A DNA stretch of 64,000 nt from Diphasiastrum complanatum. Its lineage: Eukaryota; Streptophyta; Lycopodiopsida; Lycopodiales; Lycopodiaceae. Position 1 is the stretch's first letter. Every line of letters begins with the position of its first letter. Made by a program: the position numbers and the translations under genes. The stretch lies in the NCBI GenBank assembly GCA_029204225.1, contig CM055110.1, positions 216,408-280,407 on the forward strand, given 5' to 3'. A model generated the notes under the pieces. It saw nothing but the letters and a program-made list of their open reading frames with translations, was not told where the DNA came from and searched no databases. Below are positions 1 to 64,000 of the stretch, piece after piece.

Positions 1-30
1 TTCCTTCCATCATTTGGATTCAGATCATGA

Positions 31-744
31 ATGTTGAGCTCATTGTGAAGATAAGCATGTTGAACTAAAACTTTCGTGATAGATTGACCGGCAGGTGATA
101 CTTTAAAATCCATTATCCTGCCTTTCCAAGAGCTTCTTTATATGTTATCCGATCTTTTTCTTTTTCTGAATGAGTCTTTTGCATAGGGATGCATCAAGAT
201 CCATTGATATTCCCGATATATTCTTGGTATCCATTGATCTTCTGCATTTTTTTATTCACTAACTTGACTATTAGGCCTAACAACATTTAATTGCCGCAAA
301 AAGGCCTCAAGTCATGTTATTAACTTTTAACTCATCAAATAACTATGTCATCATCGGCTTGGACTTACACACGCAGGTGTCAAATCCCTCTCACTTATAA
401 ATGAATAATCTAACTAGGGTTTCCTTGATATCCGTAAACCCTCCAGCAATTATATATTGGTAACCAGGGAATGTTTGAATCACATCATGCTGACCGGTCG
501 AACACCACATTTGGTGTCAATATTTGTGAATGATAAGGATCAGTTGCTGTTACGTGTATTACGACATTTTGAATTGACAACAGTTGGAAGTATTTTGGGT
601 GGGATAACTTTGCCTACAACTGTGTCTACTACAACATTATTAGAGTTGCCAGAATAAGCCAACTTACCTGTTAGATGGGCCATTTTAAGGTATTTTGTAT
701 GTATAAGATTGTTTAAGAACTTAGACCTTTAGTCGTATTAATGT
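31..744. other. Left part of repeated segment, no gene called
   Basis: Non-coding repeat sequence, also at 3787-4500 and, diverged by a few percent, at 33370-34081. On the minus strand its first 100 bases are the exon of the convergent hypothetical gene described at 32628-33452. The short plus-strand frame at 457-657 is kept in three copies but resembles no protein I know. Confidence 0.6.
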
Positions 745-1553
745 TGTTAGGTAGATGGATTAGGATAAATTGCTATAGGGATGACTAGGGTGTGTTTAGT
801 AATGTGTAGATAGGACAAAAAGCACCAAAAAGATTGTTTTTAGGGTTGTTGATTTAGAATGGAAAGATCATATTCGGGTAAAGAGGAATGGAAGTTGAAC
901 GGACCGGAAGAAACCGCATGTGTGACAATGGAAGTTGATGTGGTCTTAGCAATGGAAGTTATACCAACCACAAGAGAACTACATACAAAACAGTGGCGGT
1001 CTTTTGCGGAGTTGTGGGAATGGTGAGTTCAGGATTGTATAAATAGCGAACTTGTAGTTGCAAAGGGGACTCTTGGTTTTACACTCGATAGCAAAAGTGT
1101 GAGCAAGCATCAAAAGGGTTAGAGCCGAGCATTCTGTGAGTTGTGATACAAGTTTATGTCAAGCTATAGGCTTCAAGTAGGAGTGCCTTGCTTAAGACCT
1201 TTCGAGTAGTTTTGGTGTAGAATTGTGTCACTACCTTCACTGTCTAAATTATGTATATGTCAGTGTTAAGATGGAATGTAACTTGAGTAATGTCTTTTCC
1301 CTTGGTACGATCCTTGATGTAATGAAAATTGTAGTTTATGTGATGGTTATACTTTGCCAATTTATTGTATTGTATTGTAATAGCAGAGATGTGGAATGCA
1401 ATCATGTTACTCAATTTTATTGCACTTTGTGAATGGTTATTAGTTAGATTTTGATATGTCAGGTTAATCTGCTATAGTTCTATTATTTGCTCTATGACAA
1501 TCTACTGATAGGAACTTTCGGTATGTTAGCAATTTACCACAATTTACCTAACA
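745..1553 (+). repeat. Orphan LTR-like segment, copy 1 (809 bp)
   Basis: The segment begins TGTTAGGTA and ends TACCTAACA, a perfect 9-bp terminal inverted repeat with TG...CA ends as in an LTR. A TATA box (TATAAATAG) lies at 1038-1046. Copies at 4501-5309 and 54736-55544 have exactly the same 809-bp length. No primer-binding site follows, no 5-bp target duplication flanks it, and the same outside sequence adjoins it in all copies. It is therefore either a solo LTR fixed before the segment multiplied or the promoter-bearing end of an unknown element. Confidence 0.6.
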
Positions 1554-1789
1554 CCTTTATGGATCTATTGCCAAAACGGATTCCAGTTGGTTGTGTAATT
1601 TGGATAGAAACAATTTTCAGTTGTAGGCAGAATTACCGTATGTAGGTGTAGAATCGTGACCAATGTCTTCATGTGCTTGTGTTTTGGATCTAGCGAGATC
1701 CACAATTCTTCATGGGATGGATGTTGTATCAATAGGATCACAACTACAAATATAGGCCCATTTCCACACACATAAGATGGGGACCAGAT

Positions 1790-2215
1790 TTGACCCGACG
1801 GCCCTTGCATGGCAATGTTCTTGGCAATCACGTGGCAAACTACGTGGCAATGAACGTGTGGCACTGCCACGCCATCAAAGTTTTTCGTCACCGGCTCTTC
1901 TTCCAAACAGAATTTTTTTTTGGGGTCGGGCTCAAAGCAATTTAAATTTTAAATTCGCGTGGCACTGCCATGCATGGTAATGCCACGCGTGGCACTACCA
2001 CGCTTTAAATTCTGAAAATTTAGCACGCGTGGCATTTTTTTCCAGAATGCTGAATTTTGCCACACGTGGCAAAATTCTTAAAAAAGTTTTTGAAATTTGC
2101 CACGCGTGGCAAATTTTACCAGCAAGCAAAAACTTGCCATGCCTTGGCAAGTTTTCTGGAAAAAAAATTTTTGGGCATGGCACTGCCACGCATGGCAGTG
2201 CCACACAAAAATATT
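1790..2215. repeat. Array of TGCCA...TGGCA palindromes, copy 1
   Basis: At least five inverted repeats share a GCCA/TGGC core but have different outer arms. They are: a perfect 12-mer GCCACGCGTGGC at 1982-1993; arms of 11 bp at 2052-2077 with centre CACG; a perfect 24-bp palindrome at 2093-2116 centred on ACGCGT; 11-bp arms at 2129-2155 around TGCCT; and 11-bp arms TGGCACTGCCA/TGGCAGTGCCA at 2178-2203. Several more half-sites GTGGCAA/TGCCACG lie at 1800-1880. Some contain G-box-like ACGTG. Each could form a hairpin in DNA or RNA. Function unknown. Confidence 0.85.
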
Positions 2216-2314
2216 TTAACAAAAAAAAAACCCGCGAAATGGAAAAGGTGGGGGCCTCGACTGCATTTGCAAATAGATTTCATGAAGAAAAGTTTTTGAA
2301 AGAAAAGCTTTAGG

Positions 2315-2316
<2 letters not shown>

Positions 2317-2375
<59 letters not shown>
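2317..2375. repeat. (GA)n microsatellite
   Basis: About 29 GA units directly after the palindrome array. It is 4 bp shorter than its twin at 6073-6135, the only length difference seen between the tandem units. Confidence 0.97.
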
Positions 2376-2379
<4 letters not shown>

Positions 2380-3040
2380 TAATTTTGTTTGTTAATTTTT
2401 CATTGTTTATTGATTTGTTTATTGGTTGGTTAGTGAATGATTGTTCATTGTTGGCTTTTGTAGAAAAAAGCTATGCAGTTTTGAAGGAAAGGAGGCAATC
2501 CAAGCAAATGATTATTTGATGTGTAATCTAACAATGATTTAGTTTTCATTGTTTGCTTTTATAGAGAAAAAAAGAGATGCATCTTAGAAGGAATTAAAGA
2601 TCATTCAAACAGTAGATGAGGTATGTTTTTATCATCTTAAATTGATATTTTTGTTTGTTTTTTATTGTTTGTATATATTTACAACAAATTTATACAAGAT
2701 GAAATAATAAAACATAACCAATAAACAATCATTCCATACATAATGAGATAGAGATGATCAGATACAAAAGTTTATATTCATAATTCAAAAAGTGTACATA
2801 TTCTCATCTAATTCATGAAAAGAGCATTGATACTAATATCTTTTTTTTTTAACTTTTGCAAATACTAGAAATACATCAAATCTAAGAAGTAATAGTAGGC
2901 TTCTTAGTCTTCACTATCTTCTCCCTCATCATTGTCCGAAGCCGAATCTTGTCCTTCGTCTTCACCTTCATCCTCTTCATCTTAATTCCCTTCTTATCCT
3001 TGGTTTCCTCCCGTACTCTCTTCCACAAAGGAAGCGGATG
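2376..3040 (-). other. Repeat-unit sequence with a minus-strand gene remnant
   Basis: AT-rich repeat-unit sequence, also at 6136-6800 and, continuing further, at 56540-57090. Near its right end the minus strand reads a lysine-rich then acid-rich tail (for example SASDNDEGEDSED), like the C-terminus of a TE-encoded protein. Copia-A RT is joined abruptly at about 3040 (and 6800). The copy at 57090 shows what originally followed. Confidence 0.5.
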
Positions 3041-3786
3041 CCGAGATCAAGAAGTCTATGAATGCATCACCAATTATTGATTTTGAAGACAATCATGATG
3101 TGATGGGGTCGAGATTTGAAGAAGACTCTTCTCAGATTTTCTCACCAAGAAGATCCATGAGAGATAGATCCGAGCCTAAGAGGCTCTCATATGTTGACAA
3201 AGGCAAACAAGTGGATCTTGATTCCACTAATTATATTTTTTATGTCTCTCATGAAGAGCCAAATAATGTACAAGAGGCACTCAATACCAAGGAGTGGTAT
3301 GATGCCATGAAGCAACAGTATGATGCATTGATCACCAACAATACTTGGGAGCTTGTGGATCCTCCATCCAACAAGCATGTGATTGGTTGGAAGTGGGTAT
3401 TTCGGATCAAGTTCAATCATGATGGCACCATCAACAAGTATAAAGCAAGATTATGTGCCCAAAGATTTGCTCAAATCCCTGGCCTTGATTATGAGGAGAC
3501 CTTTGCACCCATTGCAAAGATGGTGACAATAAGAATTCTTATTTTTCTTGCTTGTTTCTTTAAGTGGAAGGTGTTCCAATTAGATGTATCCAATGCTTTT
3601 CTAAATGGTTATCTTGAGGAGGAGATCTATATGGAATAACCTCAAGGATTCATCAAGGATGAGTCCAAAGTGTGCTTGCTCTTCAAAAGTCTTTATGGAC
3701 TAAAACAAGCACCAAGATCATGGTATTCAAGACTTAATTCTTTTCTTATCTCACTAGGATTTACTCTTAGTGACTATGATCCTTCC
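3041..3786 (+). pseudogene. Copia-A reverse transcriptase fragment (unit 1)
   Basis: Ty1/copia pol fragment covering the integrase-RT linker and the N-terminal half of RT. Family landmarks are visible: the linker before RT, 'NNTWELVDPP' and 'GWKWVFRIK', then 'QLDVSNAFLNGYLEEEIYME'. An in-frame TAA at 3637-3639 replaces the CAA (Gln) seen in the copy at 35401. RT is cut off at 3786 by the tandem-duplication junction, before the YVDD motif. It begins within the linker by an illegitimate join at about 3040, so there is no start codon, gag or integrase. Non-functional. Confidence 0.93.
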
Positions 3787-4500
3787 ATGTTGAGCTCATT
3801 GTGAAGATAAGCATGTTGAACTAAAACTTTCGTGATAGATTGACCGGCAGGTGATACTTTAAAATCCATTATCCTGCCTTTCCAAGAGCTTCTTTATATG
3901 TTATCCGATCTTTTTCTTTTTCTGAATGAGTCTTTTGCATAGGGATGCATCAAGATCCATTGATATTCCCGATATATTCTTGGTATCCATTGATCTTCTG
4001 CATTTTTTTATTCACTAACTTGACTATTAGGCCTAACAACATTTAATTGCCGCAAAAAGGCCTCAAGTCATGTTATTAACTTTTAACTCATCAAATAACT
4101 ATGTCATCATCGGCTTGGACTTACACACGCAGGTGTCAAATCCCTCTCACTTATAAATGAATAATCTAACTAGGGTTTCCTTGATATCCGTAAACCCTCC
4201 AGCAATTATATATTGGTAACCAGGGAATGTTTGAATCACATCATGCTGACCGGTCGAACACCACATTTGGTGTCAATATTTGTGAATGATAAGGATCAGT
4301 TGCTGTTACGTGTATTACGACATTTTGAATTGACAACAGTTGGAAGTATTTTGGGTGGGATAACTTTGCCTACAACTGTGTCTACTACAACATTATTAGA
4401 GTTGCCAGAATAAGCCAACTTACCTGTTAGATGGGCCATTTTAAGGTATTTTGTATGTATAAGATTGTTTAAGAACTTAGACCTTTAGTCGTATTAATGT

Positions 4501-5309
4501 TGTTAGGTAGATGGATTAGGATAAATTGCTATAGGGATGACTAGGGTGTGTTTAGTAATGTGTAGATAGGACAAAAAGCACCAAAAAGATTGTTTTTAGG
4601 GTTGTTGATTTAGAATGGAAAGATCATATTCGGGTAAAGAGGAATGGAAGTTGAACGGACCGGAAGAAACCGCATGTGTGACAATGGAAGTTGATGTGGT
4701 CTTAGCAATGGAAGTTATACCAACCACAAGAGAACTACATACAAAACAGTGGCGGTCTTTTGCGGAGTTGTGGGAATGGTGAGTTCAGGATTGTATAAAT
4801 AGCGAACTTGTAGTTGCAAAGGGGACTCTTGGTTTTACACTCGATAGCAAAAGTGTGAGCAAGCATCAAAAGGGTTAGAGCCGAGCATTCTGTGAGTTGT
4901 GATACAAGTTTATGTCAAGCTATAGGCTTCAAGTAGGAGTGCCTTGCTTAAGACCTTTCGAGTAGTTTTGGTGTAGAATTGTGTCACTACCTTCACTGTC
5001 TAAATTATGTATATGTCAGTGTTAAGATGGAATGTAACTTGAGTAATGTCTTTTCCCTTGGTACGATCCTTGATGTAATGAAAATTGTAGTTTATGTGAT
5101 GGTTATACTTTGCCAATTTATTGTATTGTATTGTAATAGCAGAGATGTGGAATGCAATCATGTTACTCAATTTTATTGCACTTTGTGAATGGTTATTAGT
5201 TAGATTTTGATATGTCAGGTTAATCTGCTATAGTTCTATTATTTGCTCTATGACAATCTACTGATAGGAACTTTCGGTATGTTAGCAATTTACCACAATT
5301 TACCTAACA
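4501..5309 (+). repeat. Orphan LTR-like segment, copy 2 (809 bp)
   Basis: Tandem-duplicate copy of 745-1553, with the same TGTTAGGTA/TACCTAACA ends and TATA box at 4794-4802. Confidence 0.6.
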
Positions 5310-5545
5310 CCTTTATGGATCTATTGCCAAAACGGATTCCAGTTGGTTGTGTAATTTGGATAGAAACAATTTTCAGTTGTAGGCAGAATTACCGTATGTA
5401 GGTGTAGAATCGTGACCAATGTCTTCATGTGCTTGTGTTTTGGATCTAGCGAGATCCACAATTCTTCATGGGATGGATGTTGTATCAATAGGATCACAAC
5501 TACAAATATAGGCCCATTTCCACACACATAAGATGGGGACCAGAT

Positions 5546-5971
5546 TTGACCCGACGGCCCTTGCATGGCAATGTTCTTGGCAATCACGTGGCAAACTACG
5601 TGGCAATGAACGTGTGGCACTGCCACGCCATCAAAGTTTTTCGTCACCGGCTCTTCTTCCAAACAGAATTTTTTTTTGGGGTCGGGCTCAAAGCAATTTA
5701 AATTTTAAATTCGCGTGGCACTGCCATGCATGGTAATGCCACGCGTGGCACTACCACGCTTTAAATTCTGAAAATTTAGCACGCGTGGCATTTTTTTCCA
5801 GAATGCTGAATTTTGCCACACGTGGCAAAATTCTTAAAAAAGTTTTTGAAATTTGCCACGCGTGGCAAATTTTACCAGCAAGCAAAAACTTGCCATGCCT
5901 TGGCAAGTTTTCTGGAAAAAAAATTTTTGGGCATGGCACTGCCACGCATGGCAGTGCCACACAAAAATATT
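5546..5971. repeat. Array of TGCCA...TGGCA palindromes, copy 2
   Basis: Tandem-duplicate copy of 1790-2215 with the same palindromes. Confidence 0.85.
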
Positions 5972-6070
5972 TTAACAAAAAAAAAACCCGCGAAATGGAA
6001 AAGGTGGGGGCCTCGACTGCATTTGCAAATAGATTTCATGAAGAAAAGTTTTTGAAAGAAAAGCTTTAGG

Positions 6071-6072
<2 letters not shown>

Positions 6073-6135
<63 letters not shown>
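6073..6135. repeat. (GA)n microsatellite
   Basis: About 31 GA units, counterpart of 2317-2375 in tandem unit 2. Confidence 0.97.
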
Positions 6136-6139
<4 letters not shown>

Positions 6140-6800
6140 TAATTTTGTTTGTTAATTTTTCATTGTTTATTGATTTGTTTATTGGTTGGTTAGTGAATGA
6201 TTGTTCATTGTTGGCTTTTGTAGAAAAAAGCTATGCAGTTTTGAAGGAAAGGAGGCAATCCAAGCAAATGATTATTTGATGTGTAATCTAACAATGATTT
6301 AGTTTTCATTGTTTGCTTTTATAGAGAAAAAAAGAGATGCATCTTAGAAGGAATTAAAGATCATTCAAACAGTAGATGAGGTATGTTTTTATCATCTTAA
6401 ATTGATATTTTTGTTTGTTTTTTATTGTTTGTATATATTTACAACAAATTTATACAAGATGAAATAATAAAACATAACCAATAAACAATCATTCCATACA
6501 TAATGAGATAGAGATGATCAGATACAAAAGTTTATATTCATAATTCAAAAAGTGTACATATTCTCATCTAATTCATGAAAAGAGCATTGATACTAATATC
6601 TTTTTTTTTTAACTTTTGCAAATACTAGAAATACATCAAATCTAAGAAGTAATAGTAGGCTTCTTAGTCTTCACTATCTTCTCCCTCATCATTGTCCGAA
6701 GCCGAATCTTGTCCTTCGTCTTCACCTTCATCCTCTTCATCTTAATTCCCTTCTTATCCTTGGTTTCCTCCCGTACTCTCTTCCACAAAGGAAGCGGATG

Positions 6801-8556
6801 CCGAGATCAAGAAGTCTATGAATGCATCACCAATTATTGATTTTGAAGACAATCATGATGTGATGGGGTCGAGATTTGAAGAAGACTCTTCTCAGATTTT
6901 CTCACCAAGAAGATCCATGAGAGATAGATCCGAGCCTAAGAGGCTCTCATATGTTGACAAAGGCAAACAAGTGGATCTTGATTCCACTAATTATATTTTT
7001 TATGTCTCTCATGAAGAGCCAAATAATGTACAAGAGGCACTCAATACCAAGGAGTGGTATGATGCCATGAAGCAACAGTATGATGCATTGATCACCAACA
7101 ATACTTGGGAGCTTGTGGATCCTCCATCCAACAAGCATGTGATTGGTTGGAAGTGGGTATTTCGGATCAAGTTCAATCATGATGGCACCATCAACAAGTA
7201 TAAAGCAAGATTATGTGCCCAAAGATTTGCTCAAATCCCTGGCCTTGATTATGAGGAGACCTTTGCACCCATTGCAAAGATGGTGACAATAAGAATTCTT
7301 ATTTTTCTTGCTTGTTTCTTTAAGTGGAAGGTGTTCCAATTAGATGTATCCAATGCTTTTCTAAATGGTTATCTTGAGGAGGAGATCTATATGGAATAAC
7401 CTCAAGGATTCATCAAGGATGAGTCCAAAGTGTGCTTGCTCTTCAAAAGTCTTTATGGACTAAAACAAGCACCAAGATCATGGTATTCAAGACTTAATTC
7501 TTTTCTTATCTCACTAGGATTTACTCTTAGTGACTATGATCCTTCCATGTATCTAAAGTTTGTTGATAGCAATATTGTCATTCTTCTAATTTATGTTGAT
7601 GACATTATTCTTTGTAGAAGTTGTATCAAGATAGTTGATGAAACTAAGATAACACTTGGATGTGAGTTTAAAATGCAAGATCTAGGAGAGATACATTACA
7701 TCCTAGGCCTAGAAATTGTTTTCTATAAAAATCATGTCTTTATATGCCAATCTAGTATGCTCACTCTATGTTGAAAAAGGTCCATATGGAAAATTCTAAG
7801 AGCATAGATACTCCAATGGAGCAAATTGTAAAAGATCATAATAAAGGTGATGAAAGATCCTTTGAGGACATCACACTTTTTAGGAGTCTTGTAGGCTCCT
7901 TGATTTGGCTTACCATTACTAGGCCCGATCTAAGTTTTTGTGTGCACAAATTGAGTCAATTTATGCAAGATCCTAAGACCCATCATTAGAAGATGGCCAA
8001 AAGGATTCTAAGATATGTATCTTTATCTTGTGATTATGGTCTACTTTATAAAAGTGAAGATCTATCCATTGTTGGCTACACGGATTCGGACTTTGCAAGT
8101 GACAAGATGGATCGAAAGTCTATTAGTGCATACACTATCTTTCTTGGAGGCAATCTAATATCGTGGCTTTCCAAAAAGCAAGATACTATATCTCTCTCTT
8201 CATGTGAGGCCAAGTACAAAGCACTCACTACAACTACCAAAGAGGTGCTCTAGATCAAGAGGTTATTAATGGAGCTAAAGTGCATCAAGGAAGATGATCT
8301 AACAATCATCCAGTGTGATAACATCTCGGCCCAAGCTCTTGCCAATAATCCCATATTTCATGCAAGAAGCAAGCACGTAGAAGTGTCACACCATTTTGTG
8401 AGAGAAAAGCTTATTGGAGGAGAAATGTATTTGGAGCATGTCAACTTGTCCTCTTGTATTGCCGATCTACTCACCAAGCCTTTAAGCAAAAGTGCTTTCA
8501 TCAAGCATAGATCTAATCTTGGAGTTATATCAAGATCAATGCTTAAATCTTCATAG
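6801..8556 (+). pseudogene. Copia-A RT-RNase H pseudogene (block 1)
   Basis: The RT and RNase H region of a Ty1/copia polyprotein, read on the plus strand. RT keeps '[16 protein letters not shown]' and the catalytic YVDD ('LIYVDDIIL', near 7590). RNase H keeps 'GYTDSDFA', 'SLSSCEAKYKAL', 'CDNISAQALANNPIFHARSKH' and the C-terminal 'IADLLTKPL'. It is broken by TAA at 7397-7399 (Gln codon), a one-base frameshift near 7755, TAG at 7987-7989 (Trp) and TAG at 8251-8253 (Trp). All three stop changes are C-to-T or G-to-A. The integrase is absent, replaced by repeat-unit DNA upstream. The 3' LTR follows 18 bp downstream. Confidence 0.95.
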
Positions 8557-8562
8557 ATAATT

Positions 8563-8574
8563 TTTTAGGAGGAG
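8563..8574 (+). promoter_or_regulatory. Polypurine tract of copia-A
   Basis: The purine run AGGAGGAG (preceded by a T run) abuts the LTR start TGTGAGGAATTG. Its position between the RNase H stop and the LTR is typical of the plus-strand primer in copia elements. Confidence 0.8.
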
Positions 8575-9286
8575 TGTGAGGAATTGAAAAAGATTATCTA
8601 TGTTAGATATAGGGGTCTTATGTTTTTTATATCAAGCATCTAGGTGTAGGATGTTGATAGGAACAAATTTGGCATAGATGGCAAATTATGCATTTCCACT
8701 TGTAATGCCACTATTGAGCCAAAAATAGAGCAACAAGCAAAACTCGTGCCAATTAGAGTGTTGACAAGTGTAATGCTTTTGTTTGATGAATTCTAAGAGG
8801 TCCAATAGGATTTAGAGGTGGAACCATGTGAGGTCCAATAGGAATTTGAGGTTTGCTTGAAAATAGTCCAATAGAATTAAGAGGTGCATGGATCAATGGT
8901 CCAATAGGATTAAGAGGTGACAAAGTGTGGTCCAACCATAGTTAAGCATAGTGGTAGCTCGTGGATCTACTAGTATCATTGTACTCCTCATTTTGGATCT
9001 AATTGATTTGGAGATAGTGTGTTGGATTTCTAACTTTCTCTCTACCCGAGAGCTTATGATGATTTTCTCTCTCTACCCGAGGAGAGCAGCTTGTTTCTAC
9101 TTAGAATAACCTTTTAATACTTCCAACACATGTGAGTGAGAGTTGGAAGTGATTGAATGCATGTAGTAGTGTGTTTTTGCCATATAATCAAAGATAGATC
9201 GTGAATCTCAATCTAGTTTTGATCTTGATGCATCTACACACCTTAGGAGATCACAAGTACATGCTGTGGCAAGTGTAAAATCTACA
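8575..9286 (+). repeat. Copia-A 3' LTR (block 1, 712 bp)
   Basis: Starts TGTGAGGAATTG after the polypurine tract and ends AAATCTACA, followed by ATGCA at 9287-9291. The same end and ATGCA occur at 37308/37309. In block 4 the intact left side (58494-58498) is also ATGCA, so this is the 5-bp target duplication. The LTR carries repeated motifs such as GGTCCAATAGGA (8805-8930) and CTCTCTCTACCCGAG (twice, 9040-9085). Confidence 0.88.
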
Positions 9287-10668
9287 ATGCAGCTTCAAAA
9301 ATAACATGGCTGTTAACATGACATCAAATGACACGCTCTCACCTAGTTATAGTGCATTCAGGTTTGTAGACATTGCTTCAGAAATGACATGGATATTAAC
9401 ATGACCAGTCACTTGGCTAGGTTTACATCATTACATATCTACATCTTCAAAATAGTTTGGCCCCAATTAATAGAATTTGCCTTTATGATGTCAATTTTAA
9501 TACGTCGGACAAAGTTAGCTCATTTAAACTTCTGTATCATATACAAAAAATCTAAATTGCACATTAAATGTATAATTGATTACAAAGTAGGGCTCCACAC
9601 ACTTTGTAATTTACAATCATTCTCTAATCTGCCATTAATTTAAGTCGTTTAGAATGAAATAAAATGACATTTAGGATAGAATGGTAATTAATGTTTAATG
9701 ATATAATTGGCCTACTCCCTTTTCGAATTAGATTAAGATAATTCTTGTTAAATTTGAGATAACTCTTAGATGCCTATCCTAGAACAATTTGCATTCAAAA
9801 TAAGATTAAAGATCAAGCAAACAAATTCTGTACTGAATGTAAAAATTTGTAGGTTTGAAACTTCTATGTGGATTCCTTTGGGGATGCATAAAAACCCATG
9901 AAAACCATTGGAAATTATGATTGAGTCATCAAAAGTTTGCATTTACTAAACCTTAACAACTCAAAACTAAACTTTGAAGATTAAGTCATAAACCTGGTAA
10001 TCCTTAAAAGGTTTGCCACAAAAATACCAACTCTATCCTATGTAGTGAGATTCCAAAAATCAACAAACATTTGCAAAAGGAAAAAATAAACAAATAAACA
10101 TGTGCATATAGATGAATATGCGTGGAAAGAATCTAAACACCCAAAACATGACCTATGCTGGATGTCTACAATATGTGATGAGTTAACAAATGACTATCAT
10201 ACCACATGAATTAACTCGTGCAGTGAATTTAGTCATAAATCACAAATTGCATCCATAAGCTATTGCTAACAAATAGAACTAGGTGCACCCCATAACTGCA
10301 AAAAAGAAATGTGGCTTGTTGCCCATTGTGATGTGGCTGTTTAATTATTTTTACCGTAACCTCCACCCTTTCCAGAAAAGAAGGAACAAACTTCTATGTT
10401 GGTCATGTGATAAGTCTTAGAAGCTTTCCCACACAAGCATATGGTCATAATGAAACTCTTGCCAATCATATGATACTATTTAAATACACACTGTGCCATT
10501 TTAGAAGATAATAAGTAGGGAAAGAAGATGCATAGGCCTTTTCATTTGTGTACTTGGCTCAAGAACCCTAACATCATTTTAAGGAACGAGTGTTTATCTA
10601 AGCCTTGTTGACATGTGATATTATTGTATTTGTTGACATGCGATATTAGTGTACTTCTTGTGATAATC
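9287..10668 (+). repeat. Inverted-repeat arm X, plus orientation (block 1)
   Basis: Its reverse complement occurs at 16620-17500. The 84-codon frame at 9389-9643 matches the minus-strand frame at 17145-17399 at 74 of 84 positions. The plus-orientation arm recurs at 37309-38690 and 60521-61603. Homology ends near 10668 (...GTGATAATC), after which plus and minus arms diverge. No gene is evident; the 84-codon frame has no recognised product. Confidence 0.88.
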
Positions 10669-11639
10669 GGCTCAACTTTTTTTTTAATGCTATCTTTAAT
10701 GACCATAATAATGCTATCACTTCGACCCCCTCACATCATACGTCCAAATTGGCTCGCAACACCGCAAAACCGCAAAACACCGCACAACTGCAACAAACCT
10801 GCTAATGAGCAACAATATAGAAATGTCCCTAGTTACCATAGTCAAACCAAAAAATCCATTATTTTTGCCCTCATAATCCAATTTTTGTTCCCTTCTTTCC
10901 CCTTCCCATAAAATTCCTCCTTGCTTTTTGTAAGAAACATTCCTAACCATGTATAGTATCTTGAATCAACAACCATGTACACATACAATTGATTGTCGAC
11001 CACATTTCATTCATCATATTTTAGTATTCAAAATGATGTCCAACTGTAGCATAATATTATTGTTTACAATTTAGTCATGCGTCTTCCACCAAATGCTTGC
11101 TGCAGAAAGCAGACCATACAATATGAGTAGTCCAACAAAAATTCACAACACCATGTTGATGACAAATAACTGGTACTCTATGTTCCAAATTTTGAATTCT
11201 TGCATCTATTGTCTTGCTCATTCTGCCATCTGTTGTTATCCTTTCCAAATCAATTATTGTAAATTTATTGGGTTGCCAAACTCCTCTTCAATGGTCGCGT
11301 AATTAGGCTATCTCCTGTGTCGCATAGGTCTCCCTCGTATGTCCTTGTTAGCCATGTATTTTTTACAGCATTTATACCAATGGAACAACAAATTATCCCC
11401 ACTCAAGTTACATGCTCTAACCCATGATCTTTACTTCACGATCGGTCAATACACTACAATTTCAATGCATTTGCTATTGAATGTCTTCTTGAGATCAACG
11501 CAAGTGTAATATTATTGTTCCAAAGTTGATCTTTTAATGAGCTCTACCTCATCTAACCACTAACTAATGCCATTGCTGAACGGGACACATATACCACCTC
11601 ATTCTTAATTACTACTTAATGTTAGCACCCGTCGGCTCA
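10669..11639. other. Intergenic repeat DNA
   Basis: Repeated in block 3 (about 38691-39605) with small deletions. Contains a short CGCAA/CGCAC-rich stretch at 10758-10795. I see no gene. Confidence 0.6.
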
Positions 11640-13120
11640 ACTTTTTTATTTTATGAGAGAGAAGGATGTCAAATTATGTTACTGTCATACCAATAACATG
11701 TTGGCTGATATTCCAACAAAGCCTTTGCCAAAGGGTAAACACATTACCTTAGTTACTATGTTACCTTAGTCAGTGTGTTATGATAGAGATTCCAAGGATG
11801 CACGAGTTATAAATGCCTATTCAGACTCAGATTGGGCTAGAGAAACAGATCCTAGAAAATCCACCTTTGGCTACCTATGCTTTCTTGTAGGAGAACCAAT
11901 TTCATGGAACAATCAAAAGCAAAAATTCATTTCCTTGTCCATTACTGAGTCCGAATACGTTGTAGGCTAAAAGCATGGTTTCGTGGTACAACATGGACTG
12001 TCAAGGAAACTACTTTTTTTTCGATAGAAATGCACTCAAAAAAGATTTATTGTTTAACATTCTAAAGTAGGTCCACTAGAGCTGAAGAGACTATGTGGGC
12101 CCATCGTTACTAGGGATGCCTTCATTGCGTCACCTCATGGGTAGCCTCTATCAAGCTCCCTCCTAAATTCCCAAAAAGTGAAATGTACTACCAAAAGGTA
12201 CAATGAAAAATGGGTTTTTTTCTTTGTACCACCAATGATTACTCCAAGATTTGAAATTTCAGCAGATCAAACCAACAATACTCCATTGCGACAATCAAAA
12301 CTACTTTGTTTTTTCTCTCAACCCACGAACTCACTAAACACATTGAAGTTCAATTTCATTTTCTTAGCACATTACATTAGTTAGTATGTTACCTTAGTTA
12401 CTGTGTTATGATAGAGATTCCAAGGACTATTCAGACTCAGATTGGGCTAGAGAAACGGATACTGGAAAATCCACCTTTGGCTACCTATGCTTTCTTGTAA
12501 GAGGACCAATTTCATGGAACAATCGAAAGCAAAAACTCATTTCCTTGTCCATTACCGAGTCTGAATATGTTGCAGGCTAAAAGCATGGTTTGGCGGTACA
12601 ACATGGGCTGTCAAGGACACTACCTTTTTTGGGTAGAAATGCACTCCAAAAAGGTTTATTGTTTAACATTCTAAAGTGGGTCCACTAGAGCTGAAGAGAC
12701 TACGTGGGCCCATCGTTACTAGGGATGCCTTAATTGCATTAACTCATGGATAGCCTCTATCAAGCTCCCTCCTAAATTCCCAAAAAGAGAAATGTACTAC
12801 CAAAAGGTACAATGAAAAATGGGTTCTTTTTTTGTACCACCAATGATTACTCTAAGGTTTGAATCAAAACAACAATACTCCATTGCGACAATCAAAACTA
12901 CTTTGTTTTTTCTCTCAACCCACCAACTCACTAAACACATTGAAGTTCAATTTCATTTTCATAGAGAGAGTTTAGAATAAGGAGGTCGAATTAAGTTACT
13001 ATCATACCGATAACATGTTGGCCGATATTCCAACAAAGTCTTTGCCAAAGGGTAAAAACATTACCTTAGTTAGTATGTTAATTCTTCAGTCAGGTTTTTA
13101 GTGGTAAGCTTAAGGGGGAG
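11640..13120 (+). pseudogene. Scrambled copia-C RNase H fragments and polypurine tract
   Basis: Two partial, partly duplicated copies of a copia RNase H C-terminal region of a type different from A and B. The core is at 11773-11970 ('YSDSDWARETDPRKSTFGYL', 'SLSITESEYV') and again at about 12430-12580. The tail motif 'NNMLADIPTKPLPKGK' is at about 11690-11745 and 13010-13055. At 11640-11770 the tail precedes the core, so the order is rearranged. A polypurine tract TAAGGGGGAG at 13111-13120 marks the former 3' LTR start. Frames are broken throughout. Block 3 has only the first core (39743-39940). Confidence 0.85.
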
Positions 13121-15760
13121 TATTGCACATTAATTTTACTCTTGACCTAAATTCATTTTCCGAAGACTCCTATACAATTTAAATACTCACTCCCTACATA
13201 GATGATATGTTATGTAAACCGATCTCCAATTTTACAAACATTTTTATTTGGCTTCACATTAGCCTAATAGGATTTGTGATCAACTTTAGTTCTCCAAAGC
13301 CCATACTTAAATGATACTTATCACCTCTTTTTGACATGCCTTTAGTGGAATTCCTCTTTTTAATTTTGTTTTAGCAAAGATGCAAGGTTCATTTATGGGT
13401 ATTCAAGTCTATGTAACAAAAGAACCGTCGATGGAAATTTTTCAATGATCTCCAAGGTGCTTGGCCTTATCATTGGTCTATTTTCTAGGAAGTATTTAAA
13501 GGTTAGATGAAGTTCAAATTTTTGACCTAATTTTTTGTATTATGGTTTTGTTAAGCTTTAACTAATTAAATTATTGACTTTTCAATTTAGATTTGTGAAT
13601 GTGATTATACTCCAATCTCAAAATTAGATTTAGCCATTGGTGGAGGATGTATCCAATTGTTTTCTATATTGGATGAAGAATTGATCGAGTTTCCAATGAT
13701 GTGTCTTGAAGTCTCCTGCTTGATGGTCGGCAAAGATTATCTAAAATTTTCAATACTAAAAAGTGAATAGCTTTAATATTAATCATGACTATTGTGAATG
13801 CTAATCGTTATTATAATAAGTATTGATCCTGATTACTTGTGAATATTGATCGCGTTTACTAAAATATTATGAGTACTTATCATTATTATTGTGAATATAA
13901 GAGTTGTGAATATTTGAGGATCATTCCAACTTGATCTACCATTCGGAAATTTGTTTCTTTTTGACCAAAATTCCAAAATGGCAAACATATTTTGTGGCCA
14001 AATATTAAACCCTTTGTAAGAAACTATCATCAAACGAAGATCACCCATTATGTGCAATCTTAACTCTACAACTGTAAAAACTGTTAACTAATTTTGTGGT
14101 AGTGAATGTGATAATGTAAGCTCTTGCAACTTAAAACGTTAAAAAAAACAAATGAATCTCACCATAACTGAACTTACCAATAACCACCTGTTTAGCAAAA
14201 AAGCTTCTAAACGCATTTGTTTGTATCTCGAAGATAAAATTGTAATAAAAAAGATCTCCTTTAACAATCCAACAATTTCACCATTATGGAAAGGCCTTTG
14301 TGGTATGACACCACGAGGTTTTTGTTTTATTCGGAGAAGAAAAATGTATCCCAACACCTAAATAGGAATCTCATGTTCTTAGAATTCCATTAACCTAATC
14401 ATTTGCTTGATTATCTAGATGAGTACTCGTTTACTCCAGGCGTAAATCCAATCATGTACAACTAAGATATTACAACCTATGATATAAGCCTTGTGTCTAA
14501 TTATACGCCAGGTTGAAATACGCACATAGCCAGATAAAAAGTTAGAACAATATTGCCGGTGAAATAGGTAAGAAAGTATTGTCAATATGCAGAGAATGTA
14601 CCAAGCAGGCAGTAGTGTTTACTGTATACGCTAATAGTGATGTTAACCTTGATTGAACTGGGCTTTCTGGTTCTTACAATGCTTACCTCATAATCTTAAC
14701 ATTGAATATTGAATGGTACACTAACTACCTAAGGCACACTGAGGACAAAAAGAACAACAGTTGTATAGTTTAACTGCACAAAAACAATATCACAAAGCTG
14801 AAGATCACCTTTGCATCGTCAACAAGCGACTTGTGCATCACATCCAAGGCACAAAACTTCCCTCCCTACCGTTTTTGTATAGTAACCAGATTCCAGTTGG
14901 TTTGACAACCCAGTCTAGATTCGGATTTCCTTCATGCTGTGAAAGGTAGCAAGAAAACAATAAGTTTTGAGGTCATATACGCAAATAGATACTCATAACA
15001 ACGTAGGCATTCTCCAAGCTCCATTGACATTGCTGGTACTGCCAAGGTTTTATAGATTCTAATTTTATTATAACTTAGATTGCAAAAAGACGTCAATCTA
15101 TAAACAAATAGAAATTAAGAGTACGACAAGATAGTGGCACACTTCAGATAGACCATGTCTATTCGTGTATCAGGTTTCTCTGGCTAAAAATCCTATACTT
15201 GATGCAAGTTGCAGCAGCGGATTTGCTATTTGTTTTATGCTAAGTCCATGTCCAGTGTAATTCGAATGGAAAAGCAAAGACAGACCATTAGCCTGCAGAA
15301 TGCACGTGTAACAATCGCAAGACATACTTACCTAATTAAGACGTCGTGGGGATGTGGACATTTCCTGACTTCTGGGTGGAATGACAACACAGCGGCTGAG
15401 TGAAAAAAGGGAGCCACACTTTGTTAAACGCATCGACTGAACGCTGGGATTATAAGCTTTAATGACACAGGCTATCGGCAGTTGAAAACACATGACAAGG
15501 ATACAAGGATCATTTACAGCTAGGGAGGCAACTTAGGAAGCGTAAATAGGATGCTGGACAGCAAGACAGGAAGAAGTCCTGAGCTGTACATCGAGAGTTC
15601 AGGAGCACGAATGTCCTGTGGAAGCCAGCAACGACTGTGCCAGCGGAGCTTCAGAGGTCGTTGCGTGGCAAAAGAGGGAATGCGCATTCATTTTAGATTT
15701 TTGCAATATATAATTTAATATTCCAAAATCACGAGCAGGACTCAGACCATGACACTTTAG
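13121..15760. other. Decayed LTR remnant and flank of the SPH gene, no gene found
   Basis: The sequence after the polypurine tract (TATTGCACATTAATTTTAC...) is probably a decayed copia-C LTR. The rest is AT-rich, colinear with 40316-42855 in block 3, and includes the downstream flank of the minus-strand SPH gene. Short frames at 13833-14361, 14761-14949 and 15209-15403 overlap each other on both strands and have no recognisable content. Confidence 0.55.
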
Positions 15761-16102
15761 CTATGCAATCGAAAGAATTAGCGGAGAAAGAAGGTTTAGC
15801 CTTACATCCAAGTTCAATTTCCAAGTCCATATCTGCAGGTTGGCTGCCTGCAATGTCATGCCATCCCTTCTTGTGAAATCACAGATGTATTCGGTTTGTT
15901 CATTTGCAGTGAAATTATAAGACCAACTGAGACCACTCCGGACCACATGGACGCACAAAGATTTAGTCCCATCTGAACAACTCGCTGTTATGAAATCATC
16001 ACATAGGTTTGTTACGCTAAAAGAAGCGTCTAGAGATGAAGCGCAAGACACCTGAAGTAGAAACAAGGTGGCAAACATAGAGAAAAAGTGAATGATTGCC
16101 AT
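15761..16102 (-). CDS. S-protein homologue (plant self-incompatibility S1 family), truncated
   Basis: 113 residues. An N-terminal hydrophobic signal peptide (about residues 1-23, 'FFSMFATLFLLQVS') predicts a secreted protein. The body follows the S1/SPH pattern: 'SFSVTNLC', then a cysteine and 'SDGTKSLCVHVV' (the family usually has LG.H here), 'LSWSYNFTANEQTEYICDF'. SPH proteins are small secreted ligands; poppy PrsS controls pollen rejection, and most others have unknown roles. The usual C-terminal third with its last cysteines and tryptophan is missing after 'QIWTWKLNLDV', so it is truncated or lacks a 3' exon. The start is the Met opening the signal peptide, just inside a GA tract (16105-16156). 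Paralogues lie at 23595-23885 and 43988-44285. It may be a pseudogene. Confidence 0.6.
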   Translation of the reverse strand: MAIIHFFSMFATLFLLQVSCASSLDASFSVTNLCDDFITASCSDGTKSLCVHVVRSGLSWSYNFTANEQTEYICDFTRRDGMTLQAANLQIWTWKLNLDVRLNLLSPLILSIA

Positions 16103-16104
16103 AG

Positions 16105-16120
16105 GGAGAGAGAGAGAGCG

Positions 16121-16156
<36 letters not shown>
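16105..16156. repeat. (GA)n tract at the SPH start codon
   Basis: An imperfect GA run with GCGA interruptions directly 5' of the minus-strand SPH ATG, i.e. in its 5' UTR (a CT run on the coding strand). The same position is occupied by GA tracts at 23887-23966 and 44286-44299. Confidence 0.95.
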
Positions 16157-16158
<2 letters not shown>

Positions 16159-16619
16159 TGCTTTACCTTTGTGTACTTGCTTTATAACGACACTAGAGAC
16201 GACATTAGCTGGAGTAGAAAAATTTCAAACCAAAAGCGACGGTGCTAAATTCCAAATGAGTAATTCCCCCTAAAACCAGTTCCAGCGGGAGTATTCGAAT
16301 TAGAAAGCACTAATTCTTAGTTCATGCTACTTTAGCCATTAGCGAGAAAAGTACATCAAATAATTTATATTTCTTAGTGTTTACTTGTGTTCTTTACACT
16401 AATATAGTGAATAAACTATGCATGTTTATTATTGTTATGATTTAATCAAAATCAATCACAATTGCATGCATCCTCGTGCTCGAGGGAATTATGTGTAAAG
16501 CCCATAATAGCCTTGGTCTATTGAAAGAAAGTTCTAACCTTTACATCGGATCCACTGCACTTAGAGCCATGGCTCTAAAATCTAGAAAGCCCTTCGTATT
16601 TATTATTTAAAGTGTCAAC
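16157..16619. other. Upstream flank of SPH copy 1
   Basis: AT-rich flank colinear with 23967-24480 and 44300-44720. It would contain the promoter of the minus-strand SPH gene, but I cannot single out a TATA box with confidence. Confidence 0.5.
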
Positions 16620-17799
16620 AAATACAATAATATCACATGTCAACAGCATAGGTCATTTTTTGGGTGTTGAGATTCTTTCCACGCATATTCATCTATGTTT
16701 ACTTGTTTATTTGTTTATTTTTTAATTTTGCAAATGTTTGTTGATTTTTTGGAATCTCACTACATAGGATAGAGTTGGTGTTTTTTGTGGCAAACCTTTT
16801 AAGGATTACCAGGTTTATGACTTAATCTACAAACTTTTGATGACTGAATATTGATTTTTAATGGTTTTCATGGGTTTTTATGCATCCCCAAAGGAATCCT
16901 CATAGAAGTCCCAAACCTGCAAATTTTTACATTCATTACTGAAAATGGTTGGTTGTTCTTTAATCTTATTTTGAATGCAAATTGATCTAGGATAGGCATC
17001 TGAGAATGGTGCAATTTTCCAGAATCTCAAATTCAACAAGAATTCTTTTAATGAATCTAAATTGATAAGGGAATAGGCCAATTATATCACTAAACATTAA
17101 TTACTATTTCATCCTAAATGCCATTCTATTTCATTCTAAATGACTTAAATTAATGGCAAATTAGAGAATGATTGTAAATTACAAAGTGTATTGAGCTCTA
17201 CTTTGTAATAAATTATACATTTAATGTGCAGGTCAGTGTTTTTGTATATGATATAGAAGATTAAATGAGCTAACTTTGTCCGATGTATTAAAATTGACAT
17301 CATAAAGGCAAATTCTATTAATTGGGGCCAAACTATTTCGAAGATGTAGATATGTAATGATGTAAACCTAGCCAAGTGACTGGTCATGTTAATATCCATG
17401 TTATTTCTAAAGCAATGTCTACAAACCTCTATGCACTATAACTAGGTGAGACGTGTCATTTGATGTCATGTTAACAGCCATGTTATTTTTGAAGCTACAT
17501 TTACAAACCGCACTGCAGTATAACTAGCTAAGAGTGTATCATTTGATGTATGAGTTTTACGAGAAGTAATCAATAGTTTGATCTAACTGCTATGTAGACT
17601 TTCTTCTTAACTTTCTTCCAACACATGTTCAATATGTCAGTATTTTCATATTTGCTATTGATTACTATTAATTGAATTCTGATCTCATAGGGCAAATATA
17701 ACATTGTCCAAACAATTACGAAACCTAAGAGACCTACTATAACTAAAAGGTATTTACGTCGATTAGACCGAGGAAATGTAAAAATTATTGAGGGTCTTT
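16620..17799 (-). repeat. Inverted-repeat arm X, minus orientation (block 1)
   Basis: Reverse complement of the 9287-10668 arm, extended outwards beyond the copia-A insertion point. At 16620 it jumps from ATCACATGTCAACA directly to GCATAGGTCATT. Comparison with 24780-25262 shows that about 460 bp between short repeats was lost. It includes two diverged neighbouring repeats of about 90 bp (17400-17545), each with a CTATAACTAG core. Confidence 0.85.
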
Positions 17800-18769
17800 G
17801 AAATGTTCAATCTTAGTGCTCTAAGATTCTTGGCTACAGTTACCAAAGTAAAACATATACACTTTTAACTCTGAATTGGTATCAATAATGTTTGTAACAA
17901 CTATATTGTCGCCAGTACGATATTACCAAAACCTTTGATGTTACTAGATGTCAAAGTAAAATGGAAATATCTGTTGATAACTAGTACGTTTACAACAAAG
18001 TACCCCCAATCAACTTATTATGAAGTTTTTAGCACACTACAGGATCTTTATGGGGTGTTGTGTTTGCACGAGAATGATCAAAGAACAATTTAGTTGAAAA
18101 ATCCAAGGCAAGAGCACAATGGCATACCACAGACTGGAAAAACTCTTTACTATGATAGATAGTTATCAGAAATAATTCTAAGTGCTCATTATGGGGAAAA
18201 GAGCCTGCTCTCGGGTGGCGAGATAAAATGATAACCAAAAAACTCGGGTAGAGAATGAGCCCAAAACACCAAAATCTCAATATTCACAATATGGCAAAAC
18301 AAGCCAAAGTTTTCCTACACCAATGAGGCTTGAGTTCCTACAGTGGATTTGCATGGAATGTCCACATCTTCCAGTTAACTCATATATCATAGATCCACAT
18401 GTAAAACTGCATGCATGGATGTTGCATGGATTGCATGTCAGCTCCCTAAGCTACCTAGACATGTGTAGATTATGTAAACTGATTTGCATGTTGCATGCAC
18501 TGATTGCATGTCAGCTCCCTAAGCTACCTAGACATGTGTAGATTATGTAAATTGATTTGCATGTTGCATGCATGCATTCTAACTAGCATTGCATGTCATC
18601 TAATATTTTGCATGACGTCATAATTGAATCTACCTAACTCAAATTCAACCTATTCTAGAAGGTTATCTACTCACTTCACATACCTTAATGTACAGTAAAA
18701 TATTTACAAGAAATAAGGAGAGCATAGCCCCCTAAGTCAACACGTGAAGATATGTTTTACGACTTTTCA
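17800..18769 (-). repeat. Copia-B 3' LTR (block 1)
   Basis: On the minus strand a polypurine tract AAGGAGGG precedes TGAAAAGTCGTAAAACAT at 18769. Counterparts start TGTGAAAAG (47459) and TGTAAAAAG (27941). It shares a CATTCTCTACCCGAG motif with the copia-A LTR, so the two families are related. The far end near 17800 is an estimate because no second LTR or target duplication is available. Confidence 0.65.
18431..18576. repeat. 73-bp tandem duplication in the copia-B LTR
   Basis: Two consecutive 73-bp units beginning TTGCATGTCAGCTCC at 18431 and 18504. Also present as two units in block 3 (about 47120-47265) but as a single unit in block 2 (about 27675-27750). Confidence 0.9.
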
Positions 18770-18786
18770 CCCTCCTTGAAATATAT

Positions 18787-21700
18787 CTACCTATTCACCA
18801 TAGACTTTGAGATTAAGCCAAGATTAGATCTCATCTTGACAAATGCATTCTTGAGCAATGGCTTGGTGAGAAGATCTACAACACAATTTGAAGATCCAAC
18901 ATGCTCCAATAAGATCTCTCTCCCAATTACTTTCTCTCTAACAAAGTGATGAGCTACCTCGATGTGTTTGCTCCTTGCATGGAATACAAGATTGTTTGCA
19001 AGAGCATGAGCCGAAATGTTATCATTATTGATAATTGGAAGGTCTTCATCTGCATAACACTTTAGCTCCATAAGTAGCCTCTTGATCCATAAAACTTCCT
19101 TAGTTATGATTGTAAGAGCTTTGTACTCAGCTTCACAAAATGACAAGGATATAGTTGCTTGCTTCTTTGATAGCCAAAAGACTAGATTCCCTCCAATGAA
19201 AACGGTGTAATCACTTGTGGATTTTCTATCCATTCAGTCTCTTGCAAAATATGAGTTTGAAAATGCAACAAAAGTTAGATCGCCTCCTTTATAGATCAAT
19301 CCATAGTCTAAGGTAGAAGATACATATCTCAAGATTCTCTTTGCCAATTTCCAATGACATATCTTTGGATCCTACATGTATTGGCTTAATTTGTGCACAC
19401 TAAAACTTAGATCAGGCCTAGTGACTCTTAATCAAATAAGAGAGCCAATAAGACTCCTATAAAGAGTGAACTCCTTGAAGGATCTTTTATCCTCTTTTGT
19501 AGGAACTTTTACAATTTGCTCCGTTAGAGTATCTATGCATTTATAGTTTTCCATTTGAAATTTCTTAAACATGGAAAGAGCATAACCACTTTGACTTATG
19601 AAAGCTTGACCTTTCCAAAAGTCAATTTCTAGGCCTAAAATGTAGTGAAGAACTCCTAGATTTTGCATCTTAAATTCACTTCCAAGTGCAAATTTCGTTT
19701 CTTCAAGTAGCTCCTCATTATTTCCACTAAAAATTAAATCATTTACAAAGATGAGTTGAATAGCTACAAAGTTATTTACAAACTTAATGTACAATGAAGG
19801 GTCGTATTCACTAAGATGAAATCCGAGTGATATGAGAAAGGAGTTGAGCCTTGCATACCAAGACCTCTTGGTGCTTGTTTTAGTCCATAGAGACTTCTGA
19901 AGAAAAGACAAAGTTTTGTTTCTTTAACAACCTTCACGAATCCAGGTGGTTGCTCCATATAAATCTTCTCCTCAAGGTAGCAATTGAGGAAGGCATTAGA
20001 GATATCAAGTTGAAACATCCTCCACATTGTGATAACATGCAAGAGAAATGAGAATTCTTATAGTTACCATTTTTGCAATATGTGCAAAAGTGTCTTCATA
20101 GTCAGGACCTTTGATTTGAGAGTGGCACAAAGTCTTGCTTTGAATTTGTTGATGCATACATCATTGTTGTACTTGGTTTTGAATACCCATTTGCATCCAA
20201 TGACATGCATCTTGCTAGGTGGCTCCACAAGCTCCCATGTATTGTTTGACATCAAGGCTTCAAACTCTTGGGTCATTGCTTCAACCCACTCCTTGGATTG
20301 AAGTGCTTCTTGGACATCTTTAGGCTCTTCATCTGATATGAAGAATGCATGATAGGAAGTTTCATCTTCCACTTGCCTTCCTTCTTCATTATATGTGAGC
20401 CTTCTTGGCTCGGATCTTTCTCTTCTGGATATACTAGGTGTAGGTGCTTGAAGTTGCACCTCCTCAAAGACTCGGCCCCGCCACATCTTGAACAACATCA
20501 AGATTGATGACTATAGATCCTACATGAGGTTCCTTGATCTTTGCCTCATCCAAGTTAAACTTCTAATCTTCATGGAAGTCACATTTCAACTTACAACATT
20601 CTTGTTAGTAGAGGGAACATAAATTTTATATGCTTTCTTATAAGATGCATATCCAACAAAAATACCTTTAATAGCACTAGGATCATTCTTTTTACTAGTC
20701 TCTAAAGGAACATGCACATAGCATAAGCAGCCAAAGATCCTAAGATGATCTACCTTAGGCTTTTTCTTGTACAACATTTCAAATGGTGTTCTTCCTTCTA
20801 TAGCAAGATTAGGATGCCTATTACAAAGATTATTTGCACATGCAACTACTTCTCCCCAAACTTCTTTAGGCAGATATGCTTCTAGCATGATAGCTTTTGC
20901 ACATTCACACAATGTTCTATTTTTTCTTTCAGCAACTACATTTTGTTGAGGAGTATAAGAACAAGAAAATGCTCCTTGTGTTCCCTCTTGCCCACAATTG
21001 TTTTTAAACTTATTAGAGGTGTATTTACCTCCACTGTAAGGAAGACATCATAAACCATGCATTAGGAGAGTTTTGAGCTCCAAAAAGACCTTTAAGAATT
21101 CGTGCAAGATATAGATTATATTATTATAATATTATAGCACTAATACTTTTGACTTGCCATAACTTTCTAATCGTAGCTCAAAAGTATGTCATGTAACATA
21201 TCATTGGAAACTCTTGTCGAGCTAAATTCAGACTTACCACTAAAAAGTTATGCCACTTTTAGTGTGGAATCAAAATGTGGACTCAAAAAGTTATGTTACA
21301 TAGATTTCAAATTTGAGTCTTTTGATTGGTCCATGTGTAAAAAAAAATTGAGAGAAAATATAAAAAGGGTCTTTATAAAGGGTCTTTTTTGGATATAGAA
21401 CTCCTCTAATGGATTTAGAAGATAGCATATAGATCCAAGAATATCTTGTGTAATCATCTATGAAAGAAACAAAACAATTTGCTCCTCCTTTGCTCTTAGT
21501 AGAAGAGAAATGAACATCAAAATGCCAAATGGTTGTTGAGTCTTGATGCTAGATCTTGGAAAAGGTCTTCTATGTGATTTTGCCAAGACACAAGCTTCAC
21601 AGGGTCAAAGCTCCTTTGACAGTGTCTTTGGTAGTCCAACAACTTTTCCTTCCTTGATCATAGATTGCATGGCTTTGAAATTGGGATGACCCAATCTTTT

Positions 21701-23160
21701 ATGCCATATATCCTCTTGATGAAGCTTGGTCTCATAAACAACATCATAAATGTTAGCACTTTCCCTAGAATCTAGCTTGTACAGCTTCCTAGCTCTAGCT
21801 CCTCCAATTATCACTTCATTCTCCCTTGAGATTACACACTTGTCAACATGAAATTTGACATCCAACTACAATCAAACAATTGTCCTACACTTATGAGGTT
21901 CTTGGTTAGTTTAGGCACATAAAGTACATCATGCAAACAAAAAGATCTTGATGATGATGCATGCAGTGGAATACTCCCTATTCCCTCAATTCTACACTCT
22001 ACATCATTAGCAGGTTAGATTGATCTTTTTGCACCTACATATGGCATGACACTTGTGAAATAGTTTCTTGAACTAGACATATGGGAACTCGCCCCACTAT
22101 CTATCCACCATATTTCTTCATTCTTGAAAGGAATGGATGAAAGACTATACATCATTAAAGAATTGTCTCTTTCACTCTCATTACCTCACACTCTTTCTCA
22201 TTAGTAAGGTTAGCTTGCTTGGACTGGTTCTTCTTCTTGAAACAATTTGATGCATAGTGGCTCTTTTTGCCACAAAAGAAACATTTGATCTTTGACAGCT
22301 TCTTCTCGCCACTGGATGTTGCAGCTTGTGAGGATTGATCCTCACCACCTTCTTTGGCTTTATCCTTCTTGAAGTGTTGTTGACCTTTTCCCTTGCCTCT
22401 TGACTTCTCCTTGGTGAAATGCGCTATGTCATCTGCACCATCCTTCAATGAAAGTTTGTTGATCCTCAATATCTTGTTCTCTTGTCAGCTTTCTTCAGCA
22501 ATGAGATCTCCTTGAAGAGTCTCCAAAGATGGAAGCTCCTCCCTAACAACATAAGTCTGCACAATATTGTCATACTCATTTATTAGTCCATTAAGGACTA
22601 CTTGAACAAGCTTAGTGTTCTTAAGAGCATCACCAATACCAGTAACTCTTGATGAAGATCTTTAACTCTCATTAAATAATTTGAAGCACTCTCATCTACT
22701 CTTTGATAACTTAGAAAGATCTAATTTCTAAGTGTAAGAAATCTTGAAGTATTCTTAATTTCATAGATTGTTTTAAGATTGCCCCGAGCCTCCTTGGTAG
22801 TAGTGCATGTACTGATGTCCCTTTACATTTCATTTGTGACATTCGTTTTTATAAAATGAACAGCAATTCTAGTTCTCTTCTTGAATGCTGCAATTTCATT
22901 AGGTGTTGCGGGTTCTTCTTCGGCTCCACTAACAATGTCCATTACATCTTGTAAATAATGATTCCATCCTTATCTTCCACATTGCATAATTGGAGGATGT
23001 TAATCCCCCACTATGCTCCAGAAAATGTGAACTAGTTGAAGCAAGTTCTCTATGAGAAGTTCTAGTAATGACAAAGATGGAGATGAATATGTTGCTTGCA
23101 ATCTCAACCTCAAATCTTACACTTATAATGTTGATCCAACCTATGAAATGTAGCAACAAT
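18787..23160 (-). pseudogene. Copia-B gag-pol pseudogene (block 1, nearly full length)
   Basis: An almost complete Ty1/copia internal region on the minus strand, 5' end at the right. In order: gag N-terminus (23159-22930, 'NYAMWKIRMESLF'); CCHC zinc knuckle 'CFFCGKKSHYASNC' (about 22250); integrase zinc region 'WHKRLGHPNF' (about 21700); integrase core from 'SGGKYTS' through 'NVVAERKNR' to 'LRIFGCLCYVHVPLE' (21040-20586); linker and RT (20501-19432); RNase H (19233-18787). Many stops and frameshifts break it. The RT catalytic box reads FVND where the family has YVDD. A MITE at 21065-21406 interrupts the integrase, with about 100 bp of integrase also lost. No 5' LTR or primer site is seen at the right end. 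Confidence 0.93.
21065..21406. mobile_element. MITE copy 1, flanked by TA (342 bp)
   Basis: Inserted in copia-B integrase. The terminal inverted repeats, clearest in the second copy at 57311-57671, read GAGGAGTTTTGAGTTCC at one end and GAGGAGTTCTAAATCC at the other. Both copies lie between TA dinucleotides, the target duplication of Tc1/mariner-type elements. The left end here is slightly altered (GGAGAGTTTTGAG). It has no coding capacity, so it is non-autonomous. Confidence 0.8.
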
Positions 23161-23448
23161 ATGTGAGATCAAGCTCACAACTAAAAAATCAATCTATCTT
23201 GAGTTTGGATCTAGCTTCTATTGGGATCCCACCCCCAATCGCCTAGCCACCCGCTTGTTCTTGACCCCAAAAGGGCTGGTACCAGGGGACTAGAGACAAT
23301 GTGCAAGTTACTTCTTATATGGAGAGGAATCCAACGACCATAACTACTTATGGGACAATGAGGATAACCAACATGCGCTCAAGCACCTTCACACAAGCAA
23401 ATAGGTGCACAAGCCTCTTGTGCATGGCTTGACAACAGTCCCGTAACA
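23161..23448. other. Junction between copia-B and the second SPH block
   Basis: Unassigned sequence between the gag start of copia-B and the start of block 2 (homology to 15648 onward begins near 23449 at AGAGGTCGTTGC). It contains TGGTACCAGCCC on the minus strand at about 23270-23285, faintly like a Met-tRNA primer site. No LTR end adjoins it. Confidence 0.4.
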
Positions 23449-23594
23449 AAGAGGTCGTTGCCTGGCAAAAGAGGGATCGTACATTCATTTTAGATTTTTG
23501 GCATATGCAATTTAATATTACAAAATCTCGAGCATGACTCAGACCACGACACTTTGGCTATGCAATCAAAAGAATTAGTGAAGAAAGAATGTCT

Positions 23595-23885
23595 AGCCTT
23601 ACGTCCAAGTGCATTTTCTAAGTCCATATCTACAAGTTGGCTGCCTGCAATGTCATGCCCTCCCTTCTTGTGAAATCACAAATGTGTTTGATTTGTTCAT
23701 TCACAGTGAAACTATACGACCAATTGAGACCACTATGGACCACATGGATGCCCACAGATTTAGTCTCATTTGAGCAACACAATGCTATGAAATTATCACT
23801 TAGGTTTGTTACACAAAAGAAAGTGACCGAAAGACACCTGAAGTAGAAACAAGCTTGCAAACATAGGGAATAAGTGAATGATCAT
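23595..23885 (-). pseudogene. S-protein homologue pseudogene (copy 2)
   Basis: Second SPH copy. The expected ATG is at 23885-23883 and opens a signal peptide like copy 1 ('MIIHLFPMFASLFLLQVSF'). A short deletion at the signal-peptide cleavage region then shifts the frame. The body continues in another frame with 'VTNLSDNFIALCCSNETKSV', 'GIHVVHSGLNWSYSF' and 'HICDFTRREGMTLQAANL', ending in a stop. The cysteine lost in copy 3 and the LG.H-type glycine lost in copy 1 are both kept here. A long GA tract precedes the start. Confidence 0.8.
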
Positions 23886-23886
23886 C

Positions 23887-23966
<80 letters not shown>
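23887..23966. repeat. (GA)n tract upstream of SPH copy 2
   Basis: About 40 GA units with one AAAG interruption, directly 5' of the minus-strand SPH start. Confidence 0.97.
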
Positions 23967-23969
<3 letters not shown>

Positions 23970-24765
23970 TACCTTCGTATAAAGATAGCAATTTATGACA
24001 CGACGAGTTGTAGCTCAGCCCTAGAGACGACACTAGCCAGAGGATGAAAATTTCAAATCAAAAGCCACGGTGCTGAATTTCAAATGAGTAATTCATCCTA
24101 AAACTAGTTCCAGCGGGAGTACCCATGTATTTGAATTAGAAAGCAGTAATTCTTAGTTCATCCTACTTTTGTCATAAGCGAGAAAAGTACATCAAAGACC
24201 AAAGTATTGGTTTTTAATTGGTATTTCTTAGTATCTATTACTAGTGTCCTTTACACTAAGATAATGATTAGATTATGCATGTTTATTATTTTCATGATTT
24301 AATTACAATCACAATTGCATGCATCCTCATGCTCGAGGGCATTATGCTTGTTAAGCCCATGATAGCCTTGGCCTATTGAGAGAAAGTTCTAACTTTTACA
24401 TCGGATCCTCTTTCCTTGTGCGACTGCACTTATACCCATGCCTCTCTAATCTAGAAAGCCCTTGATAATTAATATCTAATGTGGGTGAATTCAATGCCTT
24501 GAAAATCAACCTCGCTAAACATCACATTCCCATTCACGTAGTAATCATTCTAAGTTGTGGACACTTTATTGTAGCATGGAGTTATGGATCATAACTTGAT
24601 TGAAAGCAGGCAGTCATCATAACCATGAATTACTATTCACCATGCATTGCATATCATGAATCTATCATAATCTACCTATGACTAATAATGCCTTGATCTC
24701 CAACCAATGATAATATTACATTTAGTGTTATATCAAGAGATTGCAACATATATGAGTAGATTATC
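23967..24765. other. Flank of SPH copy 2
   Basis: AT-rich sequence colinear with 44300-45000 and, with a large deletion, with 16157-16619. No gene. Confidence 0.6.
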
Positions 24766-25873
24766 ACAACAAGTACACTGATATCACATGTCAACAAGGC
24801 TTAGATAGACACTCATTCCTTAACATGATGTTAAGGTTCTTGACCCAAGTACACAAATGAAAAGGCCTAAGCATCTTTTGTCCCTATTTATTAAATCCTA
24901 AAATGTCACGTAGCATAGTAAAATAGTACCATATGATAAGGACGAGCTTCATTGTGACCATATGCTTGCTCTTGTGTGTAAAAAAGCTTCTAAGACTTAT
25001 CACATGACCAACAAAGAAATTCGTTCCGTCCTTTTTAGATAGGGCAGAGGTTACAGTAAAAACAATTAAACAACATCATCACAATGGGAAACAAGCCACA
25101 TCTCTCTTTTGCAGTTTTGGGGTGCGCCTAGTTCTATTTGTTTGCAATAGCTTATGGCAACAATTTGTGATTTATGCCTAAATTCACTACACGTGTCCAA
25201 TGAGTTAATTCATGTGGTATGACAATCATTTGTTAACTCATCAAAGATTATAGACATCAAGCATAAGTCATTTTTTGGGTGTTTAGATTCTTTTCACACA
25301 CATTCATCTATGTTTACCTATTTATTTTTTCCTTTCAGAAATGTCTATTTATTTTATGGAATCTCACTACATAGGATAGAGTTGGTGTTTTTGTGGCAAA
25401 CCTTTTAAGGATTACCAGGTTTACGACTTAATCTTCAAAGTTTAGTTTTTAGTTGTTAGTGTTTGGGAAATACAAATCTTTTGATGACTCATTATTATTT
25501 TTTAATGGTTTTCATGGCTTTTTATGCATCCCCAGAAAATCCTCATGGAAGTCCCAAACCTACCAAAAAAAATCAACTCATTACAAAAAGAATTTGGTTG
25601 TTTTAAATCTTATTTGAATGCAAATTGTTCTAGGATAGGCATCTAAGTGATGGTGCAATTATGCGGATTCTCAAATTCAATAAGATTCACGTGATGATTC
25701 CAACAAGAATTCTTTTAATTAATCTAAATTGAAAAGGGGTGCCATTTATATCACTAAATAGTAATTACGTTTTCATCCTAAATGCCATTCTATTTCATTC
25801 TAAATGACTTAAACTAATAGCAAATTAGAGAATGATTGTAAAGTACAAAGTTTGTGGAGCCGTACTATATTAG
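24766..25873 (-). repeat. Inverted-repeat arm X, minus orientation (block 2, truncated)
   Basis: Reverse complement of the X arm. It stops at about 25873, inside the part corresponding to 9600, where it meets a short fragment of copia-B LTR. Confidence 0.85.
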
Positions 25874-27257
25874 TACGATATTACCAAAACCTTTGATGTT
25901 ACTAGATGTCAAAGTAAAACCAAAATATCAGTTGATAACCAGTAACTTTTCACATAACCATCCTTTTGTCTTTTGTATCATCAAATCATACGAATAGCAC
26001 TGCTTCTCTTTCTTGGAAAATGATAATTATATATAGTATATTACTAAATAAATCATAGATGAGGTTATCCCCAACAACGTGCATGATCTCTCTATAGTCA
26101 ATTTTCTTGAAGCTTGTTAGACATAACTAAATATTCAGCTCCCATTTTAGTTGTCACTAGTTGAGCTCAAATTTGTAAGGCCCCTGTTATGAGGAGAAGC
26201 CAGTATTGAGCACGGTTGTTAGTATGGGGTCTAATGTGAGACCATGATGGTTAGGAGATGGCTGGAATGCATAGCAGGAGGTCCTGGGGGATTCGGAGGG
26301 CGGATCCCCCCAAGAAACAGGGGATCCAGGGGGTTTGGGGGCTAGAGCTCCCCAACGGCCCCGACGGTATGGCCTCTTCATCATTTGGCCTTCCGAATCC
26401 CTATGTGAAAAAGACACTTTTGGTATTTCGCTGATCACTCTCTCTGATGGTGGTCGCCACTGTCTAACTACCATATTGAGAAGCATTCCTTAGCAGTTGG
26501 AGTTTATCTATTATTGTGTAGATCAGTCATCCAAAGTATATTCTAGATGGCCATTGAGGCCCTTCTCCAGGGTGCACAGATTGGATAGCACCATCATCAT
26601 ATGTATTGGCTTTATTATCAGATTCACGTTCATTATCTCTTGTCTATGCTGAATTCAATTTTTAATTATAATATTTCAAAAGTATTAATGAACATGACAT
26701 CAATTTTTGGTATGATGATATTGCATCTAATGAATTACTCAAAATATAATGGCATATTTACAAAGGCTAGACTAGCCCCATGTCATGATATCTCATCACC
26801 CAAGCTTCTACTTGGCAAGAGACAAATGCAGAAGAAGTTCTTAAATGAAAGGTAGACACTCAAGAACATGTGTGACAATAGATCTGTTTAAAAAACAAAT
26901 ACTAAAGAGCTCAACCATGAAGCAAGAATCTCTAAGTACATCCAAGTCATTTGCTATGATTGATCATTGTGTGATGTGCATTGCATGATACAAGATCTCA
27001 GGATCTAGTATAAGGATAGTACTCGTAGTGCTAACTTATTTTTGAATTGGATCATCGTCAACAAGATTTGCCATTTTAAATCTTAGTGCTCTAATATTCT
27101 TGGCTACAATTACCAAAGTAAAACATATACACTTCTAACTCTGAATTGGTATCAATAATGTTTGTGACAACTATATTGTCGCCAGTATGATATTACCAAA
27201 ACCTTTGATGTTACTAGATGTCAAAGTAAAACCAAAATATCAGTTGATAACCAGCAC
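25874..27257. other. 1.2 kb foreign segment between direct repeats
   Basis: About 80 bp of copia-B LTR (ACGATATTACCAAAACC...) occurs at 25877-25953 and again at 27185-27257. Between them is DNA found in no other block, with a GC-rich stretch at 26270-26370 (runs such as GGATCCAGGGGGTTTGGGGG) unlike its AT-rich surroundings. That stretch recalls GC-rich parts of gypsy LTRs, but I cannot classify it. The minus frame at 26187-26486 is a by-product of the GC-rich stretch. Confidence 0.5.
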
Positions 27258-27941
27258 GTTTACAACAGAGTACCCCCAATCAACTGATTATGAAGTTTTT
27301 AGCACCCTACAGGATCTTTATGGGGTGTTGTGATTGCACGAGAATGATCAAAGAACGGTTTAGTTGAAACATCCAAGGCAAGAGCACAATGGCATATCAC
27401 AGACCAAAAAACTAACTCCTTACTATGACAGTGCTCATTGTGGGAAAAATAGGCTGCGTACTGAGATAAAATGATAACAAAAAAACTCGGGTAGAGAATG
27501 AGCCCAAAACACCAAAATCTCAATATTCACAATATGGCAAAGCAAGCCAAAGTTTCCTTACATCAATGAGGCTTGAGTTCCTACAGTGGATTTGCATGGA
27601 ATGTCCACATCTTCCAGTTAACTCATATATCATAGATCCACATGTAAAACTGCATGCACGGATGTTGCATGGATCGCATGTCAACTCCCTAAGCCACCTA
27701 GACATGTGTAGATTATGTAAACTGATTTGCATGTTGCATACATGCATTCTGACTAACATTGCATGTCATTTAATATTTTGCATGACATCATAATTGAATC
27801 TACCTAACTCAAATTCAACCTTTTCTAGAAGGTTATCTACTCACTTCACAAACCTTAATGTACAATAAAATATTTACAAGAAATAAGGTGAGCATAGCCC
27901 CCAAAATCAACACAGGAAGATATGTTTTACGGCTTTTTACA
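27070..27941 (-). repeat. Copia-B 3' LTR (block 2)
   Basis: The polypurine tract AAGGAGGAG (27942-27950, minus) is followed by TGTAAAAAGCC. Colinear with 17800-18769 but with only one 73-bp unit and a deletion near 27435. The right boundary is firm; the left one is approximate. Confidence 0.7.
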
Positions 27942-27959
27942 CTCCTCCTTAAAATATAT

Positions 27960-29322
27960 CTACCAAATCACCATAGACTTTGAGATTAAGCCAAGATTAG
28001 ATCTCATCTTGACGAATGCATTCTTGAGCAATGTCTTGGTGAGAAGATCTACAACACAATTTGAAGATCCAACATGCTCCAATAAGATCTCCCTCCCAAT
28101 TACTTTCTCTCTTACAAAGTGATGAGCTACCTCGATGTGTTTTCTCCTTGCATGGAATATAAGATTGTTTGCAAGATCCCGAGCTGAGATGTAGTCATTA
28201 TTGATAATTGGAAGGTCTTCATCTCCATAACACTTTAGCTCCATAAGTAGCCTCTTGATCCATAAAACTTCCTTAGTTGTGGTTGTAAGAGCTTTGCACT
28301 CAGCTTCACAAGATGACAAGGATATAGTTGCTTGCTTATTTGATAGCCAAAAAACTAGATTCCCTCCAATGAGAACCGTGTAATCACTTGTGGATATTCT
28401 ATCCACTCTGTCTCTTGCAAAATACGAGTCTGAAAATGCAACAAAAGTTAGATCGCCTCCTTTATAGATCAATCCATAGTCTAAGGTAGAAGATACATAT
28501 CTCAAGATTCTCTTTGCCAATTTCCAATGACATATCTTTGGATCCTACATGTATTGGCTTAGTTTGTGCACACTAAAACTCAGATCAGGCCTAGTGACTC
28601 TTAAGCAAATAAGAGAGCCAATAAGACTCCTATAAAGAGTGAACTCCTCGAAGGATCTTTTATCCTCTTTTATAGGAACTTTTACAATTTTCTCCATTGG
28701 AGTATCTATGCCTGTACGATTTTCCATTTGAAATTTCTTAAGCATGGAAAGAGCATATCTACTTTGACTTATGAAAGCATGACCGTTCCAAAAGTCAATT
28801 TCTAGGCCTAAAATGTAGTGAAGAACTCCTAGATCTTGCATCTTAAATTCACTACCAAGTACACATTTTGTTTCTTCAAGTAGCTCCTCATTATTTCCAC
28901 TAAGAATGATATCATCTACATAGATGAGAAGAATGACTACAAAGTTATTTACAAACTTAATGTACAATAAAGGGTCGTATTCACTAAGATGAAATATGAG
29001 TGACATGAGAAAGGAGTTGAGCCTTGCATACCAAGACCTTGGTGCTTGTTTTAGTCCATAGAGGCTTTTGAACAAAAGACAAACTTTTGTTTCTTTAACA
29101 ACTTTCACGAATCCAGATGGTTGCTCTATATAAATCTTCTCCTCAAGGTAACCATCGAGGAAGGCATTAGAAACATCAAGTTGAAACATCCTCCAATTGT
29201 GATAACATGGAAGAGAAATGAGAATTCTTATAGTTACCAGTTTTGCAATATGTGCAAAAGTGTCTTCAAAGGCAGGACCTTTGATTTGAGAGTGACACAA
29301 AGTCTTGCATTGAATTTGTTGA
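27960..29322 (-). pseudogene. Copia-B RT-RNase H pseudogene (block 2)
   Basis: Minus-strand copia-B pol from mid-RT to the RNase H end. RT (29300-28545) is well kept: 'FQLDVSNAFLDGYLEEKIYI', '[16 protein letters not shown]', the catalytic 'LIYVDDIIL', 'LHYILGLEI'. A stop follows 'HKLSQYM'. RNase H (28520-27960) carries 'SLSSCEAECKAL', 'ARRKHIEVAHHFV' and 'VVDLLTKTL'. At 29322 the element is cut off at GTTGATGGATCC, where the histone-like region begins; block 1 continues through this point (20150). Better preserved than the block 1 copy, which has FVND instead of YVDD. Confidence 0.93.
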
Positions 29323-29867
29323 TGGATCCATTGAATCGCTATTCCAAAACCAAAATATTATCAAAATTTTTGAAACTATTGGACCCTATATGTATGATCA
29401 AAGCTTGATTTGGAAGACACTTCATACTGGCCAAAGTTATGTAGAATCTATCGAATCAAGCTCCTATTATTCATATTCTGTCCAATATCAGATGAGCACA
29501 CGAGAACCCATACTCTGATTTTCAAATGCTTTATATGCGCGTTGATTAGCTATCGAGTGAAAATTTGGCCTTCGGAATTTTCCAAAATTATAACTATTGG
29601 ATATAAAAAAGGTCTGATATTTAAAGCTTAACATTGTCAATTTTAGCATTAAATGGTAGAAGTGTGATAGCATACTTTTGTAGCATTAATTGTAGATGTG
29701 ACCATATTTTTTTTGAAATTAATTATGGTTAATTCGATATGGACTAATCATTTTGATGACTGATGGATATTTAGATTGATTTGATTGACAAGCCCTGAGT
29801 AATCATCAACATAATCCGAGCCTTGGACATCCAAACCACCACGTTTGTAATCATTTCTGATTTTCTC
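29323..29867. other. Upstream region of the H3-like frame
   Basis: Unique AT-rich sequence not found elsewhere in the window. No gene seen. Confidence 0.5.
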
Positions 29868-29875
29868 TATATATA
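29868..29875 (+). promoter_or_regulatory. TATA box candidate upstream of the H3-like frame
   Basis: TATATATA after a CT-rich stretch, about 230 bp before the ATG at 30102. The spacing would give a 5' UTR of roughly 200 nt. Confidence 0.45.
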
Positions 29876-30101
29876 CTGATCGACGATGCTAAACTTTTTT
29901 TGCTTATAGCTATTTGCATCCATGCGATATCGATTCAGCGCGTTCGAAAACAACTTCCTTCAATCTGTTACTACTCGCTCGCACCCATCCGCTACCAGCT
30001 AACGGATTTGTTGAGCTCAGGTATTGCTTTGACGTGCCCGACCTGAGGTCTGATCCTGAAATCAACATTATCGTGCACTGATCCGCTACTACACAACAGT
30101 A

Positions 30102-30638
30102 ATGGCGTGGACCAAGCAGACAGCACGAGGGCATTCGAGTGGAATACCAATTTCAGGTGAGGGTCAGGGAAATCCACAACAACCACCTCGTCCACCACCA
30201 CCACCTCCTAGGCCAAGGGGCAGAAGAAGAGACTCACCCTGACTCAAGGATTTTCGGAAGCTTCAGAAGAGAAATAATCTTTTGATTCTGAAATCTCACA
30301 TACAGAGATCCATCAGAGACGTTACAAAAAGTCTATCCGTAGATGTGAGATGGACTGTAACGACAATCGAGGTGCTGCACACAACATATGAGAATTTTCA
30401 AGTGAAATTTTTTTCAGATACTATTGTTGCAGCTGTCCATGCCAAGAGGGTGACCATCATGTCCAAGGATTTCAAAATTGTGTTTAGCATGACACATATG
30501 ACAAGTTTGCTGAATATCTACTCCCTCCTCTCCTCTAAAACAAGATTCAGAGAGGAGAAAACGAAAGCAATCTCAACCAACTTGGCTTGTTATTCGTATA
30601 CAGAACATGAGTGTTTCAAAGAAGAGGAGGTCTCTTGA
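30102..30638 (+). pseudogene. Divergent histone H3-like protein with one in-frame stop
   Basis: The first 46 codons start 'MAWTKQTARGHSSG', matching the H3 tail (ARTKQTAR) at 7 of 8 positions, with the Lys4 equivalent kept and Lys9 lost. A glutamine/proline/arginine-rich stretch ('PPRPPPPPPRPRGRRR') follows. A TGA at 30240-30242 interrupts. In the same frame the next 83 codons align without gaps to the H3 histone fold (about H3 residues 48-130): 'LQKRNNLLILK', 'VDVRWTVTTIEVL', 'VHAKRVTIMSKD'. I count 30 identities in 83. Loop 1 is H3 length, without the insertion usual in plant CENH3, although RW and KDF recall CENH3. No stop occurs at the normal H3 end; the frame runs 49 codons further and overlaps the Ulp1-like frame. 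There are no introns, so it could be a retrocopy or a captured module. Confidence 0.85.
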
Positions 30639-32225
30639 CCCTCCATCTAAAGCAAGGCATTTTTCCAAGCCATCTCCTCTGAATACTATTCTTTCTTCTA
30701 GGCATTCTTCTCCTAATTCTCCTTCTAAGTCTCCTTCTTCTCCTTCCACTCCATCTTTAACTTCTCCTGCTAAATCTTCCTCTCCTAATAAATCTCCACC
30801 TCCTAAATCTCCTCCTCGTCCTAAACCTGTAAATATTAATTCCCCTCCTCCTGTTCTTGTAAGTGATTTAGATGATTTTCTTGGTGTAAAGGTAGAACCA
30901 ATTTTGAATGACAATTCTTTATGTAGTTTATCAGTATTACCTATGTCACCCCCTGCACTTGCCTTTGTAAATACTCCTCAATATGTACAGTATGACCAAT
31001 TGTTAAACACATATCTTAAAGGTTTAGGTCCTCGATACAGTTTTAAGATGCCGAAGACCAATGCTAGTCTCCCCCTTTCTAGTTTAGATACTGGTGAATT
31101 AGAAAGTAGGAATAAAATGCTAGGGGACAATGTAGGTGGTGGGGCAATTCAGTACTAGATGGAGGTCTTCCAAAACATGGCTGCATTTGATTTCCCTGAT
31201 TTTAAAAGTCTGCATGATGATATGCTTCAATATGTCAGACTGGAGACTCCAATTCTCGTGCTGCCATACATAACAAAGTAAGTGTCGATTTTATTTTATT
31301 GAATTATTTATATGAATTTTGATTTCACATTGATTCTCATAATTTATTGTTTTCTGATTTCAGTGATCATTGTAGCTTATATGTGTTGTCCTTGTACATT
31401 AATGATGAGGGTGTGTGTAATCCAATTTGTTTAAAGGTGAACTCTATTACACACACACACACAAAATTTCTAGGAACCATATACAGAAAATACTAGAACT
31501 CTTTCCAGTACCAAATGCAAAAGCATATTCCAAGCTGAAAATGGTTGATGCAGAGGTATAAATTTTTCAATATCGATTCAATGTGCCCTTGTAGTTATTG
31601 ATTGGTTTACTTTCATAAAGTGAGCGCTGATTCGATATTCAGTGAAATAATGTTCAAATTTGGATCTGCCATCCTCCCAACAGGTTGATTCTGTCAGTTG
31701 TGGTTGGTATACTGTATGTAATGCCAAACACTTTTTCAGTTGGCTTGCATTACAAGATGGACTTCCAAATCTGGAAGGCGTAATATTCGATTAATTACTT
31801 TTAATTATGTTTTTGTTTTTTTGATATACAAATTTCTATTAACTGATCTTTAATTAATTACCTTCAACTGTGTTTATGTTTTTCTTCAGTTAAAATGCCC
31901 AAAGGTCTCCGCAATGGAGATAATGCACTTCAAGCAGGAGACCATAAAGCTGGTGATCAAAAATTCATATCCAGTTGCAGTGGCCGAGTGTTCTCCACAC
32001 AAGCTACTTCCAACTGGAGAAATGGATTTAGAGATCAACCAATATATACAAGACATCAACAAGGGCAAGCGTCGATTGTAGTGATCATCGGAATTCAAGT
32101 GACTGAAGATCTCCCCAATGGAGATAGTGCATTTCCTGCAGGAGACAATGAATCTTGCTATCGAAAACTCATATTATCCAGTTGCAATTACATTGTGTTT
32201 TGCACCATGGAAATGGAGATCATAG
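30607..32225 (+). pseudogene. Ulp1-like (C48) SUMO-protease family gene, multi-exon, damaged
   Basis: First part 30607-31155: basic start 'MSVSKKRRSLDPPSKARHF', then a long Ser/Pro/Lys-rich linker ('SPNKSPPPKSPPRPKPVN'). TAG at 31156 separates it from the same-frame continuation at 31159. Exons fit GT/AG borders: 31159-31277, 31364-31436, about 31474-31555, 31684-31779, 31890-32081. Together they read 'ETPILVLPYIT', 'NDHCSLYVLSLYINDEG' (the histidine of the Ulp1 HW motif, Trp replaced by Cys) and 'VDSVSCGWYTVCNAKHFFSW' (catalytic Cys in SCG). One base is out of phase at the third exon. The last exon is duplicated: 'SAMEIMHFKQETIKLVI' (31890-32081) and 'SPMEIVHFLQETMNLAI' (32103-32225). Ulp1 proteins cleave SUMO, and copies are often carried by plant Mutator- and CACTA-type transposons. 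Its 5' end overlaps the H3-like frame by 32 nt. Confidence 0.78.
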
Positions 32226-32627
32226 AAATGAAAGAGCCTCATAGAAAAAGTGGTTCATATATTTTCAAAAATGATGTATACAAAAAATTATATTACATAA
32301 TACAAAATTCTATAGTTCATAATCTATGGATCTTCAATTTCGATGGATGTTCCAATGTCTTTGCATTTTATATGCTCCTCCTGCCTTACTCTTACCTGCA
32401 CAAGAGAAATTGTTTTAGTTATATATTTTATGAAACTGATTCACTTAGAAATAAAAAAAAAAGAATATTTTTATATGGCATAACACCTTTACACCATTCA
32501 ATCGAAATTGATTGTACTGAGATAGATCGAATTACAACATGTCTAGTTCTGATCGAATGTGATTGAGACACCAATCTTCCTTGACCTCAACCATTGCAAG
32601 AATGTTGTCATTTATTTTCACTGTTAT
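32226..32627. other. Intergenic between convergent genes
   Basis: AT-rich 3' flank of the Ulp1-like gene. Its first 50 bp (to about 32273) reappear at 54588 with the second terminal exon. The plus frame through this region is a chance reading. Confidence 0.45.
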
Positions 32628-33452
32628 CTAAAGTTGCTCTTGAGGGTTTATACCAAAATCTTGATCAAGTGGCTTCCAAACATTTTTGCATTTAATCCAT
32701 CTTCTATAATACAACAGCAAAGTGAGCATTTGTTTTTCAATGTGATATCTAAATGTCATGGATGAGTAACATACTTTGCACTCAACTTGCTGATTTTGTT
32801 TTGTAACCCAACCATCATCCAACAACTCGGCAATTATATCAACACTCAAGTCCTTACAAATACACATTGTTTTTGTTCTCCCAACATTGCATTTGAAAGA
32901 AAAATCAACAAAAATAGCAAAAGGTAGATACCAACTTAATCTATTATTCTTTGATCTAGTGCTACATTTTAATATACTCTGAATATCAATATATAGCCTA
33001 GATCAAAAACTTTATGAAATTGCTACATCAGGAGAAATCCATTCCTTACTCAAAAAATCTGGTAGAGGATATGGCTCTAATCTACCAATGAAACCATTTT
33101 TATCAGGAAAATAGGTGTGATCATAAAAGAAAACTCCTGCCTCTAAAAGTGATTCTGTAGAATGACCTTTATATTATTAAATACTGATCTCTGAATGTAT
33201 GATATCGATTATTCCTGCAATAGATTGAACTGATTGCCATTCAACAAAATTTGATGGATACAAATCTGCAAAACCAACAAAAACATCTAAATAAAATGCT
33301 AAATCTAAAGAAATTGAATCTGAAAACTTACAATTGCATTTCCTTCCATCATTTGGATTCAGATCATGAATGTTGAGCTCATTGTGAAGATAAGCATGTT
33401 GAACTAAAACTTCCGTGATAGATTGACTGGCAGGTGATACTTTAAAATCCAT
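32628..33452 (-). CDS. Hypothetical spliced gene, convergent with the Ulp1-like gene
   Basis: I do not recognise this gene. Plausible exons on the minus strand: 33452-33334 ('[20 protein letters not shown]' ... 'GRKCN', then donor GTAAGT); an acceptor TTTTGCAG before 'LYPSNFVEWQSVQSIAGI', with a stop soon after (to about 33177); and, separately, an exon near 32890-32770 ('ICKDLSVDIIAELLDDGWV', donor GTATGT) followed by 'RWIKCKNVWKPLDQDFG' to a stop at about 32628. The part above 33340 is shared with the left end of the window (1-100), so the gene belongs to the repeated unit. Exon linkage is my inference. Read-through frames contain the introns. Confidence 0.35.
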
Positions 33453-34548
33453 TATCCTGCCTTTCCAAGAGCTTCTTTATATGTTATCTGATTTTTTTCT
33501 TTTTCGGAATGAGTCTTTTGCAGAGGGATGCATCAAGATCCATTGATATTCTTGATATATTCTTGGTATCCATTGATCTTCTGCATTTTTTTATTCCCTA
33601 ACTTGACTATTAGGCCTAACAACATCTAATTGCCGCAAAAAGGCCTCAAGTCATGTTATTAACTTTTAACTAATCAAATAACTATGTCATCATCGGCTTG
33701 GACTTACACACGCAGGTGTCAAATCACTCTCACTTATAAATATATAATCTAGCTAGGGTTTCCTTGATATTCGTAAACCCTCCAACAATTATATATTGGT
33801 AACCAGGGAACGTTTGAATCACATCATGCTGACCGGTCGAACACCACATTTGGTGTCAATATTTGTGAATGATAGGGATAAGTTGTTGTTACGTGTATTA
33901 CAACATTTTGAATTGGCACCAGTTGGAAGTATTTTGGGTGGGATAACTTCCCCTACAACTGTGTCTACTGCAACATTATTAAAGTTGCCAAAATAAGCCA
34001 ACTTACTTGTTAGATGGGCCATTTTAAGGTATTTTGTATGTATAAGATTGTTTAAGAACTTAGACCTAGTTGTATTAATGTTGTTAGGTAGATGGATTAG
34101 GATAAATTGCTATAGGGATGACTAGGGTGTGTTCAGTAACGTGTAGATAGGACAAAAAGCACCAAAAAGATTGTTTTTAGGGTTGTTGATTTAGAATGGA
34201 AAGATCATATTCAGGTAAAGAGGAATGGAAGTTGAACGGACTGGAAGAAACCGCATGTGTGACAATGGAAGTTGATGTGGTCTTAGCAATGGAAGTTATA
34301 CCAACCACAAGAGAACTACATACAAAACAGTGGCGGTCTTTTGCGGAGTTGTGGGAATGGTGAGTTCAGGATTGTATAAATAGGGAACTTGTAGTCACAA
34401 AGGGGACTCTTGGTTGTACACTAGATAGCAAAAGTGTGATCAAGCATCAAAAGGCTTAGAGCCGAGCATTATGTGAGTTGTGATACAAGTTTATGTCAAG
34501 CTGTAGGCTGCAAGTAGGAGTGCCTTGCTTAAGACCTTTTGAGTAGTC
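33340..34548 (+). repeat. Repeated unit, diverged copy (block 3)
   Basis: Colinear with the window's first 1216 bases (offset 33339 at the start), differing at a few percent of positions. Contains a truncated orphan LTR-like segment from 34082 (TGTTAGGTAG) to about 34548, where AGTCTTGGTGG is shared with copia-A integrase. The rest of the LTR, the palindrome array and the GA tract are deleted here. Confidence 0.9.
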
Positions 34549-36562
34549 TTGGTGGAAAGTCACCATATGAAATCTTATATTTGAAGAAGCCTAAGGTTGA
34601 TCACCTTAGAGTTTTTGGATGCATATGCTTTTCTCATATTCCCTTGGAAACAAGGAAGAAGGAAGATCCTAGTGCATGCAAAGGAATCATGGTTGGATAC
34701 TCATCCACCAAGAAGGCCTATAGAGTATTTGTGCTCTCTACTTCTCAAGTTATTGAAAGTAGAGATGTTGTCTTTCATGAAGATCAACACTCATATTTTG
34801 AAGAGGCCGAGATCAAGAAGTATATGGATGCATCACCAATTATTTATTTTGAAGACAATCATGATGTGATGGGGTCGAGATTTGAAGAAGACTCTCCTCA
34901 GATTTTCTCACCAAGAAGATCCATGAGAGATAGATCTGAGCCTAAGAGGCTCTCATATGTTGACAAAGGCAAACAAGTGGATCTTGATTCCACTAATTAT
35001 GTTTTTTATGTCTCTCATGAAGAGCCAAATAATGTTCAAGAGGCACTCAATACCAAGGAGTGGTATGATGCCATGAAGCAAGAGTATGATGCATTGATCA
35101 CCAACAATACTTGGGAGCTGGTGGATCCTCCATCCAACAAGCATGTGATTGGTTGGAAGTGGGTATTTCGGATCAAGTTCAATCACAATGGCACCATCAA
35201 CAAGTATAAAACAAGATTATGTGCCAAAAGATTTGCTCAAATCCATGGCCTTGATTATGAGGAGGCGTTTTCACCCGTTACAAAGATGGTGACAATAAGA
35301 ATTCTTATTTCTCTTGCTTGTTTCTTTAAGTGGAAGGTGTTCCAATTAGATGTATCCAATGCTTTTCTAAATGGTTATCTTGAGGAGGAGATCTATATGG
35401 AACAACCTCAAGGATTCATCAAGGATGAGTACAAAGTCTGCTTGCTCTTCAAAAGTCTTTATGGACTCAAGCAAGCACCAAGATCATGGTATTCAAGACT
35501 TAATTCTTTTCTTATCTCACTAGGATTTACTCTTAGTGACTATGATCCTTCCATGTATCTAAAGTTTGTTGATAGCAATATTGTCATTCTTCTAATTTAT
35601 GTTGATGACATTATTCTTTGTGGAAGCTGTATCAAGCTAGTTGATGAAACTAAGATAACACTTGGATGTGAGTTTAAAATGCAAGATCTAGGAGAGATAC
35701 ATTACTTCCTAGGCCTAGAAATTGTTTTTATAGAAATCATGTCTTTATATGCCAATCTAGATATACTCACTCTATGTTGAAAAAATTCCATATGGAAAAT
35801 TCTAAGAGCATAGATACTCCAATGGAGCAAATTGTAAAAGATCCTAATAAAGGTGATGAAAGATCCTTTGAGGACATCACACTTTTTAGGAGTCTTGTAG
35901 GCTCCTTGATATGGCTTACCATTACTAGGCCCGATCTAAGTTTTTGTGTGCACAAATTGAGTCAATTTATGCAAGATCCTAAGATCCATCATTAGAAGAT
36001 GGCCAAAAGGATTCTAAGATATGTATCTTTATCTTGTGATTATGGTCTACTTTATACAAGTGAAGATCTATCCATTGTTGGCTACACGGATTCGGACTTT
36101 GCAAGTGACAAGATGGATCGAAAATCTATTAGTGCATACACTGTCTTTCTTGGAGGCAATCTAATATCGTGGCTTTCCAAAAAGCATGATACTATATCTC
36201 TCTCTTCATGTGAGGCCAAGTACAAAGCACTCACTACAACTACCAAAGAGGTGCTTTGGATCAAGAGGTTATAAATGGAGCTAAAGTGCATCAAGGAAGA
36301 TGATCTAACAATGATCAAGTGTGATAACATCTCGGCCCAAGCTCTTGCCAATAATCCCATATTTCATGCAAGAAGCAAGCACATAGAAGTGGCACACCAT
36401 TTTGTGAGAGAAAAGCTTATTGGAGGAGAAATCTATTTGGAGCATGTCAACTCGTCCTCTTGTATTGCCGATCTACTCACCAAGCCTTTGAGCAAAAGTG
36501 CTTTCATCAAGCATAGATCTAATCTTGGAGTTATATCAAGATCAATGCTTAAATTTTCATAG
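34549..36562 (+). pseudogene. Copia-A integrase C-terminus to RNase H pseudogene (block 3)
   Basis: Open for 413 codons (34539-35780) from the integrase C-terminal region ('LRVFGCICFSHIPLETRKK') through the linker and RT to 'LGLEIVF', with YVDD intact. Lesions are a frameshift near 35730, TAG at 35993-35995 (Trp, the same site as in block 1) and TAA at 36272-36274 (Leu). RNase H is otherwise kept, including 'ARSKHIEVAHHFVREK' and 'IADLLTKPL'. It lacks the stop at 7397 and the Trp stop at 8251 of block 1, so those arose after the blocks separated, while the shared Trp stop is older. The integrase catalytic core is deleted. Confidence 0.94.
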
Positions 36563-36580
36563 ATAATTTTTTAGGAGGAG

Positions 36581-37308
36581 TGTGAAGAATTGAAAAGGAT
36601 TATCTATGTTGGATATAGGGGTCTTATGTTTTTTATATAAAGCATCTAGGTGTAGGATGTTGATAGGAACAAATTTGGCATAGATGGCAAATTATGCATT
36701 TCCACTTGTAATGCCACTATTGAGCCAAAAATAGAGCAACAAGCAAAACTCGTGCCAATTAGAGTGTTGACAAGTGTAATGCTTTTGTTTGATGAATTCT
36801 AAGAGGTCCAATAGGATTTAGAGGTGGAACCATGTGAGGTCCAATAGGAATTTGAGGTTTGCTTGAAAATAGTCCAATAGAATTAAGAGGTGCATGGATC
36901 AATGGTCCAATAAGATTAAGAGGTGACAAAGTGTGGTCCAACCATAGTTAAGCATAGTGGTAGCTCGTGGATCTACTAGTATCATTGTACTCCTCATTTT
37001 GGATCTAATTGATTTGGAGATTGTGTGGATTTTGAGTGTTATTGGAGTTCTAGCTTTCTCTCTCTACTCGAGAGCTTATGATGATTTTCTCTCTCTACCC
37101 GAGGAGAGCAGCTTGTTTTTACTTAGAATAACCTTTTAATACTTCCTACACATGTGAGTGAGAGTTGGAAGTTACTGAATGCATGTAGTAGTGTGTTTTT
37201 GCCATAGAATCAAGGATAGATCTTGAATCTCAATCTAGTCTTGATCTTGATGCATCTACACACCTTAGGAGATCACAAGTACATGTTGTGGCACATGTGA
37301 AATCTACA
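36581..37308 (+). repeat. Copia-A 3' LTR (block 3, 728 bp)
   Basis: Polypurine tract TTAGGAGGAG at 36571-36580, LTR start TGTGAAGAATTG, end AAATCTACA at 37308, then target duplication ATGCA (37309-37313). Confidence 0.9.
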
Positions 37309-38690
37309 ATGCAGCTTCAAAAATAACATGGCTGTTAACATGACATCAAATGACATGCTCTCACCTAGTTATAGTGCATTGAGGTTTGTAGACATTGCTT
37401 CAAAAATGACATGGATATTAACATGACCAGTCACTTGGCTGGGTTTACATCATTACATATCTACATCTTCAAAATAGTTTGGCCCCAAATAATAAATTTT
37501 GCCTTTACTATGAAAATTTTAATACATTAGGACAAAGTTAGCTCATTTAAACTTCTATATCATATACAAAAAATCTAAACTGCTTATCAAATGTATAATT
37601 TATTACAAAGTAGGGCTCCACACACTTTGTAATTTACAATCATTCTCTAATTTGCCATTAATTAAAGTCATTTAGAATGAAATAAAGTGACATTTAGGAT
37701 GAAATGGTAATTAATGTTTAATGATGTAATTGGCCTACTCCCTTTTCAATTTAGATTAAGACAATTCTTGTTAAATTTGAGATAATGCTTAGATGCCTAT
37801 GCTAGAACAATTTGCATTCAAAATAAGATTAAAGATCAAGCAAACAATTTCTGTACTGAATGTAAAATTTGTAGGTTTGGGACTTCTATGTGGATTCCTT
37901 TGGGGATGCATAAAAACCCATGAAAACCATTAAGAATTAATATTGTGTCATCCAAAGTTTGCATTTTCTAAACTTTAACAACTCAAAACTAAACTTTGAA
38001 GATTAAGTCATAAACCTGGTAATCCTTAAAAGGTTTGCCACAAAAATACCAACTCTATCCTATGTAGTGAGATTCCAAAAATCAACAAACATTTGCAAAA
38101 GGAAAAAAATAAACAAATAAACATGTCAATATAGATGAATATGCGTGGAAAGAATCTAAACACCCAAAACATGACCTATGCTGGATGTCTACAATATGTG
38201 ATGAGTTTTCAAATGACTATCATACCACATGAATTAACTTGTGAAGTGAATTTAGTCATAAATCACAAATTGCATCCATAAGCTATTGCTAACAAATAGA
38301 ACTAGGTGCACCCCATAACTGCAAAAAAGAAATGTGGCTTGTTGCCCGTTGTGATGTTGCTGTTTAATTATTTCTACGGTAACCTCCACCCTTTCCAAAA
38401 ACGAAGGAACAAACTTCTATGTTGGTCACGTGATAAGTCTTAGAAGCTTTCCCACACAAGCATATGGTCATAATGAAACTCTTCCCAATCATATGGTACT
38501 ATTTAAATACACTATGTGCCATTTTAGAATATAATAAGTAGGGGAAAAAGATGCATAGGCCTTTTCATTTGTGTACTTTGCTCAAAAACCCTAACATCAT
38601 TTTAAGGAACGAGTGTTTATCTAAGCCTTGTTGACATGTGATATTATTGTATTTGTTGACATGCGATATTAGTGTACTTCTTGTGATAAT
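37309..38690 (+). repeat. Inverted-repeat arm X, plus orientation (block 3)
   Basis: Colinear with 9287-10668; its inverted partner is at 45000-46480. The 84-codon frame seen in block 1 is broken here. Confidence 0.88.
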
Positions 38691-39605
38691 CCGCTCAACT
38701 TTTTTTTTAATGCTATCTTTAATGACCATAATAATGCTATCACTTCGACCCCCTCACATCATACGTCCGAATTGGCTCGCAACACCGCAAAACTGCAAAA
38801 CACCGCACAACTGCAACAAGCCTGCTAATGCACAACAATATAGAAATGTCCCTAGTTACCATAGTCAAACCAAAAAATCCATTATTTTTTTCCTCATAAT
38901 CCAATTTTTGTTCCCTTCTTTCCCTTTCCCATAAAATTCCTCCTTGCTTTTTGTAAAAAACATTCCTAACTATGTATAGTATCTTGAATCAACAACCATG
39001 TACACATACAATTGATTGTCACCCACGTTTCATTGATCATATTTTGGTATTCAAAATGATGTCCAACTGTAGCATAATATTATTGTTTACAATTTAGTCA
39101 TGCGTCTTCCACCAAATGCTTGCTGCAGAAAGCAGACCATACAATATGAGTAGTCCAACAAAAATTCACAACACCATGTTGATGACAAATAACTGGTACT
39201 CTATGTTCCAAATTTTGAATTCTTGCATATGTTGTCTTGCTCATTCTGTTCTCCCCTTCAATGGTCGCGTAATTAGGCTATTTCTTTTGTCTCATAGATC
39301 TCCCTCGTATGTCCTCGTTAGCCATGTCTTCCTTACAACATTCATAACAATGGAACAACAAATTATCCCCACTCAACTTACAAGCTCTAACCCATGATCT
39401 TTACTTCACAATCGATCAATACACTACAATTTCAATGCATTTGCTATTGAAGGTCTTCTTGAGATCGACGCGAGTGTAATATTATTGTTCCAAAGTTGAC
39501 CTTTTAATGAGCTATACCTCATCTAACCACTAACCAATACCATTGCTGAACGGGACACATATACCACCTCATTCTTAATTACTACTTAATGTTAGCACCC
39601 GTCGG
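38691..39605. other. Intergenic repeat DNA (block 3)
   Basis: Colinear with 10669-11639, with a deletion of about 60 bp near 39250. No gene. Confidence 0.6.
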
Positions 39606-40315
39606 CTCAACTTTTTCATTTTATGAGAGAGAAGGATGTCGAATTATGTTACGGTCATACCAATAACATGTTGGCTGATATTCCAACAAAGCCTTTGCCA
39701 AAGGGTAAACACATTACCTTAGTTACTATGTTACCTTAGTCAGTGTGTTATGATAGAGATTCCAAGGATGCACGAGTTCTAAATGCCTATTCAGACTCAG
39801 ATTGGGCTAGAGAAACAGATTCTAGAAAATTCACCTTTGGCTACCTATGCTTTCTTGTAGGAGAACCAATTTCATGGAACAATCAAAAGCAAAAATTCAT
39901 TTCCTTGTCCATTACTGAGTCCGAATACGTTGTAGGCTAAAAGCATGGTTTCGTGGTACAACATGGACTGTCAAGGAAACTACTTTTTTTTTGATAGAAA
40001 TGCACTCAAAAAAGATTTATTGTTTAACATTCTAAAGTAGGTCCACTAGAGCTGAAGAGACTTTGTGGGCCCATCGTTACTAGGGATGCCTTCATTGCAT
40101 TACCTCATGGGTAGCCTCTATCAAGCTCCCTCCTAAACTCCCAAAAAGTGAAATGCACTACCAAAAGGTACAATGAAAAACGGGTTTCTTTTTTTGTACC
40201 ACCAATGATTACTCCAAGATTTGAAATTTTAGCAGATCAAACCAACAATACTCCATTGCGACAATCAAAACTACTTTGTTTTTTCTCTCAACCCACGAAC
40301 TCACTAAACACATTG
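39606..40315 (+). pseudogene. Copia-C RNase H fragments (block 3)
   Basis: Tail motif ('ADIPTKPLPKGK', about 39672-39712) followed by core 39743-39940 ('YSDSDWARETDSRKFTFGYL'). The second core and polypurine tract of block 1 are deleted; at about 40316 sequence joins directly to the part matching 13134. Confidence 0.85.
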
Positions 40316-42855
40316 ATTTTACTCCTGACCTAAATTCATTTTCCAAGTACTCCTATACAATTTAAATACTCACTCTCTAGAACACCCTACATAAATGATC
40401 TGTTATGTAAACCAATCTCCAATTTTACAAGCATTTTAATTTGGCTTCACATTAGCCTAAAAGGATTTTTGATCAACTTTAGTTCTCCAAAGCCCATACT
40501 TAAATGATACTTATCACCTCTTTTTGACATCCGTTAAGTGGAATTCTTGTTTTTAATTTTGTTTTAGCAAGGAAGCGAGGTTCATTTATGGGTCTATGTA
40601 ACAAAAGAACTTCCATGGAAATTTTTCAATGATCTCCAAGGTGCATGGCCTTATCATTGGTCTATGTTCTGGTAAGTATTTATAGGTTAGATGAATTTCA
40701 AATTTTTGACTTAATTTATTGTATTATATTTTTGTTAAGCTTTAACTAATTCAATTTAGATTTGTGAATTTGATTATACTCCAATCTCACAATTACATTT
40801 AGCCATTGGTGGAGGATGCATCCAAATTATTTTCTATATTGGATGAAGAATTGATCGAGTTTCCAATGATGTGTCTTGAAGTCTACATGCTTGATGGTTG
40901 GCAAATATTATCTAAAATTGTGAATACTAAAAAGTGAATAGCTTTCATATTAATCATGATTATTGTGAATGCTATTCGTTATTATAATAAGTATTGATCC
41001 TGATTACTTGTGAATATTGATCGTGTATACTAAAATAGTATGAGTACTTATCATTATTATTGTGAATATAAGAGTTGTGAATACTTGAGGATCATTGCCA
41101 ACTTGAGCTGCCTTTTTGAAATTTGTTTCTTTTTTACCAAAATTCCAAAATGGGGAACATATTTTGTGGCCAAATATTAAACCCTTTATAAGAAACTATC
41201 ATCAAACAAAGATCACCTATTATGTGCAATCTTAACTCTACAATTGTAAAAATTGTTAACTACTTTTCTGGTAGTGGATGTGACAGTGTAATCTCTTGCA
41301 ACTTAAAACGTTAAAAGAAACAGACGAATCTCACCATAACTGAACTTACCAATAACCACCTTTTTAGCAAAAAAGCTTCTAAATGCATTTGTTTGTATCT
41401 CAAAGGTAAAATTGTAATTAAAAAGATCTCCTTTATCAATCCAACAATTTCGCCATTATGGAAAGGCCTTTGTGTATGATACGACGAGGTTTTTGTTTTA
41501 TTCTGAGGAGACAAATAAATCCCAACACCTAAATAGGAATCTCATGTTCTTAGAATTCCGTTAACCTAATCATTTGTTTGATTATCTAGATGAGTACTCG
41601 TTTACTCCAGTCGTAAATCCAATCATGGTAGTGATAAGACCTGCCAACAAACAAGTACAGCTAAGATATTACAACCTATGATATAGGCCTTGTGTCTAAT
41701 TATATGCCAGTTTGAAATACGCACATAGCCAGATAAAAAGTTAGAACAACATTGCCGGTGAAATAGTTAAGAAAAGAATTGTCAATATGCAGAGAATGTA
41801 CCAAGCAGGCACTAGTGTTTACTGTATACGCTAATAGTGATGTTAACGTTGATTGAATTGGGCTTTATGGTTCTTACAATGCTTACCTTAGAATCTTAAC
41901 ATTGAATATTGAAAGGTACACTATCTACCTAAGGCACGTTGAGGACAAAAAGAACAACAGTTGTATAGTTTAACCACACAAAAATAATATCACAAACTTG
42001 AAGATCACCTTTGCATCGTCAACAATCAACTTGTGTATCACATCCAAGGCACAAAACTTCCCCCCCCCTACCATTTTTGTATATTAACCAGATTACAGTT
42101 GGTTTGACAACCCAGTCTAGATTTGAATTTCCTTCATGCTATGAAAGGTAGCAAGAAAACGATAAGTTTCGAGGTCATATATTCAAATAGATGCTCATAA
42201 CAATGGAGGCATTCTCCAACCTCCACTGACATTGCTGGTACTGCCAAGGTTTTATAGATTCTAATTTTATTATAACTTAGATTACAAAAGACGTCAATCT
42301 ATAAACATATAGCAATTAAGAGCACAACAAGATAATAGCACACTTCAGACAGACCATGTCTATTCTTGTATTAGGTTTCTCTGGCTAAAAATCCTTTACT
42401 TGATGCAAGTTGCAGCAGCGGATTTGCTATTTGTTTTATGCTATGTCCATGTCCAGTTTAATTCGAATCGAAAAGCAAAGACAGACCATTAACCTGCAGA
42501 TTGCACGTGTAACAATCACAAGACATATTTATCTAATTAAGACATCTTGGGGATGTGGACATTTCCTTACTTCTGGGTGGAATGACAACACAACGACTGA
42601 GGGAAAAAAGGGAGGCACACTTTTTTAAGCGCATCGACTGAACGATGGGATTATAAGCTTCAATGACAGGCTATCGGCAGTTGGCAACACATGACAAAGA
42701 TACAAGGATCATTTACAGCTAGGGAGGCAATTTAGGAGGCGTAAATAGAATGCTGGACAACAAGACATGAAGAAGTCCTGAGCTGTACATCGAGAGTTCA
42801 GGAGCACGAATCTCCTGTGGAAGCCAGCAATGACTGTGCCAGCGGAGCTTCAGAG
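40316..42855. other. Decayed LTR remnant and SPH downstream flank (block 3)
   Basis: Colinear with 13134-15655 of block 1. AT-rich, no gene recognised. Confidence 0.55.
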
Positions 42856-43987
42856 AATCAAATGAATAAGAATGTAGCTAGTTTACGTGTTTCTCTTTCC
42901 GCTCTCTCTCCCTCTGCTCCTGCTTGCGTTGATCTCCTGAAATGTATCATGGTATCAGAGCCAGCCCTCTCACATGCATTCTGATTATTTTGACATTCTA
43001 CTGATCTTGTTTCAGATCTGATTTGTCTTAATTGTATTTAGCTTAGTTTCCATAAATTTGATGGGCATAATTTTCATTTGTGGAAGTTTAAAATGCAAAT
43101 GGTTTTAGAGGAGAAAGATCTTTGGGATTTGGTGGTGAATCCAATTCCTCCTATGAAGATGCTAATCCACCTATACTGAAGGCTTATGAGAAGTGAAACA
43201 ATCAAACAAAGTAAACTGCATCAACCAGCAGTCAACCAACAATCAACTAAGAGTTGCTAAAACAAGCAACTAATCAAGAAAACAACGATCAAAGCTAGCT
43301 CTTTGAAGATGCCAGAAAGCTGAATTAAAGCAAAGTCTGTGTGCAGGTGAAGGAAGAGACGTCTTCTACCATAGTCCACATGAAGAAGCAGTTTAGAAGC
43401 ACAGACCAAAGATGAGCAGGATCAAATCAAGTTGATGAAGCAAGCAACAAATATACAACTAATGATCAAAGTGGACCTTCTTGCAGATGTCAGAAAGCTG
43501 GATAAGAGGCCATGTGCAGATGTTTGGAAAGCACTGGTGTTTCCAACATAGCCCACATGAAGTTCTTGCAGTCCAGAGACATAGACCACGAAGACCCAAG
43601 ATCAAAACAAAACCAATGTGCTTTCACATGAAGTGGGAGCAGTGACAACACTGTCATAATATAATAATGCTAAACTAAATAAGATCTGTACAATATCATG
43701 TTAGATACTATTACTGTGATAATTAATGGTGTGAATACTCCATTAAGTGGGAGTGTCAAGGATAGTAATGTATGCTATCACACCTACACATAAAACTAGT
43801 TAACAACAAAGAGACTTGGGTCCCAAAAGGACGTGTTCCCTCAGAACGTCGCCTCCTCATCGTCTCTGTTATGGGCAGTTCGCCCTTCATTATAATCAAT
43901 TGAATAAGAATGTAGTTAGTTTACGTGTTTCTCTCTGTGCTCTCTCTCGCTCTCCTTCTACTTGCATCGATCTCCTGAAATGTATCA
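42856..43987 (+). mobile_element. Small LTR retrotransposon inserted in SPH copy 3
   Basis: The 3' LTR, 43754-43987 (234 bp), starts TGTCAAGG after polypurine tract TAAGTGGGAG and ends TGTATCA. The 5' LTR survives only as its last 94 bp (42856-42949) and is followed at once by a Met-tRNA primer site TGGTATCAGAGCC (42950-42962). The internal part (about 800 bp) starts like copia gag ('HNFHLWKFKMQMVL', about 43070-43115), then stops. The rest is two diverged tandem units of about 180 bp (roughly 43245-43440 and 43440-43620) sharing GATGYCAGAAAGCTG and CCACATGAAG. With no protease, integrase or RT it is non-autonomous. Confidence 0.85.
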
Positions 43988-44285
43988 CGTCCAAGTTCAA
44001 TTTCCAAGTCCATATCTGCAGGTTGGCTGCCTGCAATGTCATGCCCTCCCTTCTTGTGAAATCACATATGTATTCGGTTTGTTCATTTGCAGTGAAATTA
44101 TACGACCAACTAAGACCACTGCGCACCACATGGATGCCCAAAGATTTAGTCTCATCTGAATAACTCGTTGTTATGAGATCATCACATAGGTTTGTTACGC
44201 TAAAGGAAGCGTCTAGAGACGAAGCGAAAGACACCTGAAGTAGAAACAAGGTGGCAAACATAGAGAATAAGTGAATGATCACCAT
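43988..44285 (-). pseudogene. S-protein homologue, 3' end replaced by an LTR element (copy 3)
   Basis: Third SPH copy, starting at ATG 44285-44283: signal peptide 'MVIIHLFSMFATLFLLQVSF', then 'SFSVTNLC', 'ETKSLGIHVVRSGLSWSYNF' and 'EYICDFTRREGM'. It differs from copy 1 at about 10 of the first 100 residues. The cysteine before the conserved Ser-Asp is Tyr here, whereas the family-type LG.H is intact. After 'LNLDV' the frame enters the 3' LTR of the small retrotransposon and ends at 43896. An in-frame upstream extension to 44435 exists, but the signal peptide argues for the internal Met. Confidence 0.75.
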
Positions 44286-44299
44286 AGAGAGAGAGAGAG
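44286..44299. repeat. Short (GA)7 tract at SPH copy 3
   Basis: Counterpart of the longer GA tracts before SPH copies 1 and 2. Confidence 0.9.
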
Positions 44300-44999
44300 C
44301 GTGCTTTATAAAAGACACTAGAGACGACATTAGCAAGAGGAGAAAAATTTCAAACCAAAAGCGACGGTGCTGAATTCCAAATGAGTAATTCCCCCTAAAA
44401 CCAGTTCCAGCACGAGTATTCGAATTAGAAAGCACTAATTCTTAGTTCCTGCTACTTTAGCCATTAGCGAGAAAAGTACATCAAATAATTTATATTTCTT
44501 AGTGTCTACATGTGTTCTTTACACTAATATAATGATTAAACTATGCATGTTTAATCATTATATGATTTAATCACAATTGCATGCATCCTCATGCTCAAGG
44601 GCATTATGCCCGTAAAGCCCATAATAAATAGCCTTGGCCTATTGAAAGAAAGTTGTAACTTTTACATCGGATCCACTGCACTTAGAGCCATGGCTCTAAA
44701 ATCTAGAAAGGCCTTGATAATTATTATCTAAAGTGGGTGAATTCAATGTCATGAAAATCAACCTCACTAAACATCCCATTCCCATTCACGTTGTAATCAT
44801 ATATTGTAGCATGGATTTATGGATGATAACTTGATCTAAAGCATGTACTCATCATAGCCATGAATTACTCTTTACCGTGCATTGCATGTCATCGATCTAT
44901 CATAGCCTACCTATGACTAATAATGCCTTGATCTCCAACCAATGATAATATTACATTTAGTGTTATATCAAGATATGGCAACGTATATTAGCAGATTAT
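44300..44999. other. Upstream flank of SPH copy 3
   Basis: Colinear with 23967-24765. No gene. Confidence 0.6.
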
Positions 45000-46485
45000 C
45001 ACAAGACGTACACTAATATTGCATTTAAATACAATAATATCACATGTGAACAAGGCTTAGATAAACACTCATTCCTTAAAATGATGTTAGAGTTCTTGAG
45101 CCAAGTACACAAATGAAAAGGCCTATGCATCCTTTTTCCCTACTTATTAAATTCTAAAATGGCACATAGCATATTTAAATAGTACCATATGATTGGAAAG
45201 AGTTTCATTATGACCATATGCTTTTGTGGGAAAGCTTCTAAGACTTATCACGTGACCAACATAGAAATTCGTTCCTTCCTTTTTGGATAGGCGGAGGCTA
45301 CAGTAAAAATAATTAAACAACAACATCACAATGGGCGACAAGCCACATTTCTTTTTTGTAGTTTTGGGGTGCACCTAGTTCTGTTTGTCGGCAATAGCTT
45401 ATGGATGCAATTTGTGATTTATGACTAAATTCAATGCACGAGTTAATTCATGTGGTATGATAGTCATTTGTTAACTCATCACATATTGTAGACATCCAGC
45501 ATAGGTCATGTTTTGTGTGTTTAGTTTCTTTCCACGCATATTCCTCTATATTTACTTGTTTATTTGTTTATTATTTCCTTTTGCTCAATATTAATTTTTA
45601 ATGGTTTTCATGGGTTTTTATGCATCCCCAAAGGAATCCACATAGAAGTCCCAAACTTGCAAATTCTTATATTTATTAGAAATTGTTTGGTTGATCTTTG
45701 ATCTTAGTTTGAATGCAAATTGTTCTAGGATAGGCATCTAAGTGTTGGTGCAATTTTGCAGAATCTGAATTGAAAAGAGAATAGGCCAATTATATCATTA
45801 AACATTAATTACTGTTTCATCCTAAATGCCATTCTCTTTCATTCTAAATGACTTAAATTAATGGAAAATTAGAGAATGATTGTAGATTACAAAGTGTGTG
45901 GAGCCCTACTTTGTACTTAATTATATGCAGTTTAGATTTTTTGTATATGATATAGAAGTTTAAATGAGCTAACTTTGTTCAATGTATTAAAATTGACATC
46001 GTAAAGGCAAATTCTATTAATTGGGCCCAAACTATTTTGAAGATGTAAACCCAGCCAAGTGACTAGTCATGTTAGTATCCATCTCATTTCTGAAGCAATG
46101 TCTACAAACCTCTATGCACTATAACTAGGTGAGAGTGTGTCATTTGATGTCGTGTTAACAACCATGTTATTTTTGAAGCTGCATCTACAAACCGCTCTGC
46201 ACTATCACTAGCTGAGAGTGTGTCATTTGATGTATGAGTTTTATGAGAAGTAATCAATAGTTTGATCTATCTTCTATGTAGTCTTTCTTCTTATCTTTCT
46301 TCCAACACATGTTCAATATGTTAGTATTTTCTTATTTTGTAATGATTAATATAAATTGAATTCTAATCTAATAGGGCAACTATAACATTGTCCAAAAAGT
46401 TACGAAACCTAAGAGACCGACTATAACTAAAATGTATTTATGGCGATCAGACCAAGGAAATATAAAAAATATTGAGGATCTTCGA
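45000..46485 (-). repeat. Inverted-repeat arm X, minus orientation (block 3)
   Basis: Inverted partner of 37309-38690 and the most complete minus-oriented arm, although some 200 bp near 45590 is missing. Followed outwards by copia-B LTR sequence. Confidence 0.88.
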
Positions 46486-46489
46486 CATG

Positions 46490-47459
46490 TTTAGTCTTAG
46501 TGCTCTAAGATTCTTGGCTACAATTACCAAAGTAAAACATATACACTTCTAATTCTGAATTGGTATCAATAATGTTTGTGACAACTATATCGTTGTCTGT
46601 ACGATATTACCAAAACCTTTGATGTTACTAGATGTCAAAGTAAAACCAAAATATCAGTTGATAACCAGTACGTTTAGAACAAAGTACCCCCAATCAACTT
46701 ATTATGAAGTTTTTAGCACCCTACAGGATCTTTATGGGGTGTTGTGATTGCACGAGAATGATCAAAGAATAGTTTAGTTGAAAAATCCAAGGCAAGAGCA
46801 CAATGGCATACCATAGAGTCAAAAAACTAACTCCTTACTATGATAGATAGCTATCAGAAAGAATTCTAAGTGCTCATTATGGGAAAAATAGGCTGCTCCT
46901 TGGTAGCGAGATAGAATGATAACCAAAAAACTCGGGTAGAGAATGAGCCCAAAACACCAAAATCACAATATTCACAATATGGTAAAACAAGCCAAAGTTT
47001 CCCTACATCAATGAGGCTTGAGTTTCTACAGTGGATTTGCATGGAATGTTAACACCTTCCAGTTCACTCATATATCATAGATCCACATGTAAAACTGCAT
47101 GCATGGATGTTGCATGGAAAGCATGTCAGCTCCCTAAGCTACCTAGACGTGTGTAGATTATGTAAACTGATTTGCATGTTGCATGCACTGATTGCATGTC
47201 AACTCCCTAAGCTACCTAGACATGTGTAGATTATGTAAACTGATTTGCATTTTGCATGCATGCATTCTGACTAACATTGCATGTCATCTAATATTTTGCA
47301 TGACATCATAATTGAATCTACCTAACTCAAATTCAACCTCTTCTAGCAGGTTATGTGCTCACTTCACATACCTTAATGTACAATAAAATATTTACAAGAA
47401 ATAAGGTGAGCATATGCCCCAAAGTCAACACATGAAGATATGTTTTACGACTTTTCACA
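46490..47459 (-). repeat. Copia-B 3' LTR (block 3)
   Basis: On the minus strand AAGGAG precedes TGTGAAAAGTCG at 47459. Colinear with 17800-18769, including the two 73-bp units. The left end is approximate. Confidence 0.7.
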
Positions 47460-47461
47460 CT

Positions 47462-47688
47462 CCTTAAAATATATCTACCTATTCACCATAGACTTTGAGA
47501 TTAGGCCAAGATTAGATCTCATCTTGCCAAATGCATTCTTGAGCAATGGATTGGTGAGAAGATCTACAACACAATTTGAAGATCCAACATGCTCCAATAA
47601 GATCTCCCTCCCAATTACTTTCTCTCTTACAAAGTGATGAGCTACCTCGACGTGTTTGCTCCTTGCATGGAATACAAGATTGTTTGCA
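47462..47688 (-). pseudogene. Copia-B RNase H C-terminal fragment (block 3)
   Basis: The last roughly 75 codons of copia-B RNase H ('FVREKVIGREILLEHVGSSN'). It is cut off after GTTTGCAAG at 47688, whereas blocks 1 and 2 continue. The hairpin end of another element begins four bases later. Confidence 0.9.
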
Positions 47689-47692
47689 AGAA

Positions 47693-47803
47693 GGTAATGG
47701 CCATTACCATAAATAATCTGGAACCCGATAGTGAGTGGCAGTGACCACGAGCTGTCCGGAGACCGGATTATTTGTGGTAATGGTCGACCAACGGACCATT
47801 ACC
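47693..47803. mobile_element. Hairpin-rich terminus of a DNA element
   Basis: Begins with the perfect 16-bp palindrome GGTAATGGCCATTACC (47693-47708). AAATAATCTGG follows and is answered by CCGGATTATTTGTGGTAATGG (47763-47783) and GGACCATTACC (47793-47803), giving nested inverted repeats. It sits exactly at the break of copia-B RNase H, so it looks like the end of an inserted DNA transposon. A matching opposite end is not seen before 51480. Confidence 0.55.
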
Positions 47804-47828
47804 TCACGTAATTTTTAGCTGAGTTTTT

Positions 47829-48189
<361 letters not shown>

Positions 48190-50958
48190 ACATTTCAAGA
48201 CAACACATGATTTACTTGCAACATTTCAAATTCATACCTCTCCAAAAAAGCCACCAATGGACACATAATACTTTTGTCTGATTGCTATTTTGAATGAAAC
48301 CAAGTACTTTGGCAATCCAGAATGTATGTCCTTCATTGTTTTCTGAAGCTAGAAGTGCAACAAGGCTTCTAATTTGAATTTCTTTTAGAAAATCGCGCCA
48401 CTTCATTTCTGCAGCTTTTATATTTTACATATTCTTCCTTGAGCCCACATCAATTCCTTGCCTTGCAAAGCTCCAAGAAATCATTATCTCGAGGTAGATT
48501 TGAAGGTTCGACAATTGTAGTTCATGTTCCTAATTTATGAGGCCATTGAAATTCTTTAGTTGTTGATGTGTGTTCAAAATTGAGCAAACTGAATTTTTGT
48601 TCCTCAATCCACCAATGCTGATCAAACTCATCAAAAAATTGATAAACTTCTTGAATACTTCAATCCAAAAAATTTAACAAGGCAAATGGGTCAATCTCAT
48701 CATGCTATCTTTGTGCTTTTTGTTCCTCTAGCATGGAGTTCATGAGAGACAACGCATCAAGCTTGATTTGACCAAATGGAATATTGAGCAAAAACCGTAT
48801 TCCTTCAACACGTAACCATGAAACTAAACTTGAAAATCGTTTGCCCAATAGCAATGTGATGTCAGTTTCATTACATTTGATTTTAAACTGATGTTGAAAG
48901 CTAATATCATGAATAGTAGCAACATGACGACTTGTTTCATTGGACGTCTTAATATATTTATGAAAATAGTATGTATGTCTAATTAACAACACATTTGGCT
49001 TTGGCACATATGATTTTTCAACAATGCTCTGAAGCACTGGTAAATAAAATGCCTTCTTGCATCTTAGTCTTTTGGGAAAACAACTAAACATCTGATCAAT
49101 TTGATCATGGGTGTGACCCTCCAACAAAAATCCTATTTTTATTTTTTTGAACTTTTTTTTCTCCACCAACATGGATAAGTAAGCCAGTATAGTTTGATTT
49201 TTATTTTCCCTAGCACTGTTGTCAAGTTGTAAATATAGTATTTCTGGAAGATTCGCAAATTATCTTTTGTACAATGGTAATGGTCAAATTTGGATCGTTT
49301 CAAACATTGGGATAATTGAAAAATACTCTTAATTCCAATTTGCCATTAAATACAAGTGCTCCAACGAGATGAACCTGAATAAAATTTGCCTCGTTCAAAT
49401 TTTTGGGCACTCTAACGAAATGAAGAAGCATCGTTTTCTTTTGATCTATGCCATCGATGACAAGGCCAAGATACCCCTTCGTGGACATTTCAGACATTTT
49501 TTTCGATGTTTCGTTAATTTATGTCTTTTCCATTGTTTGTTGATCTTTCTGCACTTGAAGCGCTTTTGCAGCATCCACGACAAAATGTAACAATTAAAAT
49601 ATTCAAGAAAATTATGACAATATCATAACATTAATAATTTGAAAATTTAAAAATTAATAAAAAAATAAAGTTATTAAAGTACTTAAAGTTAATTAATTTT
49701 TACCTTTCTCATCATTGGCCTTTGGTAGTTGCTTGGCAGATTTTATCAACTCGCATGATGTCGAACAAACTGTCATTCATGACTTTTTAGGAATTTTCAC
49801 CAAACCAAAATCTCTCTTCCAAATCCGAAGAAAATATGTGTAACTTAAATAGGAAACATTTATGGTCTTAGAAAACTCCTTGTACATCAAAAAATATCTC
49901 CAATTTTGTAAAATTATCTGGCAAGTGAAAATATAATGAATTTGGTGATTTTTCTCCATGCACATCCACAAAGTACTTTAGCCAAGCCATAGCATTCAAA
50001 GCATCCGGAGACACAGTTCTACCATGCAATGATCCTAGCAATGTTGGATCTTTTTGAAGTCGTGCGTACATTCTTTGAAGACGTGAATTTCCAACTACAA
50101 CTTTGTAAGCTTTTCGACAAACCTTCGTTGCATTTAAAATATGTGCATACAATTTGTCGGGTCTCACTGTGGCACACAAATGGTAGTTCTTTTTCATTTT
50201 TACTCTGCAAAAAAAAATTGGATCTCAATTCCTCGATCTCTTTGCTGTTTAATTTCTATAAGCAACAGGATGAACAATAAATAATGCAGCGTACCTGTTG
50301 AATCTCCTCTCTTGTAATCAATTGTTTTTGATATTTTGTCAAAATAGGTGAAAATTTCAAATCTCTCTTATAGCTTGAAATCATATTTGTAGATTCACCC
50401 TGTGGCATCTGTAGTTGCGCGAACAGGTTGAGAAGGTGTGGGAATATTTGCTTGAACATCAGATTGTGGTTTGTTTGCCTCTACTGGTTCTAGAGTGTCA
50501 GAAAAATAAATATACTCAATAAATATAGCTCTTTCGGATTTGATCAAATTTTGGATTTGAGAAATGGAATTTTCTTAAATACGTGAAAAACATATATGTT
50601 GAAAATGAATTGATTGACGAGGATCTATAGATTTACTTGAATCCGTAACCGAGTGAATTGAAGCCTGTAAATCATCGCTAAATAACTCTTCTGATTAATC
50701 AAAATGATCTTGCAAAAATGAAAAATTCAAATTTGTAATAGGTTGCGTTAAAGGTGTCATTTCTTGAAAACTAGATAAATAATAAATTTTAGATGATGTT
50801 GTTGATGGGAAAACACAAAGGGTATTATTAGGATCAGAATTTGAAGGAGTGGCTTCATAATAGTAACTTTCACTAGGAATATCAAATGAGGATGACTCAG
50901 ATGTGACTACATACTAAGTTACGACAATAAGAATAGAAGAAGAAGAACTACTTGTCAT
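48190..50958 (-). pseudogene. DUF7869-type transposase-like gene, damaged
   Basis: Minus strand, ATG at 50958-50956. The N-terminal Ser-rich part is broken by four stops. Next come 'FSPILTKYQKQLITREEIQQ' with a donor (about 50278), an intron, an acceptor TTTTGCAG (about 50208), and 'LCATVRPDKLYAHILNATKV'...'LQKDPTLLGSLHGR'. Later: 'VSYLSYTYFLRIWKRDFGLV', 'CSTSCELIKSAKQ', 'GLVIDGIDQKKTMLLHFVRV' (49480-49420), 'LYLQLDNSARENKN' (about 49235-49190) and 'GFLLEGHTHDQIDQMFSCF' (about 49130-49075). It ends with 'GHTFWIAKVLGFIQNS', like a C-terminal BAH-like tail. The order IDG.DQ - LQLDN..ENKN - GHTHDQIDQ is the pattern I recall for plant DUF7869 proteins. Their acidic residues suggest an RNase H-fold (DDE-like) core, which is inference. 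At least five stops and frameshifts. The family name is from memory. Confidence 0.72.
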
Positions 50959-51561
50959 TGCAAAAATTTAATAAATTTGATTTTAGTCCAATGTCAAGCA
51001 TAGATAGGAACAAAAATATGAACGTAAAAATAACACAACAGCCAAAAATTTTACATTATGGTATGTTAGTCATAGAAAGAGTTAAATAAACTATGCCAAC
51101 ACCAATAAAAATACACACTGAAATTAGAAAAGAGTGCATTCAACATAAAATCAATAATTAGATCAAAAATAATTTTCAACTGTCAGAAATGGTAAACTCC
51201 TGCAATTTTGCCGCAACAAAAAAGTCAACGATCCTTGATTCGAAGGTCGAACGATTTGCGAAAATCAAGCAATTCGTGAAAGTCAATGTGTCTCCAGGAA
51301 GAACAAGTGACGAAAGATTCATGAACGATTCGTGAATCTCAAACATGCCTCTAGGACTACAAAACCGCAAAACGTTGCAGGACCGTAAGAAACCGCAAAG
51401 CAATGCAAAACGAAAAGAAATGAAAGGAACAAAAGGAAACGAAAGAAACGAAAGGAAATCTTTCACGCTGCCAGCTGGTAGCTCAATGGGCTTGGAGTGT
51501 TAAGCTTCACACCCAGCTGAAATGGATAGCACCAATTGAGAGTGACTGATTACTTGATTAG
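50959..51561. other. Upstream of the transposase-like gene, junction to copia-F
   Basis: AT-rich, with a GAAACGAAAGG-type low-complexity stretch at 51400-51462. At 51474-51530 a stretch (GGTAGCTCAATGGGC...) resembles a Pol III box A but has no box B. No gene. Confidence 0.45.
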
Positions 51562-51974
51562 TGTTAACTACTCTTGTAATTCTTTGTTTTAACTATCTTG
51601 TAAACTCCAAACAGTGGAGATATAAACTATTCTTCTGGCTCTCACTAGATAGCTTGACATAGAGTGTGTGTGCATGAGTAGAGCAGGAAGAGAAAAAGAC
51701 TTAAAATGAAAAAGTTGTGCATGAAAGTCTGCCAACGAGCAGAGCGTCAGGCCACCAACGAGCGAGACATTGACGATCTTGCTCTAAAAACTAAACTGAT
51801 AATTGATTGCTCTATTTTTGTGCATCTCCTTGCCTTCCGCTGTCATGATTGCTAGAATGAAATGTGTTTGATGATGTGTAGTCGCGTGTTTAGGTTCCTA
51901 TGAGCTTTCGCACAAAAGAAAATTCAAAAGGAACCAAAATGGTTCGTGACAACGAAACGAAACTGTTCATGACA
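51562..51974 (+). repeat. Copia-F 5' LTR
   Basis: The right end is firm: ...TTCATGACA is followed immediately by a Met-tRNA primer site TGGTATCAGAAC at 51975. The left end TGTTAACTACTC at 51562 gives a 413-bp LTR; an alternative TGTTAAGC start lies at 51500. A TATA-like AGATATAAAC lies near 51619. Confidence 0.6.
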
Positions 51975-51987
51975 TGGTATCAGAACA
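51975..51987 (+). promoter_or_regulatory. Primer-binding site of copia-F
   Basis: TGGTATCAGAACA matches the initiator-Met-tRNA primer site (TGGTATCAGAGC) used by most plant copia elements. Confidence 0.8.
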
Positions 51988-52038
51988 GACTGGTTATCAC
52001 TACTGGTATCTAAACAGTGATCTTCTAGACAATACAAT

Positions 52039-53000
52039 ATGGCTACAACTATCCAAACAAGAGTGGCAATCAGTCTTGATGGTGCAAACTATAGAATCTA
52101 GAAATTCAAAATCAAAACACTTCTAAAGGGCGAAGGCATTTGGTTGGTGACCAAACTCTCAGAGATGCAACCTCTAGAGGGAGATCCAAGGAGAGCTGAA
52201 TGGATTAGAAAGGATGAGCGTGCAATGGCGATCATTGTTTCATCCATCAACAAATATCTGTTCATGCAGATTGAAGATTGCAAAAGCAGCCATGCAGCAT
52301 GGGAAAGATTAAAACAGAAGTATAAAGTCAGGACTGCAGCTTCAGTGATGCATCTTCACAGTTAGCTGCAATTCATACGATGGGATGGCAACTAGTTAGA
52401 TCAGCATGTTGAGAAGATCATAATGATCTTCGCTCAACTCACTGCATCAGGACAAGAGCACCAGGTCCCAGCACCACAACAGTTGATGTACTTCATGAAA
52501 TATCTACCGACGTCCTATCAACCGTTGAGAATGCTCATACTGAGTGTATAGATATGAAATTTGACAAAGTAGTCAGTCTTGTCACTAATGAGAGACTGAT
52601 GAGGAACAAAGGAGAGATAAACAATGATCAAGAGAAGCCCCTCTTCATGAAAGGAAAGAAGAAAAACAAGAAAAGACCTAGATTTGAGAAGACAAAGTCC
52701 TCGAATCAACAATCTTCTTCCTATGATCATTGTCACAAACCAAGCCATACAGCCAACAAATGCTGGTTCAATTCAGCAATACCTTGCATGCACTGCAAGA
52801 AGAAAGGGCACTCTCCATATGATTGCAGGTTTAACCCAAAAACAAAGAACAAAGCTAAAAAGACAAACATTGTAGAGTCATCCAAGGATGCAAACAGAGG
52901 TGATGAAGCCTTCACAATACTTGATGAAGCTTCAACGAGCTACATTGAATATTACTACGATATAGTCATTGATTCAAGAGCTACATCACACATCACCTAA
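52039..53000 (+). pseudogene. Copia-F gag and protease start, truncated
   Basis: Gag starts 'MATTIQTRVAISLDGANYRI', is followed by a TAG stop, then 'GIWLVTKLSEMQPLEGD' and 'AAWERLKQKYKVRTAASVMH', as in the copia gag (UBN2-type) domain. Two more stops lie near 52365-52395. The nucleocapsid part has a degenerate knuckle (first Cys lost, 'YDHCHKPSHTANKC') and a perfect one, 'CMHCKKKGHSPYDC'. It ends in the protease motif 'VIDSRATSHIT', with the family's Gly of D-S-G-A replaced by Arg. A stop at 52998-53000 follows, and the rest of pol is absent. Confidence 0.9.
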
Positions 53001-53189
53001 TTATTTATGTATAGACAACAATTTTTTTTTATGTTTTGATTGAAGTTTGATCAAGATCTATTAGAGTTTGCATCTCATTCTTAGTGTAGATGCTGATTTT
53101 TCTACATTGGCAATATTGGTGATGTGCTTGTCTATCTAACCCAAGATCAAAGAAATATTTTCGATCTTAATGATCTGAAATTATTCACA
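53001..53189 (+). repeat. Partial LTR of another copia-like element
   Basis: Only the 3' boundary is clear: ...GAAATTATTCACA ends at 53189 next to a primer site at 53190. The left limit is where copia-F homology ends. The internal part after 53201 has no recognisable coding sequence. Confidence 0.5.
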
Positions 53190-53201
53190 TGGTATCAGAG
53201 C
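53190..53201 (+). promoter_or_regulatory. Primer-binding site
   Basis: TGGTATCAGAGC, a perfect 12-base match to the initiator-Met-tRNA complement, directly after an LTR-type CA end. Confidence 0.8.
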
Positions 53202-53893
53202 TTGTGTTTCAGGTTATGAAAGAAGCATTCACATTTATGAATGATTTGGAGAAGATATCAATGCTAGAGCATGCTAGATTGGATTCTACACCAAAATCAA
53301 ATTTCTTGCATATGTAGATTGGAACTTTTATAGATCAAAACTCTAAATATTATTATAATATTAATCAATTCTAATTTCTCACATTACATACTGAATTTGG
53401 CTGATTTTCAATAATTCTTGGTTGAGTAAGATGTTCTAATATGAAATTAAAAGTGATAATTTTATTTTATAACTTCGATTTGAGCAAAAGTTTAGTACTC
53501 TAAATGTTTAAACAAAAGCAAGCTCACATGTTTTACTTTTTCTTGGTACTACAATGTACAGACAATTGATGAGGTGATATATCACTATATCATGCAAGGA
53601 TCTACATTTTTGGTAAGAAAACTTATCTATTTTTCCATGATTCTGAGATGTTTGGATATTTGATGATGTGGCATAAGTTCTATTTGACTTTGTTGCAATA
53701 TATATATTAGATTAAGCACCTCTTTGTATAGGTTAAGGGTTTCGAAGACAAGGCTAAACCTTGTAGAGGTTCAAATCCTCTTCCCTTAAACTATTAAAAT
53801 AAAAAAAAAATTGAAGCTAGATTTGAATTTTACTATATACGGTTCTCAAATTTGATAATGTAAATTAAAAAATAACTCAATTATGAAATAGAA
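53202..53893. other. AT-rich internal DNA, no gene
   Basis: Probably internal sequence of the element primed at 53190. Contains a tRNA T-arm-like stretch (GAGGTTCAAATCCTC, about 53765-53779) without a complete cloverleaf. Confidence 0.45.
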
Positions 53894-54250
53894 ATATGCA
53901 AGATCTGAATATTTCATGTTCTATACAAAGAGTAGATCAATTTTGCTTTTTACCTCATCTCCATCAAAGTTCAGATAAGAAAGTTATGATAGATTAAAAA
54001 TTGTTACCATACATTTGATGATGTAGCATTTGATGACATGGCATATCTCCACCACACGCCGATCTGTATTTTGGTAAAGAGAAGTTGTCGACTAGCGCGT
54101 CAAGGCAATATGCCACATCATCAAATGTCATGTCATCGAATGTGTGATAGCAATCTTTGATATGTCATACACTCAGTTGAAGATGACGTAAAAAGCAAAA
54201 TTGATCTACTCTTTGCATGGAATCTAATGGAATGATCAAATCTTGCATAT
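53894..54250. repeat. Fold-back (inverted repeat) element
   Basis: A perfect 28-bp inverted repeat (53926-53953 with 54188-54215) lies inside longer, diverged arms that begin ATATGCAAGATCTGA and end TCAAATCTTGCATAT. The loop contains several direct/inverted copies of TTTGATGATGTGGCA-like sequence. No coding capacity; MITE-like, with no target duplication identified. Confidence 0.75.
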
Positions 54251-54433
54251 GATTTTATAAAAAAAATTGAAAATTTAGAAAAATTATTGTTGTTCTACTC
54301 ATTGTTAGATTAATGGTTGATGTTCTTGTAGATGATGTTTTGCAATGACTTGCAAATTTGCCCTCTTTAAACCATGTAGGTTTGTTTAACTATGGTTTGC
54401 TCAATATATATTACTACTAACCATAACTTCTAA
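54251..54433. other. Spacer, nothing recognised
   Basis: AT-rich sequence up to the start of block 4. Confidence 0.4.
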
Positions 54434-54588
54434 GATAGTGCATTTCCTGCAGGAGACAATGAATCTTGCTATCAAAAACTCATATTATCCAGTTGCACTT
54501 ACATTGTGTTTTGCACCATAGAAATGGAGATCATAGAAATGAAAGAGCCTCATAGAAAAAGTGGTTCATATATTTTCAAAAATGATGG
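54434..54588 (+). pseudogene. Fragment of the Ulp1-like terminal exon (block 4)
   Basis: Matches 32123-32273 with only a few differences. This covers the second (duplicated) terminal exon of the Ulp1-like gene ('QETMNLA...', with one Arg/Gln-type change) and its 3' flank. At 54588 it joins sequence equivalent to 33938, so about 1.65 kb was lost. It shows that the Ulp1 region belongs to the duplicated segment. Confidence 0.85.
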
Positions 54589-54735
54589 TGTGGGATAACT
54601 TCGCCTACAACTGTGTCTACTACAACATTATTAGAGTTGCCAAAATAAGCCAACTTACCTGTTAGATGGGCCATTTTAAGGTATTTTGTATGTATAAGAT
54701 TGTTTAAGAACTTAGACCTTTAGTCGTATTAATGT
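54589..54735 (+). repeat. Repeated unit, block 4 left part
   Basis: Colinear with 599-744 and 33938-34081. Confidence 0.85.
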
Positions 54736-55544
54736 TGTTAGGTAGATGGGTTAGGATAAATTGCTATAGGGATGACTAGGGTGTGTTCAGTAATGTGTAG
54801 ATAGGACAAAAAGCGCCAAAAAGATTGTTTTTAGGGTTTTTGATTTAGAATGGAAAGATCATATTCGGGTAAAGAGGAATGGAAGCTGAACGGACAGGAA
54901 GAAACCGCATGTGTGACAATGGAAGTTGATGTGGTCTTAGCAATGGAAGTTGTACCAACCACAAGAGAATCACATACAAAACAGTGGCGGTCTTTTGCGG
55001 AGTTGTGGGAATGGTGAGTTCAGGATTGTATAAATAGGGAACTTGTAGTCACAAAGGGGAATCTTGGTTTTACACTAGATAGCAAAAGTGTGATCAAGCA
55101 TCAAAAGGGTTAGAGCTGAGCATTCTGTGAGTTGTGATACAAGTTTATGTCAAGCTATAGGCTGCAAGTAGGAGTGCCTTGCTTAAGACCTTTCGAGTAG
55201 TTTTGGTGTAGAATTGTGTCACTGCCTTCACTGTCTAAATCATGTATATTTCAATGTTAAGATGGAATGTAACTTGAGTAATGTCTTTTTCCTTGGTACG
55301 ATCCTTGATGTAATGGAAATTCTAGTTTATGTGATGGTTATACTCTGCCATTTTATTGTATTGTATTGTAATAATAGAGATGTGGAATGCAATGATGTTA
55401 CTCAATTTTATTGTACTTTGTGAATGGTTATTAGTCAGATTTTGATATGTTAGATTAATCTGTTGTAGTTCTGTTATTTGTTCTATGACAATCTACTGAT
55501 AGGAACTTTCGGTATGTTAGCAATTTACAACAATTTACCTAACA
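54736..55544 (+). repeat. Orphan LTR-like segment, block 4 (809 bp)
   Basis: Same TGTTAGGTA start, TTACCTAACA end and 809-bp length as 745-1553, with point differences throughout. Confidence 0.6.
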
Positions 55545-55789
55545 CCTTTATGGATCCGTTGCCAAATCGGATTGTAGTTGGTTGTGTAATCTGGATAGAA
55601 ACAATTTTCAGTTGTAGGCAAAATTACCATATGTAGGTGTATAATCATGATCAATGTCTTCATGTGCTTGTGTTTCGGATCTGGCGAGATCCACAATTTT
55701 TCATGGGATGGATGTTGTATCAATAGGATCACAACTACAAATATAGGCCCATTGCCACACACATAAGACGGGGACCAGATTTCACCCGA

Positions 55790-56112
55790 CGGCCCTTGCG
55801 TGGCAATGTTCATGGCAATCGTGTGGCAAACTACATGGCAATGAACGCGTGGCACTGTCACGCCGTCAAAGTTTTTTGTCACCGGCTCTTCTTCCGAACA
55901 TAATTTTTTTTTGGGGTGGGGCTCAAAGGAATTCAAATTTTAAATTCGTGTGGCACTGCCATGCATGGTAATGCCACGTGTGGCAATGCCATGCTTGAAA
56001 TTTTGGAAATCTGGCACGAGTGGCATTTTTTTCCAGAATGTTGAATTTTGCCACACGTGGCAAAATTCTTAAAAAAGTTTTTGAAATTTGCCACGCATGG
56101 CAAATTTTACCA
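55790..56112. repeat. Palindrome array, block 4 (partial)
   Basis: Homologue of 1790-2115. The palindromes near 56047-56072 and 56088-56111 are recognisable, with some arms mismatched. The array is cut off at 56112. Confidence 0.8.
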
Positions 56113-56165
56113 ACTTGTGGATCTTTTGTAGATCCATTTATGGTCCTAAAGTACAGTACTTTCAC
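56113..56165. other. Filler of unknown origin
   Basis: About 50 bp (CTTGTGGATCTTTTGTAGATCC...) matching nothing else in the window, between the palindrome array and an RNase H fragment. Confidence 0.5.
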
Positions 56166-56424
56166 AGATCTATCCATTGTTGGCTACACGGATTCGGACT
56201 TTGCAAGTGACAAGATGGATCGAAAGTCTATTAGTGCATACACTATCTTTCTTGGAGGCAATCTAATATCGTGGCTTTCCAAAAAGCAAGATACTATATC
56301 TCTCTCTTCATGTGAGGCCAAGTACAAAGCACTCACTACAACTACCAAAGAGGTGCTTTGGATCAAGAGGTTATTAATGGAGCTAAAGTGCATAAAGGAA
56401 GATGATCTAACAATGATTACATTT
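56166..56424 (+). pseudogene. Isolated copia-A RNase H fragment
   Basis: 86 codons of copia-A RNase H ('DLSIVGYTDSDFASDKMDRK' to 'MELKCIKEDDL'), open in frame and lacking the Trp stop present at 8251. Nothing of copia-A flanks it, so it was pasted into the repeated unit in place of the end of the palindrome array and the GA tract. Confidence 0.92.
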
Positions 56425-57310
56425 GAGTCATAAAGTGCATTTTCATAGTATCTTCAACATGGTGAGATTGACATAACAATGAATAATGATTTTTAATTTA
56501 ACAATGATTCTTTGATTTGTGTTCTAACAATTATCATTTTTTTGATTGATTTGTAATCTAACAATGATTATTTGATGTGTAATCTAACAATGATTTAGTT
56601 TTCATTGTTTGCTTTTATAGAGAAAAAAAGAGATGCATCTTAGAAGGAATTAAAGATCATTCAAACAATAGATGAGGTATGTTTTTATCATCTTAAATTG
56701 ATATTTTTGTTTGTTTTTTATTGTTTGTATATATTTACAACAAATTTATACAAGATGAAATAGAAAAACATAACCAATAAACAATCATTCCATACATAAT
56801 GAGATAGAGATGATCAAATACAAAAGTTTATATTCATAATTCAAAAAAGTGTACATATTCTCATCTAATTCATGAAAAGAGCATTGATACTAATATATTT
56901 TTTGTTTTACTTTTGCAAATACTAGAAATACATCAAATCTAAGAAGTAATAGTAGGCTTCTTAGACTTCACTATCTTCTCCCTCATCATTGTCCGAAGCC
57001 GAATCTTGTCCTTCGTCTTCGCCTACGTCCTCTTCATCTTAATTCCCTTCTTATCCTTGGTTTCCTCCCGTACTTTCTTCCACAAAGGAAGTGAATGCCC
57101 ACTAAATACACATTCACAAAACAAAATAATAATTATTAGCCAAACACTTGTCATATAATTGAAATGAAATACAAATTGTGTATCAAAACTAAGAAAACTA
57201 CAAATTATGTAACAAAAATTTACCCTTGGATGTACGCCTTGTGCCGCAAGATGATCAACCAAGGCACTATAGCCTTGGTGATATCCAATATTGTACTTGA
57301 CATTTCATTA
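56425..57310 (-). other. Repeated-unit DNA with a minus-strand TE gene tail
   Basis: From about 56540 colinear with 2510-3040, then continuing into sequence lost elsewhere. The minus strand reads 'YSALVDHLAAQGVHPR' (57285-57235), then, after a possible intron, 'GHSLPLWKKVREETKDKKG' and an acid-rich tail (to about 56960). This is probably the C-terminal half of the protein whose other part lies at 57848-58084. I do not recognise the family with confidence. Confidence 0.45.
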
Positions 57311-57671
57311 GAGGAGTTTTGAGTTCCAAAAAGACGAATTCGTGCAAGATACTTTTTTTATTATTAAAATATTATAACACTAATACTTTTGACTTGCCAT
57401 AACTTTTCAGTTGTAGCTTAGAAGTATGTCATCTAACATATCATTGGAAAGCCCTTGTTGAGCGCTTTCCAATGCACCAAACTTTGCTAAATTCGGACTT
57501 ACCACTAAAAAGTTATGCCATTTTTAGTATGGAATCAAAATGTGGACTCAAAAAGTTACGTTACATAGATTTCAAATTTGAGTGTTTTGATTGGTCCATG
57601 TGTAAGAAAAATTTGAGAAAAAATATAAAAAGAATCTTTACAAAGGGTCTTTTTTGGATTTAGAACTCCTC
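57311..57671. mobile_element. MITE copy 2, flanked by TA (361 bp)
   Basis: TIRs GAGGAGTTTTGAGTTCC and (complement of the right end) GAGGAGTTCTAAATCC, between TA at 57309-57310 and TA at 57672-57673. The interior is colinear with 21065-21406, with an extra AGCGCTTTCCAATGCACC-like stretch near 57460. It sits inside the minus-strand TE gene region. Confidence 0.82.
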
Positions 57672-57847
57672 TAATGGTATACTTACACCCATAATCTTCA
57701 ACCTACATCAACACAAATCGATGATTAGAAAAAAACAAAAAATTATTGGTGAACAATAAACATATGAAATGCAATTAGCTAAAAGAGAATTGCTTACAAA
57801 TTGGACATGCATATTGGCCTTGCCTCCCGATCCCAGGTGAGATTGGC

Positions 57848-58084
57848 CTAAAAGATATGCCTTGATTTTGTTGCCTGTGTTTGTTGTTTAAAGCGCTCGA
57901 AATTAGGATGCTTGGATTCATAAACAATTTTTTCCCAATCTTTTTTAGATGCCGATCCCGGCCTCTTCTTGCCTTTACTACATAATCGTCTTAATGATTG
58001 GCGCTTATGACGAGTATGCATACACATACTCATCTTTGCCCATTTGTCATTAAATCGATTTGGTTGTGGAAACTCACAATACAA
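57848..58084 (-). pseudogene. Fragment of a TE-encoded protein, possibly En/Spm-type
   Basis: Minus-strand frame rich in basic residues: 'NDKWAKMSMCMHTRHKRQSL', 'KGKKRPGSASKKDWEKIVYE', 'HPNFERFKQQTQATK'. The spacing of 'W.kms..n..R' and 'H.nFe.Fk.QT' recalls plant En/Spm-type transposase_24 proteins; this is a weak family guess. It is separated from its likely C-terminus (57285-56960) by the MITE. Confidence 0.4.
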
Positions 58085-58267
58085 TATATCAAGTATATTG
58101 TCTTTGTCCCCTTGGTCTTGTTGCTCTCAAGGGTTAAAAAAATCATGACCAAAGTATTTAAGAGTAAGGTCGTGCAATCTATTGATGATGACCTTACCCC
58201 TAATGTCCATGATGATGAAACAATCCTCATCAAGGTCATAGAAAATATTAGTGGATTCTTCAGTCGG

Positions 58268-58498
58268 TCTCTTAGGTATCGTAACTATTTGAACAATTTT
58301 ATAGTTGCCCTATTACATCATAATTCAATTAATAGTAATCAATAACAAATATGAAAATACTGACATATTGAACATGTGTTGGAAGAAAGATAAGAAGAAA
58401 GTCTACATAGCAGATAGATCAAACTATTGATTACTTCTCGTAAAACTCATACATCAAATGTCTCAGATAGTTATAGTGTAGAGCGGTTTGTAGATGCA
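58268..58498 (+). repeat. Arm X, left part, block 4
   Basis: Plus-orientation X sequence to the left of the copia-A insertion, matching the reverse complement of 17515-17740. Ends GCGGTTTGTAG plus ATGCA (58494-58498), the target duplication. It supplies the part of the plus arm missing in blocks 1 and 3. Confidence 0.88.
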
Positions 58499-58523
58499 TG
58501 TGAAGAATTGAAAAAGATTATCT

Positions 58524-60133
58524 TCTATTGCACCTTATGATGGAGTCAAGAAAACAATATACACTGCAAATGATTTTGAATGTCCTATTGAAGGCATAGG
58601 AAACAATCCCTTGAAGCTTGCATCCTCTAAAGTTCTTTCTCTCTCTAAAGTTCTTTATGTACCTAAGCTTACTAAGAATCTTACTAGTGTTGGCCAATTG
58701 CTTGATAATGGCCTTGATGTAAAATTCATTGTTGATACTTGCACTATCAAGAAGAATGATGAGATACTTGCATTAGGATCTACATTTGGAGGCATCTATA
58801 AACTAGATCCAAATGAGTATGTGAATGGTTGTAATGTTGCTCTTGTGAACAAGCTCTCTATGGAGGAATTATGGCATAGGAGGTTGGGACATCCCAACTA
58901 CAGATCCATGCTCTCTATGATCAAAGAGGCCAAATCTATTGGCTTGCCAAAGTCATTCCCCAAGAAGATCAAGCCTTGTGATGCTTGTGCTATTGCTAAA
59001 TCTCACAACAAGCCATTTACAAGATCTTCTATCAAAAGCAAGCCTCCTTTGGAGTTAATCCACTCGAATGTGCATTTCTCATCAACTATAAGCAAGGGAG
59101 GATCCACTTGTTTTGTTAATTTCATTGATGATATCACAAGATTCACTTGGATATATCTTCTTGTTTCTAAATCTATGGTGTTTGATCATTTCCTTATTTG
59201 CAAAGCTTATGTAGAGAAGCAATTCTCATTTAAGATTAAAGCTCTTGGAAGTGATGGAGGTGGTGAATATATCTCCAATAAATTTCATGATTTTTGTGAG
59301 CTTGAAGGAATCAAAAGAGAGTTCTCTTGTGCCTACTCTCCATCTCAAAATGTAGTGGCCGAGAAAATAATAGATCTTTATGTAAATGTGCAAAATCTAT
59401 GAGAATTGAGGCATCTTTGCCCAAAGATTTTTGGGGAAAAGCCATTAATTGTGCAAATTATCTTTGCAATAGGCTCCCACATATAGCTCTTGGTGGAAAG
59501 TCACCATATGAAATCTTATATTTGAAGAAGCCTAAGGTTGATCACCTTAGAGTTTTTGGATGCATATGCTTTTCTCATATTCTCTTGGAAACAAGGAAGA
59601 AGGAAGATCCTAGTGCATGCAAAGGAATCATGGTTGGATACTCATCCACTAAGAAGGCCTATAGAGTCTTTGTGCTCTCTACTTCTCAAGTTATTGAAAG
59701 TAGAGATGTTGTCTTTCATGAAGATCAGCACTCATCTTTTGAAGAGGCCGAGATCAAGAAGTCTATGTATGCATCACCAATTATTGATTTTGAAGACAAT
59801 CATGATGTGATGGGGTCGAGATTTGAAGAAGACTCTCCTCATATTTTCTCACCAAGAAGATCCATGAGAGATAGATCCGAGCCTAAGAGGCTCTCATATG
59901 TTGACAAAGGCAAACAAGTGGATCTTGATTCCACTAATTATGTTTTTTATGTCTCTCATGAAGAGCCAAATAATGTACAAGAGGCACTCAATACCAAGGA
60001 GTGGTATGATGCCATGAAGCAATATTATGATGCATTGATCACCAACAATACTTGGGAGCTTGTGGATCCTCCATCCAACAAGCATGTGATTGGTTGGAAG
60101 TGGGTATTTCGGATCAAGTTCAATCATGATGGC
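58524..60133 (+). pseudogene. Copia-A integrase to RT fragment (block 4)
   Basis: The only copia-A copy here with the integrase. A pre-integrase segment leads to the zinc site ('ELWHRRLGHPNY' ... 'CDACAIAK'). In the catalytic core the first Asp position reads 'LIHSNVHF' (family LIHSDV), so Asp is replaced by Asn. The second Asp is in 'SDGGGEY' and the Glu in 'NVVAEK'. A frameshift near 59365 moves the rest to another frame (59327-60163): integrase C-terminus, linker and first quarter of RT. RT ends at 60133 after 'FNHDG', where LTR sequence begins. YVDD and RNase H are absent. Inactive. Confidence 0.93.
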
Positions 60134-60520
60134 GGTGACAAAGTGTGGTCCAACCATAGTTAAGCATAGTGGTAGCTCGTGGATCTACTGGTATCATTGT
60201 ACTTCTCATTTTGGATCTAATTGATTTGGAGATTGTGTGGATTTTGAGTGTTATTGGATTTCTAGCTTTCTCTCTTCACCCGAGAGCTCATGATGATTTT
60301 CTCTCTCTACCCGAGGAGAGCAGCTTATTTTTACTTAGAATAACCTTTTAATACTTCCTACACATGTGAGTGAGAGTTGGAAGTTACTGAATGCATGTAG
60401 TAGTGTGTTTTTGCCATAGAATCAAAGATAGATCTTGAATCTCAATCTAGTCTTGATCTTGATGCATCTACACACCTTAGGAGATCACAAGTACATGCTG
60501 TGGCACGTGTGAAATCTACA
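60134..60520 (+). repeat. Copia-A 3' LTR remnant (block 4, 387 bp)
   Basis: Matches 8914-9286, the right-hand half of the copia-A LTR, including both ACCCGAG motifs. The left half was lost in the deletion that fused it to RT. Confidence 0.9.
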
Positions 60521-61603
60521 AGGCAGCTTAAAAAATAACATGGCTGTTAACATGACATCAAATGACACACTCTCACCTAGTTATAGTGCATTGAGGTTTG
60601 TAGACATTGCTTCAGAAATGACATGGATATTAACATGACCAGTCACTTGGCTAGGTTTATATCATTACATATCTACATCTTCAATATAGTTTGACCCCAA
60701 TTAATAGAATTTGCCTTTATGATGTCAATTTTAATACGTCGAACAAAGTTAGCTCATTTAAACTTTTGTATCATATACAAAAAATCTAAATTGCACATTA
60801 AATGTATAATTTATTACAAAGTAGGGCTCCACACACTTTGTAATTTACAATCATTCTCTAATTTGCCATTAATTTAAGTCGTTTAGAATGAAATAAAATG
60901 ACATTTAGGATGAAATGGTAATTAATGTTTAATGATATAATTGGCCTACTCCCTTTTCAATTTAGATTAAGATAATTCCTGTTAAATTTGAGATAACTCT
61001 TAGATGCCTATCCTAGAACAATTTGCATTCAAAATAAGATTAAAGATCAAGCAAACAATTTCTGTACTGAATGTAGAAATTTGTAGGTTTGGGACTTCTA
61101 TGTGGATTCCTTTGGGGATGCATAAAAACCCATGAAAACCATTAAAAATTAAGATTGAGTCATCAAAAGTTTGCATTTCCTAAACCTTAACAACTCAAAA
61201 CTAAACTTTGAAGACTAAGTCATAAACCTGGTAATCCTTAAATGGTTTGCCACAAAAATACCAACTCTATCCCATGTAGTGAGATTCCAAAAATCAACAA
61301 ACATTTGCAAAAGGAAAAAATAAACAAATAAACAAATAAACATGTCAATATAGATGAATATGCATGGAAAGAATCTAAACACCCAAAACATGACCTATGC
61401 TGGATGTCTACAATATGTGATGAGTTAACAAATGACTATCAAACCACATGAATTAACTCGTGTAGTGAATTTAGTCATAAATCACAAATTGCATCCAGAA
61501 GCTATTGCTAACAAATAGAACCAGGTGCACCCCATAACTGCAAAAAAGAAATGTGGCTTGTTCCCCGTTGTGATGTTGCTGTTTAATTATTTTTACTGTA
61601 ACC
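60521..61603 (+). repeat. Arm X, right part, block 4
   Basis: Colinear with 9287-10365 and 37309-38385. Interrupted at 61603 (GTAACC) by the LTR of copia-D. Confidence 0.9.
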
Positions 61604-62258
61604 TGTGAAAAATACAGATCCTAAGTGGATCTAAACTCCAAGATCATTGGCTTGAATGCTTGCACTCCAAACTACATAAGCTAGGAATTGGCAACACATT
61701 CTATGCTACCTAGAATGCAAAGAACTTGATCAAAAAGCATTTATCACAAATGGAAACTTCCATAAACATCAAGTGCGGCCCAAAATAGCATTATACAGTC
61801 CATAATACATCAGCCTACCACTTTTGGAAAGCACCTAAGATCATACACAATAGCTTGAAGACAATACACACAACAATGCTCTCAATGGAGGAAGAAACAA
61901 TGACAATGATCTATTGATCTCAATGAAGCATACAAAAGGTTTCTCCAACCTGTTCTCCACGACTTCCCTACTATTTATGGATGAGGAAGATGACTCTCTC
62001 TCCTCTCTCTAGAAGGTACTTGACCCTAGATATTCCCTATATAGGAAAAATAGCTAAAAATGGCTTATATGACCAAAATACATCAAAATGGTCTCATTTT
62101 GAAGGGTATGAAGTTTGACACTTCATCATACTGAAAAAATACAGTAAATAAAAACATTGTGGCCTGGTTCACACGTGCAAAACTCCAGAACCAAAACTAT
62201 TTACAATTTTAGCCAATTTAGGCCTCAAACTAGCTAGGAAATGTTGACAATTTTCACA
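61604..62258 (-). repeat. Copia-D 3' LTR (655 bp)
   Basis: On the minus strand it starts TGTGAAAATTGTC (62258) after polypurine tract GAAGAGGGAG and ends GTATTTTTCACA (61604); TGTGAAAA/TTTTCACA are matching inverted ends. The flank outside is TAACC (61599-61603), which would be the target duplication; the other side is beyond the window. Confidence 0.9.
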
Positions 62259-64000
62259 CTCCCTCTTCAACATTGGATGCTAGTTTCAACATAGTCTTTG
62301 AGCACATTCCAAGATTAGATCTATGCATTAAATATAGGTCCTTTCCCAATGGTTTGGTGAAGATATCAGCCACACACTCCTTTGAAGAGACATGTTGAAG
62401 CTCCACCTCTTTGGCAATGACTTGATCTCTCACAAAATGGTGAGCAATCTCAATGTGCTTGCTCCTTGCATGAAAAACAGGATTGCTTGCCAAGCTTTGG
62501 GCTGAAAGGTTATCACAAAGTATGATTGGAGTCTTCTCTGGTTCCAGCAAGTGAAGATCCAATAACATCCTCTTGATCCAAAGAATCTCCTTGGTGCATG
62601 TTGTTAATGCCTTGTACTCGGCTTCGGTGGAAGATAGAGAGATAGTTGGTTGCTTCTTTGATAGCCATGAGACCACTCCATCTCCAAGATAGATTGCAAA
62701 GGCACTTGTTGACTTCCTATCCATTTGATCACCTGCAAAATCTGAATCTGAAAATCCACAAAGGTTAGGTGTAGTACCTCCATACAAGATGCCAAAATCT
62801 CTAGATCCCGAGATGTATCTAAGTACTCTCTTTCCTAGCTTCCAATGAGCCTCACTAGGATCTTGCATAAATTGACTTAGTTTACCAACCACAAAGCTTA
62901 GATCAGGTCTTGTGATGGTTAACCATATAAGAGATCCTATTAGCTTTCTATAGAGAGTAATGTCCTTGAAGGATCTTTCATTACTTCTTGTAGTTAGCTT
63001 TACATTTGATTCCATAGGAGTAGAAACAACTTTACAATCTTCCATATGAAACCTTTTTAGAATAGAGTTAACATACTTTTCTTGACATATGAATGTAGAT
63101 TTAGAAGTTCTAATAATCTCTATTCCTAAGATATAATGAAGTTTACCAAGATCTTGAATTTCAAACTCTCTTTTGAGTGCCATCTTGATTTCATCTATAT
63201 CTAGATTGTTACCACCACTTAAGATAATGTCATCAACATAGATCAAAAGTAAAGTGATATCATTTTCATTCAATCTAAAGTAGAGAGAATGATCATACTC
63301 ACTCATAACAAAGTTTTGAGAAAGTAAGAAGGAATTGAGCTTAGCATACCAACTCCTTGGTGCTTGCTTTAGCCCATACAAACTCTTTTGGAGATAGCAC
63401 ACATGATTAGGCTCATCATGTGAAACATAGCCCTCGGGTTGCTCCATGTAAATATCTTCTTCAAGATCACCATTCAAGAAGGCATTAGTAACATCCATTT
63501 GCCACATATCCCAATCATAAAGAGTTGCAAGAGAGATTAGGATTCGAATAGTTACCATCTTTGCCACGGGTGCAAAGGTCTCATCATAGTCAATACCATA
63601 TTCTTGAGCATACCCCTTTGCCACCAACCTTGCCTTGTACTTGTTGATTGATCCATCTTGATTTGTCTTGATCTTGAAGATCCACTTACAACCAATTGCC
63701 TTCTTGTCCTTTGGAAGCTTTACCAACCTCCATGTGTTGCTTTTGATGAGTGCTTGATGCTCATGATCCATGGCTTGGATCCATTCCTTCTTTTGAATTG
63801 CTTCACCTACACAAGTTGGTTCATCAAAAGAGGTAAGAAAAGCAAAGTTAGAGTTGTCCACCACTTGCTTTCATTTTTCATCATAGGTTAGCCTTGATGG
63901 CTTAGCCCTTTGCCTTTGAGTCTTCCTTGAAGTTTGCTTTGGAGTGGCATCTCCATCTTCATCCAAGACATCTTGCACATCATGATGATTAGTAGGCACA
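62254..64000 (-). pseudogene. Copia-D pol, RT-RNase H nearly intact, runs off the window
   Basis: 536 uninterrupted codons (63864-62254) make this the best-preserved element. The linker ('NNTW'-equivalent 'IKSNTWRLVKLPKD') leads to RT with 'MWQMDVTNAFLNGDLEEDIY', '[16 protein letters not shown]' and catalytic 'LIYVDDIIL'. RNase H has 'SDSDFAGDQMDRKSTSAF', 'SLSSTEAEYKAL', 'CDNLSAQSLASNP' and 'VADIFTKPLG'. Its stop TGA is made by the first bases of the LTR. Upstream, one TGA at 63873-63871 stands where related copies suggest Trp/Gly (DEK-stop-KQV). The frame then continues to the window edge ('QRAKPSRLTYDEK'). Integrase, gag and the 5' LTR lie beyond 64000. Confidence 0.95.

Follow-up and report, generated by a model that had tools for sequence, protein, structure and literature searches.

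A divergent histone H3 frame in the window, the stretch of 64,000 nucleotides of the Diphasiastrum complanatum genome analysed here, is a degraded copy of a gene of a dispersed plant DNA transposon, to judge from its copies and their ends. The element is repeated and bounded by inverted repeats, and the gene, as read in other copies, runs from an ARTKQTAR start through a Pro/Arg linker, an H3 fold and a Ser/Pro linker into a protease-like region. Both the H3 fold and the N-terminal part of the protease-like region (protease N-part) are under purifying selection. We consider the chance somewhat better than even that the transposon encodes a chromatin-acting fusion protein, with H3 at its N-terminus, a Ser/Pro linker and a Ulp1/C48-like protease at its C-terminus. 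The features are collected in Table 1.

Table 1. Features of the window copy (window positions) and genes read in other copies of the element (distances from the H3 start).
Feature	Position	Strand	Basis
Composite repeat: copia fragment, H3-transposon fragment and right-hand sequence	26133..34554	.	Shared locus edges
H3-transposon fragment	29333..33592	+	Homology limits to other copies
H3 tail start, MAWTKQTARGHSSG	30102..30143	+	Frame translation and copy comparison
Pro/Arg-rich linker replacing the remaining H3 tail	30144..30239	+	Frame translation and copy comparison
H3 histone fold, TGA as its first codon	30240..30485	+	Pfam, PDB, host H3 alignment
Frameshift relative to copy L021 (approximate place)	30486..30490	+	Pairwise DNA alignment
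Ser/Pro linker and N-terminal protease region, in another frame of the same gene	30607..31158	+	Frames, copies
Remainder of predicted exon 1, ending at GTAAGT donor	31159..31277	+	By eye; pattern positions
Predicted exon 2 with putative catalytic His (codon 31368-31370)	31364..31555	+	Translation, patterns
Predicted exon 3 with putative catalytic Cys (codon 31699-31701, VSCGW)	31684..31779	+	Translation, patterns
Gene D counterpart, degraded (approximate)	32470..33160	-	Mapped from L021; no Pfam match above cut-off
Transposase-like gene	~-5.7 to -2.9 kb	+	Frames of copies
Minus-strand gene upstream of the H3 gene	~-3.0 to -1.4 kb	-	L015, L021
Minus-strand gene D	~+2.9 to +3.6 kb (+2896..+3591 in L021)	-	L015, L021

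In the window, positions 30102-30485 encode the H3 tail start and the H3 fold. The frame, its start, its tail and the TGA at 30240 are all as the first-pass annotation had described them (MAWTKQTARGHSSG... from 30102), and its assignment to the histones holds in a profile search (Pfam PF00125 Histone, E=8.2e-17, residues 33-126 of the window frame). The best 60 of 177 PDB matches all belong to histone H3 or to H3-like/Cnp1; the lowest E among them is 8e-16, and the top match aligns from residue 1 of the frame. The fold aligns without gaps to host H3 (L044), with 31 of 82 residues identical (38%), where 30 of 83 had been counted before. Loop 1 is indeed of H3 length, without the longer CENH3-type loop, in a comparison with part of Arabidopsis CENH3. 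The range originally given for the frame, 30102..30530, stands up to ~30488. Because the reading frame departs from the true frame of the gene at about this position, 30488-30530 is out of frame and represents shifted sequence.

Across copies, the tail is conserved at its very start. The commonest form is MARTKQTAR, followed by G/V, H, S/P and GG, and H3 tail residues 1-8 and Gly12-Gly13 are retained in the element copies. The loss of Lys9 and retention of Lys4 first noted in the window extend to the family: Lys9 is absent in all 32 copies, frameshifted ones included, and Lys4 is present in 27, with GAG in four of the other five. In a set of 24 copies, none has Lys9 and none departs from Lys4, Gln5, His10 or Gly13; Arg83, Lys115, Arg116 and Lys122 are likewise invariant, and Arg63 is lost in every copy (H3 numbering). 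The replacement of Arg2 by Trp was correctly read in the window and has the appearance of private decay at the CpG of a CGG codon: among 32 copies the codon is CGG in 15, CAG in seven, TGG in four, TAG in three, and TGA, CGA and CAC in one each (L034 and L040, whose sequence begins one codon late, are left out of this count). Beyond the tail start, the Pro/Arg linker cannot be aligned with the H3 tail, and nothing in the element H3 corresponds to the stretch of the tail that bears Lys27. Some copies carry lysines within the linker (e.g. RGKRR). Copy L015 matches Pfam Histone with E=2e-19.

The whole assembly (1.74 Gb, 5,176 contigs) was searched for copies. With 30102-30638 as a DNA query, all 40 scored matches, the window included, are 88-100% identical (1,230 first-look candidates). 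With the frame of copy L015 as a protein query (351 aa from its Met), all 116 scored matches are relatives at 70-100% identity (10,574 first-look candidates, of which those left unscored are not taken as copies). A stop is present in 107 of these 116 matches; the other nine, as counted from the table of matches, are uninterrupted. Homology among copies extends from beyond -4.9 kb to ~+4.6 kb around the H3 start. In the C12 copy, the element is ~10.6 kb long and has imperfect 35-bp terminal inverted repeats, 86% identical, with outermost bases close to CATTAGGGG. Both element ends are repeated in their own right: for each, all 40 places scored, one of them the origin of the query, are matches (1,644 and 1,568 first-look candidates). 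Three insertions were read at both ends (C12, C6 and C14, the last with a duplicate, C634), and no target-site duplication is established in them: shifting the ends of the C12 copy outward by one base would allow a CTT duplication, and the C6 and C14/C634 insertions show nothing consistent.

The transposase-like gene has a coiled-coil-like start followed by IIVIKLDESE, HLAGDLK...CLYC and WSSQGMEKSHW, a pattern that, read by eye, suggests the DDE type with a C(2)C insert. It has no Pfam match above cut-off and none in the PDB; the BLYB and GP57 families listed by Pfam score under their cut-offs and are regarded as chance matches. No hAT transposase was found among the transposase-like pieces and no 8-bp target-site duplication in the three insertions, and the same pieces have no match to a MULE transposase. 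Neither of the two minus-strand frames has a Pfam match above cut-off. Among the element pieces given to Pfam, the H3 part alone passes a cut-off. A viral origin was rejected, as the eight viral-contig stretches that matched a pattern encoded no relative.

The window copy itself is, by all appearances of its sequence, a dead passenger: cut, frameshifted and stopped. It has neither transposon end and no transposase-like gene. At its left edge (29333) the element fragment adjoins a minus-strand copia reverse-transcriptase fragment, and this junction is common to six of 20 loci (L009-L013 and L016), some of them internally rearranged. The left edge of the composite repeat, 26129-26133, is shared by four of the six, the other two beginning within the repeat, and the right edge at 34554 is shared by all six. 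Pieces of the composite repeat are also found at other loci, at ~90-99% identity. Taken as a unit, this combination of copia and H3-transposon fragments has multiplied as well. An inverted repeat of ~1.1 kb, 81% identical, flanks the region (window 24767-25866 and 37609-38658).

In other copies, a single long frame passes through the H3, the linkers and the protease N-part. L015 has one open frame of 364 codons from stop to stop, reaching from the tail through the start of the region after the Ser/Pro linker, and L027 (C17) has 417 open codons that cover H3, linkers and protease N-part to the end of predicted exon 1. Downstream of exon 1 come a GTAAGT donor, a DHWSLYVLSL stretch and a QQVDSVSCGWYTVCN stretch. 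The fusion gene has at least three predicted exons with limits drawn by eye; the start of predicted exon 3 is approximate, with a Gln codon directly before. For the joined exons of L024, the sole Pfam family listed is Peptidase_C48, at E=0.27 and 11.5 bits versus a cut-off of 20.7, and exon pieces searched singly have no C48 match in Pfam. Against the PDB, the top two matches of the joined exons are SENP8 (E=0.17-0.18) and the third is a pilus assembly protein (0.53). The putative catalytic His and Cys are found in the window and in all six other translated copies; the His lies in DHW in these six and in DHC in the window. By eye, Gln is present at Cys-6 and Asn at His+17. The candidate third catalytic column is occupied by Asn in the H3-protease copies and, in the divergent relative L047 described below, by Lys with an adjacent Asp. 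The protease-like region is probably a Ulp1/C48-like cysteine protease.

Selection was estimated as pooled pairwise dN/dS on 24 of 34 copies, belonging to two subfamilies of 16 and eight, which were assigned by hand from motifs in the tail and linkers (L036 falls between the two). The estimate omits the ten copies that are frameshifted or disrupted early (L009-L013, L016, L022, L023, L028 and the window) and, for the linker or protease part, some of the 24. The 95% intervals are from a column bootstrap and are rough, because copy pairs share branches. Between subfamilies, dN/dS is 0.28 (0.18-0.44) for the H3 fold and 0.37 (0.24-0.61) for the protease N-part, versus 0.65 (0.31-1.6) for the Pro linker and 0.68 (0.48-0.97) for the Ser/Pro linker. 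The tail value of 0.22 (0.07-0.65), from 14 codons with 927 of 1000 bootstraps usable, overlaps the linker intervals; cleanly separated, with intervals that do not overlap, are the H3 fold and the Ser/Pro linker alone. The difference between the H3 fold at 0.28 and the linkers at ~0.65-0.68 indicates that selection kept the histone. Among copies of the larger subfamily, dN/dS is 0.57 for the H3 fold, 0.38 for the protease N-part, 0.53 for the tail, 1.13 for the Pro linker and 0.98 for the Ser/Pro linker, the pattern to be expected from copies decaying once inserted.

Two divergent relatives were found. L047 (G000:C8:18046500-18048000; Pfam Histone 7.5e-25) starts with MDRKKQTRR and so is without the ARTKQTAR start. 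Its His exon is identical to exon 2 of the H3-protease gene at 15 of 47 positions (pair E=1e-7), and the region before that exon gives a weak match (E=0.003 over 33 residues). L048 (G000:C7:61149900-61151500; Pfam Histone 6.7e-24) starts with MARTKQIAR (tail start MARTKQIARPKST) and has, by eye, a SHHWSV motif. Since the stretch before this motif cannot be aligned to the H3-protease copies and the H3 frame has a stop, the layout of L048 is treated as a lead only. The downstream pieces of both relatives have no C48 match in Pfam. In the phylogenetic tree, L048 groups with the H3-protease copies at a support of 100/99. The larger group that also takes in L047, whose branch is long, has 90/80, which does not earn the tool's star. 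The likeness to CENH3 noted earlier in the RW and KDF residues finds no backing as kinship in the tree, where the Arabidopsis CENH3 part joins host H3 rather than the H3-protease copies; its branch is long, and the support of 93/89 again falls short of the star. Nor does the H3-length loop 1 support such kinship.

Among the cargo known from transposons are genes captured from the host, factors that counter silencing, and Ulp1 domains. Compared with canonical H3 and CENH3, the element protein shares the tail start, a gapless H3 fold and many core residues, and differs in having a Pro/Arg linker where Lys9 and the remaining tail would be, in the loss of Arg63 and in its long C-terminal extension. 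Precedents exist for each half of the gene. A fungal hAT element of ~9.5 kb spread H3 to hundreds of copies in Pseudocercospora, Cercospora and Sphaerulina; their identity to the coding sequence of the host gene is 51-55%, 90% of them are truncated, and all but the original are said to be inactivated by RIP (PMC6710886). Both systems are DNA transposons carrying many copies of an H3 distant from the host gene. The distance is ascribed there to RIP, whereas here the H3 fold is under purifying selection; the accessible text describes no fused protease, whereas here the frame continues into a protease-like region; and the present host is a plant and its element has no hAT match. On the protease side, Kaonashi (KIU) elements of the VANDAL/MULE type carry Ulp1 in a non-transposase gene of the VANC group, and Ulp1-bearing genes of this group in Arabidopsis elements are tied to hypomethylation of related elements (PMC13317346). 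The word 'histone' is absent from the main text of this review (PMC13317346). The present element is likewise a plant DNA transposon with a probable Ulp1-type domain outside its transposase-like gene; unlike VANDAL/MULE Kaonashi, which have no terminal inverted repeats, it has inverted repeats of ~35 bp and no MULE match. Mutator and Ginger1 elements also carry Ulp1 domains, and Ginger1 transposases are described with Ulp1 or OTU domains, Ulp1 being fused to a gypsy-integrase-like transposase (PMC2836005). Ginger1 resembles the present element in having Ulp1 in a transposon protein; here the probable Ulp1-type region follows histone H3 instead. H3 on fungal DNA transposons and Ulp1 on plant ones are known; a literature search covering few subscription journals returned no case of an H3 under selection joined to a region resembling a protease.

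Of the three origins first proposed for the frame, the last, an H3 mimic on a mobile unit, agrees with the repeated copies, the shared flanks and the inverted-repeat ends. A fast-evolving host H3 variant does not fit, given that host H3 genes are separate and that a frame 38% identical to them has at least 116 scored matches; a retrocopy fits no better, as this repeated H3 with the same low identity forms, in other copies, the front of a longer frame with several exons. Both were rejected in view of the number of copies, the flanks shared with the element and the long frame that the copies have in common. Despite the H3 tail start and the CENH3-like RW and KDF, it is for the same reasons, together with the inverted-repeat ends, extremely improbable that a host H3 or CENH3 gene turned into a pseudogene or was retrocopied at this place. 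Another possibility is that the element picked up H3 by chance as a passenger, its conservation reflecting recent common descent. Chance capture was proposed for the fungal hAT, and the prevalence of stops among the scored matches is in line with it. We nevertheless regard this as very unlikely in view of the contrast between the H3 fold and the Ser/Pro linker of the same frame, and of L047, in which an H3 fold is followed by the same His exon despite its divergence.

The remaining alternatives concern what the protein does. The H3 part might serve, in the manner of a chromodomain, to direct the transposition complex to particular chromatin, with the protease processing element proteins. Retention of the residues near Lys4 and replacement of the other tail would suit such a role, but the H3 gene is distinct from the transposase-like gene, and we judge this somewhat unlikely. 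The H3 might also be a decoy for host readers, writers or chaperones, followed by a C-terminal region that is not a protease. This would agree with the C48 score under the cut-off and with the lack of a C48 match for single exons, L047 and L048; the His-Trp and Gln-x5-Cys-Gly in register, and C48 and SENP8 at the top of the lists in two libraries, make it distinctly unlikely.

If the gene encodes a chromatin-acting H3-protease fusion, as we prefer, the element would have captured H3 long ago and maintained it by selection during its multiplication. The H3 part would let the protein associate with the H4 of the host and become built into chromatin or attached to it, where the ARTKQT start could still be recognized and modified at Lys4. 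Because Lys9 is absent and the Lys27-bearing part has no counterpart, the usual silencing marks would be unwritable on the fusion. The protease part may strip SUMO-like modifiers at chromatin, and removal of SUMO could oppose silencing of the element or aid its transposase. Nucleosome entry, deSUMOylation and anti-silencing by the fusion protein are what we infer. A stricter version, in which the fusion forms H3-H4 nucleosomes that accept the Lys4 mark and neither the Lys9 nor the Lys27 mark, while the protease strips SUMO from the silencing machinery, yielding silencing-proof chromatin, appears unlikely. If the general reading is true, it would represent histone mimicry by a transposon, with a selected H3 that retains its tail start, is joined to a protease-like region and is repeated across a plant genome, and would offer a handle on how elements escape silencing based on H3 Lys9 and Lys27.

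The host H3 genes are separate from the transposon, with 13 matches at 97-99% identity to a canonical H3 query among the matches listed. The same query gives, among the matches listed, many further places at 44-57% identity, and 23 of the 25 of these that were read belong to a second multicopy H3 family (L045 at G000:C10:2472700-2474300, L046, L049 and L051-L070). L045, L046 and L049 have a long Pro-rich stretch followed by H3 to about its natural end (...KDLHLARRLRRER), and L045 matches Pfam Histone with 1.9e-28. In the tree, 22 second-family copies form one clade, supported at 100/99, apart from the H3-protease copies. Between its subfamilies silent sites are saturated and dN/dS takes no value; within the main subfamily (16 copies) it is 0.39 (0.28-0.57). 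This second family is characterized by a Pro-rich N-terminus and a fold ending in RRLRRER, and comprises two subfamilies.
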